From Desulfuromonas sp. AOP6 (GTDB taxonomy: Bacteria; Desulfobacterota; Desulfuromonadia; Desulfuromonadales; SZUA-540): 64,000 bases of DNA. Below the pieces are notes generated by a model, which saw only the letters and a program-made list of their open reading frames with translations, was not told the DNA's origin and ran no database searches. The position numbers and the translations under genes are program-made. The stretch covers positions 558,001-622,000 of the forward strand of contig NZ_AP022810.1 in the NCBI RefSeq assembly GCF_009731355.2, in the 5' to 3' direction. Positions within the stretch are counted from its first letter, which is position 1. Each line of letters begins with the position of its first letter. Shown here in pieces: positions 1-64,000 of this stretch.

Positions 1-125
1 AGTTTCTCGTAGGTGACGGAGAACTCTTTGCCCGCCGCCCGGTAGATAAAGGCCGTGCGCTGGGAAAACTGCCGATAGCTTTGGATTAAAACGTCGAAAA
101 GCGTTGTAGGGCTGGCGGTTATCAT
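1..125 (-). CDS. Acyl-CoA synthetase / AMP-binding enzyme, N-terminal fragment
   Basis: This is the first 41 codons of a gene that runs off the left edge. It starts at an ATG at 125 and reads MITASPTTLFDVL, then QRTAFIY and later FSVTYEK. That layout (a 'LFDVL' helix, a 'R.AF.Y' strand, then 'VTY') is the usual N-terminus of AMP-forming acyl-CoA ligases of the FadD / long-chain type, which activate fatty acids with ATP and CoA. The ATP-binding signature lies outside the window, so substrate class cannot be judged. It diverges from the PATAN-GAF gene at 303, and the two share the intervening 177 bases for promoters. The family call rests on a short stretch only. Confidence 0.6.
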   Translation of the reverse strand, partial: MITASPTTLFDVLIQSYRQFSQRTAFIYRAAGKEFSVTYEK

Positions 126-302
126 GGTTTGTTGACCCTTTCCCTGTCTTTTTCGGTACTCTACCGTGAGACGCTGGTTTTGCACAAGACTCTTTTGTGC
201 GGACGTCAGCTTGACTGCGGTCTTGAATCCTGTCCATTTTTTAGGTTTAATGTTGGCGCGCAACGGGATTTCCCCATCCCATCTTCTTAGAGAGGTTACA
301 TC

Positions 303-2057
303 ATGTCCTTTACCGGAGATCTGGAACACCTGCCTATCGTCGATATTGTCCAGCTCATCCATGCGGCCCGTAAAACGGGAACCCTGACGGTGCAAAGCCG
401 CAAAGGAACCTGTCAGCTGGTCTTCAAGGACGGCTTTATCGGCAGCGCCAGCAACCTGCACAGCCATGGGCGCATCGGGCAGATCCTGCTGGAGATGAAG
501 GCTCTCCGCGAAGAGGACCTGGAGGCGGCGCTGGCTGAGCAGAAGCAAGCCGGCCACAATCGCAAACCCCTGATAGCCACCCTCATGTCGCGGAAGCTCA
601 TCGACAAGGACGTGGCTTTCAAGGGGCTGCAGCTCCTCATCGAAATGACCATCGTCGAAATACTGACCTGGAAAGCCGGCACCTTCTCCCTTGACGTGGA
701 CAACGTGGCCATCAGCGACGAATATCGTTATTTTCCCGAGAAGCTGAACGAGGAATTTCTGCTCAACAGCCAGAATGCGCTCATGGACGCCCTGCGCATC
801 TACGATGAAAAAAAACGCGACGGCGAACTCAGCGACGAGGACGAACCATCCGTCGAGGGGACGGAGCCGGGCGAGAGCGGCTGGAGCATTTCAGAGGACG
901 ATCTGGGGCTGGCTGATCTGGACCAGCTGGAAACGCGTATTCCCGGTGTTTTTTCGGTGCTCGAGGAAAGAGACCCTGTCGCCATCCATCGGGAACGGAT
1001 CGGGACTCTGGCCCCGGCCTGGCCCGACTCGGAGAAGGAAAAGGTTCTCGCCTATCTCGGTGATGCCGCCGACCGGGCCAAGGAATCCCCGAGTCCTGAA
1101 GGAGGGGCGCGGGCCGTGATCGTTTTCAGTTCCGACGAGTTTCTTGCCTACCTGCTCACGACCCTCGGCAAAAATGACGGCTCGCTGATCTTTTCCACCA
1201 ACGACGACCAGGATCTCGACCTCATCATCGACCAGTCCCTGCACAAAGGCATCCAGCCACTGCTGGTGATGGACTGTCCCCAAAAAGCCAGGGCCGGTTA
1301 TTCCGCGGACAAGATTCACCGTCTGCGCCGGGAAAAGAAGATGAAATATCCCCGTCTGGAGACGCTGCAGCTCGCCTTTGCCGCCGAACGGGATTTCATC
1401 CTGCAGTCTTATCGGGAGGGGGCCCGTGCGGTCTTTCCGCGGCCGTCTGTTGATGGAGTGCAGGAAAATGGTGCGGCGGAAACCCTGACTTTTATTGAGG
1501 CTCTGCGTCTTTATCTGAACAACTTTTTCGAAAAGAAAGTATCCGGCGCCGAAGATGTCCTGGCCCGGGGGGTGCTCGATCTCATCGCCTGCCCCTCCAT
1601 TCCGGCCGTTCATCAGTCGCTGCTTAAAACCCTGGCCGGTATCTTTCCCCGGGTGCTTACTCTGGCGGCCCGCCAGGAAGACTTCGTCTCGGAAAAAGGG
1701 ATTGGCTTCGGCGGGGGTGACCGGGAAGCCCGAGCCGTGGTCTCCGTATGCATCCCCCTGGAGACTTCCAGCCTTCTGCGCAAGGTGGCGGACGAACAGC
1801 GCCCTTTCTACGGGCTGCTCTACGACGGCGGTCTCAGCACCCCTCTCTATGAGGCGCTGGGGGCGGCGACCACACCCAAGGCCCTCCTCTTCCCTCTGCA
1901 TGTGCGCGGCCGGACGCTGGCCGTCATCTATGCCGATTTCGGCGACACCGAGGCGCAAGCAGTGCCGATGGAGCAGCTGGAGCGCCTGGCGGCACAGGCC
2001 GCCCTGGTGGCGGAAAACGCTCTGTACCGTAAAAAACTGGAAAAAACCACACGGTAG
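303..2057 (+). CDS. PATAN (DUF4388) protein with pseudo-receiver-like middle and C-terminal GAF-like domain
   Basis: A 584-residue soluble signalling protein. Residues 1 to about 165 form a PATAN/DUF4388 domain (MSFTGDLEHLPIVDIVQLI, then RKTGTLTV, then the SRKLIDKDVAF helix pair). An acidic linker follows. A segment near 270-390 has receiver-like alternating strands (RAVIVFSSDEF, LLVMDCPQ) without a clean phospho-acceptor set, and residues about 415-575 resemble a GAF sensor domain (LHVRGRTLAVIYAD). The ATG follows an AGAGAGG Shine-Dalgarno. The PilT-like gene starts 46 bases downstream, probably in the same transcript. PATAN proteins in cyanobacteria contact type IV pilus motor proteins, so a motor-control role is a reasonable inference here, but it is not shown by the sequence. 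Confidence 0.75.
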   Translation: MSFTGDLEHLPIVDIVQLIHAARKTGTLTVQSRKGTCQLVFKDGFIGSASNLHSHGRIGQILLEMKALREEDLEAALAEQKQAGHNRKPLIATLMSRKLIDKDVAFKGLQLLIEMTIVEILTWKAGTFSLDVDNVAISDEYRYFPEKLNEEFLLNSQNALMDALRIYDEKKRDGELSDEDEPSVEGTEPGESGWSISEDDLGLADLDQLETRIPGVFSVLEERDPVAIHRERIGTLAPAWPDSEKEKVLAYLGDAADRAKESPSPEGGARAVIVFSSDEFLAYLLTTLGKNDGSLIFSTNDDQDLDLIIDQSLHKGIQPLLVMDCPQKARAGYSADKIHRLRREKKMKYPRLETLQLAFAAERDFILQSYREGARAVFPRPSVDGVQENGAAETLTFIEALRLYLNNFFEKKVSGAEDVLARGVLDLIACPSIPAVHQSLLKTLAGIFPRVLTLAARQEDFVSEKGIGFGGGDREARAVVSVCIPLETSSLLRKVADEQRPFYGLLYDGGLSTPLYEALGAATTPKALLFPLHVRGRTLAVIYADFGDTEAQAVPMEQLERLAAQAALVAENALYRKKLEKTTR

Positions 2058-2103
2058 GTGATATTCTCTGCCAAGTTTTACATCTTTTTAAGAGGATACG
2101 TGC

Positions 2104-3174
2104 ATGGACGCCAAAGTAATGAACCAGATTCTGGAGATCGCTTTTGAGAAGAGGGTGTCGGACGTTCACTTCGAAGTGGACAACCCGCCGTTTTTCCGGG
2201 GGCGCGGCCAGCTGATCCGCTCCAAGCTACCCAAGCTCAAACCCGAAGACACCGAATTCATCGCCAAAACCATTCTCGAAGCCAACAAGCGCCAACTCGA
2301 TCCGAGCCTGCGAGAGCAGGATGCCTCCTATTCCCTGCCCAACGGCGGACGCTTCCGCGTCAGCATTTTCCGGCAGAAAGGGGTGATCGGCATCGTCATG
2401 CGCGTCATTCCACCGCACATCGGCTCCTTTGAAGAGCTCAACCTGCCGGTGGTTCTCTCCGAGATCGTCAAGGCACCCAACGGCCTTATCCTGGTCACCG
2501 GTCCTACCGGCAACGGCAAGTCGACCACGCTGGCCTCCATGCTGCGCTACCTCAATGAGAACTACAGCTACAACATCATCACCATCGAAGACCCCATCGA
2601 ATTCCTCTTCACCTCCAGCAAGAGCTGCATCATTCAGCGTGAGGTGGGGATCGACACCGAGGGATTCGGAGCGGCGCTGAAGGCAGCGCTGCGCATGGAC
2701 CCCGACGTCATTATGGTCGGTGAGATGCGCGACCCGGAGACCATCGATGCCTGCATCAAGGCAGCCGAAACCGGACACCTGGTCTTCTCCACCCTGCATA
2801 CCCAGAGTGCCTCCTCCACCATCAACCGTCTTATCGGCAACTTCCCTCCCGAGGTACAGGAAGTCATGCGCCAGCGCCTGGCCGACATGCTGGTGGCTAT
2901 CGTTTCCCTGCGGCTGGTCAAGGACAAGAGCGGCGAAAACATCATCCCCGTCGTCGAGGTGATGCGCTCCACCACGACTATCCAGGCCTGCATCCGCGAC
3001 GGCCGCCTGGATGAGATCGAAAAGCACATTGAAAACGGTGTCGCCCAGTACGGCATGCAGACGCTGGATCAGCACCTCATCCAGCTCTGCCAGCAGAAAA
3101 TCATCGCCGTCGACGAAGCCAAGCGCATTACACGCTCCATGGATCTGGAGCGCAAGCTGATGTTCACCAGCTGA
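2104..3174 (+). CDS. PilT/PilU-family type IV pilus retraction ATPase
   Basis: A 356-residue hexameric secretion-type ATPase of normal PilT length. Visible motifs are Walker A GPTGNGKST (133-141), the Asp box (IEDPIE, 161-166), Walker B DPDVIMVGEMRD (199-210) and the His box GHLVFSTLHT (224-233). The P-loop carries Asn where most family members have Ser (GPTGSGKS), a conservative change that should still bind nucleotide. Such ATPases power pilus retraction at the inner-membrane base of the type IV pilus. The gene is paired with the upstream PATAN-GAF protein. It is one of two PilT-like genes here (the other is at 48424), so it may be PilU-like or a specialised paralogue. RBS AGAGGA precedes the ATG. 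Confidence 0.88.
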   Translation: MDAKVMNQILEIAFEKRVSDVHFEVDNPPFFRGRGQLIRSKLPKLKPEDTEFIAKTILEANKRQLDPSLREQDASYSLPNGGRFRVSIFRQKGVIGIVMRVIPPHIGSFEELNLPVVLSEIVKAPNGLILVTGPTGNGKSTTLASMLRYLNENYSYNIITIEDPIEFLFTSSKSCIIQREVGIDTEGFGAALKAALRMDPDVIMVGEMRDPETIDACIKAAETGHLVFSTLHTQSASSTINRLIGNFPPEVQEVMRQRLADMLVAIVSLRLVKDKSGENIIPVVEVMRSTTTIQACIRDGRLDEIEKHIENGVAQYGMQTLDQHLIQLCQQKIIAVDEAKRITRSMDLERKLMFTS

Positions 3175-3191
3175 GCCGACAGGGAATAGTC

Positions 3192-3974
3192 ATGCTCTCT
3201 GCCATTCACCTGCTCTATTTTTCGCCGACAGGAACCACCCGGAAAATCGTCGAGGAGATCGCCGCTGGCATTCCGGCCGGCGAGGTCAGGCACTACGACC
3301 TCACCCGCCTGGAAGCCGGGCTAGACCTGCAGCTCACCGACGGTCTGGCCATCATCGGCGTGCCGGTCTACGCCGGCCGGGTACCGGAAGTCTGTCTGAA
3401 GAGAATGGAGGGATTGTCGGCCACGGGCGTGCCGGTGGTGCTGGTGGCCCTTTACGGCAACCGCGCCTTCGAGGATGCGCTGGTCGAGCTGCGGGATGTC
3501 GCCGTCGCCAGGGGATTCTCGGTGCTTGCCGCCGGCGCCTTCATCGGCGAGCATTCCTATTCCACCCCGACTCAGCCGATCGCTCCCGGCCGTCCCGATG
3601 CGCCGGATCGGCAAAAGGCCCGTGAGTTTGGCGCCCTGGTCGCCGAGAAACTGCAGATGAGTACTTTTGCGGCTGCCCCACCAATTCCAGGTGACACCCC
3701 CTACAAGGAAAGAGTGCCCTTGGGCGGCGTCGCTCCCACCACCGATAAGGCCCTCTGCACCCTCTGTGGCACCTGCGCCAAGGTCTGCCCGACCATGGTC
3801 ATCCGGGTGGAGGATGAGGTGACGACCGCGGCCGAAAACTGCGTCATGTGCTGCGCCTGCGTCAAGGCCTGTCCCGTTATGGCGCGGTCGTTCCATCATC
3901 CCATGATCGAGGCCAGGCGGCAGTTGTTGGTGGCCAACTTCAGCGAGCGCCGCGAGCCTGAACTGTTTCTGTAG
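3192..3974 (+). CDS. EFR1-type protein: flavodoxin fold plus two [4Fe-4S] ferredoxin motifs
   Basis: A 260-residue soluble redox protein. The N-terminal half is flavodoxin-like, with the FMN phosphate loop SPTGTTRKI (11-19) and strands GLAIIGVPVYAGR and VPVVLVALYGNRAFEDAL. The C-terminal part holds two bacterial ferredoxin clusters: C189-C192-C195-C199 and C217-C220-C223-C227, each ending in CP. This is the architecture of the 'EFR1 family ferrodoxin' group, which moves low-potential electrons between FMN and iron-sulfur centres; physiological partners are unknown. It begins 17 bases after the PilT-like stop with a weak AGGGA Shine-Dalgarno, so it could be co-transcribed, though the functions look unrelated. 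Confidence 0.85.
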   Translation: MLSAIHLLYFSPTGTTRKIVEEIAAGIPAGEVRHYDLTRLEAGLDLQLTDGLAIIGVPVYAGRVPEVCLKRMEGLSATGVPVVLVALYGNRAFEDALVELRDVAVARGFSVLAAGAFIGEHSYSTPTQPIAPGRPDAPDRQKAREFGALVAEKLQMSTFAAAPPIPGDTPYKERVPLGGVAPTTDKALCTLCGTCAKVCPTMVIRVEDEVTTAAENCVMCCACVKACPVMARSFHHPMIEARRQLLVANFSERREPELFL

Positions 3975-3981
3975 CTGCCAA

Positions 3982-4027
3982 AAGGGCCGGTATCGCTATA
4001 CGCGAATGGCCGGCCTTCGGGTTTTAA
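3982..4027 (+). terminator. Probable intrinsic terminator after the flavodoxin-ferredoxin gene
   Basis: An AAGGGCCGG arm and a CCGGCCTT arm pair with one bulge around a short middle, followed by CGGGTTTT. It begins nine bases after the stop codon. The remaining bases up to 4223 contain nothing else I can support. Confidence 0.45.
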
Positions 4028-4223
4028 TGACTCCTCTACAGATGATAATGACCGGCCGCTTCCGGCTGGTAAAGAACCGCCTCGATACGGGCCTTTCTGC
4101 GGCCCACCTCCCTCGGCCACTCCATCACCGAACCTGCCGCGCAGCCGAGCAAGGCGACCCCCGGTGGCGATGTCACCGCCAACTGCCCTTTTACAAAAAT
4201 TCCATCCAACGACAGAACCAGGA

Positions 4224-4820
4224 TCAGCGGGATTTGAGAGCCCGCAGCCGGAAAAATCTTTTGGGAATCTTGCTTTTGGGCAAGGGTGCATAGGTTTCAT
4301 TGAAAAAACGCACGTCCTCGATGGTATAGAAGGCGTTGGGGTTGAAGGTTTTGATCAGACGCAGGGCTTTTTGCAGCTCACGTCGGCGTACCACCGTGAA
4401 TATGATTTTGACCGGACCCGATTCACCGCGGGCATTGACATTGGTCACGCCGAAGCCCGCGTTCCAGAGGGCGGCACTTAAGCGGGGATCCTCATCGGGA
4501 GTGATGACCCGGATGATCAGGTTGCCAAAGGCCAGGCGCTCCTCGATGAACAGACCGACGTAATTGCCGGCGCCAAAACCGAGGGCAAAGGCCAGGTAGG
4601 TGGCCCAGTTGTCGATGTGCTGCATGACCTGGGAGATGGCCAGAATCCATACCAGCGCTTCCAGAAAACCGAGCGGCGCCGCCAGATGCTTGAGCCCCCG
4701 GTAGACCATGGAGATCCGCAGCGTGCCCAGGCTGACATCGAGAATGCGGGCCAGAAAGACCAGCAGGGGTACCAGCCACACGGCAAACACGTCTGATTGA
4801 CTGCCAAGTTCCGTAAGCAT
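4224..4820 (-). CDS. UPF0316 / DUF2179-type membrane protein
   Basis: A 198-residue protein with three hydrophobic helices in the first ~100 residues (VWLVPLLVFLARILDV, GFLEALVWILAISQ, YLAFALGFGAGNYVG) and a soluble C-terminal DUF2179-like domain (LIIRVITPDEDPRLSAALW, VKIIFTVVRRRELQKAL). This is the UPF0316 layout; its molecular function is not established. The start is the ATG at 4820, because AAAGGAG lies eight bases before it. A longer reading from 4850 would translate that Shine-Dalgarno as Lys-Glu-Phe. A small ORF, promoter and intrinsic terminator lie upstream on the same strand, so this gene is either transcribed separately or reached only by readthrough of that terminator. Confidence 0.8.
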   Translation of the reverse strand: MLTELGSQSDVFAVWLVPLLVFLARILDVSLGTLRISMVYRGLKHLAAPLGFLEALVWILAISQVMQHIDNWATYLAFALGFGAGNYVGLFIEERLAFGNLIIRVITPDEDPRLSAALWNAGFGVTNVNARGESGPVKIIFTVVRRRELQKALRLIKTFNPNAFYTIEDVRFFNETYAPLPKSKIPKRFFRLRALKSR

Positions 4821-4895
4821 CGAAAACTCCTTTAATAAAAAGGTGACCACTTGTCGGGTCGGTCACGGACATTACTCTGTATGCAGGCCCCAAAT

Positions 4896-4930
4896 GCAAA
4901 AAGGCCACAGACGGGAGAGTCTGTGGCCTG
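4896..4930 (-). terminator. Strong intrinsic terminator between a small ORF and the UPF0316 gene
   Basis: On the minus strand an 11-bp perfect stem (AGGCCACAGAC / GTCTGTGGCCT, 4902-4929) with a 6-base loop is followed immediately by TTTTTG. It ends the small transcript that starts near 5071, or attenuates the UPF0316 gene whose start is about 80 bases further on. Confidence 0.75.
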
Positions 4931-4963
4931 GTAAAACGGGATCGGAAACGGGGTGGATTCGGG

Positions 4964-5068
4964 TCAGAATCCGCCATAACGTCCCCAGATGCCCGCCACC
5001 GGCCGCCGGCGCACCAAGGGTGTATTCACCACAATACGTTTGAGTTTTACAGGGATAGAGGGCGTCAT
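4964..5068 (-). CDS. Putative 34-residue basic small protein, unknown function
   Basis: An ATG-to-TGA ORF too short for routine callers. It begins MTPSIPVKLKRIVV, has a basic VRRRPV segment and ends WGRYGGF. It carries about seven Arg/Lys against no acidic residues. It lies wholly between a good minus-strand promoter (5078-5106) and a strong terminator (4896-4930). The predicted start of transcription is only a few bases before the ATG, so translation would be leaderless or nearly so. It has no signal peptide and no family I recognise. Alternatively the ~175-nt transcript is a small regulatory RNA and the ORF is fortuitous. The Gly-rich aromatic C-terminus makes a coding role attractive, but conservation would have to decide. 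Confidence 0.4.
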   Translation of the reverse strand: MTPSIPVKLKRIVVNTPLVRRRPVAGIWGRYGGF

Positions 5069-5077
5069 AGTGGAGCC

Positions 5078-5106
5078 ACCCTAGCAGAAAGCCATCAGAG
5101 AAGCAA
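5078..5106 (-). promoter_or_regulatory. Sigma-70-type promoter for the 34-aa ORF / small RNA
   Basis: On the minus strand TTGCTT (5101-5106), a 17-base spacer and an extended -10 TGC-TAGGGT (TAGGGT 5078-5083). The expected start point is about 5071, three bases before the ATG at 5068. Confidence 0.5.
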
Positions 5107-5230
5107 GCTGCGGGTTGAGATGGAAGCGCTCGTGTATTTCCTGATGTCGGCTGCTTTTCAAATAAGGTAGGATCATGGCATATTGAGCAGCAGGGCCTTG
5201 TCGGTACAAACATCACAGTGAGGAAAACCC

Positions 5231-6082
5231 ATGCAGATCACACCCCAGATACACGCGCTGAAAATCCCCTTTACGGTGCCTCTTTCCGCTGAAAAATCAA
5301 TCGACCGTTTTGCTTTTGTCTATCTGCTCTTTGGCGACAGCATCCACCTCATTGACAGCGGCGTGGCCGGCGCCGCCGGGACGATTTGGGACTATATAAA
5401 ACAGCAGGGCCGCGATCCGCAGGAGGTTTCCTCGTTAATTCTCACCCATTCGCACCCGGACCACCTCGGCGCCGCCAAAAGCATTAAGGCGCAGACGGGC
5501 TGTACGGTTTTTGCCCACCAAGGCGAACAAGACTGGATTGAAGATACGGAAAAACAGGTCCAGGACAGACCCGTACCCGGTTTTCATACTCTGGTCGAAG
5601 GTGCGGTCGAGGTGGATGTGTTGGTGGAGGACGGCGAGCTGCTGGATCTGGAAAAAGACCTCCGCTGCCAGATTATTCATACTCCCGGGCATTCCCGGGG
5701 CTCCATTTCATTGCTCTTTGAAGAGGAAAGCGCCCTCTTCACCGGGGATACGCTGATCGTCCCTGGCGACCTCCCCATTTACGAAGATATTTCGCAATGC
5801 CTTGCTTCGATCAAAAGGCTGCAGAAAATTCAAAATCTCGACACGTTGTTTTCCTCCTGGGAACCCCCCATGCAGGGGCGCCAGCCGATTCGCCAGCGGA
5901 TGGAAGAGAGCCTGGCCTATCTCGACCGCATCCATGCCGCCGTAATCAACAGCAACCAGGGCGCAGAGGGGCAAAGCGGCATGGAGCTCTGCCAAAAAGC
6001 CGTTGCCGAACTCGGTCTGCCACCTTTTGCGGCCATGCCTCTTGTGGCCAGGGCCTTTGAGTCGAGCCTGAAGATGGGGTAG
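5231..6082 (+). CDS. MBL-fold metallo-hydrolase
   Basis: A 283-residue metallo-beta-lactamase-fold enzyme. The metal-binding signature THSHPDH is at residues 72-78. It is followed by the second His region (IIHTPGHSRGS, about 139-149) and the bridging Asp in LFTGDTLIVPGD. The C-terminal ~80 residues are helical (SIKRLQKIQNLDTLFSSW onward). It is of the glyoxalase II-like / general MBL hydrolase type; the substrate cannot be told from sequence. The ATG follows GTGAGGAAAACCC. It is monocistronic and converges on selO, with only 40 bases between the stops. Confidence 0.85.
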   Translation: MQITPQIHALKIPFTVPLSAEKSIDRFAFVYLLFGDSIHLIDSGVAGAAGTIWDYIKQQGRDPQEVSSLILTHSHPDHLGAAKSIKAQTGCTVFAHQGEQDWIEDTEKQVQDRPVPGFHTLVEGAVEVDVLVEDGELLDLEKDLRCQIIHTPGHSRGSISLLFEEESALFTGDTLIVPGDLPIYEDISQCLASIKRLQKIQNLDTLFSSWEPPMQGRQPIRQRMEESLAYLDRIHAAVINSNQGAEGQSGMELCQKAVAELGLPPFAAMPLVARAFESSLKMG

Positions 6083-6122
6083 GGGTGAGGCTGGGTGGCG
6101 GCGACTTCCTCTTTAGCTTTGA

Positions 6123-7607
6123 TCAGGTGCCACAGAACGTCTGATAGACCCGGTTGCTCGGCTCCGGCGGCTGCCGATAGGCCTGGTCGGCCTCGGCCGG
6201 CTCTGCGTAGGGTGTCGCCAGCACCCCCAGCAGTTTTTCCAGCGGCTGGATATCCCCCTCCTCGGCGGCAGCGGCCAGCGCCTCTTCGACGCGGTGGTTG
6301 CGTGGGATCACCGCCGGGTTGTGGGCATCCATATTCGCCCTGACTTCCGCCAGCGGTTGGCCCTGCTGCTCCAGTCGGGCGCGCCAGCGCTGCTGCCAGT
6401 CTTGAAACTCCCCATCCTGAAAGAGCGCCGTATCCGGTGAGGCCTCACGGGCGAGGTCACGAAAACTGTTGGTGTAGTCGGCCCCCAGTCGCTGCATGAT
6501 TTTCAGCAACTCCTCGATCAGTCTCGCATCCCCTTCCTGCGCATCCGCCAGTCCCAGCTTGGCCCGCATCCCCTTCAGCCAGTAATCCTGAAACCTGTCC
6601 TCAAAACCCTTCAGCGCCGTGTGGGCCAGGTCAATGGCCTTTTCCTGCCCGTCGGCGAAGAGCGGCAGCAGGGTTTCGGCGAAACGGGCGAGGTTCCACT
6701 GGGCAATATGGGCCTGGTTGGCAAAGGCGTAGCGGCCGTGATGATCGATAGAGCTGAAGACGGTGCCCGGGTTATAGATATCCATAAACGCGCAGGGACC
6801 GTAATCGATGGTTTCGCCCGAGATCGCCATGTTGTCTGTGTTCATCACCCCGTGAATAAAACCGACCAGCAGCCATTTTACAATCAGGGCAGCCTGCCGG
6901 TCCATGACGGCTTCGAAGAAGGCGAGGTAGGGATTCTCCTGCGGCGCCGCCTCGGGGTAATGGCGGCGAATACTGTAATCGGCCAGCATTTTCACCTGCT
7001 CGGGCGTACCCTGCCAGGCCGCATACTCAAAGGTGCCCACACGCAGGTGACTGGCGGCCACCCGGGTGAGCACAGCACCCGGCAGCAGCGTCTCGCGCCG
7101 CACCGGTTCTCCGCTGGACACCACCGCCAGACTGCGGGTGGTGGGAATGCCAAGGGCGTACATGGCTTCACTGATGACATACTCCCGCAGCATCGGTCCC
7201 AGTGCCGCCCGTCCGTCCCCCTGCCGGGAAAAGGGTGTACGGCCCGAACCTTTCAGCTGAATATCCAGCCGCTCGCCGGTTGGGGTGATCTGTTCCCCCA
7301 GCAGAATGGCGCGGCCGTCACCTAGGGTGGTGAAGTGGCCGAACTGGTGCCCGGCATAGGCCTGGGCCAGGGGCTGCGCTCCTGCCGGCAGCGCATTGCC
7401 GGCCAGAATATTAACCCCCTCGTCCGTTTGCAGCCGTTGTGGGTCAAGCCCAAGTTCTGTGGCCAGCGAACGATTAAAAATCACCAGCTTTGGCGCCCGT
7501 ACAGGCACTGGCGACAGTCGCCGGTAAAAGAGTTCGGGCAGCGCCGCGTAGCTGTTGTCAAAATTCCAGCCCATGGGTGATGGGGTGGTGGTGTTGTCGA
7601 GGGGCAT
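6123..7607 (-). CDS. selO: Protein adenylyltransferase SelO (YdiU family)
   Basis: A 494-residue pseudokinase-fold enzyme that transfers AMP from ATP to Ser/Thr/Tyr of target proteins and is linked to redox stress. Family hallmarks are AYAGHQFGHFTTLGDGRAILLGE, the KGSGRTPFSRQGDGRAALGPMLREY block, GEPVRRE, GVMNTDNMAISGETIDYGPCAFMD and AFANQ. The protein ends with the common bacterial FCGT terminus, not the selenocysteine tail of eukaryotic SELO. The ATG at 7607 is preceded by AAAGGATTCCC. The gene is isolated and faces away from the riboswitch-controlled lipoprotein; no regulatory element of its own is evident. Confidence 0.93.
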   Translation of the reverse strand: MPLDNTTTPSPMGWNFDNSYAALPELFYRRLSPVPVRAPKLVIFNRSLATELGLDPQRLQTDEGVNILAGNALPAGAQPLAQAYAGHQFGHFTTLGDGRAILLGEQITPTGERLDIQLKGSGRTPFSRQGDGRAALGPMLREYVISEAMYALGIPTTRSLAVVSSGEPVRRETLLPGAVLTRVAASHLRVGTFEYAAWQGTPEQVKMLADYSIRRHYPEAAPQENPYLAFFEAVMDRQAALIVKWLLVGFIHGVMNTDNMAISGETIDYGPCAFMDIYNPGTVFSSIDHHGRYAFANQAHIAQWNLARFAETLLPLFADGQEKAIDLAHTALKGFEDRFQDYWLKGMRAKLGLADAQEGDARLIEELLKIMQRLGADYTNSFRDLAREASPDTALFQDGEFQDWQQRWRARLEQQGQPLAEVRANMDAHNPAVIPRNHRVEEALAAAAEEGDIQPLEKLLGVLATPYAEPAEADQAYRQPPEPSNRVYQTFCGT

Positions 7608-7764
7608 GGGAATCCTTTCTAAAGAAGGTGCGAAACACGCAGTTGCTTTTATTGTAACGCCTGAACTGATGCGTGGGTAGATAGGTTTTAGAACTTCTGT
7701 GTCTAACTGTGATATTCACAGGCGTTTGGTGTTGTTGCATAGTGCAACTCAGGAATTTCCTGAG

Positions 7765-7794
7765 TTGACCTGCTGTTTTGATTTGATGTATAGA
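7765..7794 (+). promoter_or_regulatory. Sigma-70-type promoter for the GEMM-I riboswitch transcript
   Basis: TTGACC (7765-7770), an 18-base spacer and TATAGA (7789-7794) place the start near 7801, about 20-30 bases before the aptamer. The rest of 7608-7764 shows nothing I can assign. Confidence 0.5.
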
Positions 7795-7822
7795 ATTCGA
7801 GACACACAAATAAATAATATGC

Positions 7823-7971
7823 AGCGTTTTCCGATAAGAGCAAAGTCAGGGTAACCTGGCGACGCAAAGCTTCAGGCCCTTGAATTGAGGGTGGCTGAGC
7901 TGCCGAAGAAAGCGCCAGAGAATGCCTGTCATTCTTCTTGGCCCTTCTTCATTTTGAGAAGGGCCTTTTTT
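7823..7971 (+). ncRNA. GEMM-I riboswitch, predicted cyclic AMP-GMP (GEMM-Ib) type, with terminator platform
   Basis: The conserved core is complete. AGAGCAAAG (7837-7845) is followed by P1b GUCAGG / CCUGGC closed by a GUAA tetraloop of GNRA type (7851-7854), then the invariant GACGCAAAGC (7861-7870). The second arm, with a tetraloop-receptor region and GGCUGAGCUGCCGA, ends near 7906. Aligned on the invariant GCAAA, the position equivalent to Vc2 G20 is an A (base 7839); this change is known to shift ligand preference from c-di-GMP to 3',3'-cGAMP in Geobacter GEMM-I RNAs. The expression platform is an intrinsic terminator (GGCCCTTCT 7940-7948, AGAAGGGCC 7957-7965, then six T). It controls the lipoprotein at 8116. 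Class call is firm; ligand call is an inference from one base. Confidence 0.88.
7940..7971 (+). terminator. Riboswitch-controlled intrinsic terminator
   Basis: A nine-bp perfect stem GGCCCTTCT / AGAAGGGCC with an 8-base loop and a T6 run, lying 34 bases after the aptamer and about 145 bases before the regulated start codon. The leader from 7972 to 8115 contains further small stems (for example GCCTTCTTATGAAGGC) but no ORF. Confidence 0.85.
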
Positions 7972-8115
7972 GTGCATAGGGTGTTAGTGGTGTTCGTTAA
8001 AAAGAGAAATGGATAGGTTTCGGTAACTTGTAAAACCTGGTTCATGCCAGCGGGGCTTGATCCGGGATTAAAGGTAACAGCCTTCTTATGAAGGCGCGCG
8101 TGGGAGGTTTTATTT

Positions 8116-9423
8116 ATGAAGATTAGGCAGTTTGCGGCAATTCTGTTGGCCAGTTCGCTGGCCCTGGGTGGATGTGGTGGTGGCGGCGGTTCTTCTTCCG
8201 AGACGACCTCTACCGTAAGCGGTGTGGTTGCCGATGGTTATCTGGTAGGCGCCACCGTATTTCTGGACAAAAACGGCAACATGAAGCTGGACGAAGGGGA
8301 GCCTACCGCCAAGACGCTTGAAGGCGGCAAGTACACCCTGGAGGGAACCGATCTGGACAAGCACCCCATTATTGTTCTGGTAACAGCCGGAACCATTGAT
8401 GAGGACTCCCCGACCACCCCGATTGAGAACCCTTACGTTCTGGCGGCTCCTGCCGGCAAGCCTGCCTTTATCAGCCCCGTAACAACCCTGGTGCAAAGCG
8501 CCATCATGAAGGGCCAAACCCTGGCTAATGCAGAAGCCAGCGTTCAGGCCGCTATCGGCAAAGACAGCGCAACGGCCCTGTATGCCGACTACATCGAGGG
8601 CGCCGATACTGTCCTGCACACTGTCGCTCAGAAGATCGCGGAAACCTTTGCCATGGTTCAGACTGACCCGACTGTTGCTCAGTTCACCGAGCAGGAGCAG
8701 TTCGTTTACGCTACCAAGATTATCAGTGAAAACTTGACCGCCATCGTTGCCGATCCGGTAAATTTTGACGGCACGACCGTTGCGATCAGCCCTGAGACCG
8801 AGATTACCGCGTCCCTTGGGTTTACGACCGAGAACGTGATTGGCAAAACCTTTATTGCCGGGCAAGATCCGCAAGATCTTGTTGTTTTTCAGTTGAACGC
8901 CGATGGTACTCTTTATGAGGTGACGAACGACACCGGTACTGTGGATTACATGGGAGCGTTTACGGGAACCTGGAGCGTCACAGGTGGCACATTGTCCATG
9001 AAGTACGACCAAGATGGCTCCACCGTTACCTTGAATGTGGCCACAGCCAGCAACGGTGCTATCGAAGTCGTCGGCACTGACGAAGGCGGTGCTCTCGCTG
9101 GAACGGTCTATGAAGCCGTGACTGCTCTGCCTGCAGGGTTTGGCGGGACCTATTCCGCTCTGATCGAGGGTGACTCCACGCCGGAGACGGTTGAAGTGGT
9201 CATTAACGCCGATGGTTCGGGAACCTTTGGTGGCGGAGCAATTACCTGGGTATGGGAAGCCCCGGCCCTCAAAATCATGGAAGAATATCTTGATTTGGGT
9301 GGCAATCCCGTCATCGATGAAACGACTTGCATTCTTTATCCCTCGTCCACCGGGGATTTCGTGAAGGCTGTTTTTTACAACCTTGATTTTAACGAAATGG
9401 GAATGGCTACGTTCTCCAGATAA
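8116..9423 (+). CDS. Riboswitch-controlled lipoprotein of unknown function
   Basis: A 435-residue secreted lipoprotein. The signal peptide ends in lipobox LALGGC with the lipidated Cys at 20, followed by a Gly/Ser linker, so it should be anchored in an envelope membrane. Residues about 31-85 look like a carboxypeptidase-regulatory / SdrD-B-like beta module (SGVVADGYLVGATVFLD) with an EF-hand-style Ca2+ loop DKNGNMKLDEGE (50-61). The rest is Thr/Val/Gly-rich and low in Cys, which suggests beta-rich extracellular domains. RBS GGGAGG lies eight bases before the ATG. It is monocistronic behind a GEMM-I riboswitch, consistent with a surface function governed by a cyclic dinucleotide. I do not recognise a named family. 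Confidence 0.8.
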   Translation: MKIRQFAAILLASSLALGGCGGGGGSSSETTSTVSGVVADGYLVGATVFLDKNGNMKLDEGEPTAKTLEGGKYTLEGTDLDKHPIIVLVTAGTIDEDSPTTPIENPYVLAAPAGKPAFISPVTTLVQSAIMKGQTLANAEASVQAAIGKDSATALYADYIEGADTVLHTVAQKIAETFAMVQTDPTVAQFTEQEQFVYATKIISENLTAIVADPVNFDGTTVAISPETEITASLGFTTENVIGKTFIAGQDPQDLVVFQLNADGTLYEVTNDTGTVDYMGAFTGTWSVTGGTLSMKYDQDGSTVTLNVATASNGAIEVVGTDEGGALAGTVYEAVTALPAGFGGTYSALIEGDSTPETVEVVINADGSGTFGGGAITWVWEAPALKIMEEYLDLGGNPVIDETTCILYPSSTGDFVKAVFYNLDFNEMGMATFSR

Positions 9424-9446
9424 CAGCCGCGACCCAACGCACCAAA

Positions 9447-9485
9447 GAAAAAGCTCCGGGGAAAAATCCTCGGGGCTTTTTCTGT
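9447..9485 (+). terminator. Intrinsic terminator of the lipoprotein gene
   Basis: AAAAAGCTCCGGGGA pairs with TCCTCGGGGCTTTTT around a short A-rich loop. It could work in both directions because A and T runs flank it. Confidence 0.75.
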
Positions 9486-9775
9486 TCTCTGTCTGCAGGA
9501 AAAGATCAACTTCCTGGCGCCAGGAAACTGATCCGGCATTCGTCTCTCTAAGCCGTCTCAAACTGCAGGCCCGACATATCCCCCTCGAAGTTCCGAATAA
9601 CAACAGTTGTTGGGGTCGGACCAACTCAACCGCTTGATATTCCAAAGATTCAGGCTCGAAAATCGTTGTTTTTGGATGCTATGGTTCGATTTTCGGGGTT
9701 AAAATTGGCTCTATAGGTTTCTTCCGCATCTCGAAGTACAAAGGCCTCATCGATTCAACCCGCCCCGTCACCCCG
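9486..9775. other. Intergenic segment between the lipoprotein terminator and msrA
   Basis: No gene is supported here. It contains a perfect 16-bp palindrome TTCCTGGCGCCAGGAA (9511-9526) and a shorter AACAACAGTTGTT (9600-9612). Neither is followed by a T-run, so neither looks like a terminator. A role as an operator is possible but unproven. Confidence 0.4.
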
Positions 9776-10366
9776 TCAATGAGTCGCTTTTTCGCCCCAG
9801 ATTTCCTGCAGTCGCTGATCTCGCCCGCAATTCCAGCGGTAAAATTTGTATCGAACGGGGCTCTTCTTGTAATAGTCCTGGTGGTAGCTTTCATTCCCTT
9901 TGATCGGGTAAAAGATCGAAGCGTCCAGGATGGGCGTGACGATTTCTTGGCCAGGGAACATCTTGGCGATTTCCTTTTTTGACTCCTCAGCGATTTCCCG
10001 CTCTTGTGCATCGGCGACAAAAATGGCGCTTAGATAACTGGGGCCCCGGTCGCAGAACTGTCCGCCATCGTCGAAGGGATCGATGTTTACCCAGTAATAG
10101 TCGAGCAGTTTTTGGTAGCTGATCCGCTTCGGGTCATAGGTGATCTCCACCGCTTCGTAGTGCCCGGTGTGGTCGCCTTCGTAGGTGGGATTATCTACCG
10201 TACCGCCGGTGAATCCCGAGACAACGTCGGTGACGCCCTCGAGTTTTTCGAAATCGGCTTCCATGCACCAGAAACATCCGCCTGCCAAAACCGCAGTGGC
10301 AGCCAAGGCCTTGGTGGCAAACAGGAGCGGGATGATGAGCAGGAGCAGGATTCTTAGGTTTTTCAT
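9776..10366 (-). CDS. msrA: Exported peptide-methionine (S)-S-oxide reductase MsrA
   Basis: A 196-residue enzyme that reduces the S-epimer of methionine sulfoxide in proteins. The catalytic motif GCFWC has its nucleophile at C31; ADFEKLEGVTDVVSGFTGG and the YHQDYY motif follow. The first ~22 residues (MKNLRILLLLIIPLLFATKA, then LA) form a Sec signal peptide that places the catalytic motif close to the mature N-terminus, so it should act in the periplasm. The ATG at 10366 has GGGAGGTCAT in front. It lies 100 bases downstream of msrB on the same strand; the pair likely forms one repair unit for both epimers. Confidence 0.95.
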   Translation of the reverse strand: MKNLRILLLLIIPLLFATKALAATAVLAGGCFWCMEADFEKLEGVTDVVSGFTGGTVDNPTYEGDHTGHYEAVEITYDPKRISYQKLLDYYWVNIDPFDDGGQFCDRGPSYLSAIFVADAQEREIAEESKKEIAKMFPGQEIVTPILDASIFYPIKGNESYHQDYYKKSPVRYKFYRWNCGRDQRLQEIWGEKATH

Positions 10367-10466
10367 ATGACCTCCCGTGAAAGGAAAGGCGTGGAATTAT
10401 TTTTGACGGACCAGATCAGCTGGTTCTTTGTGAATTCCGGTTCGATCAGCACAGGAAAGCTAGAGC

Positions 10467-10988
10467 TTACTCCTCTGGCGCGAAATCCAGCGCCGCCGAG
10501 TTGATGCAGTAACGTTTTCCCGTCGGCTCGGGGCCGTCGTCGAAGACGTGTCCCAGATGCCCCCCGCAGCGGGCGCAGTGCACCTCGGTGCGGACCATGA
10601 AAAGAAATTTCCGGTCCTCTTCGGTACCAATATTCTCCACGGCCACAGGCTCATAAAAACTCGGCCAGCCGGTCCCCGAATCGTACTTGGATGCTGAGCT
10701 GAACAGGTCTAGCCCACAGCCGGCGCAGCGGTAGGTCCCCTTGCCCTTATGATTGTGGTATTTGCCGCTGAAGGCGGGCTCGGTGCCGCTTTCACGCAGG
10801 ACGCGGAACTGTTCGGGGGTGAGTTCCCGCCGCCATTCCTCGGTTGTTTTATTGACCTTCTCTATCATGATGTATTCCCCTTTCTCCACGGAATAGACGC
10901 GGATCTTTTCTGTCGCCGAGGCCCCCGTGGCGATGAGGGACGCCAAGGCAAAAATCAATCCTGCCGAAATCCATATCCTCGTGTTCAT
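10467..10988 (-). CDS. msrB: Exported peptide-methionine (R)-S-oxide reductase MsrB
   Basis: A 173-residue MsrB. The zinc-binding pairs are C88/C91 (CAGC) and C138/C141 (CARC), and the catalytic Cys is C161 in RYCINSAAL. The GTGWPSF block is present. A signal peptide (MNTRIWISAGLIFALASLI, cleavage near ASA) sends it to the periplasm, matching the neighbouring MsrA. The ATG follows AAAGGATGGATAA. It repairs the R-epimer of methionine sulfoxide with electrons from a thioredoxin-like donor that is not encoded nearby. The upstream 165 bases separate it from a divergent kinase gene. Confidence 0.95.
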   Translation of the reverse strand: MNTRIWISAGLIFALASLIATGASATEKIRVYSVEKGEYIMIEKVNKTTEEWRRELTPEQFRVLRESGTEPAFSGKYHNHKGKGTYRCAGCGLDLFSSASKYDSGTGWPSFYEPVAVENIGTEEDRKFLFMVRTEVHCARCGGHLGHVFDDGPEPTGKRYCINSAALDFAPEE

Positions 10989-11153
10989 TTATCCATCCTT
11001 TCCCAGGACTATACCTGAAGCATGTTGCTGCTGAGGTGGGACCTGATAGGCTAAGCATAGCATGTGCCCTCGCAGGAAATTTCTGGTTTTTCTTTATTTT
11101 TATTTACAGGTGGATAATTATGGTTCGGGCAAGGAGAGGGGAGGGCGCGGATT

Positions 11154-12239
11154 ATGACACAGGAGCGGGACAAGCTGAAGCAGGATGAGCATAAATTTCC
11201 CGGAAGGGAACCCGAATCTGGAGCCATCGATCGGGTTCTGCATGATGTTCTGGAATATCTTGACGTCGGCATCGTGATTTCCAATACGGTGGAGCGACGG
11301 CTGATCTATTCTAATGCGGCGGCTTCCGAGGTGCTGACGGAGCTGATGCCCGAGGTGACTTACGAGGCTCTTTATGAACTGCTGCTGGCCCCACCCGAGG
11401 GGAACCACACCGGGCCGCCGCGCCGGCAGATGGAGCTTCGCATGGGGAACCGCCTTCTCGGCTACTCCAAATATCCCATAGGCACTCATTACCACTGCCT
11501 CTTCATTCACGATATCACCGAAAAATCCCGCCTCATGGCCATCGCCGAAGCCGTCAATACCATGAACAACATCGGCTATGTCTTTTCCGGCATTCGTCAT
11601 GAAATCGGCAACCCCATCAATTCGATCAAAATGACCATGAGCGTTCTCAAGCATAAACTGCCTGAATTTAACGCTGAGATGGTGGGTGAGTACGTCGATC
11701 GCACCCTTTCGGAGATCGGCAGGGTCGAGTTTCTGCTGAAATCCCTGCGCAACTTCAGCATGTTTGAAAACATTGAGATGAAACGTGTCGATCTCAACGA
11801 TTTTCTGGATAAATTCCTGGCCATGGCGGTCAACGACATGGAAAAGAGGGGCATCCTGCTGCGCGCAAAACTGCTGCATGAGAACCTCAGGGTGCAGGCA
11901 GATACCCGGGCTCTGCAGCAGGTTCTTCTCAATCTGCTGGCCAACGCGGCTACGGCCCTTGAGGGGGAGGACGATCCCGAGATCGTCATCGAGGTGAGTC
12001 GCAATGGAGGGCTGGTTTTTTTGAGTGTGTCGGATAACGGCGCCGGTATGTCCAGAGAGGAGCAGCGTCAGCTTTTCAAGCCTTTTTTCACGACCAAGGC
12101 GGAAGGGTCGGGGCTCGGTCTGGTGATCTGCCGCAAAATGCTCGCCCAGATGGACAGCAGTATCGAGGTGCGCAGCCGGCAGGGGGAGGGAACGACGGTG
12201 ATTATCACCCTGACAGCCGGAGAAGATCATGACCAGTAG
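11154..12239 (+). CDS. PAS-containing sensor histidine kinase
   Basis: A 361-residue cytoplasmic kinase with no membrane segment. Residues about 30-125 resemble a PAS domain (VLEYLDVGIVISNTVERRLIY). The H-box is IRHEIGNPINS with H149. The ATPase domain shows the N-box (NLLANAATAL), G1 (VSDNGAGMS), the F-box FKPFFTTK and G2 (GSGLGLVICRKM). The last 11 bases overlap the start of the NtrC-type regulator, so the pair is translationally coupled and is the obvious cognate couple. Lack of a transmembrane sensor points to an internal or protein-borne signal. RBS GGGGAGGG precedes the ATG. Confidence 0.9.
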   Translation: MTQERDKLKQDEHKFPGREPESGAIDRVLHDVLEYLDVGIVISNTVERRLIYSNAAASEVLTELMPEVTYEALYELLLAPPEGNHTGPPRRQMELRMGNRLLGYSKYPIGTHYHCLFIHDITEKSRLMAIAEAVNTMNNIGYVFSGIRHEIGNPINSIKMTMSVLKHKLPEFNAEMVGEYVDRTLSEIGRVEFLLKSLRNFSMFENIEMKRVDLNDFLDKFLAMAVNDMEKRGILLRAKLLHENLRVQADTRALQQVLLNLLANAATALEGEDDPEIVIEVSRNGGLVFLSVSDNGAGMSREEQRQLFKPFFTTKAEGSGLGLVICRKMLAQMDSSIEVRSRQGEGTTVIITLTAGEDHDQ

Positions 12240-13581
12240 CCTGGTACGCACTCTACTGGTCATTGACGATGACCGGATTCTGGGCGCAGCGCTTAAGGAT
12301 GGCCTGTCAGGGCCTGCCCAGGAGGTTCTGCTGGCGCCTACCGCCGCCGAGGGTCTGTTCATCTGCCGTCGCCAGAAGGTGGATGTGGTTCTGCTTGATC
12401 AAAACCTCCCGGATGGCCTGGGGATTGACCTGTGCCCCCAGATCCTGGAGGCCAATGAACGGTGCAAAATCATTTTCATCACCGCCTATCCCGATTTCAG
12501 TTATGCCGTCCGGGCGATCAAAGGCGGGGCTTACGATTATCTGACCAAGCCCTTCGAACTTGAAGAGCTGCTGCTGGTGGTGGACAGGGCTTTTAAAACA
12601 AGGGCACTGGAGCGGGTCGAGGACGTTGAGAATTATCGGGCCATGCAGGAATCGGCCGACGCGGTCATCATCGGGGCCCAGTCTGGTCTCGCCGAGGTGG
12701 AGCGCCTGGTAGACCTGGCCGCCAGCGAAGTGTCTCCGGTTCTGATTACCGGGGAGACCGGCACCGGTAAGAACGTGATCGCCAAGGCGATCCATTACCG
12801 AAGTGCCCTCGCGCGTGCGCCCTTTGTCAGCATAAACTGCGCCTCCTTGCCGGAAAACCTGATGGAGGCCGAACTGTTCGGCTATGAAAAGGGCGCCTTT
12901 ACCGGCGCCGGCTCCCCCAAACGGGGGCTTCTTGAGGTCGCGGAGGGAGGAAGCCTGTTTCTGGACGAGATCGGTGAACTCCAGCCCCATCTGCAGGCCA
13001 AGCTGCTGGGCGCTCTGGAAGACCGCGTGATCCGGCGTCTGGGGGGAACAGCCAGCCGCCCGGTGGCGGTGCGCATCCTGGCGGCGACCAACCTGGACCT
13101 CGAAAGGGCCATGGAGGAAAAGCGCTTCCGCAAGGATCTCTACTTTCGTCTCAACGTGCTGCACATCGCCTTGCCCCCCCTTCGCGACCGCCTGGAAGAC
13201 CTGCCCCTGCTGTGCCACGCCTTTCTTGAAAAAGTGCAGCGGGGTCGAACCCTCCGTCTTCCGGGCGAGGAGTTAACCCTGCTGCGGCGCTATTCCTGGC
13301 CCGGCAACGTCCGTGAGCTGAAAAACATTATCGAGCGGGCCGCCATTCTGCAGCAGGAGGGATGTATTTATCCCTCTCGCCTGATTGCCGAAGATCATAC
13401 CTCCGTTAGCCCGCAACCAACAGCGGGCGCTGTTCTGCGCCCCCTTGAGGCGGTAGAGAAGGAGCATATTCTCTTTGCCCTGGAGGCCTGCGAGGGCAAC
13501 CTCGCCAGAACCGCCCGGGAGCTGGGAATCGGACTCTCCACTCTCAAGCGCAAGGTCAAGAGCTACGGCGGGACGATCTAG
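12229..13581 (+). CDS. NtrC-family sigma-54-dependent response regulator
   Basis: A 450-residue enhancer-binding protein. The receiver domain has acidic residues D13-D15 and phospho-acceptor D57 (VLLDQNLPDG), with K107 in LTKPFE. The AAA+ domain has Walker A GETGTGKN (175-182), the sigma-54 contact loop GAFTGA (222-227) and Walker B GSLFLDEIGE. The C-terminus is a Fis-type helix-turn-helix (NLARTARELGIGLSTLKRK). It overlaps the kinase gene by 11 bases. A near-consensus sigma-54 promoter lies 130 bases past its stop, in front of the PATAN/Roadblock operon, which makes that operon its most likely target. Confidence 0.95.
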   Translation: MTSSLVRTLLVIDDDRILGAALKDGLSGPAQEVLLAPTAAEGLFICRRQKVDVVLLDQNLPDGLGIDLCPQILEANERCKIIFITAYPDFSYAVRAIKGGAYDYLTKPFELEELLLVVDRAFKTRALERVEDVENYRAMQESADAVIIGAQSGLAEVERLVDLAASEVSPVLITGETGTGKNVIAKAIHYRSALARAPFVSINCASLPENLMEAELFGYEKGAFTGAGSPKRGLLEVAEGGSLFLDEIGELQPHLQAKLLGALEDRVIRRLGGTASRPVAVRILAATNLDLERAMEEKRFRKDLYFRLNVLHIALPPLRDRLEDLPLLCHAFLEKVQRGRTLRLPGEELTLLRRYSWPGNVRELKNIIERAAILQQEGCIYPSRLIAEDHTSVSPQPTAGAVLRPLEAVEKEHILFALEACEGNLARTARELGIGLSTLKRKVKSYGGTI

Positions 13582-13591
13582 TCATCACCCG

Positions 13592-13623
13592 TTCAAAATG
13601 GACCGCCCATTCAAAATGGACCG
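13592..13623. repeat. Two direct copies of TTCAAAATGGACCG
   Basis: Identical 14-mers at 13592-13605 and 13610-13623, 18 bases apart start to start. Repeats of this look occur at the ends of IS21-family elements, so this may be a relic terminus. No transposase ORF is present nearby. It sits between the regulator stop and the sigma-54 promoter, so it could alternatively be a pair of regulator sites. Confidence 0.45.
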
Positions 13624-13710
13624 GTCAGGTTGACCCTCTTCCTGCTTTTTCAGCAAGACCCCATTTGTGTAATCCTTCGAAATAATTCATGTTTCTGGAT
13701 GGGCCTGGAG

Positions 13711-13727
13711 CTGGCACGCCCTTTGCC
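13711..13727 (+). promoter_or_regulatory. Sigma-54 (-24/-12) promoter
   Basis: CTGGCACG-CCCT-TTGCC matches the consensus with GG (13713-13714) and GC (13725-13726) separated by exactly ten bases. The start should be near 13738, just before the AAGGAGG at 13748-13754 of the PATAN response regulator. Confidence 0.85.
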
Positions 13728-13758
13728 TTGTTACAGAGGGAAGCCAAGGAGGTTCCCT

Positions 13759-14898
13759 ATGAAGCATGTCCTGATCGTTGATGATGAAAAACCCTTCCTG
13801 ATGAGCGTGCGCGACGGCCTGGCCCAATACGGGGATCAGTTCCGGCTGCACCTCGCCTTCAATGGCCAGGAGGCGATCCGGGTGCTGCAGGAGCAGCCCA
13901 TCGACCTTGTGGTGACCGATCTTAAAATGCCTGTCATGGACGGTTTTCAGCTACTGGCCCATATGAGTGGTGCCTATCCGGCGACGCCCGTCATTGTCAT
14001 GACCGCCTTCGGTACTCCGGACATCGAAGCCAAAATCAAGCGATTCAAGACCTTTCACTATCTGGAAAAACCTCTGGACCTCGAAGCTCTCGCCGGGGCC
14101 ATCGGCCGGGCCTTGTCCAACAGCACTTCCAGCCTCATCCGCGGCATTACCCTGGCGACCTTCCTGCAGCTCATCAAGATGGAAAATAAAACCTGCACCC
14201 TGAAGATCAAGTCGGGGAGCGAGGCCGGGCAGCTTTTCATCAATCGCGGCGAACTTATGGATGCGGAAACGGCCAATGCACGGGGAGAGCAGGCGGCCTA
14301 CCAGATTGTCTGCTGGCCCGATCCGGAGATTGAAATGGAGGTGGTCTGTCGGTGCAAGGAGAAGGTTATTCAGGAGTCCATCGAGCACATTCTCCTCGAA
14401 GCCTTTCGCATCGAGGACGAGCGGCGAAACGCCAGCGGCGCGTCCCAGGAGGCGCCAGCGCCCGTTCCTGCCGACGATTGGTCCGATGTTCAGGCCCAGT
14501 TGACTCCCGATTTCGGAGGGGGCGAGACTGGACGAGCGCCCACGACACCGGCGCCTGCTGAGCCCAAACGCGCTCCCAAAGCCACCCTCGTCGAGGTGCT
14601 CGCCCGTTCCCCGGAGGTGAAGGCCTTCGCCCTGTTGGACGACAAAGGGTTTCTTCGTGAACAAAAGCCTTCGGATGCAGGCCTGGGAAAACTGGTCCCC
14701 TCCATCTGCCTGATGGCGGCGGAGCAGGCCGGGGCCCAACTGGGGCATCACCTGTCCCATATCGAAATGCAGGACAGGGAGGGCAATCCGTATCTCCTCT
14801 GTGCGACCCCCGGTGGCCAACTGGTTGCACGGCTCGAGGCCGTCGGAAAAGGTGGTGTGCTGGTTGATTTGCTGTCCAGGAACAACTCTGAAGCCTGA
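13759..14898 (+). CDS. Response regulator with receiver, PATAN and C-terminal Roadblock-like domain
   Basis: A 379-residue protein. The receiver domain (1-120) has D8/D9, phospho-acceptor D54 (VVTDLKMPVMDG) and K107-region LEKPLDL. Residues about 130-225 form a PATAN/DUF4388 domain (GITLATFLQLIKMENKTCTLKI, then QLFINRGELMDAE). A Pro/Ala-rich linker follows. The last ~100 residues (TLVEVLARSPEVKAFALLDDKG, then GQLVARLE) resemble a Roadblock/LC7 fold. The ATG at 13759 is chosen because AAGGAGG sits five bases ahead; a longer frame open from 13630 would begin upstream of the sigma-54 start point. First gene of the sigma-54 operon. There is no DNA-binding domain, so output should be through protein contacts. 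Confidence 0.85.
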   Translation: MKHVLIVDDEKPFLMSVRDGLAQYGDQFRLHLAFNGQEAIRVLQEQPIDLVVTDLKMPVMDGFQLLAHMSGAYPATPVIVMTAFGTPDIEAKIKRFKTFHYLEKPLDLEALAGAIGRALSNSTSSLIRGITLATFLQLIKMENKTCTLKIKSGSEAGQLFINRGELMDAETANARGEQAAYQIVCWPDPEIEMEVVCRCKEKVIQESIEHILLEAFRIEDERRNASGASQEAPAPVPADDWSDVQAQLTPDFGGGETGRAPTTPAPAEPKRAPKATLVEVLARSPEVKAFALLDDKGFLREQKPSDAGLGKLVPSICLMAAEQAGAQLGHHLSHIEMQDREGNPYLLCATPGGQLVARLEAVGKGGVLVDLLSRNNSEA

Positions 14899-14918
14899 AC
14901 CCTTGCGGGAGACTTGCC

Positions 14919-15554
14919 ATGAAACAGATATTCGATGAAATCAAGACCGTTCCGGGGGTTCTCGGAGTTTTCGCTCTTCATGCCAAAAAAGGGGTTTTGC
15001 AGAGTGCCGTGCCGACCGTCTTCAAGGCGGACAAGCTGTTGGAGGTCAGTCGACAGCTGCTGAAAATCTACTCCGTGACCCGCATGAATCTTGGGGCCAT
15101 GCAGGATATCCATCTTCATTTCGATGGTTCGGTCCTGGTGCTTCGGCAGATATCCGACCTGATGTTTCTGGTGGTCATCTGCGATCCGCAGGTCAATATC
15201 CACATGCTGGGCATGTCCCTGAGTCTGGCCGCTGATGAAATGGCCAGCAACCTCTCCGCTGCCGAACCGGTGAAACCCCAGCAGGCCGAGCCTGCCCCCA
15301 AGACACTGGAAGAGCTGCGCGGCTCCGGACCTCTGGCGGCGCCGCTTCAGAAGATTGAGGCGGCACTGGCCCAGCTGATGGGACCCGTGGCCGAGATGAT
15401 TCTGGACGAGGCCTTCGAGGAGTGGTCCCAGTCGGGGAAGATGTCCTTCGAGTCCCTGCCCAAGCTGGTCAGGATTCTCAGCCGTGAACTGGGAGATCCG
15501 CAGAAAGTGAAGGATTTTCTGAAAATAATCGCTCCTTACGGGCAGGCTGGATAA
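14919..15554 (+). CDS. Roadblock/LC7-like protein with C-terminal helical domain
   Basis: A 211-residue soluble protein. The first ~100 residues read as a Roadblock/LC7 fold (MKQIFDEIKTVPGVLGVFAL, HFDGSVLVLRQISDLMFLVVICDP). A Glu/Pro/Ala linker follows. The C-terminal ~75 residues are helical (KIEAALAQLMGPVAEMILDEAFEEW, FESLPKLVRILSREL). Roadblock proteins such as MglB dimerise and act on Ras-like GTPases that set cell polarity; no GTPase lies in this cluster, so the partner is either distant or another Roadblock protein of the same operon. It starts 20 bases after the PATAN regulator, with a GGGAGA-type ribosome site. Family assignment is by pattern only. Confidence 0.7.
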   Translation: MKQIFDEIKTVPGVLGVFALHAKKGVLQSAVPTVFKADKLLEVSRQLLKIYSVTRMNLGAMQDIHLHFDGSVLVLRQISDLMFLVVICDPQVNIHMLGMSLSLAADEMASNLSAAEPVKPQQAEPAPKTLEELRGSGPLAAPLQKIEAALAQLMGPVAEMILDEAFEEWSQSGKMSFESLPKLVRILSRELGDPQKVKDFLKIIAPYGQAG

Positions 15555-15565
15555 GAGAGGCAGGA

Positions 15566-15916
15566 ATGGCGAATCTCGGCGATTTTCTGGAAGAGCTCGC
15601 AGGTATGCCCCGGGTCTCGGGCTATCTTCTGCTAAGAGATAGCGGCCAGCCCGTGGCTGAGAACATTGGGGATGCGGACAAGCTTGGCGCCATGCTGCAG
15701 GTCCTCCTGCTGGCCTCGCGAAAAATTCAGGCCGTCCTGGGGATGGCCCGACTCCAACACATCTTTGTCGGGGATGCCGACGGGGGGAGGTTCATGGTTT
15801 TTCCCCTCGGAAAGTTTCATCTGGGCATTGAGCCTGCGCCCGGAATTCCAGGAAACGATCTTGCCGGAGAGATCGTCGATCTGATCAGGCGCTACCAGAC
15901 GCGTTCCCAGGAATAA
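15566..15916 (+). CDS. Small Roadblock/LC7-domain protein
   Basis: A 116-residue single-domain protein of typical Roadblock size. The pattern is LEELAGMPRVSGYLLLRDSGQPV, a central helix (LGAMLQVLLLASRKIQAVL) and a final strand pair (GGRFMVFPLGKFHLGIE) before a terminal helix. It has no enzymatic motif. It begins 11 bases after the preceding gene with GAGAGGCAGGA as ribosome site, so the two are co-transcribed and could hetero-dimerise. A role in positioning or GTPase control is inferred from the family, not seen. Confidence 0.7.
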   Translation: MANLGDFLEELAGMPRVSGYLLLRDSGQPVAENIGDADKLGAMLQVLLLASRKIQAVLGMARLQHIFVGDADGGRFMVFPLGKFHLGIEPAPGIPGNDLAGEIVDLIRRYQTRSQE

Positions 15917-15954
15917 CCCATAACAGCAAGCGATTCACACTCCAAGGGAGGTAC

Positions 15955-17058
15955 ATGATGTCTAAATCAAGAGGGCTTTTCGGTATTTTTCAAAAGATTC
16001 TACTGGCCATGCTATTCGTTTCTCTGGTGCCCATGGGGGTGATCTGGTTTCTCGATTATCGTTCGGCCACCGAACAGAATGAACGCCAGGTGCAGGAAAG
16101 GCTTTCTTCCTATGCCGACGGCCTGACCCGGCAGGTCGATGGCTGGATGGAGATGAACCGCCGCATGCTGCTGCAGAATGCCGCCCTGCAGGATATGCGT
16201 TCGATGCGCGAGGCGCAGCAGACCCCCCTGCTTCAGTCGATTGTGGACAAGTATGAGTGGAACTATCTGTCCTTCACCACGGATGTCACAGGCAACAACG
16301 TCAGTCGCAGTGACGGAAAGGGTCCCAAGTACTATGGGGATCGCGAATATTTTCTTCAGGTCGTAAATGGCGCCGAGCTGGGTAAACAGGTGCTGATCGG
16401 CAAAACCTCGGGAGTGCCCGCCCTGGTGCTGTCCACGCCGATCTTCGATGCGAACAGAAAGCTCGCAGGGGTGCTGGCTACGGCGATGACCATAGAGGAC
16501 ATCTCCAACACCGTAACCGCGGCGCGCATCGGAAGGACCGGTTTTGCCTTTCTGCTCGATGAGAACGGACAGGTTGTGGCGCATCCGTCCGAGGAATACA
16601 CCCGGGTACGCAAGGACCTGAGCACCCACCCCGCCTTCGTTGCCTTGAATCAGCAGAGCCGTCGCAGTATTGAATTCAAGGATGAAAGCGGCAAAAAGGT
16701 GCTGGCCTACATGGCCCGGACCGGCCAGGGGTGGACCATGGTGGCCCAGCAGGATGTTGAGGAGGCCTATGAGAGCATTGCCGCCAGGCAGCGGGATGCC
16801 CTGATCCTTCTCGGCGTGACCCTGGTCCTGGTCTTTGTCGTCGCCTACCTGATCGCCCGAGGGCTTTCCCGACCCATCCTCAACCTGACCCGCGTGGCTG
16901 AGGCGCTCAGCAAGGGCGATCTCAATGTCACCATCGACGAGGTGTCGCGGGGTGATGAGATCGGAGCACTGGCACAGGCCGTCGAACGCCTGGGGGCAAG
17001 CATTCGCTATGCCATGGATCGGCTGAAGAAGATGAAGTCCGCCGGCTCAGCTCCCTGA
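15955..17058 (+). CDS. Membrane Cache-HAMP sensor lacking an output domain
   Basis: A 367-residue protein with two membrane segments (about 12-33 and 281-303) flanking a ~245-residue periplasmic region that looks like a double Cache domain (WNYLSFTTDVTGNNVSRSDGKG, GKTSGVPALVLSTPIFD, GFAFLLDENGQVVAHPSEE). A HAMP domain follows (RGLSRPILNLTRVAEALSKGDLNV) and the protein ends there. There is no methyl-accepting, kinase or GGDEF output, so it must signal by contact with other proteins. ATG codons occur at 15955 and 15958 behind GGGAGGTAC; either could be used. Last gene of the sigma-54 operon; a strong terminator follows. Confidence 0.85.
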   Translation: MMSKSRGLFGIFQKILLAMLFVSLVPMGVIWFLDYRSATEQNERQVQERLSSYADGLTRQVDGWMEMNRRMLLQNAALQDMRSMREAQQTPLLQSIVDKYEWNYLSFTTDVTGNNVSRSDGKGPKYYGDREYFLQVVNGAELGKQVLIGKTSGVPALVLSTPIFDANRKLAGVLATAMTIEDISNTVTAARIGRTGFAFLLDENGQVVAHPSEEYTRVRKDLSTHPAFVALNQQSRRSIEFKDESGKKVLAYMARTGQGWTMVAQQDVEEAYESIAARQRDALILLGVTLVLVFVVAYLIARGLSRPILNLTRVAEALSKGDLNVTIDEVSRGDEIGALAQAVERLGASIRYAMDRLKKMKSAGSAP

Positions 17059-17084
17059 CACGCAGGCATGCCTATTTCGTCTTA

Positions 17085-17121
17085 ACTGGCGGGCAGGGGA
17101 TCTCCTGCCCGCCAGTTTTTT
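17085..17121 (+). terminator. Intrinsic terminator of the PATAN/Roadblock operon
   Basis: ACTGGCGGGCAGG (17085-17097) and CCTGCCCGCCAGT (17104-17116) form a perfect 13-bp stem with a six-base loop and a T6 run, 26 bases after the last stop. The remaining bases to 17277 include a TTGACA (17193-17198) that could serve the DUF4112 gene, with no convincing -10. Confidence 0.9.
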
Positions 17122-17277
17122 GGGGGTGGGTAAATGCCTGGGGGCAGGTGCACCGTTGCAACCCATCGGAACCCGGTGATCCGGGGTCTGGCTTGACAAG
17201 CGGGTAAATCAGGCTTCTCTTTACGTACAAGCAGAGCGTGTTTTAAGCCAAAGTTAGGTTGCTAAAAGGAAGTTTCC

Positions 17278-17754
17278 GTGAAAAAGACCGTGAGTGATAA
17301 ATCCCGCCAGCGGCTGGAGCGGCTGGCCTGGTATCTGGACAGCTCCATCAAGGTTCCCGGCTTCAACGCGCGCTTTGGCGTTGATGCTTTGATCGGTCTG
17401 ATCCCCGGGATCGGCGACACTCTGGGAGCGCTTGTTTCCGGGGTGGTCATTTCAGAGGCGGCCCGCCTGGGTGCGCCGAAATCCCTGCTGGTGAAAATGG
17501 CCTTCAATGTAGGCCTTGACGCGGTAGTTGGCGCGGTGCCTGTGCTGGGAGACCTGTTCGATTTTGCCTGGAAAGCCAATCAGCGCAATGTGCAGCTGTT
17601 GAATGCCTATCTGGACAAACCACGCGAAACCCTGGTCGCCAGTCGCCTGTTTGCGTGGGGGCTGGGCGCCGTGTTGCTGGGGTTTGTGCTTCTGGTCGGA
17701 GCGCTGGGGTTTTTGCTGGTGCGTGCTTTGCTGGCCGTGGTCGCCGGCGCCTGA
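17278..17754 (+). CDS. DUF4112 membrane protein
   Basis: A 158-residue protein with the DUF4112 pattern: RLERLAWYLDSSIKVPG, then RFGVDALIGLIPGIGDTLGALVSG, LVKMAFNVGLDAVVGAVPVLGDLFDFAWKAN and NVQLLNAYL. The two 'GxxPxxGD' turns are typical. A final hydrophobic helix (GAVLLGFVLLVGALGFLLVRALL) follows. Function is unknown. It starts with GTG at 17278 behind AAAGGAAG; no ATG is better placed. It stands alone between two terminators and is convergent with the ABC-F gene. Confidence 0.8.
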   Translation: MKKTVSDKSRQRLERLAWYLDSSIKVPGFNARFGVDALIGLIPGIGDTLGALVSGVVISEAARLGAPKSLLVKMAFNVGLDAVVGAVPVLGDLFDFAWKANQRNVQLLNAYLDKPRETLVASRLFAWGLGAVLLGFVLLVGALGFLLVRALLAVVAGA

Positions 17755-17832
17755 TCATCGGATGGGGCTGGCTGCCAGACCTGCTTCACAGACATTCGGT
17801 CTTTTATCCTTCCGTCCATGGCTTTCTCCTCG

Positions 17833-17880
17833 CAAAGAGGCCGGCCCAACCCCTTTCTGAGGGTTGGGCCGGCCTCTTTG
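17833..17880. terminator. Bidirectional terminator between convergent DUF4112 and ABC-F genes
   Basis: A perfect 20-bp inverted repeat (17833-17852 with 17861-17880) and an eight-base loop, starting CAAAGAGGCCGG. T-rich flanks are short, but stem strength and the convergent position support termination of both genes. Confidence 0.75.
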
Positions 17881-17909
17881 TTCTCTCCATTCTCGACCTG
17901 TCTTTCTCC

Positions 17910-19544
17910 TTACAAGGTAAGCATGGCCTCGCCCTGGAAGTGCTGAGCTCTGAGGTCGTTTACCTCTGCGCTCTCCAGATATTCGTCAAAGGTCATGGAG
18001 CGCTCGATGAAGCCGCCGGGGGTGAATTCGACGATGCGGTTGGCGACGGTCGAGAGGATCTTGTGGTCGTGAGAAGCGAAGAGGATGACTTCGGGGTAGG
18101 CGATCAGGCCGTTGTTCAGGGAGGTGATCGACTCGAGGTCGAGATGGTTGGTCGGCTCGTCGAAAATGAGGACGTTGGCGCCGGTGAGCATCATTTTGGC
18201 GAGCATGCAGCGGACCTTCTCGCCGCCGGAGAGGACGTTGGCCTTTTTGGTGGCCTCTTCGCCGGAGAAGAGCATGCGGCCGAGAAAGCCGCGGGCAAAG
18301 CTCTCCCCTTCGTTGGGGGCGAACTGACCCAGCCATTCGATGAGGTTGAGCTCGTTGTCGAAGTAGCGGCGGTTTTCCTTGGGGAAGTAGGCGGAGGTGA
18401 TGGTCACGCCCCAGCGGAAGCTGCCGCTGTCGGGTTTGAGCTCGCCGGCCAGAATCTGGAAGAGGGTGGTCTTGGTCTGGCTGTCGCCGCCGACAAAGGC
18501 GATCTTGTCCCCCTTGTTGACGTTGAGGCTGAAATTGTTCAGCACCTGCACGCCGTCGACGGTTTTGCACAGGTCTTTGATTTCGAGAATGATGTCGCCG
18601 CAGGCCCGCTCGGGCTTGAAGGCGATGAAGGGATACTTGCGTGAAGAGACGGGCATATCCTCCAGGGTGAGCTTGTCCAGCAGCTTCTTGCGCGAGGTGG
18701 CCTGTTTGGCCTTGGAGGCGTTGGAGCTGAAGCGCTGGATGAACTCTTTGAGTTCGTTGGCTTTTTCAGTGACTTTGCGGTTTTCTTCCTGCTTCTGCTT
18801 CAGGGTCAGCTGGCTGGCCTCGTACCAGAAGTCGTAGTTGCCGACGTAGACGGTGATCTTGCCGAAGTCGATGTCGGCCACGTGGGTGCAGACCTGGTTG
18901 AGAAAGTGGCGGTCGTGGGAGACGACGATGACCGTGTTCTGAAAGCGGGAGAGAAAGTCTTCCAGCCAGCCGATGGATTTGAGGTCGAGGTGGTTGGTCG
19001 GCTCGTCAAGGAGCAGGATGTCCGGATTGCCAAAAAGGGCCTGGGCCAGCAGTACCCGCACCTTTTCGCCCCCTTCGAGTTCCTTCATCTTCTTGTGGCG
19101 CAGCTCTTCCGGGATGCCGAGACCGTTGAGCAGCACAGCCGCTTCCGACTCGGCCTCGTAGCCGTTCATTTCGGCGAACTCGGCTTCGAGCTCGCCGGAA
19201 CGGATGCCATCCGCCTCGGTGAAATCTCCCTTGGCATAGAGCGCCTCGCGCTCGGCCATGACCTTGTAGAGCTGGGCATGCCCCATCATGACGGTGTTGA
19301 AGACCGTCTCTTCATCAAAGGCAAAGTGGTCCTGGCGCAGCATGGCGATGCGCTCGCCGGCACTGACGGAGATCTCCCCCTTGTCGGGGTCGAGTTCACC
19401 GGCCAGAATCTTCAGGAAGGTGGATTTGCCGGCGCCGTTGGCGCCGATAAGACCGTAGCAGTTGCCCGGTACGAACTTGATGTTGACATCTTTGAAGATG
19501 ACCCTCTTGCCGTAGGCGAGGGCGACATTGTGAGCGCTGATCAT
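17910..19544 (-). CDS. ybiT: ABC-F family ATPase, YbiT-like
   Basis: A 544-residue soluble protein with two ABC modules joined by a helical linker, as in ribosome-acting ABC-F factors. The first module has Walker A GANGAGKST, signature LEGGEKVRVLLAQAL and Walker B DILLLDEPTNHLDL. The second has signature LSGGEKVRCMLAK and VLIFDEPTNHLDL, but its P-loop reads GGDSQTKTT, lacking the second Gly of GxNGxGKST while keeping Lys and Thr. The opening MISAHNVALAYGKR and the LRQDHFAFDEETVFNTV block match YbiT. The ATG at 19544 is chosen over a frame open to 19580 because the extension would overlap a leader hairpin. Such proteins bind the ribosomal E site to restore stalled translation. Confidence 0.88.
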   Translation of the reverse strand: MISAHNVALAYGKRVIFKDVNIKFVPGNCYGLIGANGAGKSTFLKILAGELDPDKGEISVSAGERIAMLRQDHFAFDEETVFNTVMMGHAQLYKVMAEREALYAKGDFTEADGIRSGELEAEFAEMNGYEAESEAAVLLNGLGIPEELRHKKMKELEGGEKVRVLLAQALFGNPDILLLDEPTNHLDLKSIGWLEDFLSRFQNTVIVVSHDRHFLNQVCTHVADIDFGKITVYVGNYDFWYEASQLTLKQKQEENRKVTEKANELKEFIQRFSSNASKAKQATSRKKLLDKLTLEDMPVSSRKYPFIAFKPERACGDIILEIKDLCKTVDGVQVLNNFSLNVNKGDKIAFVGGDSQTKTTLFQILAGELKPDSGSFRWGVTITSAYFPKENRRYFDNELNLIEWLGQFAPNEGESFARGFLGRMLFSGEEATKKANVLSGGEKVRCMLAKMMLTGANVLIFDEPTNHLDLESITSLNNGLIAYPEVILFASHDHKILSTVANRIVEFTPGGFIERSMTFDEYLESAEVNDLRAQHFQGEAMLTL

Positions 19545-19561
19545 GATAACGACTGTCCTTT

Positions 19562-19599
19562 GCGAAAAAATAAAAACCACAGGGGTGACCCCTGTGGTT
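19562..19599 (-). terminator. Leader attenuator hairpin of the ABC-F gene
   Basis: On the minus strand a perfect 11-bp stem (AACCACAGGGG / CCCCTGTGGTT, 19575-19599, loop TCA) runs straight into TTTTTATTTTTT. It sits 30 bases before the ABC-F start codon and downstream of any promoter for it. An AAGGGGCAGGC-ATG-TGA start-stop reading lies just upstream on the same strand. Confidence 0.65.
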
Positions 19600-19768
19600 C
19601 ACATGCCTGCCCCTTATACCACTAGCGACTGGCCGGCGGCAAACAATTTTATGCGGCCGACTTGTCGCAGATGGCAGTTTCACCGAGGTTTTTTCTAGGA
19701 CGGCATCCGTTTTGAGGGTATCCTGCCGGCATCATTGCCACGCCGCTAACCGCTGTCAGGATTTCGCC

Positions 19769-20425
19769 ATGGATCGCTCTTCCCGCAATCGTCTTACCCG
19801 GCACCAGCTGCCCCTCTTTGCCACCGATACCCTCTTTGACCGCCTCGCGCGGGCGGTCTGTGAGGCCGGCTGCCTGCCGCGCAAAGAGCTGTTCGAGGCC
19901 TGGGAAGTGGCCCGGCGGGTGCGCCGCCGTTTTCGGGGCGGCCGGGTGGTCGATCTGGCCTGCGGCCATGGTCTGCTGGCCTATATCCTGCTGCTGCTGG
20001 ACGACACCTCGCCGCAGGCCCTGGCCGTCGACCGGCAGCTGCCCCAGAGCGCCGGGACCCTGTCGGCAGTGTTAGAGGCCGCCTGGCCCCGTCTTGGCGG
20101 TCGGGTGACCTTCGTTTCGACCGATATCGACAGCGTGGCGCTTGGCCCCGGTGACCTGGTGGTTTCCGTCCATGCCTGCGGCGGGCTCACCGATCTGGTG
20201 CTGGAGAGGGCGGTGAACGCCGGCGCGCGGGTGGCCGTGCTCCCCTGCTGCCACCACCTCGATAGCGGCGATACGGGTGGCCTGCAGGGGTGGATGGACG
20301 GCGCCCTGGCCATGGACGCCACGCGAGCAGCGAGTCTTGGCCGCCGGGGCTACCGGGTGCATACCCAGACCATCCCGGCGGATATCACGCCGAAGAACCG
20401 TCTGCTGCTGGCAGAGCCGCTATGA
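19769..20425 (+). CDS. SAM-dependent methyltransferase (Methyltransf_32-like)
   Basis: A 218-residue class I methyltransferase. SAM motif I is VVDLACGHGLLAYIL (about 58-72), the acidic motif is ALAVDRQLP, and the catalytic region reads VVSVHACGGLTDLVLERA followed by VAVLPCCHH. The combination 'HACGGLTD...PCC' is typical of the Methyltransf_32 / METTL25-like group, whose bacterial substrates are mostly unknown. The ATG at 19769 follows AGGATTTCGCC; an upstream ATG at 19712 gives an unlikely Cys/His-rich extension. It leads a small plus-strand group with the YheU-like and spermidine-synthase-like genes. Confidence 0.8.
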   Translation: MDRSSRNRLTRHQLPLFATDTLFDRLARAVCEAGCLPRKELFEAWEVARRVRRRFRGGRVVDLACGHGLLAYILLLLDDTSPQALAVDRQLPQSAGTLSAVLEAAWPRLGGRVTFVSTDIDSVALGPGDLVVSVHACGGLTDLVLERAVNAGARVAVLPCCHHLDSGDTGGLQGWMDGALAMDATRAASLGRRGYRVHTQTIPADITPKNRLLLAEPL

Positions 20426-20449
20426 ACCCCAGCTCACGAGGATGAGAAG

Positions 20450-20695
20450 ATGAGGCCGGATAATAACGGGGATGGGCAGGAAGAAGGGATCGACGTCCCT
20501 TACGAAGAGATCCGACCGGAGGTGCTCCGCCACCTCATCCAGGAGTTCGTCAGCCGGGACGGGGCGGACTGGGGCGAGACCGGCTGTACGCTGGAGGACA
20601 AAGTCGAGCAGGTGCTGGGGCAACTCCGGCAGAAGAAAGCCAAAGTGGTCTTCGATCTGCAGACGCAGACCGCCAATATTGTCGTGCGGCGCTGA
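20450..20695 (+). CDS. YheU family (UPF0270) small protein
   Basis: An 81-residue protein carrying the YheU pattern: VPYEEIRPEVLRHLIQEFV, then REGTDYG-like SRDGADWGE, TLEDKVEQVLGQL and a final VVFDLQTQTANIV strand. Function is unknown; related proteins are widespread in Gammaproteobacteria. The N-terminal ~15 residues (RPDNNGDGQEEG) are extra compared with E. coli YheU. It lies 24 bases after the methyltransferase stop and 63 bases before the next gene on the same strand. Confidence 0.8.
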   Translation: MRPDNNGDGQEEGIDVPYEEIRPEVLRHLIQEFVSRDGADWGETGCTLEDKVEQVLGQLRQKKAKVVFDLQTQTANIVVRR

Positions 20696-20758
20696 AGGCA
20701 TTTTTATCCCTAATCGAAAAGCAAAGACTCGTCGACGGTCTTTGGGAAAGCAGCAGGC

Positions 20759-21604
20759 ATGCATCACCACAGATACTGGTTTGAGGCCGAGGTCGCCCGG
20801 CAGGTGCTGGCGGCACTGGACAGGGGTGAACCCCGGGTGGAAATTTCCGTCGATCTGAATCTCTCCCGCGCCACGTTCACGCTGCAGGGCGACGCCCTGG
20901 TGCTCGATGACGACAACCTTCTGCAGCGGGAAGACCTGCAGCGGATCGAGAGCAAAAAGAACCGGATCTTTTTGCTCGAAGGCGGCGAGCTGGTGGTGCT
21001 GGAGAACCGGGACGAGGGCTATTACAAGCTTGTGCCAACGGCGCAGGCTCCGCTTCTGGAAATCAGCGGCGTGAAGATGCACATCTCCAAGGGGATCAAT
21101 CCCTTTGAGAGCGCCGGTCAGATGGCGGCGCAGGTGGTGAAAAAAGGGGATCGGGTGCTCGATACCTGCGGCGGTCTCGGTTATGCGGCGCTGGCGGCGC
21201 TTCGGCTGGGAGCCCGTCAGGTCGTGACGGTGGAACGGAGCGAAACGGTCATGGCGCTGCGCCGACAGAACCCCTGGTCGCAGGGGCTGTCCGCCCCCGG
21301 CATCCAGTCGGTGCAGGCGGATGTCGACACCTATATCCGCGAGCTCGCAGCAGCCTCCTTCGAAGCGGTCATTCACGATCCCCCGCGCTTTTCCCTGGCC
21401 GGCGAGCTTTATGGCATCGATTTTTACCGCGAAATCCACCGTATCCTCACCCGACGGGGCGGGCTCTTTCACTATACCGGCAACCCCCAGCTGGTGCGGC
21501 GCGGCAGCAGTTTTGTCGACCAGGCGGTGCAACGCCTGAAAAAGGCCGGCTTCACCCGCGTGGAGAAGGTGCCTGCCCTCATGGGGGTGAGAGCGTGGAA
21601 GTAG
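20759..21604 (+). CDS. Spermidine-synthase-like / SAM-dependent methyltransferase
   Basis: A 281-residue protein. A ~100-residue beta-rich N-terminal part (RVEISVDLNLSRATFTLQGDAL) leads into a Rossmann SAM-binding domain with motif I VLDTCGGLGYAALAAL, acidic VVTVERSE, and FEAVIHDPPRFSLAGELYG. The HDPPRF motif is typical of spermine/spermidine-synthase-like methyltransferases rather than of true aminopropyl transferases, which use a DxxD arrangement. The substrate is unknown. The ATG opens MHHHRYWFEAEV with no strong Shine-Dalgarno. It closes the short plus-strand group that begins at 19769. Confidence 0.75.
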   Translation: MHHHRYWFEAEVARQVLAALDRGEPRVEISVDLNLSRATFTLQGDALVLDDDNLLQREDLQRIESKKNRIFLLEGGELVVLENRDEGYYKLVPTAQAPLLEISGVKMHISKGINPFESAGQMAAQVVKKGDRVLDTCGGLGYAALAALRLGARQVVTVERSETVMALRRQNPWSQGLSAPGIQSVQADVDTYIRELAAASFEAVIHDPPRFSLAGELYGIDFYREIHRILTRRGGLFHYTGNPQLVRRGSSFVDQAVQRLKKAGFTRVEKVPALMGVRAWK

Positions 21605-21693
21605 GTCGTTTCAGTCGCGGCTTCTTAGAGATATCCCCTGTTCGCCTGGCAGGAGGTTAGTGCCCCCCTTGCTGCTTCTGGCAAAAAATCTCA

Positions 21694-21722
21694 TTGACAG
21701 TTTCAAAAGAGATGACTACTCT
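21694..21722 (+). promoter_or_regulatory. Sigma-70 promoter of the manganese riboswitch transcript
   Basis: A perfect TTGACA (21694-21699), a 17-base spacer and TACTCT (21717-21722). The start point near 21730 is immediately before the aptamer. Confidence 0.65.
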
Positions 21723-21730
21723 TCATTTCG

Positions 21731-21889
21731 AACAAATGGGGAGTAGCTTCCGGAAAGAATCCGGCCCGCGCTTCGTCAATACGGTGGCCAACCACCCGGA
21801 CGCGGGAGCTGAGACATCACGTCGAGCTTTGCAAGACCTTTGTCCTCGCATTCAAACATGCGGCGGGTAAGGGTCTTTTCTTTTGCCCG
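21731..21889 (+). ncRNA. yybP-ykoY manganese riboswitch with terminator platform
   Basis: The characteristic blocks are in order: ACAAATGGGGAGTAGC (21732-21747), the CCGG stem, TTCGTCAATACGG (loop L1), CCGGACGCGGGAGCTGAGAC (21797-21816) and GCAAGACCTTTGTCC at the closing helix (21831-21845). The same AAGACC strand can instead pair with GGGTCTT at 21880-21886, followed by TTCTTTT, giving an alternative terminator. Mn2+ binding would stabilise the aptamer and free downstream transcription. The regulated genes are TerC and the CNNM protein. Riboswitches of this class control manganese exporters including Alx/TerC homologues, so gene and RNA agree. Confidence 0.92.
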
Positions 21890-21919
21890 CTGCGCAACCC
21901 ATTACGCAGAGGCCCAGAA

Positions 21920-22078
21920 ATGAAAAATCTTACAAAGACCCTTCTCTGGCCGGTTCTCTTTTGGACACCGGCAACCGTTCCTGTTTTCGTTCATCCAGCA
22001 CAGCCAGCCCGTGTCTCCCATCGGCGACGCCACTCTCCCCGTTCGTCAAGCCGTTGCGGGTCTCCGGGTATTCCGTGA
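21920..22078 (+). CDS. Possible 52-residue small ORF between riboswitch and terC
   Basis: An ATG ORF with GAGG seven bases ahead. Its N-terminus (MKNLTKTLLWPVLFWTP) is hydrophobic and signal-like; the second half is basic and Ser/Arg-rich, as often seen in random frames. It ends 89 bases before terC. It may be a leader peptide or chance; codon pattern gives no clear support. The rest of 21605-22167 outside this and the riboswitch holds no other gene. Confidence 0.25.
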   Translation: MKNLTKTLLWPVLFWTPATVPVFVHPAQPARVSHRRRHSPRSSSRCGSPGIP

Positions 22079-22167
22079 GCTTTTTGTTATAGTTTCATCT
22101 CAGACAGCAGCCAACAGGGGCAAGTCTGACTCCGTTTCGTTAACAGCTTGGCAAAGGGGATCTTCTG

Positions 22168-23184
22168 GTGAATTCTCTCTGGATGTGGATAGGTTTCAAT
22201 CTCTTTATACTGGTTCTGCTCGCCTTGGACCTCGGCGTACTTCACCGCGGCAGCAAGGAGGTGAAAATTCGCGAGGCTTTGCTGCTGAGTCTCGGATATT
22301 TCGTGCTGGCCCTGATCTTTGGCGCGGGGGTCTATCTTTTTCTCGGCGCGAATGCCGGCATCGAGTTTTTCACCGGTTATCTGCTGGAGAAAAGTCTGAG
22401 CGTCGACAATATCTTCGTCTTTGTTCTGATTTTCAGTCATTTTTCCGTGCCGCCCCGCTATCAGCACCGGGTGCTTTTCTGGGGCATTCTGGGTGCCCTG
22501 GTGATGCGGGCCGTGCTCATTCTCACCGGAGCGACGATTATCGCGGCGTTCCATTGGGTGATCTATATTTTCGGCGCTTTTCTTGTTTTTACCGGGGCCA
22601 AGATGCTGGCGACGATCAATCAGACGCCGGACATGGAGGGCAACCGTCTGGTACTGTTGATCCGTCGTCGTTTCAGGGTCACGGAAACCTATGAAGGTCA
22701 GCGCTTCTTCGTTCGCCGCAATGGCCTGTTGTATCTGACCCCTCTGATGGTGGTTCTGATTCTGGTGGAGGTCAGCGACCTGGTATTTGCGCTTGATTCG
22801 ATCCCGGCCATCTTTGCCATCACCACCGATCCCTTTATCGTCTATACGTCCAACGTCTTTGCCATTCTCGGTCTGCGGGCTCTGTATTTCGCCCTGGTCG
22901 GCATCATTCACCGCTTTCACTACCTCAAATACGGGCTTTCCCTGGTCCTGATGGTGGTCGGTGCGAAGATGCTGATCAACGCCGCTTTCGGCAAGGTGAT
23001 CCCCACCGAGGCGGCCCTGCTGATCACGGCGCTCCTCATCGGAGGATCAATGCTGATCTCCGTGGTCAAGACCCGCCGACTGCCGAAAGAAGCTGCCGCC
23101 ATAGAGGCAATCCAGGGTTGGGTGCCGGGCAGTCCGGTCAAAAAAGCATCGGGTAACGACGATTCGCCTACGATCAAGCGTTAA
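22168..23184 (+). CDS. TerC/Alx family membrane protein, probable Mn2+ exporter
   Basis: A 338-residue inner-membrane protein with about nine hydrophobic helices. Family blocks include LDLGVLHRG, LLEKSLSVDNIFVFVLIFSHFSVPPRYQHRVLFWGILGALVMR, LVEVSDLVFALDSIPAIFAITTDPFIVYTSNVFAILGLRALYF and GLSLVLMVVGAKML, with the buried acidic residues (D23, E-K-S-L-S-V-D-N, VSDLVFALDS) that define TerC. It starts with GTG at 22168 behind AAAGGGG. It lies downstream of a manganese riboswitch, consistent with Alx/MntP-type export or metal loading of secreted enzymes. The CNNM gene follows by 20 bases. Confidence 0.92.
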   Translation: MNSLWMWIGFNLFILVLLALDLGVLHRGSKEVKIREALLLSLGYFVLALIFGAGVYLFLGANAGIEFFTGYLLEKSLSVDNIFVFVLIFSHFSVPPRYQHRVLFWGILGALVMRAVLILTGATIIAAFHWVIYIFGAFLVFTGAKMLATINQTPDMEGNRLVLLIRRRFRVTETYEGQRFFVRRNGLLYLTPLMVVLILVEVSDLVFALDSIPAIFAITTDPFIVYTSNVFAILGLRALYFALVGIIHRFHYLKYGLSLVLMVVGAKMLINAAFGKVIPTEAALLITALLIGGSMLISVVKTRRLPKEAAAIEAIQGWVPGSPVKKASGNDDSPTIKR

Positions 23185-23204
23185 CAGAACGGAAGGAAAT
23201 TTTT

Positions 23205-24536
23205 ATGGAGAGCATCTGGCTGGAGCTGGCCATTGTTTTGGTCCTCATTTTGGCCAATGGATTTTTTGCGGGAGCGGAACTCGCCATCGTCTCTGTCCGT
23301 CGGGGGCGCATCGCCCAACTCGCCAGAGACGGAAATAAAAAGGCTAAAGTGGTGGAGCAGCTCCACACCGATCCGCACCGATTCCTGGCCACGGTACAGA
23401 TCGGTGTAACGCTTGTTGGCACCATGGCGTCGGCGGTTGGTGGCGCGGCTGCCATTGAACTCATCAAGCCCTTGTTGCAGCAGTCTACGCTCGGCTTTGT
23501 CAGCAATGCGGCTGAACCCCTGGCGCTGTTTGTGGTGGTCGGCTTTATCGCCTATCTCTCTCTGGTCCTTGGCGAACTGGTTCCCAAAGCGCTGGCTCTG
23601 GAATATTCGGAAGGGATTGCCCTGTTTGTCGCGGGACCCATTCGGACTCTTGCCCGTCTCGGGGGGGCGGCGGTGTACGTGCTGACTCTTTCGAGCCGCA
23701 TGGTTTTGCGTCTGTTGGGGATCAGGGCCACGGGGGAACAGGCCTTCATCACCAAGGAGGAAGTCCAGCATGTGATCGCCGAGGGGCATGCCTCTGGCGC
23801 TGTCTCCCTCAGTGAACAGACGTTTATACGCAACGTGTTCGATTTCTCCCTCATTCGCGTTCGGGAGATCATGGTTCCGCGTCCGCGGGTCGTGGCTTTG
23901 GATCTGGCGCAGGATCGCGCCGAAATTCTGAAAACGGTGCTGGAAAGCCAGTTTTCACGCTTTCCGGTTTATCGCGGCGATGTGGATAATGTGGTCGGTT
24001 TCATTCACAGCAAGGATGTGCTGAGTCTGGCGGTGCAGACCGCTGACTTCAACCTGGACAGTCTTTTGCTGCCGGCGTTTTTTGTGCCGGAATCAAAGAA
24101 AATCAATGGGCTGCTGCGGGAGATGCAGCGTCGGCACGTGCACATGGCGGTTGTTGTCGACGAATACGGGGGAATGAGTGGTATTGCCACCACCGAGGAT
24201 CTGCTGGAGGAACTGGTAGGCGAAATTGAAGACGAGCACGATGGCCAGGGACTGCAACGTATCCGGCGTCTGCAGGACGGCAGTTATCTGGTGGATGGTC
24301 TGCTTCCCCTGAACGATCTGGCTGATCTTCTGGACTTTCGTCTTCCGGAAAAAAGGCCTTTCGACACCCTTGCCGGGTTGATCCTTTTTGCTTTGGGGCA
24401 TCTTCCCGTTGAGGGGGAAAGAGTGGTGTGGGGAAGTTATCTGCTGACCTGCGTGAAGGTGACGCCAACATCTATTCTCAAGGTTAAAATTGAACCGATG
24501 AGACAGGAGGGCGGTGCGGAGCAAGAATCCGCCTAG
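23205..24536 (+). CDS. CNNM / hemolysin C family membrane protein with CBS pair
   Basis: A 443-residue protein. Residues 1 to about 195 form a CNNM (DUF21) membrane domain with helices at LAIVLVLILANGFFAGAELAIV, TVQIGVTLVGTMASAVGG and LFVVVGFIAYLSLVLGELVPKALAL. A CBS pair follows (EIMVPRPRVVALD, FSRFPVYRGDVDNVVGFIHSKDVL, VVVDEYGGMSGIATTEDLLEELVGEI), and a CorC/HlyC domain closes the protein (YLVDGLLPLNDLADLLDF). CNNM proteins move Mg2+ or other divalent ions; presence behind a Mn riboswitch with TerC suggests a manganese-linked role. The ATG follows AAGGAAA. It converges on the PilB gene. Confidence 0.9.
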   Translation: MESIWLELAIVLVLILANGFFAGAELAIVSVRRGRIAQLARDGNKKAKVVEQLHTDPHRFLATVQIGVTLVGTMASAVGGAAAIELIKPLLQQSTLGFVSNAAEPLALFVVVGFIAYLSLVLGELVPKALALEYSEGIALFVAGPIRTLARLGGAAVYVLTLSSRMVLRLLGIRATGEQAFITKEEVQHVIAEGHASGAVSLSEQTFIRNVFDFSLIRVREIMVPRPRVVALDLAQDRAEILKTVLESQFSRFPVYRGDVDNVVGFIHSKDVLSLAVQTADFNLDSLLLPAFFVPESKKINGLLREMQRRHVHMAVVVDEYGGMSGIATTEDLLEELVGEIEDEHDGQGLQRIRRLQDGSYLVDGLLPLNDLADLLDFRLPEKRPFDTLAGLILFALGHLPVEGERVVWGSYLLTCVKVTPTSILKVKIEPMRQEGGAEQESA

Positions 24537-24596
24537 GGTGTTTTTTGGCCGAGGACAGTGAGCCCTGTGGCACTCATCCCCTATTTCCCCTTCTGC

Positions 24597-26864
24597 TCAG
24601 AGACACACCATGTTCACCTGGCTCAGGTCGGTGATCCCCTGGAAGATCTTTTCGATACCGTCCTGGCGCAGTGTTCTCATGCCTTCCTGCCGCGCGACCT
24701 CCTCTAAAACACCGGCGCCGGCGCGCTGGCGGATGGCCTGTTTGAGGGCGGGGGAATTGACCAGCAGCTCCTGAATGGCGATGCGGCCGCTGTAGCCGAA
24801 GCCTTCACAGGTCGGGCAGCCTTGGGAACGCATGAGCATGAGGTCGTCCGTCAGCGCCGGCATGTTGTGGGCGCTGAAGTATTCCTCGCCGTAGGAGGCG
24901 ACCAGCTGCTCGTACTCCTCCTGACTGGGGTGATAGGGCACCTTGCACTGGTTGCACAGGCGGCGGACCAGCCGCTGGGCGATGATGCCGAGCATGGCTT
25001 CGGAGAAGTTGACAGGATCTTCGCCCATCTCGATGAGACGCACGATGGTTTCCGGGGCGTTGTTGGTGTGCAGGGTGGAAAAGACCAGGTGGCCGGTGAG
25101 GGAAGCGGCGATGGCGGCCTTGGCGGTAACCCGGTCGCGCATTTCACCGATCATGATGACGTCGGGATCGGCGCGCAGGAAGGAGCGCAGGGCTTCTTCG
25201 AAGGTGAAACCGATCTTGGCGTTGACCTGCACCTGGCGCAGGCCGCGCTGGGTGATTTCGACGGGGTCTTCGGCGGTCCAGATCTTGCGGTTGCCGGTGT
25301 TGATTTCAGAGATAGCCGAATGCAGGGTGGTGGTTTTGCCCGAGCCGGTGGGGCCGACGCAGAGGATAATGCCGTAGGGTTTTTTCAGCAGGGCCTGAAA
25401 GCGTTCGTTATGATGGGCCGATACGCCCAGCTGTTCAAGGGAGAGGATGCGGGCGGCATTGAGGACACGCAGGACGGCGTCTTCCTGGCCACCGATGGTT
25501 GGGGTGATTTCCACCCGGTATTCGATTTTCTCCCGTCCGTGCTTGAGCATGATTTTGCCGGACTGAGGACGCCGCCGCTCAGCGATGTCGAGCTTCGAGA
25601 TGATCTTGATGCGCGAAATGATAGCTTTCTTGTACTGGGCGCCGATGCGGTGGGCCGTATAGCACTGGCCGTCTTTGCGGTAGCGCACGATGAGGGGTGA
25701 GGTGCCCATCTCCGGCTCAAAATGGATATCCGAGACGCCACGCCGATGGGCATCAAGCAGGATTTTGTTGACCAGGGTGATGACTTTGGAATCCGACTCG
25801 GTGACGCGTTCGACTTCCTTTTCTTCGACGACCTCGATTTTTACGTCGTCCAGATTGCCGATGAGTTCTTCGATTTCGTCTTCGGAGTCGTAGAAGAAGC
25901 GCTGGATGTGCTCCTCAATTTTACGGGCGCTGGCGACGACCAGTTCGATGCGGCGGTTGGTGGCAAAGCAGAGGTTGTCGCTTATGGTCGGATCGGTCGG
26001 GGTGGAGGTGGCCACGACGAGCCGGTTGCTGGTGACTTCTATGGGCAGCACCTGCATGCGTTCGATGAGTCCACGGGAGATCGTGCGCACGGCTTCCGGG
26101 CTGACCTGGGCTTCGTCGAGATCAATGACCCGCAGGCCGAATTTCTGGGCCAGAGCCTCAAGCAGTTGATCCTCCGAAATCCAGCCTTTTTCCACCAGGA
26201 TGGAGCCGAGTTTCTTGTGGCGGTTGTTCTCCTGCTTGGCACGAGCTTCATCCACCTGTCGCCGTGTGACCAGCCCCGCCTCGATGAGAATGTCTCCCAC
26301 ACGGTACTGAGTGGCGCGATGTCCTGATTTTTTGGCGGCGGCGATAACGGCTTCTCCCGAGGTTTGACGCAGATGCCCCTCTTCGGTCAGGATCTCTCCC
26401 AGCCGCTGTTTTCGCAGTTTATCCTGGAGTTCCAGGCCCCGCTTGAGCTTGTCTTCTTTGATGGCCCCCTGTTTGGTCAGCACCTCACCGAGCAGAGGGT
26501 TGAGTTTTTTGATGTCCAGCCCGATACGCGTGAAGAAAATGCGCGTGAAACCGGTCTGGGCCGGATTTTCGGAATAGCCGAAAACGCCCCGGAAATAGCG
26601 CTCTCCCCGATTAAGAAGGAGGCGGAAGCTATCTCCCGTGGCGGTATAAATATCTTCGGGCGCTGAGTCCTTGGCCAACTCTGGATGGAGGCTTGGATCA
26701 TCATGCAGGCGGATAAAGCAGATCGCCTCGAAGGGGTATGTTGCCGGCTGCGAAGTTTTCCCATCCAGAAGTTCTATGCCGGCCTCTTCGGGATTGAGAG
26801 GGTGGGTGAGGATGCCTTCGCATTCATTGCCGTTGAGAAATTTTATGACCGCTTTTATGGGCAC
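24597..26864 (-). CDS. PilB/GspE-family assembly ATPase with extended N-terminus
   Basis: A 755-residue type IV pilus / type II secretion extension ATPase, ~190 residues longer than ordinary PilB. The first ~100 residues look like a PilZ-related beta domain (IKFLNGNECEGILTHPL). Three repeats of an 'LGEILxxxGxIxxxQLxxAL' type follow (about 120-250; LLGEVLTKQGAIKEDKL, VGDILIEAGLVTRRQV, LGSILVEKGWISEDQL). The motor has Walker A GPTGSGKTTTLHS (near 500), an Asp box (TAEDPVE), Walker B DPDVIMIGEMRD and the tetra-Cys zinc motif (CNQC ... CPTC). It starts with GTG at 26864 behind GGAGG. It powers pilus extension; the c-di-GMP-binding MshEN type of N-terminus is possible but not proven. Confidence 0.9.
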   Translation of the reverse strand: MPIKAVIKFLNGNECEGILTHPLNPEEAGIELLDGKTSQPATYPFEAICFIRLHDDPSLHPELAKDSAPEDIYTATGDSFRLLLNRGERYFRGVFGYSENPAQTGFTRIFFTRIGLDIKKLNPLLGEVLTKQGAIKEDKLKRGLELQDKLRKQRLGEILTEEGHLRQTSGEAVIAAAKKSGHRATQYRVGDILIEAGLVTRRQVDEARAKQENNRHKKLGSILVEKGWISEDQLLEALAQKFGLRVIDLDEAQVSPEAVRTISRGLIERMQVLPIEVTSNRLVVATSTPTDPTISDNLCFATNRRIELVVASARKIEEHIQRFFYDSEDEIEELIGNLDDVKIEVVEEKEVERVTESDSKVITLVNKILLDAHRRGVSDIHFEPEMGTSPLIVRYRKDGQCYTAHRIGAQYKKAIISRIKIISKLDIAERRRPQSGKIMLKHGREKIEYRVEITPTIGGQEDAVLRVLNAARILSLEQLGVSAHHNERFQALLKKPYGIILCVGPTGSGKTTTLHSAISEINTGNRKIWTAEDPVEITQRGLRQVQVNAKIGFTFEEALRSFLRADPDVIMIGEMRDRVTAKAAIAASLTGHLVFSTLHTNNAPETIVRLIEMGEDPVNFSEAMLGIIAQRLVRRLCNQCKVPYHPSQEEYEQLVASYGEEYFSAHNMPALTDDLMLMRSQGCPTCEGFGYSGRIAIQELLVNSPALKQAIRQRAGAGVLEEVARQEGMRTLRQDGIEKIFQGITDLSQVNMVCL

Positions 26865-27169
26865 GTGACCTCCATGACGCCGAGCAAATGAGGATTAAAA
26901 TTATCATGTTTGAATAAGTTATCAGAAAAATCGAGAGAATTCACGAAAAGAGCCACGGTTGTGAATTTTTTTCCGTGGCGATGCCGGGCTGGGATGTCCT
27001 GGTAAGGCAGATCTGGGGGGCTGCTTAAACTGGTTCATTCCCTGCCCACCGGGTTTTCCCCGGGTTTCGGTGGTGACGCCATGGCAAAACCCCAAACACC
27101 TGCTATATTGTGGCATAGAGCCGGGGAGAACACCCTTTCGGAATCCCTATTTAAAAAGGAGAGAAACCC
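26865..27169. other. Divergent intergenic region between the PilB-like and peroxidase genes
   Basis: It contains a hairpin GCCACGG (26952-26958) / CCGTGGC (26973-26979) without a flanking T-run, and on the plus strand an extended -10 TGC-TATATT (27101-27109) that could start the peroxidase transcript near 27116. No gene is supported. Confidence 0.4.
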
Positions 27170-28210
27170 ATGACCCGATTGATTGCTTTGCTCGCTGCCG
27201 CCTTGTTCCTTCCTGTCGGTCCTGCCTATGCCGCTTCCGATAGTCTCCTGAGCCTCAGCCAGACGATTTTCAAACCGCTGCCCACCGAGCCGCCGGCCAT
27301 CGAGGGAAATCCGGCGACTCCAGCTAAGCTGGAGTTGGGCAAAATGCTGTTTTTCGATCCGCGGCTGTCTGCCTCCCAGTTGATCAGTTGCAACACCTGT
27401 CATAATGTCGGTCTGGCTGGTGGGGACCTGCAGGAGACCTCTGTCGGGCATAACTGGCAGAAAGGGCCGCGCAACGCCCCCACCGTCATGAACGCCGTCT
27501 TCAACTCGGCCCAGTTTTGGGACGGCCGCGCCAAAGATCTGGCCGAACAGGCCAAAGGCCCGGTGCAGGCCTCCGTGGAGATGAACAACACCCCCGAGCG
27601 GGTGCTCGAAACCCTTAACAGCATGCCCGAGTATGTCGACCGCTTCGCCAAGGCTTTTCCCGGTGAAAAATCCCCGCTGACCTTCGACAACGTCGCCAGG
27701 GCCATTGAGGTTTTTGAGGCCCTTTTGCTGACCCCGGCCCCCTTCGATAGCTATCTGCGCGGAGATGCTGCCGCGCTGACGGACCAGGAGAAGGCGGGAC
27801 TGGATTTGTTCATCAACAAGGGTTGCGCTGGATGCCATGATGGCGTCAATGTGGGCGGCAGCGGCTACTTCCCTTTCGGGGTCGTGGAAAAGCCGGGGAG
27901 CGAAGTCATGTCGGCCGATGACAAAGGCCGCTTCCAGGTGACCAACACGGCCAGCGACGCGTACGTCTTTCGCGCTCCTTCGCTGCGTAATGTGGCGCTG
28001 ACGGCGCCTTATTTCCACTCGGGCAAGGTCTGGAGTCTGCAGGAAGCCACCAGCATCATGGGTTCCTCCCAACTGGGGATTTCCCTCACTCCTGGGGATG
28101 AAAAGCTGCTGGTGACCTTCATGGAGACCCTCAATGGCATCCAGCCGGAGATCGTCTATCCGTTGTTGCCGGTGAGTACAGGCAAGACACCGAGGCCGAT
28201 TCTGCAATAA
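27170..28210 (+). CDS. Dihaem cytochrome c peroxidase (MauG/CcpA family)
   Basis: A 346-residue periplasmic enzyme that reduces hydrogen peroxide to water with electrons from cytochromes. The signal peptide is MTRLIALLAAALFLPVGPAY-A. The haem c sites are CNTCH (74-78) and CAGCH (218-222). The blocks LGKMLFFDPRLSAS, NAPTVMNAVFNSAQFWDGRA and FRAPSLRNVALTAPYFHSG are standard for bacterial CCPs. Length fits the canonical enzyme. RBS GGAGAGAAACCC precedes the ATG. It is monocistronic, facing a trihaem lipoprotein across a shared terminator; that lipoprotein may be a redox neighbour, though convergence argues against joint transcription. Confidence 0.95.
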   Translation: MTRLIALLAAALFLPVGPAYAASDSLLSLSQTIFKPLPTEPPAIEGNPATPAKLELGKMLFFDPRLSASQLISCNTCHNVGLAGGDLQETSVGHNWQKGPRNAPTVMNAVFNSAQFWDGRAKDLAEQAKGPVQASVEMNNTPERVLETLNSMPEYVDRFAKAFPGEKSPLTFDNVARAIEVFEALLLTPAPFDSYLRGDAAALTDQEKAGLDLFINKGCAGCHDGVNVGGSGYFPFGVVEKPGSEVMSADDKGRFQVTNTASDAYVFRAPSLRNVALTAPYFHSGKVWSLQEATSIMGSSQLGISLTPGDEKLLVTFMETLNGIQPEIVYPLLPVSTGKTPRPILQ

Positions 28211-28244
28211 GTCCAGGTCGGTCAATTCTTGGCCACATAAACAG

Positions 28245-28281
28245 AAAGCCCGCCCTTTCATCGAAAGGGCGGGCTTTTTTC
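28245..28281. terminator. Bidirectional intrinsic terminator
   Basis: AAAGCCCGCCCTTTC and GAAAGGGCGGGCTTT form a perfect stem around a two-base ATC-like loop, followed by TTTTTTC on the plus strand and preceded by A-rich sequence for the minus strand. It ends both the peroxidase and trihaem lipoprotein genes. Confidence 0.88.
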
Positions 28282-28296
28282 TGCGGAAAAAGCAAT

Positions 28297-28917
28297 TTAT
28301 TTGACGTGGCAGGCGGTGCAGGAGGTAGGAGCGTTGCCACCACTAGCCTTATGGCAGCCCGTGCACAGCGTGTGGGCGATGTCCTTGTCGATTTTTACCA
28401 TCCTCGGCGGGTCGGTAGGGTGACACTTGTCGCAGCTAAGGCGACTGCCATGGTCCGCGTGGTTGAAAGTGACCTTACCCATGCTGGCTTCATAGACGAC
28501 TACGCCTGGGGATTCGGGTGTGGCGGCTTTTTCTACAGCGGCCGCCGTTTCCGCGACCTTGGCCTGAGTGGCGCTGGCCGCCACTTCAGCCGTCTCTTTC
28601 GTCTCTTCCACGACGTCAGCGGTCTGCTCTTTGACGGCATCTACAGCCTGGTCGGTCGTGGTTTTGGCTTTTTCCACCATCTCTGAAGTGGCTTCCTTGG
28701 CGGCCTGAGCCTGTTCTTCGGCTTCCGTCTTGGCTGCGTCGACCGCGACGGCCGCGGCTTCCTTCACTTCAGCTGCCGCTTCCTTGGCTTCCTCGCTGAC
28801 CGTACCGGTTTCGGCGGCGGGTTTGGCTGTTTCTTCCGGAGGCGTTGATTCCTTGGAGCAGGCGCTCAGCAGGGTTGCCATTAAAAATACCATACACCAG
28901 GTGATGACTGTCTTCAT
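28297..28917 (-). CDS. Trihaem c-type cytochrome lipoprotein with long Ala/Glu/Lys coiled-coil stalk
   Basis: A 206-residue envelope lipoprotein. The lipobox is LLSAC with Cys 20. Residues about 30-135 are almost entirely Ala, Glu, Lys, Thr and Val in heptad-like order (EEAKEAAAEVKEAAAVAV), suggesting a long amphipathic helix or coiled coil. The C-terminal 67 residues form a compact c7-like haem domain with three CXXCH motifs: CDKCH (162-166), CTGCH (185-189) and CTACH (200-204), plus extra His (FNHADHG, DIAHTLC) as distal ligands. The ATG follows AAAGGAGAG. The domain order suggests a haem head held away from the membrane; electron partners are not shown. Confidence 0.88.
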   Translation of the reverse strand: MKTVITWCMVFLMATLLSACSKESTPPEETAKPAAETGTVSEEAKEAAAEVKEAAAVAVDAAKTEAEEQAQAAKEATSEMVEKAKTTTDQAVDAVKEQTADVVEETKETAEVAASATQAKVAETAAAVEKAATPESPGVVVYEASMGKVTFNHADHGSRLSCDKCHPTDPPRMVKIDKDIAHTLCTGCHKASGGNAPTSCTACHVK

Positions 28918-29112
28918 CGTTCTCTCCTTTGCTCATGGTGAAATGAATAGGTGAAGCCTTTTAACCATATCACGGTGACTGTTGTAATCAACCTGGGGTA
29001 AAGATATCCTTATTTTTTCCCGCGAGGCTTGAAATTGTCAGATATAGAGACATATTTAGGTATGGCTTTAGGTATGCATGTTTTTTGGCAACCCACCAGA
29101 GAGGAGATTGTT

Positions 29113-29448
29113 ATGGCCGGGAAGTTCGAACTGAAGAAAGCAAAGGACGGGCAGTTCATGTTCAACCTGAAGGCAAGCAACGGGCAGGTAATTTTAACGA
29201 GTGAGCTGTACAAGACCAAAGCCAGCGCGGAGAATGGCATCGAGTCGGTGCGTAAAAACGCCGTGCGCGAAGGGGCTTTTGAAGTCAGGGAGAACGCCAA
29301 GGGCGAGCCCTATTTCATCCTCAAGGCGACCAATGGCCAGGAGGTCGGGCGCAGCGAATACTATTCCTCCAAGGCGGCCATGGAGAACGGCATTGCCTCG
29401 GTAAGCAAAAATGCCCCCGACGCCAAGGTCGACGATATTACCGCGTAA
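29113..29448 (+). CDS. YegP family (DUF1508) protein
   Basis: A 111-residue protein made of two tandem ~50-residue DUF1508 repeats. The first is GKFELKKAKDGQFMFNLKASNGQVI, then ENGIESVRKNA; the second is FEVRENAKGEPYFILKATNGQEV, then ENGIASVSKNAP. That matches E. coli YegP, a small beta-rich protein of unclear role. The ATG at 29113 follows GAGGAG at the right distance; an in-frame upstream ATG at 29029 would add 28 residues without similarity to the family. It is convergent with dapL. Confidence 0.9.
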   Translation: MAGKFELKKAKDGQFMFNLKASNGQVILTSELYKTKASAENGIESVRKNAVREGAFEVRENAKGEPYFILKATNGQEVGRSEYYSSKAAMENGIASVSKNAPDAKVDDITA

Positions 29449-29481
29449 TTCCCTTTATATAACCTCCATGGTATCAGTCTA

Positions 29482-29520
29482 AACGAAGAAGGGCGGCTTG
29501 ATCAGCCGCCCTTCTTCGTT
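29482..29520. terminator. Perfect bidirectional terminator (yegP-like / dapL)
   Basis: A 17-bp perfect inverted repeat (29482-29498 with 29504-29520) and five-base loop, abutting the dapL stop codon at 29521. The T-run for the minus strand comes from the AAAC side (GTTT). Confidence 0.85.
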
Positions 29521-30756
29521 TTATTTACCCCACTTCTTTTTGATCCGATCCACCGCTTCGATGACCTTGTCCTTATCGCCGAAGGCGCTGAGGCGGAAGT
29601 AGCCTTCACCGCTCGGCCCGAAGCCGGAACCGGGGGTGCCGACCACGTGGCATTCCTGCAGGAGTTTGTCGAAGAAGTCCCAGGAGGACAGCCCGGCCGG
29701 CGTCTTCAGCCAGATGTAGGGGGCGTCGACGCCGCCGTAGCAGGCGATGCCGGCGGCCTGGAGACCCTCGCGAATGATGCGGGCGTTATCCATGTAGTAG
29801 TCGATGATTTCTTTGGTCTGCTGCCAGCCTTCCTCTGAGTAGACGGCGGCGGCGGCGCGCTGCACCGGATAGGAAGCGCCATTGAACTTGGTGCTGGTGC
29901 GGCGGTTCCACAGTTTATTAAAAGAGTACTTCTCACCCTGCTCGGTGGTGCCCATGACCGCTTCGGGGACGACGACCAGACCGCAGCGCACGCCAGTGAA
30001 CCCGGCGGTTTTAGAGAAAGAACGGAACTCGATGGCGCACTTTTTGGCGCCCTCGATTTCGTAGATGGAGTGGGGGATGCCGGGAGTGGTGATGAAGGCC
30101 TCATAGGCGGCGTCGTAAAAGATGACGGCGTCGTTGGCGTTGGCGTAGTCGACCCATTTCTGCAATTCTTCCTTACTGGCCACGGTGCCGGTGGGGTTGT
30201 TGGGGAAGCACAGGTAGATGATATCGACCTTCTCTTTGGGCAGGTCGGGGATGAAGTTGTTGGCCTCGGTGAAAGGCATGTAGACGATGCCCTTGTAGTA
30301 GCCCTTCTCATCGGCTTCGCCGGTACGGCCGACCATGACGTTGGTGTCGTTGTAGACCGGATAGACGGGATCGCCGATAGCCACCTTGTTGTCGAGGGCG
30401 AAGATGTCGAGGATGTTGGCGCAGTCGCATTTGGAGCCGTCGGAGATGAACATCTCGGAGGTCTTCAGCTCAACACCAAGGGGCTTGTAACTCTTGTCGA
30501 TGATGGTGTTGATGAGCCAGTCGTAGCCCTGCTCGGGACCGTAGCCATGGAAATTTTCGGTGGTACCGAGATCGTCGATGGCCTCGTGAAAAGCCTTGAG
30601 CACGGCGGGCGCCAAAGGTCGGGTGACGTCGCCGATGCCGAGACGGATGACTTTGGCCTCGGGATTAGCGGTAGTGAATTCACGCACGCGGCGGCCGATC
30701 TCAGGAAAGAGATAGCCGGCCTTGAGTTTCAGATAGTGATCGTTGATATGAGCCAT
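29521..30756 (-). CDS. dapL: LL-diaminopimelate aminotransferase
   Basis: A 411-residue PLP aminotransferase that converts tetrahydrodipicolinate directly to LL-diaminopimelate, replacing DapD, DapC and DapE. The opening [20 protein letters not shown], the [11 protein letters not shown] and [12 protein letters not shown] blocks and the CFPNNPTGT motif are DapL-specific. The Schiff-base lysine is K249 in [10 protein letters not shown]. The start at 30756 is fixed by GGAGG six bases ahead; the frame open to 30834 is not used. Last gene of the dapA-dapB-dapL operon. Supplies meso-DAP precursor for peptidoglycan and lysine. Confidence 0.96.
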
Positions 30757-30778
30757 TGCATTCCTCCAAAAATGGTAG

Positions 30779-30798
30779 GGGCGCGATATATCGCGCCC
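30779..30798. repeat. Perfect 20-bp palindrome between dapB and dapL
   Basis: GGGCGCGATA / TATCGCGCCC without a loop, inside GTAGGGGCGCG. It resembles small REP/MITE-like intergenic palindromes seen in many genomes; only one copy was noticed in this window. Confidence 0.5.
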
Positions 30799-30858
30799 TG
30801 AATTATGGGTTGAAGAGCGAGCCAAAGGCGCCATGAAGTGCGCCTCTGCCCGAAACGC

Positions 30859-31662
30859 TTATTTCAGTTCCAGCACATCCTGCATGTCATACATGCCGGC
30901 CGGTTTGTCACCGAGCCAGCCGGCGGCGCGCACAGCCCCGCGGGCGAACATGTCCCGGCTCATGGCGCGGTGGGTGATCTCGATGCGTTCTCCCATGCCG
31001 ATAAAATAGACGGTGTGCTCGCCGACGATGTCGCCGCCGCGTACCGTCTGCATGCCGATCTCTTCCTTGCTGCGCTCGCCGCACATCCCCTCGCGGTGAT
31101 AGTTGGCGACCTGGTTGTAGTCGCGTCCGAGGGCCTCGGCGACCACTTCACCCATGCGCACGGCGGTGCCGGAAGGGGAGTCTTTTTTCTTGTTATGATG
31201 CAGTTCGACAATCTCGACGTCGAAGCCGTCACCCAGAATTTTGGCCGTCTCCTTGAGCAGCTTGAAGCAGGCATTGACGCCAACACTCATGTTCGGAGCC
31301 AGCACCACCGGGATGGTTCTCGCAAACTCCTGGACCTTTGCGCGCTGCTCGGGGGTAAAGCCGGTAGAGCCGATGACGATGCTCTTGCCGAGGCGGGCGC
31401 AGACGGCGATATTCTCCAGGGTGACTTCGGGGAAGGTGAAGTCGATGAGCACATCGGCTTCGGCCAGAGCGGACTCGAGGCTGTCGGCGATGGCGACGCC
31501 CAGTTGGCCGCAACCACTGACCAGGCCGGCGTCGTGGCCGACCATGGGGTGTCCGGCGCGTTCGGCGGCTCCGGCCAGTTCCATGCCAGCCGCTTCCTTG
31601 ATAGCGGTGATGATGCGGCCCCCCATGCGTCCGGCCGCTCCGGTAACAGCAACTTTAGTCAT
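30859..31662 (-). CDS. dapB: 4-hydroxy-tetrahydrodipicolinate reductase
   Basis: A 267-residue NAD(P)H-dependent enzyme of the DAP pathway. The dinucleotide loop is VAVTGAAGRMGGRI (4-17). The active-site signature is ELHHNKKKDSPSGTA, with the catalytic His pair and Lys. The C-terminal NYHREGMCGERSKEEIG and HTVYFIGMGERIEITHRA blocks are intact. The ATG at 31662 follows GAGGACAAA; a longer frame to 31797 has no support and overlaps dapA. It starts 41 bases after dapA stops, in the same operon. Product of the DapA reaction is its substrate. Confidence 0.96.
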   Translation of the reverse strand: MTKVAVTGAAGRMGGRIITAIKEAAGMELAGAAERAGHPMVGHDAGLVSGCGQLGVAIADSLESALAEADVLIDFTFPEVTLENIAVCARLGKSIVIGSTGFTPEQRAKVQEFARTIPVVLAPNMSVGVNACFKLLKETAKILGDGFDVEIVELHHNKKKDSPSGTAVRMGEVVAEALGRDYNQVANYHREGMCGERSKEEIGMQTVRGGDIVGEHTVYFIGMGERIEITHRAMSRDMFARGAVRAAGWLGDKPAGMYDMQDVLELK

Positions 31663-31703
31663 TTTGTCCTCGTACGGGGCCCGGTGGGGCCCAATTGGAA
31701 TGT

Positions 31704-32579
31704 TCAAATCAGGCCATAGCCCTTCATCACCGACTTCAGCGTGTCGAGCTTGGCCCCCTGCATGGGCACCAGGGGCAGGCGGACTTCGGCGCCGCATTTG
31801 CCCATGAGGTTGGCGGCGGTTTTGACCGGCACCGGATTGGAATCGATGAACATGGCGTTATGGATATCGAGCATCTTCAGGTGCATCTTGCGGGCTTCGT
31901 CCCATTGGCCCTGTTGCACGGCGGTGACCATGGCCTTGACTTCCCTGGGCATGATGTTGGCGGTGACGGAGATGACGCCTTTGGCGCCGCAGGCCATCAG
32001 CGGCAGGGTGAGAAAGTCGTCGCCGGAGAGGACGTCGATCTTGTCGCCGGCCTTGTCGAGGATTTCGCTGGCCTGGGTTACGTTGCCGGAGGCTTCCTTG
32101 ATGGCAACGATATTGGCGAACTCGGCCAGGCGGATGGTGGTCTTCGCCTCCATGTTCATGCCGGTGCGGCCGGGGACATTGTAGAGCACCTGCGGCAGAC
32201 TGACGGCCTCGGCGATGGCTTTATAATGCTGGAAGAGACCTTCCTGCGAGGGCTTGTTGTAGTAGGGCGAGACGAGAAGAACGCCGTCGGCGCCCATTTC
32301 CTTGGCGTGCTGGGAAAGCTCGATAGCCTCGTTGGTAGAGTTGGAACCGGTGCCGGCGATGACGGGGACGCGCTTGGCGACCTGCTCGATGCAGACCTGG
32401 ATGACGCGGTCATGTTCCTTGTAGTCGAGGGTGGCCGATTCGCCGGTGGTGCCGCAGGGCACGATGACGTCGGTGCCATTCTCGATCTGGAATTCGATGA
32501 GCTGGCGGTACTTTTCTTCATCGACATTCCCGTTCTTGTCGAAAGGGGTGATGATGGCGACCATGGAGCCTTTGAACAT
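31704..32579 (-). CDS. dapA: 4-hydroxy-tetrahydrodipicolinate synthase
   Basis: A 291-residue TIM-barrel lyase that condenses pyruvate with aspartate semialdehyde. The Schiff-base lysine is K161 (VAIKEASGNV) and the catalytic tyrosine Y133 (VLYNVPGRTG), both at the E. coli positions; GTTGES (43-48) binds pyruvate. The ATG follows AAGGAG. It is the first gene of dapA-dapB-dapL, behind a good sigma-70 promoter at 32666-32694. Asn81-region and Tyr107-region residues linked to lysine feedback are not analysed here. Confidence 0.97.
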   Translation of the reverse strand: MFKGSMVAIITPFDKNGNVDEEKYRQLIEFQIENGTDVIVPCGTTGESATLDYKEHDRVIQVCIEQVAKRVPVIAGTGSNSTNEAIELSQHAKEMGADGVLLVSPYYNKPSQEGLFQHYKAIAEAVSLPQVLYNVPGRTGMNMEAKTTIRLAEFANIVAIKEASGNVTQASEILDKAGDKIDVLSGDDFLTLPLMACGAKGVISVTANIMPREVKAMVTAVQQGQWDEARKMHLKMLDIHNAMFIDSNPVPVKTAANLMGKCGAEVRLPLVPMQGAKLDTLKSVMKGYGLI

Positions 32580-32665
32580 AGTTTTCTCCTTCGTTAAAGC
32601 AGATTTAAACGGATAATGGGGGCGGGTTCACAGCCTGTTTTGAGGCGGAACTCGACGCCCAAAGC

Positions 32666-32694
32666 TTTATAATGCTGTTCTGAAAAGCAGTCAA
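32666..32694 (-). promoter_or_regulatory. Sigma-70 promoter of the dapA-dapB-dapL operon
   Basis: On the minus strand TTGACT (32689-32694), exactly 17 bases, then TATAAA (32666-32671). The start near 32658 leaves a ~79-base leader. No lysine riboswitch could be recognised in it. Confidence 0.7.
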
Positions 32695-32734
32695 TATCCT
32701 TAACATACCTATTGGGCAAAGTCAAAGAGCCCTT

Positions 32735-33502
32735 CTAAAACCCCGATTCCGGCGTTACCGTCACTTTTTCCGAGAGGGCGCTTTCGACCTCGGTGGCCTG
32801 CTGCCGGACGATGAGACTGACGGCATAGGTCAGGGGCGTGCCGTTGTCGCGGCCGAAGTCTTCGAAGCGGGGCTCGGTCAGAGGTTGACGATTGAGCGGG
32901 GAGGCCGCGACCTGGGCGGGGTCGGCGTGACGATAAAGGCGATAACCGACCACTTGCCCCTGGCTGCTGTCAAGAACCGGCGCTTCCCACTGCAGGCGCA
33001 CGAGACGGTCCAGCCCTTCGGCCGTCAATCCACCGGGAGCCGGCGGCACCGGGTAGACGATGCCGCTCAGGGTGGTCGGGGCGCCTTCGCGGCCGGCCTC
33101 GGTAAAGGGGACGATGCGGTAGCGGTAGCCGGTCTCTGCCTGCACGAAATCGTCCACATAGGTCAGGCGGTTGCCTTCCCGCATGATTCCCTGCGGATAA
33201 TCGAGGTCGATCTCCGTCAGCAGCACGGAAAGATCGCGGCATTCCGGGCATTCCTGCCCGGGGACAAAGGGCAGGCGGAAGAGGCGGAAACCCTGCAGAT
33301 CGGTGAGGGGGGTGCCGTTCTGGTTCGCAGTCGGCGCCTCCCAGGAGAGCCGCAGGGATTCTCCCCGCTGCTGCAGACTGACGTTGGTCGGGGCGGCCGG
33401 CAGGGGCAGCTCCAGGGGACGCACCGGTCCCTTTTTGCCGCAGCCAGTCAGCAGGACTATCAGCGTCAGGGCAGTCAGGCCAAGGCAACGCAGCGTCTTC
33501 AT
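32735..33502 (-). CDS. LptM-like lipoprotein with fibronectin type III domains
   Basis: A 255-residue outer-membrane lipoprotein candidate. The signal ends LLTGC with Cys 21, followed by GKKGPVRPLELP, which matches the conserved start of mature LptM/YifL lipoproteins (GCGxKGPL). Unlike the ~65-residue LptM, it continues with two FN3-like beta sandwiches (APTNVSLQQRGESLRLSWEAP and PPAPGGLTAEGLDRLVRLQWEAP). LptM helps LptD mature in E. coli; whether this protein does so is unknown. It begins five bases after the argH stop and precedes dapA. In other bacteria small LptM-like genes adjoin lysA or dapF, so the position near lysine genes is suggestive. Confidence 0.75.
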   Translation of the reverse strand: MKTLRCLGLTALTLIVLLTGCGKKGPVRPLELPLPAAPTNVSLQQRGESLRLSWEAPTANQNGTPLTDLQGFRLFRLPFVPGQECPECRDLSVLLTEIDLDYPQGIMREGNRLTYVDDFVQAETGYRYRIVPFTEAGREGAPTTLSGIVYPVPPAPGGLTAEGLDRLVRLQWEAPVLDSSQGQVVGYRLYRHADPAQVAASPLNRQPLTEPRFEDFGRDNGTPLTYAVSLIVRQQATEVESALSEKVTVTPESGF

Positions 33503-33507
33503 CGGGG

Positions 33508-34884
33508 TCAGACCAGTTCCTGGCGGGCGCGGGCGATCTCGCGCTCCACCGCTTCACGGGCGGTGCCGCCGGTGGCGCGGCGGGCGTTGACGGAGGCCTC
33601 CAGGGTCACGAAGTCGTAGATGTCCTTGCCGATCAGTTCCGAGAACTGGCGGAATTCCTCAAGGGAAAGCTCGGGGATGTCCTTGCCGTGCTCGATGCAG
33701 TAGCGCACCGTCTTGCCTACCACCTCGTGGGCCTGACGGAAGGGTAGACCCTTGCGCACAACGTAGTCGGCCACATCGGTGGCGGTAGAAAAACCGCGGG
33801 CGGCGGCCACCCGCATGTTCTCGGCCTGCACCTTCATTTCGGCGATCATGTCGGCGAAGATCTTCAGGCTCCCCTTGATGGTGTCGATGGTGTCGAAGAG
33901 GGGCTCCTTGTCTTCCTGCATATCCTTGTTGTAGGCCAGCGGCAGGGATTTCATCAGGGTCAGCAAGCTGATGAGGTTGCCGTAGACGCGGCCGGTCTTG
34001 CCGCGCACCAGCTCGGGAACGTCGGGGTTCTTCTTCTGCGGCATGATGCTGCTGCCGGTGCAGAAAGCGTCGGTGAGCTCGATGAAGTGGAAGTCGGCGG
34101 AAGACCAGAGGATGAGCTCTTCCGACAGGCGGGAGAGGTGCATCATCAGGATGGCGCTGGCAGCGCAGAACTCCAGGGCGAAATCGCGATCGGAGACCGA
34201 ATCGAGGCTGTTGCGCGTGACGCCGTCGAAGCCGAGCTGCTCGGCGACGAATTCGCGGTCGATAGGGAAGGTGGTGCCGGCCAGGGCCCCAGCCCCCAAG
34301 GGGAGCACGTTAAGGCGCTTGAGCACGTCGGCGAAGCGGCCGGCGTCGCGCTTGATCATCTCGTAATAGGCGAGCATGTGATGGGAAAAGAGCACCGGCT
34401 GCGCCGTCTGCAGATGGGTATAGCCGGGCATGATGACGGCGAGGTTCTTTTCAGCCTGCTGCAGCAGCGATTCCTGCAGGCGGCGCAGGTAGCCCAGGAT
34501 CTCCTTGAGCTCGTCACGCAGGTAGAGGCGCACGTCCAGGGCCACCTGGTCATTGCGGGAGCGGGCCGTGTGCAGCTTGCCGCCGACGGCGCCGATGCGC
34601 TCGATAAGGCGAGCCTCGATGTTCATATGGATGTCTTCCAGGGAAACCTTGAATTCGAAGTTGCCCCCTTCGATGTCGGTCAGGATGCTCTCCAGGCCGC
34701 TGATGATCTGCTCGGCGTCCTCGGCGCCGATGATGCCCTGACGGGCCAGCATGCGGGCGTGGGCGATGGAGCCCTGGATATCGTAGCGGTACATGCGTTT
34801 GTCGAAATCGATGGAGGCGGTGAACTCTTCCACAAATTTGTCGGTGGGCTGGGTAAAGCGCCCGGCCCAGGGTTTTTCACTCAT
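33508..34884 (-). CDS. argH: Argininosuccinate lyase
   Basis: A 458-residue homotetrameric lyase that splits argininosuccinate to arginine and fumarate. The signature [12 protein letters not shown] is present, as are [15 protein letters not shown] at the start, [11 protein letters not shown] and the THLQTAQPV loop with the catalytic His. The ATG at 34884 is chosen because the family begins close to this point ([10 protein letters not shown]); the frame open to 34923 adds a non-homologous 13 residues. Last step of arginine synthesis, in line with argB, argD, argF and argG upstream on the same strand. Confidence 0.97.
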
Positions 34885-34946
34885 GATGTCTGTGCTCCAT
34901 TTCAAGGTTTCATGGCGGCCCATAAGGACCGTCTCAGGTTGAACCG

Positions 34947-36074
34947 TTATTCGCTGAAAACACGCTGCCAGCCCTGGCTGCCGTCGAGCTGAAAAATGCT
35001 GTGCACCCGGAGCGGAACCCGGGTGGTGCGCGGATCGAGCTCATGGAAGACCGGCAGGTTGAAGTAGTAGAGGCGGGTGCCGGTACCGAAGCGCATGCGG
35101 CAGACGGGGAGACCGCCGAAGTCGTCGGTCTCGAACTCGGCGAACTGTTTCTGTTTCATCTTGTGATTCTCATGGATGATGACCGAGGAGCGCCCGAAGG
35201 TGGCCTCGGGAGTGCTGCCGCTACCCGTGGTCTCGTCCGAAGTGTTGCAAAAGACGGTGATCGAGTCGCGCACGCCGGGATGCTGCGACAGGTACTCGCC
35301 GTAGTAGCCGTTGACCACGTCGCGAAAGGCGCGGTGTTCGGGCTTGGGGTTGCACTCGAGGACCGCCAGCAGGTCGAGACGCTGGCGCGTCTGAAAAAAG
35401 AGTTCGTTGGCCTTGTCGATCAGGACGCTGATGTTCGACCGGTAGATGGTGCGGTAGATGTAGTCGAAGCAGATCAGGGCCATGAAGTTGAAGGGGTTGG
35501 GGTGGCAGTGAAACAGAGGAAAGACCTTGCCGCGATAGAGGTCATGCAGGGCGTCGGGGTTCTCCTCGGCGAAGTAAGGGTGGCTCTTGGCTTCGAGAAA
35601 GACCCGGACTTTGCCGTCGGCCTCCTTGACGGCGATGACCGCCCAATTGGCCGGCAGCTGCTCCACGTCTCCCGCATCGATATCTTCGAGCACCTGGGCC
35701 AGCGCCTCGGCGTTGTCCTCCCGATATCTTTCGAGCACCTCTCGATAATGGGCCAGCGTCGTGTGCTCTACCCCGAACATGGTCACCGTGTTGTTGTGAA
35801 AGCGGTGGCGGATGAGGTCCAGCGCTTCCTCTACCCGCTCGGCCGGTACCGTGGATTCGGGAAAGAGCAGAAAATGGAGTTTCTTGAGGTTGCCTTCACC
35901 CGCGGCCACCATTTCCAGCACCGAGCGGACCATCTCCCAGCTGGTCGTGGGTTCGGTCAGCCGGCACAGGTGCTCCTTTCGGGACAGCCAGGTGGGCAGC
36001 TGGCAGACCATGCAGTGCAGATGGTGCCCCCAGGGGAATTCGACCGACAGATTTTTCTCGACGATGCGGAACAT
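34947..36074 (-). CDS. Nitrilase-superfamily-like protein of unknown function
   Basis: A 375-residue soluble protein I cannot place in a named family. Its order of motifs resembles the carbon-nitrogen hydrolase fold: a Glu in LLFPESTVP (E73), a Lys in FLEAKSHPY (K163) and a Cys in ALICFDYIY (C202), matching the E-K-C triad spacing of nitrilases and amidases. Other features are an N-terminal HxHCxxCxLP segment ([11 protein letters not shown]) and a C-terminal beta-rich region ([15 protein letters not shown]). It starts 14 bases after the Nudix stop with a poor ribosome site, probably by coupling. Its place between argG and argH may be incidental. A C-N hydrolase role is inference from residues only. 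Confidence 0.55.
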
Positions 36075-36088
36075 GGCCGGCTTTCAGG

Positions 36089-36583
36089 TCAGGGCGAAGG
36101 GAAGGTGCCGCCGGGAATCTCGTTTTCGATGGCGCCGATCGGTGGCGCCTGCGCCTCGGGAAAGAGGCCGGGATAGATCTTGCCCAGGATATGCCGGGTG
36201 CCGGCCGGAATGCTCAGCGCCGACAGGTCCTCACGCCCGACCCAGCGGGCTTCCGTGCATTCGCTGCCGTTGGGCTGCAGCTCGAAGGTCAGCGGCGCGC
36301 AGCGATAGTAGAGGATGATGAAGTGATCGTTGCGCTCCCCGATGCCCAGGCGTTCAAAGACATCAATGAGCCCCTCGACCCGCACCGCGATGCCGACCTC
36401 TTCCTGCACCTCCCGGTGCAGGGCCTCCAGGATCGGTTCGCCATGGTCGATCTTTCCCCCGGGCATCACCCACTGGCTGCAGAACGGCTCGATGCAGCGG
36501 CGGGTGAGCAGAATGCGTTCCTGCTCATCGATGATGCAGGCGACCACCGAGGTCTTGATCTGGGGCTGTTTGGCGAATTCCAT
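36089..36583 (-). CDS. Nudix hydrolase
   Basis: A 164-residue hydrolase of nucleoside diphosphates linked to another moiety. The Nudix box is complete: G43, E49, R57, E58, E61, E62 and G64 in GGKIDHGEPILEALHREVQEEVGI. N-terminal strands (VVACIIDEQERILLTRR) and the FCSQWVMPGG entry are standard. The substrate cannot be deduced. The ATG follows ACGGAA. It lies 14 bases upstream of the nitrilase-like gene, so the two probably share a transcript and perhaps a pathway. Confidence 0.9.
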   Translation of the reverse strand: MEFAKQPQIKTSVVACIIDEQERILLTRRCIEPFCSQWVMPGGKIDHGEPILEALHREVQEEVGIAVRVEGLIDVFERLGIGERNDHFIILYYRCAPLTFELQPNGSECTEARWVGREDLSALSIPAGTRHILGKIYPGLFPEAQAPPIGAIENEIPGGTFPSP

Positions 36584-36596
36584 TGGGGTTCCGTGA

Positions 36597-36657
36597 GGTG
36601 TGACGCGTGAGGGGTGAGGAGCAAGACCTTTTCGCCTTACCCCTCACCCCTGACACC
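36597..36657. repeat. Imperfect 23-bp inverted repeat after argG
   Basis: Arms at 36597-36619 and 36635-36657 match at 19 of 23 positions, around GTGAGGGGT / ACCCCTCAC. It abuts the argG stop codon at 36658. It could act as a terminator or be a REP-like element. Confidence 0.5.
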
Positions 36658-37878
<1,221 letters not shown>

Positions 37879-37952
37879 GAATATCTCCTGGTTTGATGAG
37901 TGGGATGCGAGGCACAAAGGCCAAGTCGTTGCCGTGCCTTATCTCCTGGTTT

Positions 37953-38696
37953 CTACAACTTTATAACATAGGTGCTGGCGATTTTATCGTGCAGCCCCTG
38001 TTTTTGTGAATCGAAAGCCACCATGAGGTAGCCGATGCCGAACAGGATGGTAGAGATCCCTTTGCCGATGGTCTCCCGCAGCAGGGCGGAGCCGTAGCCG
38101 ATGTTGGCGCCATCGGTGCGGATGACCTTGATGCGCACCGCCATTTTGCCCGGCGTCTGTCCGCAGTAGCCCGTGAAGAAGACGTAGTAGGCTACAGCCA
38201 GCACCATGCCGAACAGCCCGGTGGTCAGGCCCAGCATCACATTCCCTTCGCCGGAGAGATCGCCGCCGGCCAGGCCGGCCGTTAGCCCGAGGATAAAGCC
38301 GAGCACCATCTGTACGACAGTGACCAGAATCGAATCGACCACGGAAGCGACGACGCGCACCCAGAAGCCGGCTTTGGGAAGCTCCGCCGCCGTGGGTTCA
38401 GAGGCTGTCTCGGTCGAGAGAGGATTCTGCCCCAGTTCGTGCTGACGGCGCTGCCATTTCTCGTAGATGATGCCGCAGCCCTCGCAGGAGTCACCGGTCG
38501 GCTGCTGCAGTCCACAGGCCGGACAAACCGTCTGCTCTGATGGGGGCGGGGGCGCCGTCTGGGCAGCCCTGTCCGTGGCCGGGTTGAAGGTGAAGACTTG
38601 TCGACACTGGGGACAGGTTACCCGGGTGGTGCCGGCGGGAACCTTGGCAGGGTCCACGTTACGGGAAAAATCGCAGTGGGGGCAGCGGATGTTCAT
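37953..38696 (-). CDS. Zinc-ribbon RDD-family membrane protein
   Basis: A 247-residue protein. An N-terminal MJ0042-type zinc ribbon (CPHC near 5-8, CPQC near 29-34) is followed by a second short ribbon (CPAC ... CEGC, GIIYEKWQRR). The C-terminal half is an RDD domain with three membrane helices: VVASVVDSILVTVVQMVLGFILG, GLFGMVLAVAYYVFF and a final IGYLMVAFD segment; the conserved Arg is WVRVVAS and TPGKMAVRIKV is present. RDD proteins are linked to transport or membrane homeostasis without one defined role. It starts 20 bases after argF stops and interrupts the arginine genes. RBS GGAG before the ATG. Confidence 0.82.
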   Translation of the reverse strand: MNIRCPHCDFSRNVDPAKVPAGTTRVTCPQCRQVFTFNPATDRAAQTAPPPPSEQTVCPACGLQQPTGDSCEGCGIIYEKWQRRQHELGQNPLSTETASEPTAAELPKAGFWVRVVASVVDSILVTVVQMVLGFILGLTAGLAGGDLSGEGNVMLGLTTGLFGMVLAVAYYVFFTGYCGQTPGKMAVRIKVIRTDGANIGYGSALLRETIGKGISTILFGIGYLMVAFDSQKQGLHDKIASTYVIKL

Positions 38697-38716
38697 GGGA
38701 TCTCCAGGATAGAGTT

Positions 38717-39625
38717 TCAGGCCATGAGGGTGGCCATGATGGCCTTCTGCACATGCAGACGATTCTCGGCTTCGTCAAAGACCACCGAATGGGGCCCTTC
38801 GATGACGGAGTCGGTGATCTCCTCGCCGCGGTGGGCCGGCAGACAGTGCAGCACGATGCAGTCGGAGGCGGCAGCCGCCACCACTTCGTCATTGAGCTGA
38901 AAGCCGACGAAGGCCTGCTCCCGCTCTTTCTGCTCGGCCTCCTGGCCCATGCTGGCCCAGACATCGGTGTTGAGGACCTGGGCGCCGTGAGCGGCCTCCA
39001 GGGGGTCGTGGGTGTAAAGAATATTGGCGCCGAGTTCTTTGGCCCGGGCCACGACTTCGGCATCGGGTTCGTAGCCTTTGGGCGTGGCGACCCGCAGCTC
39101 GAAGCCGAAGACGGCGGCGGCGTTGATCCAGCTGTGCGCCATGTTGTTGCCGTCGCCAATCCAGCAGTAGCTCAGATCCTGGTAGTGCCCCTTGTGTTCA
39201 ATGACCGTGAAGAGGTCGGCCATGATCTGGCAGGGATGATAGCTGTCGGTCAGGCCATTGATGATGGGAATGTCCGACCAGCGCGCCAGCTCTTCAACAC
39301 CGGCCTGAGAAAAAGTACGGATCATGATACCGTCGACGTAGCGGGACATGACGCGGGCGGTATCCTTGATCGGTTCACCGCGGCCGAGCTGCGTGGTGCC
39401 CGAGTGCAGAAAGAGGGCATGGCCGCCGAGCTGGTACATGCCCACTTCGAAGGAAACCCGGGTGCGGGTAGAGCTTTTCTCAAAAACCATTCCCAGGGTC
39501 TTGCCCTTGAGGAGGTGATGTTCCTCGCCGCGCTTCTGTTTAGCCTTGAGCTCACGGGTCAGGTCAAATATACGGTCAAGTTCATCGCGGCTCCAGTCGG
39601 TGAGAGCCAGAAAGTCTTTTTTCAC
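38717..39625 (-). CDS. argF: Ornithine carbamoyltransferase
   Basis: A 302-residue enzyme that forms citrulline from ornithine and carbamoyl phosphate. The carbamoyl-phosphate site is SSTRTRVSFEVG (51-62). HPCQIMADL binds the second phosphate contact and HCLPAHRGEE is the ornithine-side motif with the catalytic Cys. It starts with GTG at 39625 behind AGGAGTAGCACC. It lies 56 bases after argD. Length is typical for anabolic OTCases. Confidence 0.96.
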   Translation of the reverse strand: MKKDFLALTDWSRDELDRIFDLTRELKAKQKRGEEHHLLKGKTLGMVFEKSSTRTRVSFEVGMYQLGGHALFLHSGTTQLGRGEPIKDTARVMSRYVDGIMIRTFSQAGVEELARWSDIPIINGLTDSYHPCQIMADLFTVIEHKGHYQDLSYCWIGDGNNMAHSWINAAAVFGFELRVATPKGYEPDAEVVARAKELGANILYTHDPLEAAHGAQVLNTDVWASMGQEAEQKEREQAFVGFQLNDEVVAAAASDCIVLHCLPAHRGEEITDSVIEGPHSVVFDEAENRLHVQKAIMATLMA

Positions 39626-39681
39626 GGTGCTACTCCTGGGATAAAGGAATCAAAGTCGGGCGGGCACATCAGCCCCCTCTC

Positions 39682-43130
<3,449 letters not shown>

Positions 43131-43134
<4 letters not shown>

Positions 43135-43661
43135 GACAGAGACTCGATGAGGATCTGGTCGTTGGTGTAAATACAGATACCCGCCGCTATTTTCATGGCT
43201 TCCTCGACAATCTGGCGGGCGGGAAGGGACGAGTGGGCCACCAGGGCGCGGGCCGCCGACTGGGCGAAGGCGCCGCCGGAACCGATGGCGGCAACGCCGT
43301 CGTCGGGCTCGATCACATCACCCGCCCCGGAAAGAACCAGGGTAGTCTCCTTGTCCGCCACGATGAGCAGGGCTTCAAGGCGGCGCAGTATGCGGTCGGT
43401 ACGCCAATCCTTGGCCAGGGAGACGGCGGCGCGCGGCAGGTTGCCGCGGTACTCCTGCAGCTTGGCCTCGAATTTTTCAAAGAGGGTGAAGGCGTCGGCG
43501 GTGCTGCCGGCAAAACCGGCCAGAATCTGCTCGTTGTACATGCGTCGGATTTTGCGGGCGCCGTGTTTCATGACGGTATTGCCCAGGGTCACCTGCCCGT
43601 CGCCGGCGAGGGCGACGTCACCGTCTTTTCTGACACAGACAATCGTTGTTCCGCGAAACAT
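43131..43661 (-). CDS. hslV: ATP-dependent protease proteolytic subunit HslV
   Basis: A 176-residue threonine protease of the proteasome beta fold. The mature N-terminus should be the Thr in [14 protein letters not shown] (T5), with [13 protein letters not shown] and [17 protein letters not shown] following as in all HslV. The ATG at 43661 follows AAAGGAGACCCC; an upstream frame to 43742 is unsupported. It is translationally coupled to hslU. Heat-shock control is usual for this pair, but I see no clear sigma-32 promoter in the 150 bases upstream. Confidence 0.97.
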
Positions 43662-43815
43662 GGGGTCTCCTTTGCACCAGGGCTCCAGTAAGGTTTTCTC
43701 ACAGGAGAAAATAGCGCGAATATAACACAGAGGCCAGGGCAAAAAAAGAAAAATGCCCCCACAGACCCCATCGCAAAGGCGTATGAAGACTGCGGCGGCA
43801 GCATGTTTGTCGTCA

Positions 43816-44943
43816 TCAGCGAGGAAAGGTCAGGGTGGCTGTGGTGCCGATCCCCGGCCGGCTCTCGATCTGGATTGTCCCCTGATGGGCCTGGACAAAT
43901 TCCCGCGCGTAGTGAAGGCCCAGGCCGAATCCCCGGATCTGACCGGCGTGGGACGGGTCCACCTGGTAGAATTTTTCAAAAATTTTGGGCAGATTCTCCC
44001 GGGATATCCCCTCGCCATTGTCCACGATTTTCAACACCAGCTGGTCGGGTCCTGCTTGACCGCTCAGGGTGATGGCCCCTCCCGTTGCCGTGAATTTTAT
44101 GGCGTTATCCAGCAGGGCCCGGATGGCGAAAATAAGCCGCTCCCGATCCAGTTCCATGTCGGGGAAGTCACCCTCAATATGTTCGCTGAGGGCTATGCCT
44201 TTGCGCTGGGAAGCATACTTGAGCTGATGAAAGACACCCAGGGCCAGGTCTTTAAGGTTGCACCGCGTCAAAGTCGGCGGGCCATCCTGGAGAATGACAT
44301 CGCTATAGGTAAGCAGATCCTGAATAAGGGTGGCCAGGTATTCCGACTCTTCCAGGATGAGGGTGAGCGTGTCGGAGAAACCGGGATCCGACTTGTCCAG
44401 TGAACCGTGAGCGAGGTTCTGGATGAACAGGGAGATGGCGGTGGCCGGTGTCTTGAGTTTGTGGGAGACCAGACCGAGAAAGTCGGACTTGAGCCGGTCC
44501 ATGCGTTTGAGGTGAAGCAGCTCCTCCTTGAGAGCCTTTTTCTCCAGGACATTGTCCAAGGTAGTCTTGAGCTGCAGCATGTTGATCGGCTTGCTGATGA
44601 AATCATCGGCGTTGGCTTTAAGGGCCCGCAGGATGATGTTCTTCTCGCTGTAACCGGTCATGACCACGACGGCCTTGTTGGGATCTTTTTTCTTGATCGC
44701 TTCCAGCAGGTCAAGACCATTCATATTCGGCATCATGACGTCGGTCAGGATGACATCGACCTTTTCCCTCTCCAGAATATCCAGGGCCTCAAGGCCGTCG
44801 GCCGCCATGAAGACCTGGTATCCGTCCAGGACCATGGCACACATGTCCCGGATGACGCGTTCGTCATCGACGACCAGGATGCCGCGTCCGGCAGTTCCAG
44901 GATGGAAAGAGTGGCTTTTGCCTGAATCCACAGCCTTCTCCAC
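43816..44943 (-). CDS. Response-regulator/histidine-kinase hybrid (receiver at N-terminus)
   Basis: A 375-residue soluble protein. The receiver (20-135) has D26/D27, phospho-acceptor D68 ([13 protein letters not shown]) and K118 (ISKPINM). A kinase core follows, with H161 in [11 protein letters not shown], an N-box ([13 protein letters not shown]), G1 (VDNGEGIS), FEKFYQVD and G2 ([13 protein letters not shown]). The order receiver-then-kinase suggests that phosphorylation of the receiver modulates the kinase. It starts with GTG at 44943, six bases after the cupin stop, with no good Shine-Dalgarno, so coupling is likely. Confidence 0.85.
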
Positions 44944-44949
44944 GACTCG

Positions 44950-45294
44950 TTATTTCAAGGGAGGGGTGAAAAGGGCTAACAGTTCCACCGGTTCGCTGCC
45001 GTTGTTTTTGAGGCCATGGGCAACGCCCGACGGTGCCACGCAGCAGCTGCCAGCGCCGACGACGGTCTTTTTTTCACCCATGGTGCACAACGCCTCGCCG
45101 GAGAGGATATAAAACGTTTCGGTCTGCCCGTCATGGGTATGGGGGAAGATTTCGCCGCCGGGGGCAATTTCCCCTCGATGCACCGACAGGGCAGGATTGA
45201 GGGCGGCCGTGACCACGTCCCGCAGCGTGAAGCCGTCGTGCTTGGGGTGGGGGTAGCTCGCCTGTTCTCGCGTTTGTACAATAGTCCCTTGCAT
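44950..45294 (-). CDS. Small cupin-domain protein
   Basis: A 114-residue single cupin barrel. Motif 1 residues are in GGEIFPHTHDGQTETFYILSGE (His-His-Glu) and motif 2 is GSCCVAPSGVAHGLKN with the final His. It likely binds one divalent metal; enzymatic function cannot be told. The ATG follows GCACAGGAGAGCCCC. It sits between alaS and the receiver-kinase gene on the same strand. Confidence 0.85.
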   Translation of the reverse strand: MQGTIVQTREQASYPHPKHDGFTLRDVVTAALNPALSVHRGEIAPGGEIFPHTHDGQTETFYILSGEALCTMGEKKTVVGAGSCCVAPSGVAHGLKNNGSEPVELLALFTPPLK

Positions 45295-45322
45295 GGGGCT
45301 CTCCTGTGCAATGAGAGGGTGA

Positions 45323-47968
45323 TTACTTCAAAGCCTCGGCCACCAGGGCCTCGACGTCATTAAGAGCCGCTTCCAGGTTTTCCGGTTGGCTGCCGCCAGC
45401 CTGGGCCAGGTCGGGACGGCCACCTCCCTTGCCACCGACCTTTTCGGCCAGGGCCTTTATAAGCTGGCCGGCATGGAGTCGCCCGCTGAGATCCTTGGTT
45501 ACGGCGACCAGCAGATTGGCTTTGCCTTCGTAGTCGCAGCCCAAAGCCAGGACACCTGACTGTAGTTTGTCGCGCAATTGATCGGCGAGCTCCCGCAGGG
45601 TCTTGCCATCCATGGCGGCGACGCGGGTCGCCAGCAGCCTGACGCCAGCCACCTCTTTGACCTGCCCCAGAAGCTGGTCGGCTTGCCCTGACTGCAGGCG
45701 GCCCTGCAGGGATTCGAGTTCGCGCTCCAGCACTTTCTGCTGCTCCAGCAGCTTTTGTACCCGCTTGGCCAGCTGATCGCGGTTGCTCTTGACCAGAGTG
45801 GCCAGGCTGTCGAGATATTCCTCCTGCTGCTGGACGGCCTCCAGCGCTCGCGGACCGGTGACAGCCTCGATACGGCGCACTCCGGCGGCGATGCCGCTCT
45901 CCTGCAGAATCTTGAAGAGGCCGATGTCACCGGCGGCCTGGGCATGGGTGCCGCCGCACAGCTCCATGCTGAACTCGCCGACGCGGACCACGCGTACGGT
46001 GTCACCGTATTTCTCACCGAAGAGGGCGGTGGCACCAGCGGATACGGCCTCCTGGTGAGCCATCTCCCGGGTTTCGATTTTCTGGTTTTCGCGGATGCGG
46101 CGGTTGACCTCACGCTCGACCCGCAGGAGCTCATCTTTGCTCAGCGGGGAGAAGTGGATGAAGTCGAAGCGCAGTCGCTCGGGGGTGACGAGGGAGCCGG
46201 CCTGCTTGATGTGGTCGCCGAGGATGTCGACCAGCACGGCCTGCAGGATATGGGTGGCGGAGTGGTTAAGGGCCGTGGCCTGGCGGATGTCGCCGTCGAC
46301 CTTGAGATCGGCGGCGTCGCCCTGGCGCAGGGTCCCCGAGAGGACGCGCACCTGATGAACGGTCAGTTCCGCTATCGGTTTGCGGGCGTCAAGGATCTGA
46401 CCATGGCCCAGACCGGTGCTGATCTCGCCGCGGTCGCCCACCTGGCCGCCGGATTCGCCGTAGAAGGGGGTGACGCTGGTGATGATTTCCACTTCTTCCC
46501 CTTCCCGGGCTTCTTCAAGGCGCTGGCCGTCCTTGAGGATGGCCAGAATGGTACCGTAATCGGTGAGGGCACCGTAGCCGGTGAATTCGCAGCGCATCCC
46601 TTCTTCGACCAGTTGGCGGTAGATGGCCGCAATGGCTTCCTCGCCCGAGCCTTTCCAATGCTCCCGCGCCTTCTGCCGCTGTTTTTCCATGCAGGCTTCA
46701 AAACCTGCCTCATCGAGGGTGAAGTGTTCGGCTTCGACGATATCGGCGGTCAGATCAACAGGGAAGCCGAAGGTGTCGTAGAGTTGAAAGACGACGTCGC
46801 CGGGCAAGACGGTCGCGCCCTGTTTCTTCAGCTTCTCTACCGCCTCGTTGAGGATGCGCAGGCCGTTGTCGAGGGTCTGCATGAAGCGCTCCTCCTCGTT
46901 GAGGACGACCTTGGCGACATAGTCACGGCGCTCCGCCAGTTCGGGGTAGGCGCCCTGCATCTGCTCCATGACCCGCTGGGCGGTGCGGTAGAGCATGGGC
47001 TCCTGAAAGCCGAGCATCTTGGCGTGGCGCATGGCCCGGCGCATGATACGGCGCAGCACGTAGCCGCGTCCCTCGTTGCTGGGCAGCACCCCGTCGGCGA
47101 TGAGAAAGGCGGTGGCTCGGCTGTGGTCAGCGATGACCCGCATGGAGACATCGTCGCTCGTGACGGCACCATAGCGTTTGCCGGCAAGGTCTTCGACGTA
47201 GGCGATGAGGGTGCGCAGCAGGTCGGTGTCGTAGTTGGATTTGACCCCCTGCATGACCGTGGTGATGCGCTCCAGACCCATGCCGGTGTCGACGGAAGGT
47301 TTCGGCAGGGGAGTGAGGGTGCCGTCGGCGCTGCGGTCGAACTGCATGAAGACGTTGTTCCAGATCTCCATGTAACGGTCGCAGTCGCAGCCCACGGCAC
47401 AGTCGGGACTGCCGCAGCCGACTTCGGGGCCGTTGTCCCAGAAAATCTCGCTGCAGGGGCCGCAGGGGCCGGTGTCCCCCATGGACCAGAAGTTATCCTT
47501 CTCACCGAAACGATAGATGCGCTCCCGCGGTACACCTTCCTGCTCGTGCCAGATGTCGGCGGCCTCGTCATCATCGGTGAAGACGGTGACGTAGAGGCGG
47601 CTTTTGTCCAGCTTCAGGTCGACGGTGAGGAATTCCCAGGCGAAGGCGATGGCTTCTTTCTTGAAATAATCGCCGAAGGAGAAGTTGCCGAGCATTTCGA
47701 AGAAAGTGTGGTGGCGGGCGGTGCGGCCGACGTTTTCGAGGTCGTTGTGCTTGCCGCCGGCACGCACGCATTTCTGCGAGGAAGCGGCCCGCACGTAGGG
47801 GCGTTTCTCGCGGCCGAGAAAAAGATCCTTGAACTGGTTCATCCCGGCGTTGGTGAAGAGGAGGGTCGGATCGTTGTGGGGAACCAGGGAGGAGGAAGAG
47901 ACCACCGTATGGCCGCGGTCCTCGAAAAACTTGAGAAAGCGGGCGCGAATGTCGTTGCCGGTTATCAT
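45323..47968 (-). CDS. alaS: Alanyl-tRNA synthetase
   Basis: An 881-residue class II synthetase of full length. The catalytic core is N-terminal ([50 protein letters not shown]). The editing domain has the zinc ligands HSATH and CGGTH. The C-terminal C-Ala region contains the coiled coil ([20 protein letters not shown]) and [13 protein letters not shown] 16-residue Cys-rich insert ([20 protein letters not shown]) within the core is as in many bacterial AlaRS. The recX stop lies 10 bases upstream; recX-alaS adjacency is common. Confidence 0.98.
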
Positions 47969-47978
47969 GGAATCTGTC

Positions 47979-48419
47979 TTACCCTTTCTTTTGGACCGCG
48001 GCCATCACGTCGGTGAAGGTGAAGCCGCGGCGCATGAAATAATGAATCACCCGGCGACGCTGCCGGTCATCTGCGCTCTGGTAGTCAAACTGGGGGAAAC
48101 GTCTGTCGAGCAGGTCTGTCAACAGCCCCATTTCATCGTGTTCCGTGCGGGCCGTCTCAAGAGCCTGGCGGGCCAGACCTTCCTCGATGCCGAGGCGCTG
48201 CAGTTCGAGGAGCAGGCGCTTGCCCGTCGCCCGCCCCTGGCTGAGCAGCAGGCGAGCCCGCTCTTCGGCAAAGCGTTCATCGTCGAGATAGCCCAACTGA
48301 CGGCAGCGCTCCAGGCAGGCGGCGATGTCCTGCTCGGAGAATTCTTTGCGTCGCAGTTTCCCCCGCAGTTCCTCTTCGCTGCGCCCCCTTAAGGCCAGCA
48401 GCCGCAGGGCGGCGGCCAT
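47979..48419 (-). CDS. recX: Regulatory protein RecX
   Basis: A 146-residue helical protein that binds RecA filaments and dampens RecA activity. The pattern [22 protein letters not shown], then [35 protein letters not shown] and the final [15 protein letters not shown] are typical three-helix RecX repeats. The ATG at 48419 lies four bases after the PilT-like stop and fits the family N-terminus. A start at 48491 would overlap that gene by 68 bases. recA is just two genes upstream. Confidence 0.85.
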
Positions 48420-48423
48420 GGCC

Positions 48424-49587
48424 TCAGAACCGCTCAATTTCGATGGAATCCCCGGAGCCCTCGGCCGACTTCTCGCCCCCCCCTTTCTCAAAGGCGTCCC
48501 AGGTCAGGTCGGAGGTGCTGGAGATGCCCGAAAGCTTGAGTTTGAAATCGTCGGGATTGGAGCTCTGCCGCAGCGCTTCGTCGTAGGTGATGAGCTTGCG
48601 CTGCAGCAGTCCCATGAGGGACTGGTCGAAGGTCTGCATGCCGTAGGAAACGTAGCCCTGCTGAATGGTGTCCCGTAGCAGCTTCGTCTTTTCCTTGTCG
48701 TCGATGAGTTCGCGCACGCGGGCGGTGGAAACCATGACTTCCACGGCCGGCACTCGCCCTTTGCCGTCGGCCCGGGGGACCAGACGCTGGGAGACGACCC
48801 CCTTCAGAATCGCGGCCAACTGCAGGCGAATCTGTCGCTGCTGGTACGGGGGGAAGGCGCCGACAATGCGGTTGATCGTCTCGGGGGCGTCAAGGGTGTG
48901 CAGGGTAGACAGCACCAGATGCCCCGTCTCGGCGGCGGTCAGGGCGGTTTCGATGGTCTCGTAGTCGCGCATTTCGCCGACCAGGATGACGTCGGGATCC
49001 TGGCGCAGGGCGCTTTTGAGGGCGACATCGAAGCTCACCGTGTCCAGGCCGATTTCGCGCTGGTTGATGATACTCTTCTTGTCACGGTGCAGGTACTCGA
49101 TGGGATCCTCAATGGTGATGATGTGCGCCGTCCGGTGGGCATTGATATGGTCGATCATCGAAGCCAGGGTGGTCGACTTGCCCGAGCCGGTGGTGCCAGT
49201 GACCAGAACGAGGCCGCGGGGTTCCATCGCCAGCTTTTTGAGTACCGGCGGCAGCTGAAGTTCGTCCATATCCTTGACGTCGTAGGGAATGGAACGAAGA
49301 ACCATGGAGACAGAACCGCGCTGGGCAAAGACATTGACGCGGAAGCGCCCCAATCCCGGTACGCCGTAGGATAGGTCGAGCTCGTGCATCTCTTCGAAGT
49401 GGGCGCGCTGGCGCTCGTTCATGATCTCCAGCGCCATCTTCCTGGTGGTCTCCGGCTCGATACGGGCCACCTTCGGATGCGGACGCAGACTGCCGTCGAT
49501 GCGGTAGATAGGAGGCAGCCCCGCCTTGATGTGAATGTCGGAGGCTCTGGCCTTCATGGCCACGGCCAGGATTTCGTTCAGTTCCAT
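48424..49587 (-). CDS. PilT/PilU-family type IV pilus retraction ATPase
   Basis: A 387-residue retraction ATPase with a canonical Walker A GTTGSGKSTT, Asp box (IEDPIEYLHRDKKS), Walker B DPDVILVGEMRD and His box GHLVLSTLHT. The C-terminal ~40 residues (SGISSTSDLTWDAFEK, then GSGDSIEIERF) extend beyond standard PilT, as in PilU-like proteins. The N-terminal MELNEILAVAMKARASDIHIKAGLPP is typical. It lies between recA (three-base gap) and recX, an arrangement that suggests co-transcription with recombination genes. Retraction ATPases are needed for DNA uptake in competent bacteria, so the context is suggestive. Confidence 0.92.
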   Translation of the reverse strand: MELNEILAVAMKARASDIHIKAGLPPIYRIDGSLRPHPKVARIEPETTRKMALEIMNERQRAHFEEMHELDLSYGVPGLGRFRVNVFAQRGSVSMVLRSIPYDVKDMDELQLPPVLKKLAMEPRGLVLVTGTTGSGKSTTLASMIDHINAHRTAHIITIEDPIEYLHRDKKSIINQREIGLDTVSFDVALKSALRQDPDVILVGEMRDYETIETALTAAETGHLVLSTLHTLDAPETINRIVGAFPPYQQRQIRLQLAAILKGVVSQRLVPRADGKGRVPAVEVMVSTARVRELIDDKEKTKLLRDTIQQGYVSYGMQTFDQSLMGLLQRKLITYDEALRQSSNPDDFKLKLSGISSTSDLTWDAFEKGGGEKSAEGSGDSIEIERF

Positions 49588-49590
49588 ACC

Positions 49591-50613
49591 TTAAGCCTTT
49601 TCTACAGCCGCTTCCGTCTTTTTCAGGCCGTAATGGGTGAGGATCTTCTCTTCGATCTCAGCCGCCGTCTCCGGGTGATCCTTGAGGAACTGCTTGGCGT
49701 TCTCGCGTCCCTGGCCGATGCGCTCATCGCCGTAGGAGAACCAGGCGCCGCTCTTGTCGATGACGCTGGCCTCGACGCCGAGATCGACGATGTCCCCCTC
49801 GCGGGAGATGCCGGCCCCGTACATGATGTCGAATTCGGCTTCCTTGAAGGGTGGCGCCACCTTGTTTTTGACGACCTTGACCCGAGTGCGGTTGCCGATG
49901 ACGTCCTGTCCCTGTTTCAGGGAGGCTATGCGGCGGATGTCCATGCGCACGGAGGCGTAAAACTTGAGGGCGTTGCCGCCGGTGGTCGTTTCGGGGTTGC
50001 CGAACATGACGCCGATCTTCATGCGGATCTGGTTGATGAAGATGACGCAGCAGTTGGACTTGCTGATGGTGCCGGTGAGTTTGCGCAGGGCCTGGGACAT
50101 AAGGCGGGCCTGCAGGCCCATGTGCGAATCGCCCATCTCGCCTTCGATCTCGGCGCGGGGGACGAGGGCGGCCACCGAGTCGACGACCAGCACGTCGATG
50201 GCGCCGCTGCGCACCAGCACTTCGGTGATTTCGAGAGCCTGTTCGCCGGTGTCGGGCTGGGAAACGAGCAGGTCATCGGTCTTGACGCCAAGCTTGCGGG
50301 CGTAGTGGATGTCGAGAGCGTGTTCGGCATCGACAAAGGCGGCGATGCCCCCCTTCTTCTGGGCTTCGGCGACAATGTGCAGGGCCAGGGTGGTTTTGCC
50401 GGAAGATTCGGGCCCGAAAATCTCGATAATGCGCCCTTTGGGGATGCCGCCGACGCCCAGGGCGATGTCCAGTCCCAGCGCGCCGGTGGAAATGGTCTGC
50501 ACATCGGGCAGGATGGCGTCCTCACCCAGGCGCATGATGCTGCCCTTGCCGAACTGTTTCTCTATGTGGCTCATGGCCAAATCGATAGCTTGCGCGCGGT
50601 TTTTGTCCGCCAT
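49591..50613 (-). CDS. recA: Recombinase RecA
   Basis: A 340-residue strand-exchange ATPase. Walker A is [13 protein letters not shown], Walker [14 protein letters not shown], loop L1 [22 protein letters not shown] and loop L2 [26 protein letters not shown]. It coats single-stranded DNA for homologous recombination and promotes LexA cleavage. The ATG follows AAAGGGAAAACC. I saw no clear SOS operator in the 75 bases before it, and the immediate upstream gene is thpR, so control may come from further upstream. Confidence 0.98.
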
Positions 50614-50688
50614 GGTTTTCCCTTTCCATCGTTGAAAGTGTTGAGCCGGCCTTTTTCGAGCCGGTGTTGTCAGAGGCGAATGGCTTTC

Positions 50689-51264
50689 TCAGCCCAGTGT
50701 CACGCATTTTCGTGGGATATGCGTGGCACCATCCGGGCCCAGTCGGCTTTCGTACAGGATCAGTCGGTCAATGTTCAGGCTGCCGAGGTCGGTGTTGCGA
50801 AAGCGGCTCAGCACTTTCGCGGCGCCGGCAAAAGGGATCCGGCAGCGCCCCAGGGTCAGGTGCGGGGTAAAAGGCCTCTCTTCAGGGGGGAGGCCGATGC
50901 CGGACAGGCCGTTTTCCAGTTGAACATAGAGCGAAGCCAGGGGGGCTCCTCCCTGAACTCCTGCCCAGATCACCCGTGGCCGCGTCGTGGACGGAAAGGC
51001 ACCGATGCCACGGACAGGCGCCGAAAACGGGGCAGTGAAAGACTTAACCGATAGCATAACTTCCCCTATTTTTTCAAGGCATTCTTCGGGAAGATCTCCG
51101 AAAAACCGGAGGGTCAGATGCAGATGGTCGGGCCCTGTCCAGCGCACTCCCGGCCAATCCGCCCCCAGGTTCTTCTGCAGATCGGTCAGTGCCTCACGGA
51201 CTTCCTTATTCAGGGGGATGGCCAGAAAGGCCCTCACCAGGGGCATGACGGTATCACTGTTCAT
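50689..51264 (-). CDS. thpR: RNA 2',3'-cyclic phosphodiesterase (LigT/ThpR)
   Basis: A 191-residue 2H phosphoesterase. The two catalytic H-x-T motifs are HLTL at 49-52 (DHLHLTLRFFGDL) and at 135-138 (PHLTLGRC). Known enzymes open 2',3'-cyclic phosphates on RNA and can ligate tRNA halves in vitro. The gene is often found beside cinA and recA, as here. The ATG follows AGAGG. It lies nine bases after the histidine-kinase gene. Confidence 0.93.
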   Translation of the reverse strand: MNSDTVMPLVRAFLAIPLNKEVREALTDLQKNLGADWPGVRWTGPDHLHLTLRFFGDLPEECLEKIGEVMLSVKSFTAPFSAPVRGIGAFPSTTRPRVIWAGVQGGAPLASLYVQLENGLSGIGLPPEERPFTPHLTLGRCRIPFAGAAKVLSRFRNTDLGSLNIDRLILYESRLGPDGATHIPRKCVTLG

Positions 51265-51272
51265 GACAGCCT

Positions 51273-53342
51273 CTATGCCGGGGCGAGGCCCCCGCTCTCT
51301 TCCATCGGCAGCAGCACATGGAAGGCGCTGCCCTTTTCTGTGGTTCCGTCGCTTTCTACCCAGATCATGCCGCCGTGGGCCTCCACCATTCCTTTGACCA
51401 GGGTCAGCCCGAGGCCGACTCCCTTGCCGCCGAACCGGGTGGTGGAGGTGAAGTGTTCGGTGATATCCCCCACCTCGTAGAACTTGTCGAAGACCTGGAC
51501 ATGTTCCTCCGGAGCGATGCCGACACCGCTATCTTCAACGCAGACGCGAATCATCGGCTTCTGGCCGGCCCGGTCAAAGAAGGAGGATGAAAACTTTCGC
51601 AGCTCCTGCTCCCGACAGCGGAGTTCTTCGTGAGAGATGGGCCCAGCGCTGATCCGCACCCAGCCCCCTTCCGGGGTGAACTTGACGGCATTTTCCACCA
51701 GACGCTGGAACGCCTTTTTCAGATGATGGCTGTCGCCGCAGACACAGGCCATATCCGGCAGTTCAGCCACCTGGTAGCACAGTTTCCGCGCGGCCATGAC
51801 CGGGGCGAAGGTCGAGCCGACCTCCTGAAGCAGGGTCGGCAGATGTACCGCCTCCCTGGCCAGATAAATGTCTTGGGATTCGATGCGCGCGACTTCCAGC
51901 AGATCTTCGACGATGCTCGTCAATCGTCTGGCGCCCTGGTGAATGATGTTGAGAATCTGTTCACCCTGTTGGTCGACGCAGCGTTGCAGGCGTCCTTCAA
52001 GCATTTCCGCCCCGGAAAGAACGCAGGTCAGGGGAGTGCGCAGTTCGTGGGAAGCCAGGGCGAGGAAGTTGCTCTTCATGCGATCGATTCGCGCCAGGGT
52101 GCGGTTCGACTCCTCCACCCGGCTCAGGTGCTCCCGCAGCGTCTGACGGGAGCGTTCCAGTTCACGGCTGCTGGCTTCGGTCAGGCGGACCTGCCAGCGC
52201 AGGGCATCCAGCAGGCCGGCTCCTTCGACGGCCGTGCCCAGGTGGCGACCGATAGTCATCAGCAGCTGTACCTGGTCGCGGCTGAAGACGCGCTTGGAGC
52301 GTGTAAAAACAAAGAGAATGCCCAGCGTCCTGTCCTGGGCGGTCAGGGGGATGGCCTGAAAGCCATGCCAGCCGGCCTCCCGCACCGCCGGCGAGGCCAG
52401 CCGGCAGTCTTTCTGCAGGTTGGCCGAGGCGCGGGGATGGCCGCTGATGGCTACCCTCCCGGCCAGCCCTTCTCCCGGCGAGAGGGCGCGAAGTTCGGCG
52501 AGGACAGTATCTTCGATGCCCTGGTGAACGCGCAGGTCCATGTCCGTCCGCTCATGGCGGAGCAGATAGATACCGCCGCCATCGGCAGCCATGGCCTGGG
52601 TCACTTCGCTCAAGATGATCGCCAGCATTTCGTCCAGATCGTGGCTGACGGCAGCGCGGCTGGCAATTCTGTTGATGAGGAGCAGGTCCTGGTTTTTCTG
52701 CCGCAGTTCCGTCTCAATGCGCTTGACTTCAGTGACGTCTCTGAGCACGCCGTGAACGAGGGTGTCTTCCCCCATTTCACCCAGGCGGGCATGGACGGCA
52801 CCGACAAATTGGCTGCCGTCCTGGCGGCGGAAGGTCAAATTGGACTCCTCTCCATACCCATTCCTGAGTACCCGTTTGACCAGGCGTACATAGCGGCGAT
52901 GGTGGGAACCGGGGAAGAGGACGGACAAAGAAAGGTGAGGGATTTCTTCGGCGCTGTAACCCAGCAGTTTTTCGGCCTGGCGGTTGACTTCAACCAGGGT
53001 ACCTCTTTCGGGATGGATAAAGAAGATAGCATCGCCGGCGTGATCCAGGATTTGCCGGTAGCGTTTCTGGGCGATGCGGGCGCTTTTTTCCTGTTGACCG
53101 GCCTGCTCCCGCCAGTGCGTGGTTTCCTGTTCCAGCGTGCTGTGGTGGTGGTTAAGGCGTCCCAGGAAGCGAGTGGTGAGCAAGAGGGAGAGTAGGCTCA
53201 GACCGAGAAGGACCGCCGCAGCAAACCTGGCAGGCGGGCTCTGTGCCGACATCGGCAGGAGCACCAGGGCCGTCAGGACGGCGCCTGCGGTTATGCCCGT
53301 CAGAATTTTCGTGGAGCGGGTGGTGGAGCTGTGTCTGCCCAT
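51273..53342 (-). CDS. Membrane histidine kinase with PAS and GAF domains
   Basis: A 689-residue kinase. Two hydrophobic segments near the N-terminus (ILTGITAGAVLTALVLLPM, FAAAVLLGLSLLSLLL) anchor it with little outside. A PAS domain follows (about 90-205; ILDHAGDAIFFIHPERGTLVEVN), then a GAF domain (about 225-375; LLRHERTDMDLRVHQG), a coiled linker and the kinase core with H-box LASHELRTPLT (His near 430), N-box (LVENAVKFTPEGG), G1 (VEDSGVGIAPEE) and G2 (GKGVGLGLTLVKGM). No partner regulator is adjacent. It interrupts the cinA-thpR-recA group. The ATG follows AGGGGAAACAGGT. Confidence 0.88.
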   Translation of the reverse strand: MGRHSSTTRSTKILTGITAGAVLTALVLLPMSAQSPPARFAAAVLLGLSLLSLLLTTRFLGRLNHHHSTLEQETTHWREQAGQQEKSARIAQKRYRQILDHAGDAIFFIHPERGTLVEVNRQAEKLLGYSAEEIPHLSLSVLFPGSHHRRYVRLVKRVLRNGYGEESNLTFRRQDGSQFVGAVHARLGEMGEDTLVHGVLRDVTEVKRIETELRQKNQDLLLINRIASRAAVSHDLDEMLAIILSEVTQAMAADGGGIYLLRHERTDMDLRVHQGIEDTVLAELRALSPGEGLAGRVAISGHPRASANLQKDCRLASPAVREAGWHGFQAIPLTAQDRTLGILFVFTRSKRVFSRDQVQLLMTIGRHLGTAVEGAGLLDALRWQVRLTEASSRELERSRQTLREHLSRVEESNRTLARIDRMKSNFLALASHELRTPLTCVLSGAEMLEGRLQRCVDQQGEQILNIIHQGARRLTSIVEDLLEVARIESQDIYLAREAVHLPTLLQEVGSTFAPVMAARKLCYQVAELPDMACVCGDSHHLKKAFQRLVENAVKFTPEGGWVRISAGPISHEELRCREQELRKFSSSFFDRAGQKPMIRVCVEDSGVGIAPEEHVQVFDKFYEVGDITEHFTSTTRFGGKGVGLGLTLVKGMVEAHGGMIWVESDGTTEKGSAFHVLLPMEESGGLAPA

Positions 53343-53379
53343 ACCTGTTTCCCCTGTCAGCCGCTGTGATCCGGCCTCG

Positions 53380-54645
53380 TCAGCGCGGTTCTTCAGGCGC
53401 CGTAAGTTCTGCTGCTGGTCTCGTCAGCAGGTAGCGACGGATCCAGTCGAGGGCCATGCAGGCGGCCAGGATGCGCACCTGCTCGCGGTTGCCGTGGAAG
53501 CGGTAGCCTCTGGCTTCTTCCCTATCCGCCGCACTGAGGGCGATGAAGACGGTGCCGACGGGCTTCTGCGCCGTGCCGCCCTCGGGGCCGGCGATGCCGG
53601 TGACGGCGACGCCCAGGCGGGTGCCGGCGGCGCCGCGGATGCCGGCGGCCATGGCCAGGGCGCAGGCTTCGCTGACGGCACCCTGCTCGCTGAGGACCTG
53701 TTCCGGTACCTGCAGCCAATCCTGCTTCGCCGAGTTAGCGTAGGTGACGGCACTGCGTTCCAGAAAGGCCGAAGCACCGGGTAGGTTCGTCAGCCATGTG
53801 GAGATAAGGCCGCCGGTGCAGGATTCAGCCAGCGCCAATGTGGAACCCGAGTCGGTGAGCTGGCGGGCGACGTTTTCGGCCAGAGTCTGGCCGCCTGCAG
53901 CGACCACGAAGTCGCCGAGAACCTGCCGCACCTGCGACTCCCCCCGCGTAAGCAACTCGGCCGCATCAGGACGGGCGCTGCGCAATTTGACGATGACCAG
54001 TGGGAAGTCGACGCCGAAGGCCAGCTGGACCCCGTCGGGAAGGGTGTTCCGGCTCAGCAGTTCCTCCACCCGTGGTTCGGACAGCCCGAAAACCTGGAAC
54101 AGTTTTTCCTGGCGGGGGGGCTGGCCGCCCTGGCGTTGCCTCAGAGCCGGCAACACGGACTCATCCAACATGGTGGCCATCTCCGCCGGTACGCCAGGGA
54201 GGAAAAAGAGAAAGGCGTCGTGGCGGGTCAGGCTGAATCCCGGTGCCGAGCCTTTCGGGTTGGGGATGAGGGCGGCGCCCCGGGGCAGCATGGCCTGCTT
54301 GTCGTTGCGAGGGTGCATGTTGACGCCCAGGCGGGCAAAGTGCTGACGAATCAGCGAGAGGGCCTCGTCGTTTCGTTCCAGGGGCAGACCAAAGACATGC
54401 GCGGCGGCGGCGGCCGTGAGATCATCGACCGTGGGGCCGAGCCCGCCGGTGACGATGACGACGTCCATTCTGGCGGCCAGAGCTGCCAGGGCCTCTTCGA
54501 TATCCCCTCTGTCATCGCCCACGCTGAGGGATTCCCGCAGTCCGTAGCCGTGAGGACTCAACTGGCGGGCGATGCGCTGGGTGTTGGTGTCGGCCAGCTC
54601 ACCGCTGAGGAGTTCATCTCCGATGGTCAGTACCGCGATATTCAT
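53380..54645 (-). CDS. cinA: CinA, competence/damage-inducible nicotinamide-nucleotide amidohydrolase
   Basis: A 421-residue two-domain protein. The N-terminal MoCF-like domain (1 to about 170) begins MNIAVLTIGDELLSGELADTN and includes VTGGLGPTVDDLTAAA. The C-terminal domain (about 250-410) is the NMN deamidase type with LALAESCTGGLISTWL and GVAVTGIAGPEGGT. It recycles NMN to NaMN in NAD metabolism and is associated with competence in some bacteria. It starts 11 bases after pgpA stops; the site upstream of the ATG is weak, so coupling is probable. Confidence 0.95.
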   Translation of the reverse strand: MNIAVLTIGDELLSGELADTNTQRIARQLSPHGYGLRESLSVGDDRGDIEEALAALAARMDVVIVTGGLGPTVDDLTAAAAAHVFGLPLERNDEALSLIRQHFARLGVNMHPRNDKQAMLPRGAALIPNPKGSAPGFSLTRHDAFLFFLPGVPAEMATMLDESVLPALRQRQGGQPPRQEKLFQVFGLSEPRVEELLSRNTLPDGVQLAFGVDFPLVIVKLRSARPDAAELLTRGESQVRQVLGDFVVAAGGQTLAENVARQLTDSGSTLALAESCTGGLISTWLTNLPGASAFLERSAVTYANSAKQDWLQVPEQVLSEQGAVSEACALAMAAGIRGAAGTRLGVAVTGIAGPEGGTAQKPVGTVFIALSAADREEARGYRFHGNREQVRILAACMALDWIRRYLLTRPAAELTAPEEPR

Positions 54646-54656
54646 GGCGGTCTATG

Positions 54657-55124
54657 TTATCCCTTGAGAGTGGTTTCGAAGAGGTGGAGAAAAATGCGCA
54701 AGGCGATGGCGCCGTAGATGCCGGCGACAACGTCGTCGAGCACGACCCCGTAGCCGTTTTTCATTTTTTGGTCGAACCAGGAGGCCGGCGGTATTTTGCT
54801 GATGTCGAAGAAGCGGAAAAGCAGAAAACCCGCGATGGCAGCTGTCCAGGAGAAGGGGAGAAAGGCCACCGTCGCCAGGTAGCCGACCAACTCGTCGATG
54901 ACGATGCGGCCATCATCCACCACGCCATAGTGCTTGCCCGCCTCGCCGGCGGCCCAGAAGGAGAGAAAGAGCAGGGCCGTCCAGGTCAGGGCATAGAGGC
55001 CCGGCGGCAGCGATGCCAGCAGCCAGAAGGCGGGGATGCCGGCCAGGGTGCCGACGGTGCCGGGGGCGAAGGGTGAGTAGCCGAGACCGGCGTTGCTGGA
55101 CAGAAAGAGGACAAAAGGTCGCAC
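54657..55124 (-). CDS. pgpA: Phosphatidylglycerophosphatase A
   Basis: A 155-residue inner-membrane phosphatase making phosphatidylglycerol from its phosphate. The pattern GYSPFAPGTVGTLAGIPAFWLL, then DDGRIVIDELVGYLATVAFLPFSW and RFFDISKIPPASWFDQK is diagnostic. It has three to four membrane helices. It starts with GTG at 55124, three bases after the larC stop. pgpA-cinA adjacency is common in Deltaproteobacteria-like genomes. Confidence 0.95.
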   Translation of the reverse strand: MRPFVLFLSSNAGLGYSPFAPGTVGTLAGIPAFWLLASLPPGLYALTWTALLFLSFWAAGEAGKHYGVVDDGRIVIDELVGYLATVAFLPFSWTAAIAGFLLFRFFDISKIPPASWFDQKMKNGYGVVLDDVVAGIYGAIALRIFLHLFETTLKG

Positions 55125-55127
55125 AGC

Positions 55128-56315
55128 TTATTGCGTCTCCATGGAAAAAAGGTGGTCGGCAGCGCGCTCCACCAGTCGATAGACTTCCGGCAGAGGCAGA
55201 CCGCTGCTTTGGGCCAGGCGCTGACAGCTGTCGAACTCGGGGGTGACGCGCAGCAGCCGTCCGTCCTGGTAAAAAAGTTTGACCTCAGCCGGTCCCAGCG
55301 CCGTGTCGAGGCAACGCTGCTCGCGGGGGAGCTTGAGGCGTCGTACCTGCTGCAGGCGCACGCCGCTGGCACTGCTCTCACGCAGGAGCAGGGCGGCCAG
55401 CTCTTCGCTCCGCGCAGCCGGTACGACAACGGTGAGGCCGACGCCGGGGCGGTTTTTTTTCATCTGCAGGGGAGAGAAGGCCACGTCAAGGGCTCCCGCA
55501 ACGAGCAGGCGCTCCATGAGGGCGCCGAGCCATTCCGGGTTGATGTCATCGAGGTGACTCTCCAGAACGCCGACGTAGTCGCTTTCGGCGCTGCTCTCGG
55601 CAGCAGTGCGGCCGAGGATGCCCCGCAGCAGGTTGGGGCGATCCGCCAGGTCGCGGCTGCCGACCCCATAGCCGGTGCGTACTACCGTCATGGCCTCCAG
55701 GGGGGCAAAACGGGCGATTTCGGCAACGATGGCGGCGCCGGTGGGGGTCACCAGCTCCTTGTCGCAGCGGCCGTCGACGATGGGCAGCCCTTGGAGAATC
55801 TCCAGGGTAGCCGGCGCCGGCAGGGGGATGGCGCCGTGGGCGCAGTGGACGGTGCCGTGACTCATGGGTAATGGGCCGCAGAGAATTTTATCGATGGGCA
55901 GCTGCTCCAGAGCGATGGCGGCGCCGACAATGTCAACGATGGAGTCGATGGCGCCTACCTCGTGGAAATGGACGTCGGCGAGGTCGACGCCATGGACTTT
56001 CGCCTCGGCTATGCCCACCCGGCGGAAGATGCGCCGGGCCAACTCCCGGGTCGCGACGGGCAGCGGACTTTGCGCCAGCATGCGGTCGATGTCGGCCCAG
56101 GTGCGGTGATGGTGCGACTCCTCAAAGAGGACATCGACCTTGGTGCCCGTGATTCCCCGGCGCTGCTGGCGGCTGCTTCGCAGTTGCCAGCCCTGGATGG
56201 GCAGCGTGGAAAGTCCCGCCTCGATAGCCTGCAGGTCGACGCCGAGGTCGACCATCAGGCCGAGAAACATGTCGCCGGAAATGCCGGAAAAGGGATCGAG
56301 ATAGAGTATGTTCAT
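55128..56315 (-). CDS. larC: Nickel pincer cofactor biosynthesis protein LarC
   Basis: A 395-residue CTP-dependent nickel insertase for the nickel-pincer nucleotide of lactate racemase and related enzymes. The start MNILYLDPFSGISGDMFLGLMVDLG, the HHHRTWADIDRML region (nickel-binding His stretch), DVHFHEVGAIDSIVDIVGA and the MKKNRPGVGLTVV segment define it. It is one continuous frame, unlike the frameshifted larC1/larC2 of Lactobacillus. The ATG overlaps larB by four bases (ATGA). larE and larA are not in the window. Confidence 0.95.
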   Translation of the reverse strand: MNILYLDPFSGISGDMFLGLMVDLGVDLQAIEAGLSTLPIQGWQLRSSRQQRRGITGTKVDVLFEESHHHRTWADIDRMLAQSPLPVATRELARRIFRRVGIAEAKVHGVDLADVHFHEVGAIDSIVDIVGAAIALEQLPIDKILCGPLPMSHGTVHCAHGAIPLPAPATLEILQGLPIVDGRCDKELVTPTGAAIVAEIARFAPLEAMTVVRTGYGVGSRDLADRPNLLRGILGRTAAESSAESDYVGVLESHLDDINPEWLGALMERLLVAGALDVAFSPLQMKKNRPGVGLTVVVPAARSEELAALLLRESSASGVRLQQVRRLKLPREQRCLDTALGPAEVKLFYQDGRLLRVTPEFDSCQRLAQSSGLPLPEVYRLVERAADHLFSMETQ

Positions 56316-57070
56316 GCGGGTGTCGTTTTGATGATGCGGCTGGCGGCAAAGGCGGCGCCGAAGCCGTTGTCGATGTTGACCACCGTGACGCCGCTGGCGC
56401 AGGAGTTGAGCATGCCGAGCAGGGCCGCCACCCCGCCGAAGGCGGCGCCGTAGCCGACGGAAGTGGGTACGGCGATGACCGGCACGCGCACGAGGCCGCC
56501 CACCACCGAAGGCAGGGCGCCTTCCATGCCGGCGACGACGATGATCACGGCGGCCTTTTGCAGCTGGTCGGTGCGCGCCAGCAGACGGTGGATGCCGGCC
56601 ACGCCGACGTCGACCACCTCCTCGACCTGCAGGCCGAGCATGCGGGCGGTAACACTGGCCTCGCGGGCCACCGGCAGGTCGGAGGTGCCGGCGCAGACCA
56701 CCAGGACCGATCCTGTTGGTCGGGAGGTCTGCGGTTTCTGTATCAGGGTGAAGGTGCGGGCGAGTTCGTCGTAGTCCCCCTGCGGGAAGGATGTTTGCAG
56801 CGATTCGGCGCAATCGGCCGGCAGGCGTGTCACCAGCACGTTGCTCCCCCGCTCCGCCATCTTGCCGACGATGGCCAGCAGCTGTGCCGCCGTCTTGCGT
56901 TCGCCCAGGATAATCTCGGGAGCGCCCTGGCGCAGCTCGCGGTGGTGGTCGATCTGGGCGATGCCGATATCTTCAAAGGGGAGAGAACGCAGCCGCGCCA
57001 TTCCGTCGTCGATGGAGAGGTGCTGGTCACGAATGGCCCTCAGCAGTTTGTGGAGTTCGTCCTGATTCAC
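56312..57070 (-). CDS. larB: Nickel pincer cofactor biosynthesis protein LarB
   Basis: A 252-residue PurE-like carboxylase/hydrolase that acts on nicotinic acid adenine dinucleotide as the first step of nickel-pincer synthesis. The C-terminal half is PurE-like (VLVVCAGTSDLPVAREASVTARMLG, VVAGMEGALPSVVGGLVRVPVIAVPTSVGYG). The N-terminal part has FEDIGIAQIDHHRELRQGAPEIILG, typical of LarB. It starts with GTG at 57070 and overlaps larC by four bases. It follows ftsK by 86 bases. Confidence 0.95.
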   Translation of the reverse strand: MNQDELHKLLRAIRDQHLSIDDGMARLRSLPFEDIGIAQIDHHRELRQGAPEIILGERKTAAQLLAIVGKMAERGSNVLVTRLPADCAESLQTSFPQGDYDELARTFTLIQKPQTSRPTGSVLVVCAGTSDLPVAREASVTARMLGLQVEEVVDVGVAGIHRLLARTDQLQKAAVIIVVAGMEGALPSVVGGLVRVPVIAVPTSVGYGAAFGGVAALLGMLNSCASGVTVVNIDNGFGAAFAASRIIKTTPA

Positions 57071-57156
57071 GTCTTAGCGGCCTTTGCAGATAGCGGAAGG
57101 TAGAGCTGTAAAGAATAGCAAGTTACAAGTGCTTTTCAATGCCAGGCCTTGGGATG

Positions 57157-59436
57157 TCAGCTGCCTATTTTGTTGACGAAAACTTCACGTGGCTTACTGG
57201 TGCCGTCGGAGGGGCTGACGATCCCTTCCTGTTCCATTTTTTCGATCATGCGTGCAGCACGGTTGTAGCCCACCCGCAGACGTCGCTGCAGCATGGAGAT
57301 GGAAGCCTGCCGCGTGTCGGCCACCATGGCCAGGGCCTCATCCCACTTTTCGTCATAGCCATCCTCGTCGTCGCTGCCGCTCCCTTCGGAAGCGGGGGGC
57401 GCTTCGAGAATCGATTTGTCGTATTCGGGCAAGCCCTGTCGCTTAAGGAAATCGACTACCCGCTGCACTTCCAGCTCAGAGACGAAGGCTCCGTGGACCC
57501 GCTGCAAGGCGCCGGTACCGGGGGGGAGAAAGAGCATGTCCCCCATGCCGAGCAGGGTTTCTGCCCCCATGGAGTCGAGGATGGTGCGCGAGTCGATGCG
57601 CGAAAAGACCTTGAAGGAGATGCGCGTGGGGAAGTTGGCCTTGATGAGCCCCGTGATGACGTCGACGCTGGGGCGCTGGGTGGCGAGGATGAGATGGATG
57701 CCCGAGGCACGCGCCATCTGGGCCAGGCGGGCCACTGATTCCTCGATCTCGCGGCCAGCGACCATCATCAGGTCGGCCAGTTCGTCAACAATGACCACGA
57801 TAAAGGGGAGGTGACCGTGCTCGAGCTCCTCGCCGTCGATCATCTCGATCTCCGGCAGTGCCTCCTCATCGGCGTCGATCGTCTCGACGACCAGTTTTTC
57901 CTGGCTCTTCTGCAGCTCTTTTTCTCTTTCTTCCTTGGCGATTTTCTTGTTGTAGCCGTCAATGTTGCGCACGCCCTTGTCGGACATGAGCTTGTAGCGC
58001 CGCTCCATCTCGCGTACCGCCCAGGCCAGGGCCAGTGCCGCCTTCTTGGGGTTGGTCACCACGGGCAGCAGCAGATGGGGGATGCCCTCGTAAATGGAGA
58101 GTTCCAGCATCTTGGGGTCGACCATGATGATGCGCACGTCTTCAGGTGTGGCGCGGTAGAGCAGGGAAAGGATCATGGTGTTGATGGATACCGACTTGCC
58201 GCTGCCGGTGGAACCGGCTACCAGCAGATGGGGCATCTTGGCCAGATCGGCCACCACGGTACGACCGAAGATGTCCTTGCCCAGAGCCATGGGCAGGCGT
58301 CCACCCGATTTCTGGAATTCCTCCGAGTCGATGATCTCCTTGAGGTAGACGGTCTCACGTTCCTTGTTGGGAATCTCGATACCGACGACGCCGCGACCGG
58401 GGATGGGGGCGACGATGCGGATGGAGAGGGCCTTCAGCGCCATGGTGAGGTCATCGGAGAGACCGGCGATTTTGTTGACCTTGACGCCGGGGGCCGGGGC
58501 GAACTCGTACATGGTCACCACGGGGCCGGGCTTGACCTCCACCACCTCGCCGTCGACGTTGAAATCCTTCAATTTGGTTTCCAGGATGCGCGCGTTCATC
58601 ATGAGCGCCTCCTTGTCCACCGGCTTCGGCGGCTCCCCCTCATGGTCGAGCAGGGTGAGGGTCGGCTTGTGGTAGGTCCCCGAAGGTTCCAGGAAATCAA
58701 AGGCCTCCTGCGGGCTTTCCTTGACCTCCTTCGCCTTCTTTTTGACGGGTTTGGGAGGAGGCGCCGGCCGGAAGGTCGGGGGTGAGATGCGCGGAGCCGA
58801 CTCCATTTTTTCCTTTTTGACCGCTTCGCGCTGCTTCTTGCGGGCCAGCCGGGCCTCCCGTTTTTTTTCCAGGCGGGCCGCAAAGCGTTCGAGCATCCCT
58901 TCGAGAAAGAGGACCATGGAGAAACGGGCCGCCAGCATGAGGGATACCAGGAAGAAGACGCTCAGGAAGATGGCGGCGCCGGCCGGGTTGAGGTAGCTCG
59001 ACAAGGTGTCGGCGAGAACGCGTCCGGCGGCGCCACCGGCCTCATTGATCGGCTGGCCGAAGAAGGATACCTTGGAAAAACGTAGCGCGATGAGAGCGCA
59101 CAGGGAGAGCAGCAGCACCAGAAAGGCCGTCCCCTTGTAGATCCGCACCTTGACGTCGCGGAATTTGAGAAGGCGCCAGGCAAAGAGCAGGCAGGCCAGA
59201 GGCAGCAGCAGCGAGACCAGGCCGAAGGCCTGCAGCAGCAGATCGGACAGGTGAGCTCCCACCACGCCGCCGTAATTGCGGACCAGGGTCGGGTCGAGGT
59301 TATTGTTGAAGGACGGGTCGCGGCTGTCGAAGGAGATCAGGCACAGGATCAGGAAAATGCCGGCCGCCAGCCAGAAGACACCGGCGATTTCCTTCTTGAG
59401 ATGCTCCCGAAAGAGGGTTTTTGTTTCTGGGCTCAT
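57157..59436 (-). CDS. ftsK: DNA translocase FtsK
   Basis: A 759-residue septal DNA pump. Four hydrophobic helices lie in the first ~180 residues. A charged linker (KKREARLARKKQREAVKKEK) follows, then the alpha/beta motor with Walker A GSTGSGKS (near 405), Walker B PFIVVIVDELADLMM and the RPSVDVITGLIKANFPTRISFKV block. The C-terminal gamma winged helix (LRVGYNRAARMIEKMEQEGIV, then FV) recognises KOPS sites and activates XerCD. Length fits the short-linker FtsK/SpoIIIE class. It lies 16 bases downstream of uppP. Confidence 0.97.
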   Translation of the reverse strand: MSPETKTLFREHLKKEIAGVFWLAAGIFLILCLISFDSRDPSFNNNLDPTLVRNYGGVVGAHLSDLLLQAFGLVSLLLPLACLLFAWRLLKFRDVKVRIYKGTAFLVLLLSLCALIALRFSKVSFFGQPINEAGGAAGRVLADTLSSYLNPAGAAIFLSVFFLVSLMLAARFSMVLFLEGMLERFAARLEKKREARLARKKQREAVKKEKMESAPRISPPTFRPAPPPKPVKKKAKEVKESPQEAFDFLEPSGTYHKPTLTLLDHEGEPPKPVDKEALMMNARILETKLKDFNVDGEVVEVKPGPVVTMYEFAPAPGVKVNKIAGLSDDLTMALKALSIRIVAPIPGRGVVGIEIPNKERETVYLKEIIDSEEFQKSGGRLPMALGKDIFGRTVVADLAKMPHLLVAGSTGSGKSVSINTMILSLLYRATPEDVRIIMVDPKMLELSIYEGIPHLLLPVVTNPKKAALALAWAVREMERRYKLMSDKGVRNIDGYNKKIAKEEREKELQKSQEKLVVETIDADEEALPEIEMIDGEELEHGHLPFIVVIVDELADLMMVAGREIEESVARLAQMARASGIHLILATQRPSVDVITGLIKANFPTRISFKVFSRIDSRTILDSMGAETLLGMGDMLFLPPGTGALQRVHGAFVSELEVQRVVDFLKRQGLPEYDKSILEAPPASEGSGSDDEDGYDEKWDEALAMVADTRQASISMLQRRLRVGYNRAARMIEKMEQEGIVSPSDGTSKPREVFVNKIGS

Positions 59437-59452
59437 AAGGGTGAAAACCTCG

Positions 59453-60244
59453 CTACAGGGAGAGAGTCAGAACCAGGCTCCCGACCAGCCAACAGTAGAT
59501 GGCGAAATAGAAGAGCCGGCGGCGACGGATGATGGCCATCAGGAAATGGATGGACAGCAATCCCGTAATAAATGCAATTCCCGCGCCAGCCAGGTAAAGG
59601 GGAAGGTCGCCGGCGGGAACGGCTGATAGGTCCCGCAGAGAAAGCAGGGCGGCGCCGAAAACGGCGGGCAGGGCCATGAGAAAGGAAAAACGGGCCGCCG
59701 TCTCACCATCGACTCCTTTAAAAAGCAGGGTGGCGATGGTCGAGCCGGAGCGTGAAATGCCCGGAATGATGGCCAGCCCCTGTACGACGCCGACCACCAG
59801 GGCATCGGACAGCGTGAGAGCCGCCTCCTTGCGCCCCTGCCGGCGAAAGCGTTCAGCCAGAAAGAGCAGTATACCCGAGACCAGCAGCATCGAACCGACC
59901 ACGACCATGTTTTCAAAAAGTCCCTCAAAGAAGTCCTGAAAGGTCAGGCCGATGATGGCCGTTGGCACGCTGGCGGCGATCAGGAGCAGCAGCAGGCGCC
60001 GGTAGATGGCAGCCTCTTCGTCGCTGCGGAAGGGGGAGATAGCCAGCAGGATGATCTCGCGGCGGAAGTAGAAGATGACGGCGACCATGGTGCCGACATG
60101 CAGCAGCACGTCGAAGAGGACGCCCGGCTGATGAAAGTCCGTCATGTAGTGCTGGGCAATGGCCAGGTGCCCCGAGGAGGAGATGGGGAGAAATTCGCTG
60201 AGGCCCTGGATAAAGCCGAGGAAAATGGCCTGAAGTAGAGTCAT
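59453..60244 (-). CDS. uppP: Undecaprenyl-diphosphatase
   Basis: A 263-residue BacA-type inner-membrane phosphatase that recycles the lipid carrier for peptidoglycan and O-antigen. Motifs are GLSEFLPISSSGHL (14-27) and GISRSGSTIATLLF, with about eight membrane helices. It confers bacitracin tolerance when expressed highly. The ATG follows GGAACTTCTTC. It sits between rnj (68 bases) and ftsK. Confidence 0.96.
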   Translation of the reverse strand: MTLLQAIFLGFIQGLSEFLPISSSGHLAIAQHYMTDFHQPGVLFDVLLHVGTMVAVIFYFRREIILLAISPFRSDEEAAIYRRLLLLLIAASVPTAIIGLTFQDFFEGLFENMVVVGSMLLVSGILLFLAERFRRQGRKEAALTLSDALVVGVVQGLAIIPGISRSGSTIATLLFKGVDGETAARFSFLMALPAVFGAALLSLRDLSAVPAGDLPLYLAGAGIAFITGLLSIHFLMAIIRRRRLFYFAIYCWLVGSLVLTLSL

Positions 60245-60312
60245 GAAGAAGTTCCTTTAACGTTCGCCTGAAGTCAGTCGCGGCAACGGTGGGAAATGGC
60301 GATGACCGCCGG

Positions 60313-61995
60313 TCAGAGTTCGAGGATGACAGGCAAAATAAGAGGTCGGCGGTCGATGGTCTTGTTGAAAAAACGGCGCAGGGTCTTGCGCACTTCCACC
60401 CGCAGTTCCTCCCAGTCGGTCATGGCGGCCAGGCTGTGTTCTGCCAGCATGGCGCTGACGGCCTGCGCGGCCTCGTCCAGATAGGGACGGCTCTCCTCTT
60501 CCGGCACGAAGCCGCGGCTGAAGAGCTCTGGGCCGTAGATGACGCGGCCGCTGGCCTGGTTGAGGGCCAGGAGAACCACCACCAGGCCATGGTTGGCCAG
60601 ATGGCTGCGGTCGCGCAGTTCCATGGTGCCGACGTCGCCAACCCCTTTGCCGTCGATGAAAACCCGTCCCGTTTCCACCTTCCCTTCCAGGGTGACGCCG
60701 TTGCGGGAGAGGACCAGGGGGGTACCGTTCTCCAGCACCAGAGTATTCGACGGAGCCATGCCCATGGACTGGGCGAGCTGGGCATGTTTGACCAGGTGAC
60801 GATATTCGCCATGGACAGGCACGAAATAGCGCGGCCGAATCAGGGAGTGCACCAGTTTAAGTTCTTCCCGGCTGGCGTGACCAGAGACGTGGATCTCGCT
60901 GGTGCTTTCATAGAAGACCTCGGCACCGCGCCGGTAAAGATGGTTGATCACTTCGCTGATGGCCTTCTCGTTGCCGGGGATGAACTTGGAGGAGAGGATA
61001 ACCGTGTCGCCCTGCTCCAGCTTGATCTGTTTGTGGTCATCCAGGGCGATGCGTGAGAGCGCGCTGCGAGGCTCCCCTTGGCTGCCGGTGGCGATGATGA
61101 GCAGCTTGTCCGCCGGCAGATGGCGGGCCTGGCCGACGTCGACGAGGATGTCGTCAGGCATTTGCAGATAGCCGAGCTGGCGGGCGATGGCGATGTTGGC
61201 CACCATGCTGCGGCCGATGACCAGAATCTGGCGCCCCGCGGCTACAGCGGCGTCGGCCACCTGCTGGATGCGGTGGATGTTGGAGGAAAAGGTGGAGACC
61301 AGTACCTTGCCCGGACAGCGCGGCACGATCTCCTGCAGGGCCTCGCCCACGGTGCGTTCCGACAGGGTATAACCCTCTTTTTCTACGTTGGTGGAGTCGG
61401 CCAGCAGCAGCAGGACGCCTTCTTTTCCGTAAGCCGCCAGGCGGGCCAGGTCGGTGGGCTGGCTGTCGACGGGGGTCAGATCCAGCTTGAAGTCGCCCGT
61501 ATGAACGACGAGGCCGGCCGGGGTGCGAATGGCAAAGCCGACGCCATCGACGATGGAGTGGGCAACCCGGAAGGGCTCGATGCCGAAACATCCCAGGGTG
61601 AATGCCACGCCGGGTTCGATGGGGTTCAGGCTCGCCTTTTCGAGCAGATGGTGTTCGTCAAGCTTGTTCTGCAGCAGCCCGAGGGTGAGGGGTGTCCCGA
61701 AGATCGGTGGATTGCCCAGGGTGTCGAGCAGAAAGGGAATGGCGCCGATGTGATCCTCGTGGCCGTGGGTCAGCACCAGCCCGCGGATGTCCTTCACCCG
61801 TTCCAGCAAGGGGGTGACGTCGGGGATGACCAGGTCGATCCCCATCATGTAGGCTTCCGGGAACATCAGGCCGCAGTCGATGAGGAGGATGTCGCCGCGG
61901 CATTCGACGGCCATCATGTTCAGACCGATTTCGCCGAGTCCGCCCAAAGGGAGCAGGCGCAGGGCATCGGGATGCAGAGGGGCGTGGAGACTCAT
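60313..61995 (-). CDS. rnj: Ribonuclease J
   Basis: A 560-residue metallo-beta-lactamase/beta-CASP nuclease with 5'-3' exonuclease and endonuclease activity on mRNA and rRNA. The metal motif is LTHGHEDHIG (75-84). Beta-CASP motifs include LVSTFSSNIHRIQQVADAA, IATGSQGEPRSALSRIA and HVSGHASREELKLVHSLIRPRYFVPVHGEYRH. The start MSLHAPLHPDALRLLPLGGLGEIGLN fits the family. The ATG overlaps plsC by four bases (ATGA), coupling RNA decay with phospholipid synthesis genes in one transcript. Confidence 0.95.
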   Translation of the reverse strand: MSLHAPLHPDALRLLPLGGLGEIGLNMMAVECRGDILLIDCGLMFPEAYMMGIDLVIPDVTPLLERVKDIRGLVLTHGHEDHIGAIPFLLDTLGNPPIFGTPLTLGLLQNKLDEHHLLEKASLNPIEPGVAFTLGCFGIEPFRVAHSIVDGVGFAIRTPAGLVVHTGDFKLDLTPVDSQPTDLARLAAYGKEGVLLLLADSTNVEKEGYTLSERTVGEALQEIVPRCPGKVLVSTFSSNIHRIQQVADAAVAAGRQILVIGRSMVANIAIARQLGYLQMPDDILVDVGQARHLPADKLLIIATGSQGEPRSALSRIALDDHKQIKLEQGDTVILSSKFIPGNEKAISEVINHLYRRGAEVFYESTSEIHVSGHASREELKLVHSLIRPRYFVPVHGEYRHLVKHAQLAQSMGMAPSNTLVLENGTPLVLSRNGVTLEGKVETGRVFIDGKGVGDVGTMELRDRSHLANHGLVVVLLALNQASGRVIYGPELFSRGFVPEEESRPYLDEAAQAVSAMLAEHSLAAMTDWEELRVEVRKTLRRFFNKTIDRRPLILPVILEL

Positions 61996-62708
61996 GCCGC
62001 CGAATCCTCGACCGGCTGTCCCAGGGCGGTGGCGATGGGCTGCCGCACCTCATCCATAAGGTGGTCCCGGTCGGCCGTATGCCGTCCCGCCGTAACAATT
62101 GCGGGAAAGAAGCGGATGTGGATATCGCCGGGTTTAAATGTCAGCCGACCTTTACGCATGACGTCGCGGCTACCGTCGATGGCGACGGGAACGATAGGCG
62201 TCTGGGCGGAGAGGGCGAGCAGAAAGCCGCCCTTTTTGAAAGGGAGTAGACGACCGTCTTCCGATCGTGTCCCCTCGGGGAAGATAACCACCGAGGTGCC
62301 GGCGGCGATGCGCTGCGCCGCCACGGCCATGCTTTTGGCGGCCTGGCGCCGGTCGGAGCGATTGATGGGGATATAGCCGGTACGAGCCATGGCGTAGCCA
62401 AAAAGAGGGATGCGGAAGAGTTCCTCCTTGGCCATCCAGCGGAATTGCCCGGGAATGCCGGCGAAAAGGGCCAGAATATCGACGTTGCTCTGGTGGTTGG
62501 GCATGTAAACGACGGGTCGGGAGGCGTCGAGGTTTTCGGTGCCCTCCACGATGAGCCGGCCCCCGATGAGAACGAGACCGAAGCGGGCCCATATTTTGGC
62601 GTAGGCGTGGAGCCAGTCCGGATTGATGAAGGAAAGAGGGACTCCGGTTACGATGACGAAAAGGGTCCAGGGGATGAAAACGATCCAGAAGATCAAGGTG
62701 CGAAACAT
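61992..62708 (-). CDS. plsC: 1-acyl-sn-glycerol-3-phosphate acyltransferase
   Basis: A 238-residue membrane-bound acyltransferase that makes phosphatidic acid. The catalytic NHQSNVD motif (H72, D77) and the FPEGTRS motif (143-149) are in place, with GYIPINRSD between. An N-terminal hydrophobic segment (TLIFWIVFIPWTLFVIVTGV) anchors it. AGGAGT precedes the ATG. First gene of the long minus-strand run; divergent from ssb. Confidence 0.93.
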   Translation of the reverse strand: MFRTLIFWIVFIPWTLFVIVTGVPLSFINPDWLHAYAKIWARFGLVLIGGRLIVEGTENLDASRPVVYMPNHQSNVDILALFAGIPGQFRWMAKEELFRIPLFGYAMARTGYIPINRSDRRQAAKSMAVAAQRIAAGTSVVIFPEGTRSEDGRLLPFKKGGFLLALSAQTPIVPVAIDGSRDVMRKGRLTFKPGDIHIRFFPAIVTAGRHTADRDHLMDEVRQPIATALGQPVEDSAA

Positions 62709-62788
62709 GCTGCCAGACTCCTAACTTATTGAATAGGTGAGTGTACGAGAGATGGCGGCAGGGAGTCAAACCTTTTTCGGTAAAGGCC

Positions 62789-62817
62789 TTTACACCCCTG
62801 GGTATTTTGGGTAAACT
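62789..62817 (+). promoter_or_regulatory. Sigma-70-type promoter for ssb
   Basis: TTTACA (62789-62794), 17 bases, TAAACT (62812-62817), giving a ~25-base leader. The -35 box overlaps a perfect 14-bp palindrome GTAAAGGCCTTTAC (62780-62793) that could be an operator. Confidence 0.45.
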
Positions 62818-62848
62818 CGCCCCATTCCCCTTTTTGGAGGCCTTTTTT

Positions 62849-63322
62849 ATGTCCGTGAACAAAGTCATTCTTGTCGGCAACCTGGGCAAAGATCCTGAGT
62901 TGCGTTACACCCCCTCCGGGGCGGCCGTGGCCAATTTCACCATCGCCACTACCGAACGCTACAAAGACCGCGACGGTCAGTCGCAGGAAAAGACCGAGTG
63001 GCACAACATCGTCGCCTGGCGTCAGCTCGCCGAGATCTGCGGCAAATATCTGCACAAAGGCAAACAGGTCTACATCGAAGGAAAGATTCAGACGCGCTCC
63101 TACGACGATCGCGACGGCAACAAGCGTTACATCACCGAGATTGTCGCCGACCAGATGCAGATGCTCGGCCGGGCCGGCGATGACAACAACGCCAATCAGG
63201 GACAGCAGCGCAATGCCGCGCCCCGCTCCAGTCGCCCCGCCCCTGCTGCCTCCTCGGGCCCTCCGGCCTACGAGGATTACGCCGATCCCCCCTTCAATCC
63301 GGATGACGATATTCCGTTCTAA
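62849..63322 (+). CDS. ssb: Single-stranded DNA-binding protein
   Basis: A 157-residue OB-fold protein. The start [21 protein letters not shown] and the block [20 protein letters not shown] are standard. A Gln/Arg/Ala/Pro-rich flexible tail leads to the acidic tip DDDIPF, which recruits replication and repair partners. The ATG at 62849 is preceded by GGAGG at eight bases; a frame open from 62741 lacks support. A DUF2294 gene follows by 43 bases. Confidence 0.97.
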
Positions 63323-63365
63323 TTTCCGGTCATATCCCTTCACATTCTGACTAAGGGGCTCCAGG

Positions 63366-63761
63366 ATGCCACAGACCAAGGGACAGCTAGAGGCCGAAAT
63401 TAGTGATGCGATTATTCGTTTCGAGAAAGAATATATGGGGCGAGGCCCGTTGGAAACGAAGACCTACATCATCGACGATCTGGTCATTGTCAGGTTAAAG
63501 GGTGTGCTGACAAGGGCGGAGTGTCAGTTGGCCGAATCGAACGAAGCGAGTGTCGGTCGCGAGTTGATCAAGAGAATGCGTCACGCGCTGCTGGAAAAGG
63601 GGCGTCCCATGCTTGATGCGATCGTCAAGGATGTTGTCGGTATTCCGGTCAAAAGCCTGCACACCGACCTGAGCACCGTGACAGGAGAACGGCTCATCGT
63701 TTTTTCCCTGGAAGCCGTACCTGAGCTCCCCTCCAACACCAGGGATGATAAATGTTCTTGA
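63366..63761 (+). CDS. DUF2294 family protein
   Basis: A 131-residue soluble protein with the DUF2294 pattern: QLEAEISDAIIRFEKEYMGRGP, then VIVRLKGVLTRAECQLAE, RELIKRMRHALLEK and VKSLHTDLSTVTGERLIVFSL. The 'EKEYMGRGP...VRL.GVLT..E' signature is clear. Members occur singly or in kinases and have no agreed biochemical role. The ATG follows AGGGGCTCCAGG. It may share the ssb transcript. Confidence 0.85.
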   Translation: MPQTKGQLEAEISDAIIRFEKEYMGRGPLETKTYIIDDLVIVRLKGVLTRAECQLAESNEASVGRELIKRMRHALLEKGRPMLDAIVKDVVGIPVKSLHTDLSTVTGERLIVFSLEAVPELPSNTRDDKCS

Positions 63762-63786
63762 CTTTTATCCTCGGGGCGATTAATTT
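63758..63786 (+). promoter_or_regulatory. Possible promoter of a downstream small RNA or leader
   Basis: TTGACT (63758-63763), exactly 17 bases, then TAATTT (63781-63786). It overlaps the DUF2294 stop codon. Confidence 0.4.
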
Positions 63787-63792
63787 TTTCCG

Positions 63793-63990
63793 ACCAAAAG
63801 GCATAGGTCGCAGATGGTCGCACAGACAAGCTGTGAACAGGTTACTTCATTCTCTTTAGATGGAATAATCCGCTCGTGCCGTAATTAAATATCACAAGTC
63901 TGAGTCTGGTTAAGGACCGCTTTCGGGCGGATTTTAAACTCAAAGGGGCTGTTGATGCATGTATGCATTAACAGCCCCTTTTTTTTTATT
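63793..63990 (+). ncRNA. Candidate ~195-nt small RNA or 5' leader at the window edge
   Basis: No convincing ORF lies in this segment. It begins after a promoter-like pair and ends in a strong terminator. An internal hairpin (CCGC-TTTCGG-GCGG) precedes the terminator. It does not match 6S RNA, tmRNA, RNase P or the riboswitch classes I can recall. If a gene begins just beyond 64000, this would be its attenuated leader. Confidence 0.35.
63939..63989 (+). terminator. Strong intrinsic terminator
   Basis: AAAGGGGCTGTT and AACAGCCCCTTT form the stem, extended internally by ATGCAT / ATGCAT, followed by a T-run of nine. It ends whatever is transcribed after DUF2294. Confidence 0.85.
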
Positions 63991-64000
63991 TCGCCACCAC

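Follow-up and report, generated by a model that had tools for sequence, protein, structure and literature searches.

Related riboswitches

The RNA described here lies in a window of 64,000 bases (558001-622000 of the single 3,269,909-base contig of Desulfuromonas sp. AOP6) and has its nearest described relatives among the GEMM-I (c-di-GMP-I, RF01051) riboswitches. With Vc2 it shares, in what we take to be the Vc2 numbering, the whole aptamer, the GNRA loop, the G21-C46 pair, A47 and C92, and it differs from Vc2 in having A for G at position 20. The canonical core and A20 are also found together in the laboratory mutant Vc2-G20A (PDB 4YB1), whose structure with bound cGAMP was used in PMC6274999; unlike that mutant, the window copy is natural and possesses a P1 and an expression platform of its own.

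The GEMM-Ib riboswitch of Geobacter pilM (PDB 4YAZ) has in common with the window copy an A at the position-20 equivalent (A14), the C75 that pairs with the ligand in known structures (PMC9262584), and a Hypr enzyme encoded in the genome. In the solved Geobacter RNA C15 pairs with G40 beside A14 (PMC6274999), and the pilM terminator uses the aptamer's own strand, an ON layout (PMC9262584). The window copy, by contrast, has neither the C15-G40 pair nor the ACUAAA/GGCGGAAAG core, and its terminator is independent of the aptamer and predicted to be OFF-type. In this it resembles Cd1 of Clostridioides difficile, a c-di-GMP-I OFF switch in which the terminator (T+H) can coexist with P1 and the antiterminator is formed by the A strand; Cd1 differs in its host, in its ligand, c-di-GMP, and in G11 at the position-20 equivalent (PMC9262584). 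Outside Geobacter, the cluster 3 c-AMP-GMP aptamer of Desulfobacca acetoxidans likewise carries A in a c-di-GMP-I-like aptamer, but it is in tandem with a cobalamin riboswitch and was predicted to be ON (PMC9481103). The cGAMP riboswitches whose regulation is described in PMC6456294 and PMC9262584 (the GEMM-Ib genes of G. sulfurreducens, and pilM) are ON. Our literature search recognised no cGAMP OFF switch, and an earlier description in the two founding PNAS 2015 papers is possible.

The leader and its aptamer

The first-pass annotation had placed a complete GEMM-I riboswitch and its terminator in this leader and had called for a covariance-model scan. When the whole 64-kb window was searched with cmscan, RF01051 was the sole Rfam match above its family cut-off, and the terminator too lies where it had been placed (Table 1).

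Table 1. Features of the leader and of the gene that follows it, in window coordinates
Feature	Position	Strand	Details
Inverted repeat, perfect, 10 bp	7746-7766		AACTCAGGAA-T-TTCCTGAGTT; touches presumed -35
Possible sigma-70 promoter	7765-7794	+	TTGACC-N18-TATAGA; by eye
P1 5' strand	7824-7831	+	GCGUUUUC; pairs with 7908-7915; identical in G108
GEMM-I aptamer	7829-7907	+	RF01051, 64.2 bits (cut-off 35), E 2.9e-10, full model length
A at presumed Vc2 G20 position	7839	+	cmscan alignment
P2 with GUAA tetraloop (7851-7854)	7845-7860	+	cmscan alignment
C92 equivalent (C75 of pilM)	7903	+	alignment of GCUGCCGAA; presumed Vc2 numbering
P1 3' strand (A strand)	7908-7915	+	GAAAGCGC; common to P1 and antiterminator
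Predicted antiterminator	7905-7950	+	18 pairs, 7905-7924 with 7930-7950; minimum free energy (MFE) fold of transcripts ending 7950-7959
Intrinsic terminator	7940-7971	+	stem 7940-7965, 10 pairs, 6 G-C; T tract TTTTTT 7966-7971
Lipoprotein gene	8116-9423	+	ORF, 435 aa

In the cmscan alignment A7839 is paired with the model G just ahead of G7840-C7841, which bears out the earlier placing of an A, not a G, at the G20 equivalent. GCAAA (7840-7844) follows directly on its 3' side, so the register is clear. We take A7839 to be position 20 of Vc2, and G21, C46 and A47 presumably correspond to 7840, 7865 and 7866. This numbering agrees with the pilM numbers given in PMC6274999. The G7840-C7865 pair is found in the window copy, and the alignment places GACGCAAAGC at 7861-7870. 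The GNRA tetraloop, GACGCAAAGC, C92 and the site upstream of an ORF are thus all as RF01051 has them, with A7839 replacing the G20 ligand contact of the c-di-GMP form. Of the marks of GEMM-Ib, the window copy has A at position 20 and lacks the pilM-type core with its C15-G40 pair, a mark taken from the solved member that may not hold for every validated GEMM-Ib. The window copy is a genuine riboswitch and belongs to a known class; its A20 form is unlike the solved Geobacter form, and its ligand and polarity are predictions. The main reading, to which we assign a probability of about 0.5 from sequence and folding models, is that it would be a transcriptional GEMM-I riboswitch responding mainly to 3',3'-cGAMP and OFF for the lipoprotein gene.

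Upstream, nothing in 100 shuffled versions of the window matched the inverted repeat, even with three mismatches allowed. The repeat is kept with one central change ahead of the corresponding riboswitch in G108, a second genome of the same genus, where a further partial match occurs 3 kb upstream (C1:1382280). It is probably an operator, that is, the binding site of a regulator. The promoter-like sequence beside it is also kept in G108 (TGTATAGAA); a consensus promoter scan did not report it, and had as its sole match another site at 7715-7743. A terminator scan over 551 bases picked up the stem at 7940-7965 with its T tract; it gave three terminator-like sites in all, against 0.7 expected. 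From the end of the terminator to the start codon there are 144 bases, and a further structured RNA in this gap was considered and rejected as chance: PyrR, GP20-a and L10 leader (E 1.6-2.9) were, like all Rfam matches in the 601 bases searched, sub-threshold, and the lowest E there was 0.37 (Histone3, minus strand).

The lipoprotein gene

The ORF downstream, which had already been annotated as a lipoprotein gene, has, by eye, a lipobox-like LALGGC, and GGGAGG ahead of its ATG, and its product is a probable lipoprotein. Residues 256-310 match Lipocalin_4. The next gene downstream is msrA-like and on the opposite strand, and the lipoprotein gene appears to stand alone. Its N-terminal ~165 residues define a family with matches in 46 of 136 genomes (E <= 0.001, some of them weak). 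At 12 of 20 fetched loci of this family a GEMM-I aptamer lies upstream on the strand of the gene; the eight loci without one comprise four stretches shorter than 3 kb and four longer ones, and the closest relative (G106, 47%) is among the latter. G20 (GGCAAA) is seen in ten of the 12 aptamers, from which a usual input of the family would be a c-di-GMP-type switch; that of the window gene is A20. In the named genome collection there is one relative, from an uncultured Geobacter MAG; the locus fetched for it, 7,435 bases with no more than 3 kb ahead of the gene, gave no Rfam match.

A canonical core with A20

The first-pass annotation had it that G20A turns the c-di-GMP sensors of the Geobacter group into sensors of cGAMP. 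This proved too simple, as the solved Geobacter class has further core differences (C15-G40). A pattern for the pilM core (ACTAAAC..GGCGGAAAG) has matches in 112 of the 277 genomes from the class Desulfuromonadia. Of these, 10 are among the 136 in the host's order and 102 among the 141 from other orders; the host genome has none. The canonical core with A20 (AGCAAA..GACGCAAAGC) is found in 59 of the 136 genomes of the host's order and in 82 of the 277 of the class, some of the latter by chance. Since the window copy combines the canonical core with A20 and is without the pilM core, it is the natural counterpart of Vc2-G20A and not of pilM. AGUAAA/GACACAAAG was also tried as the Geobacter A20 core, and was rejected in favour of the pilM core; its 21 matches fall in 19 of the 277 genomes, and about four look aptamer-like by eye. 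Copies with the pilM core also occur as tandem pairs, ~135-230 bases apart (L282, L283, L286, L287, L288, L290, L299 and L300).

Comparison of 92 A20 with 56 G20 canonical copies disclosed no second fixed difference that accompanies A20. The strongest differences are at positions -5 and -6 before A20, with a weaker one at the first pair of P2. Positions -5 and -6 are the equivalents of A9 and G8 of pilM, both of which are contacts there (PMC6274999). The G is present in 83/92 A20 and 33/56 G20 copies, and the A in 78/92 and 31/56. This greater uniformity hints that the pocket of the A20 copies may be under selection of its own.

Ligand and signal enzyme

A20 likely makes 3',3'-cGAMP a ligand. 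In PMC9481103 it is position 20 that distinguishes the c-AMP-GMP variants from those for c-di-GMP, and there in-line probing of the natural A-variant of the c-di-GMP-I aptamer from D. acetoxidans is described as giving markedly better c-AMP-GMP binding. The genome search for a Hypr-type GGDEF enzyme, which had been proposed together with cGAMP as the ligand, was also productive. Of the 25 GGDEF matches in the host genome most have the canonical Asp; in one, L028, the base-contacting residue is Ser instead of Asp (GHLAGS) and GGDEF is present as well; it belongs to a GacA-like protein of 456 residues with a receiver-like start. Ser with GGDEF is the Hypr signature of PMC6456294. A second Ser-bearing domain, L031 (YKTGS, GGDDY), matches the second, Ser/GGDDF type represented by GSU1937 (PMC8835794).

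Of the 136 genomes of the host's order, 118 encode a GacA homologue (E <= 1e-60). All 70 of the loci inspected have Ser or Thr, 59 as read by script and the other 11, with Ser, by eye. Among genomes with A20 the homologue occurs in 57 of 58, and among the remaining 78 in 61 (Fisher p 5e-4, the genomes not being independent), an association that rests mostly on one family. From this count G015 was left out, because the one place where it matches the pattern spans 40 bases and is no aptamer; G004:C187 and G069:C84 also resemble chance hits, but their genomes have other matches. Family f7 (14 genomes) is without a GacA homologue, shows no A20 pattern match and has G20 matches in 4 of the 14 genomes, a distribution in keeping with cGAMP as the ligand, though it amounts to little more than one evolutionary event.

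A20 and the Hypr enzyme gene thus speak for the ligand named in the first-pass annotation; the loss of c-di-GMP sensing that a conversion implies accords less well with the Desulfobacca A-variant, for which PMC9481103 reports 'perhaps a slight weakening' towards c-di-GMP, most of the affinity being kept. That result leads to the principal alternative, which we regard as unlikely though deserving of attention: the same OFF-type device might have c-di-GMP as its physiological ligand, or respond to both equally, A20 merely broadening the GEMM-I pocket. The identity of the A20 and G20 cores except at position 20, the predominance of canonical GGDEF domains in the host and the frequency of G20 copies ahead of the lipoprotein family all agree with it. 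Against it stand the retention of A20 in the same-genus copy, the absence of A20 from the GacA-less f7, and the G8/A9 equivalents, more uniform in A20 than in G20 copies. By analogy with the Desulfobacca RNA the window copy may possibly be a dual sensor. If both dinucleotides were bound, the A20 copies would be a natural intermediate in a change of ligand.

Expression platform and polarity

While the transcript grows from 7914 to 7944 the predicted minimum mostly contains P1 (with another fold at 7929-7932); it then contains the antiterminator at 7950-7959, and P1 plus the terminator from 7965 on. With P1 forced, transcripts ending at 7950, 7956 and 7959 reach -41.7 kcal/mol, against -46.9, -48.1 and -48.1 for the antiterminator, which is thus ahead by 5-6 kcal/mol over this interval. 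At 7962 there is a near tie (P1 -47.7, antiterminator -48.1), and on completion of the terminator stem (7965) P1 plus terminator stands at -57.4 and the antiterminator at -50.1 kcal/mol. The antiterminator takes up 9 of the 10 bases of the terminator 5' arm and 6 of the 8 of the P1 3' strand, and the A:T duplex was equalled by 39 of 2000 shuffles. By its architecture the platform looks OFF-type; the first-pass annotation had given no polarity. The full-length minimum is P1 plus terminator even without ligand, so that the OFF response would depend on kinetics.

Under the main reading the aptamer would respond mainly to 3',3'-cGAMP, probably with some binding of c-di-GMP. Bound ligand would lock P1 and so bar its 3' strand from forming the antiterminator with the terminator 5' arm, and transcription would stop in the T tract. 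When ligand is absent the antiterminator would form first and the lipoprotein gene would be read. A rise in the signal would then mean less of a probable surface lipoprotein.

Platforms were compared across copies with a heuristic script, which mis-picked at least one hairpin (L003). Two earlier versions had been replaced: the first, which admitted hairpins as long as 75 bases, chose spurious long stems, and the second could place the J1/3 site in no more than 60 of the 94 A20 copies. From 99 A20 places listed, G069:C84 left out, 94 distinct sequences passed the filters; 92 of them had a J1/3 site that could be placed, and 91 a U tract. Among these 91 the independent terminator was the stronger in 82, the 3' arm paired with the aptamer in 6, and neither applied in 3. 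The 61 G20 copies behaved similarly (U tract in 52; 48 independent, 1 aptamer-using). For 37 pilM-core copies, a subset of those matched, the outcome was 31 aptamer-using and 1 independent among the 34 with a U tract; this reproduces the ON layout known from the literature, which makes the set a positive control. A complement to the A strand within the 5' half of the terminator scored in the best 5% of shuffles in 36 of 82 A20 copies (~4.1 expected; the other 46 fell outside), in 35 of 48 G20 copies and in 0 of 1 pilM-core copies. For a single copy the antiterminator duplex is at the edge of chance (rank 10/200 shuffles for the window, 14/200 for G108).

A second alternative is that the window copy, like the riboswitches of Geobacter pilM and pgcA, is an ON switch for cGAMP. 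The precedents favour it: pilM is ON (PMC9262584), GEMM-Ib-controlled genes drop on deletion of gacA in G. sulfurreducens (PMC6456294), and the c-AMP-GMP case of PMC9481103 was predicted to be ON by its authors; the six A20 copies scored as aptamer-using terminators count against the OFF reading. We nevertheless hold it to be improbable, as the 5' arm of the pilM and pgcA terminators is the aptamer 3' side, whereas the window 3' arm prefers its independent strand (-16.7 kcal/mol) to the weak pairing with the aptamer 3' side (-7.9).

Returning to the OFF reading, we would tentatively, and at somewhat less than even odds, extend it to the class: the Desulfuromonadia may have two oppositely wired A20 cGAMP-type forms, a pilM-core ON form, common in genomes from other orders, and a canonical-core OFF form widespread in the host's order. 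One second messenger would then have opposite effects on gene expression in the two lineages. If the A20 copies with the canonical core do act as OFF switches for cGAMP, this messenger would repress genes as well, GacA regulons outside Geobacter could not be read by analogy, and the Rfam grouping as c-di-GMP-I would hide both ligand and sign.

The copy in the congener G108

G108 contains a matching riboswitch (L107) with the operator palindrome, P1, antiterminator and terminator all kept. Over 7824-7971 the two differ at 15 of 148 positions, with no gap. Five of the differences fall at tested pairs (7855, 7915, 7919, 7936 and 7964), and all are one-sided; every tested pair (P1, P2, 21-46, 22-45, antiterminator and terminator, P3 being left out) is nevertheless kept, as is A20. 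Two G108 transcripts, one cut at the corresponding place and one longer by 6 bases, give the same antiterminator fold. The full-length minimum of G108 contains the terminator and is without P1. Downstream lies the gene for a different lipoprotein, presumably TraT-like, and the 3' flank differs as well. The switch is conserved though the gene differs, and either the regulated gene may have been swapped or the switch may have moved. That the window copy is degenerate or unregulated, its terminator attenuating constitutively, would suit the terminated full-length minimum without ligand and the differing downstream genes of the two congeners, but is highly improbable given the conservation of aptamer, P1, antiterminator and terminator in G108 despite a different gene and 3' flank.

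Other GEMM-I copies

The host genome has seven GEMM-I matches, with A at position 20 in the window copy, L002 and L003, G in L001, L006 and L007, and C in L005. As read from the ORFs, L001 precedes an operon whose third gene encodes a paralogue of the window lipoprotein (43%, residues 1-161). On the same basis L006 precedes proteins with CxxCH motifs, and L002 (C1:1280740-1280815, + strand), an A20 riboswitch, lies ahead of a protein of ~1000 residues that contains the GGDEF domain L014. The latter arrangement suggests a link between cGAMP and c-di-GMP signalling. L005 (C1:1137077-1137166, - strand), with C at position 20 (AAAACGCAAA), precedes a membrane signalling-like protein of ~710 residues. 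A C20 GEMM-I copy is kept in G108 (L117, G108:C2:5729-5818, + strand), and these two C20 copies are possibly a further ligand variant.
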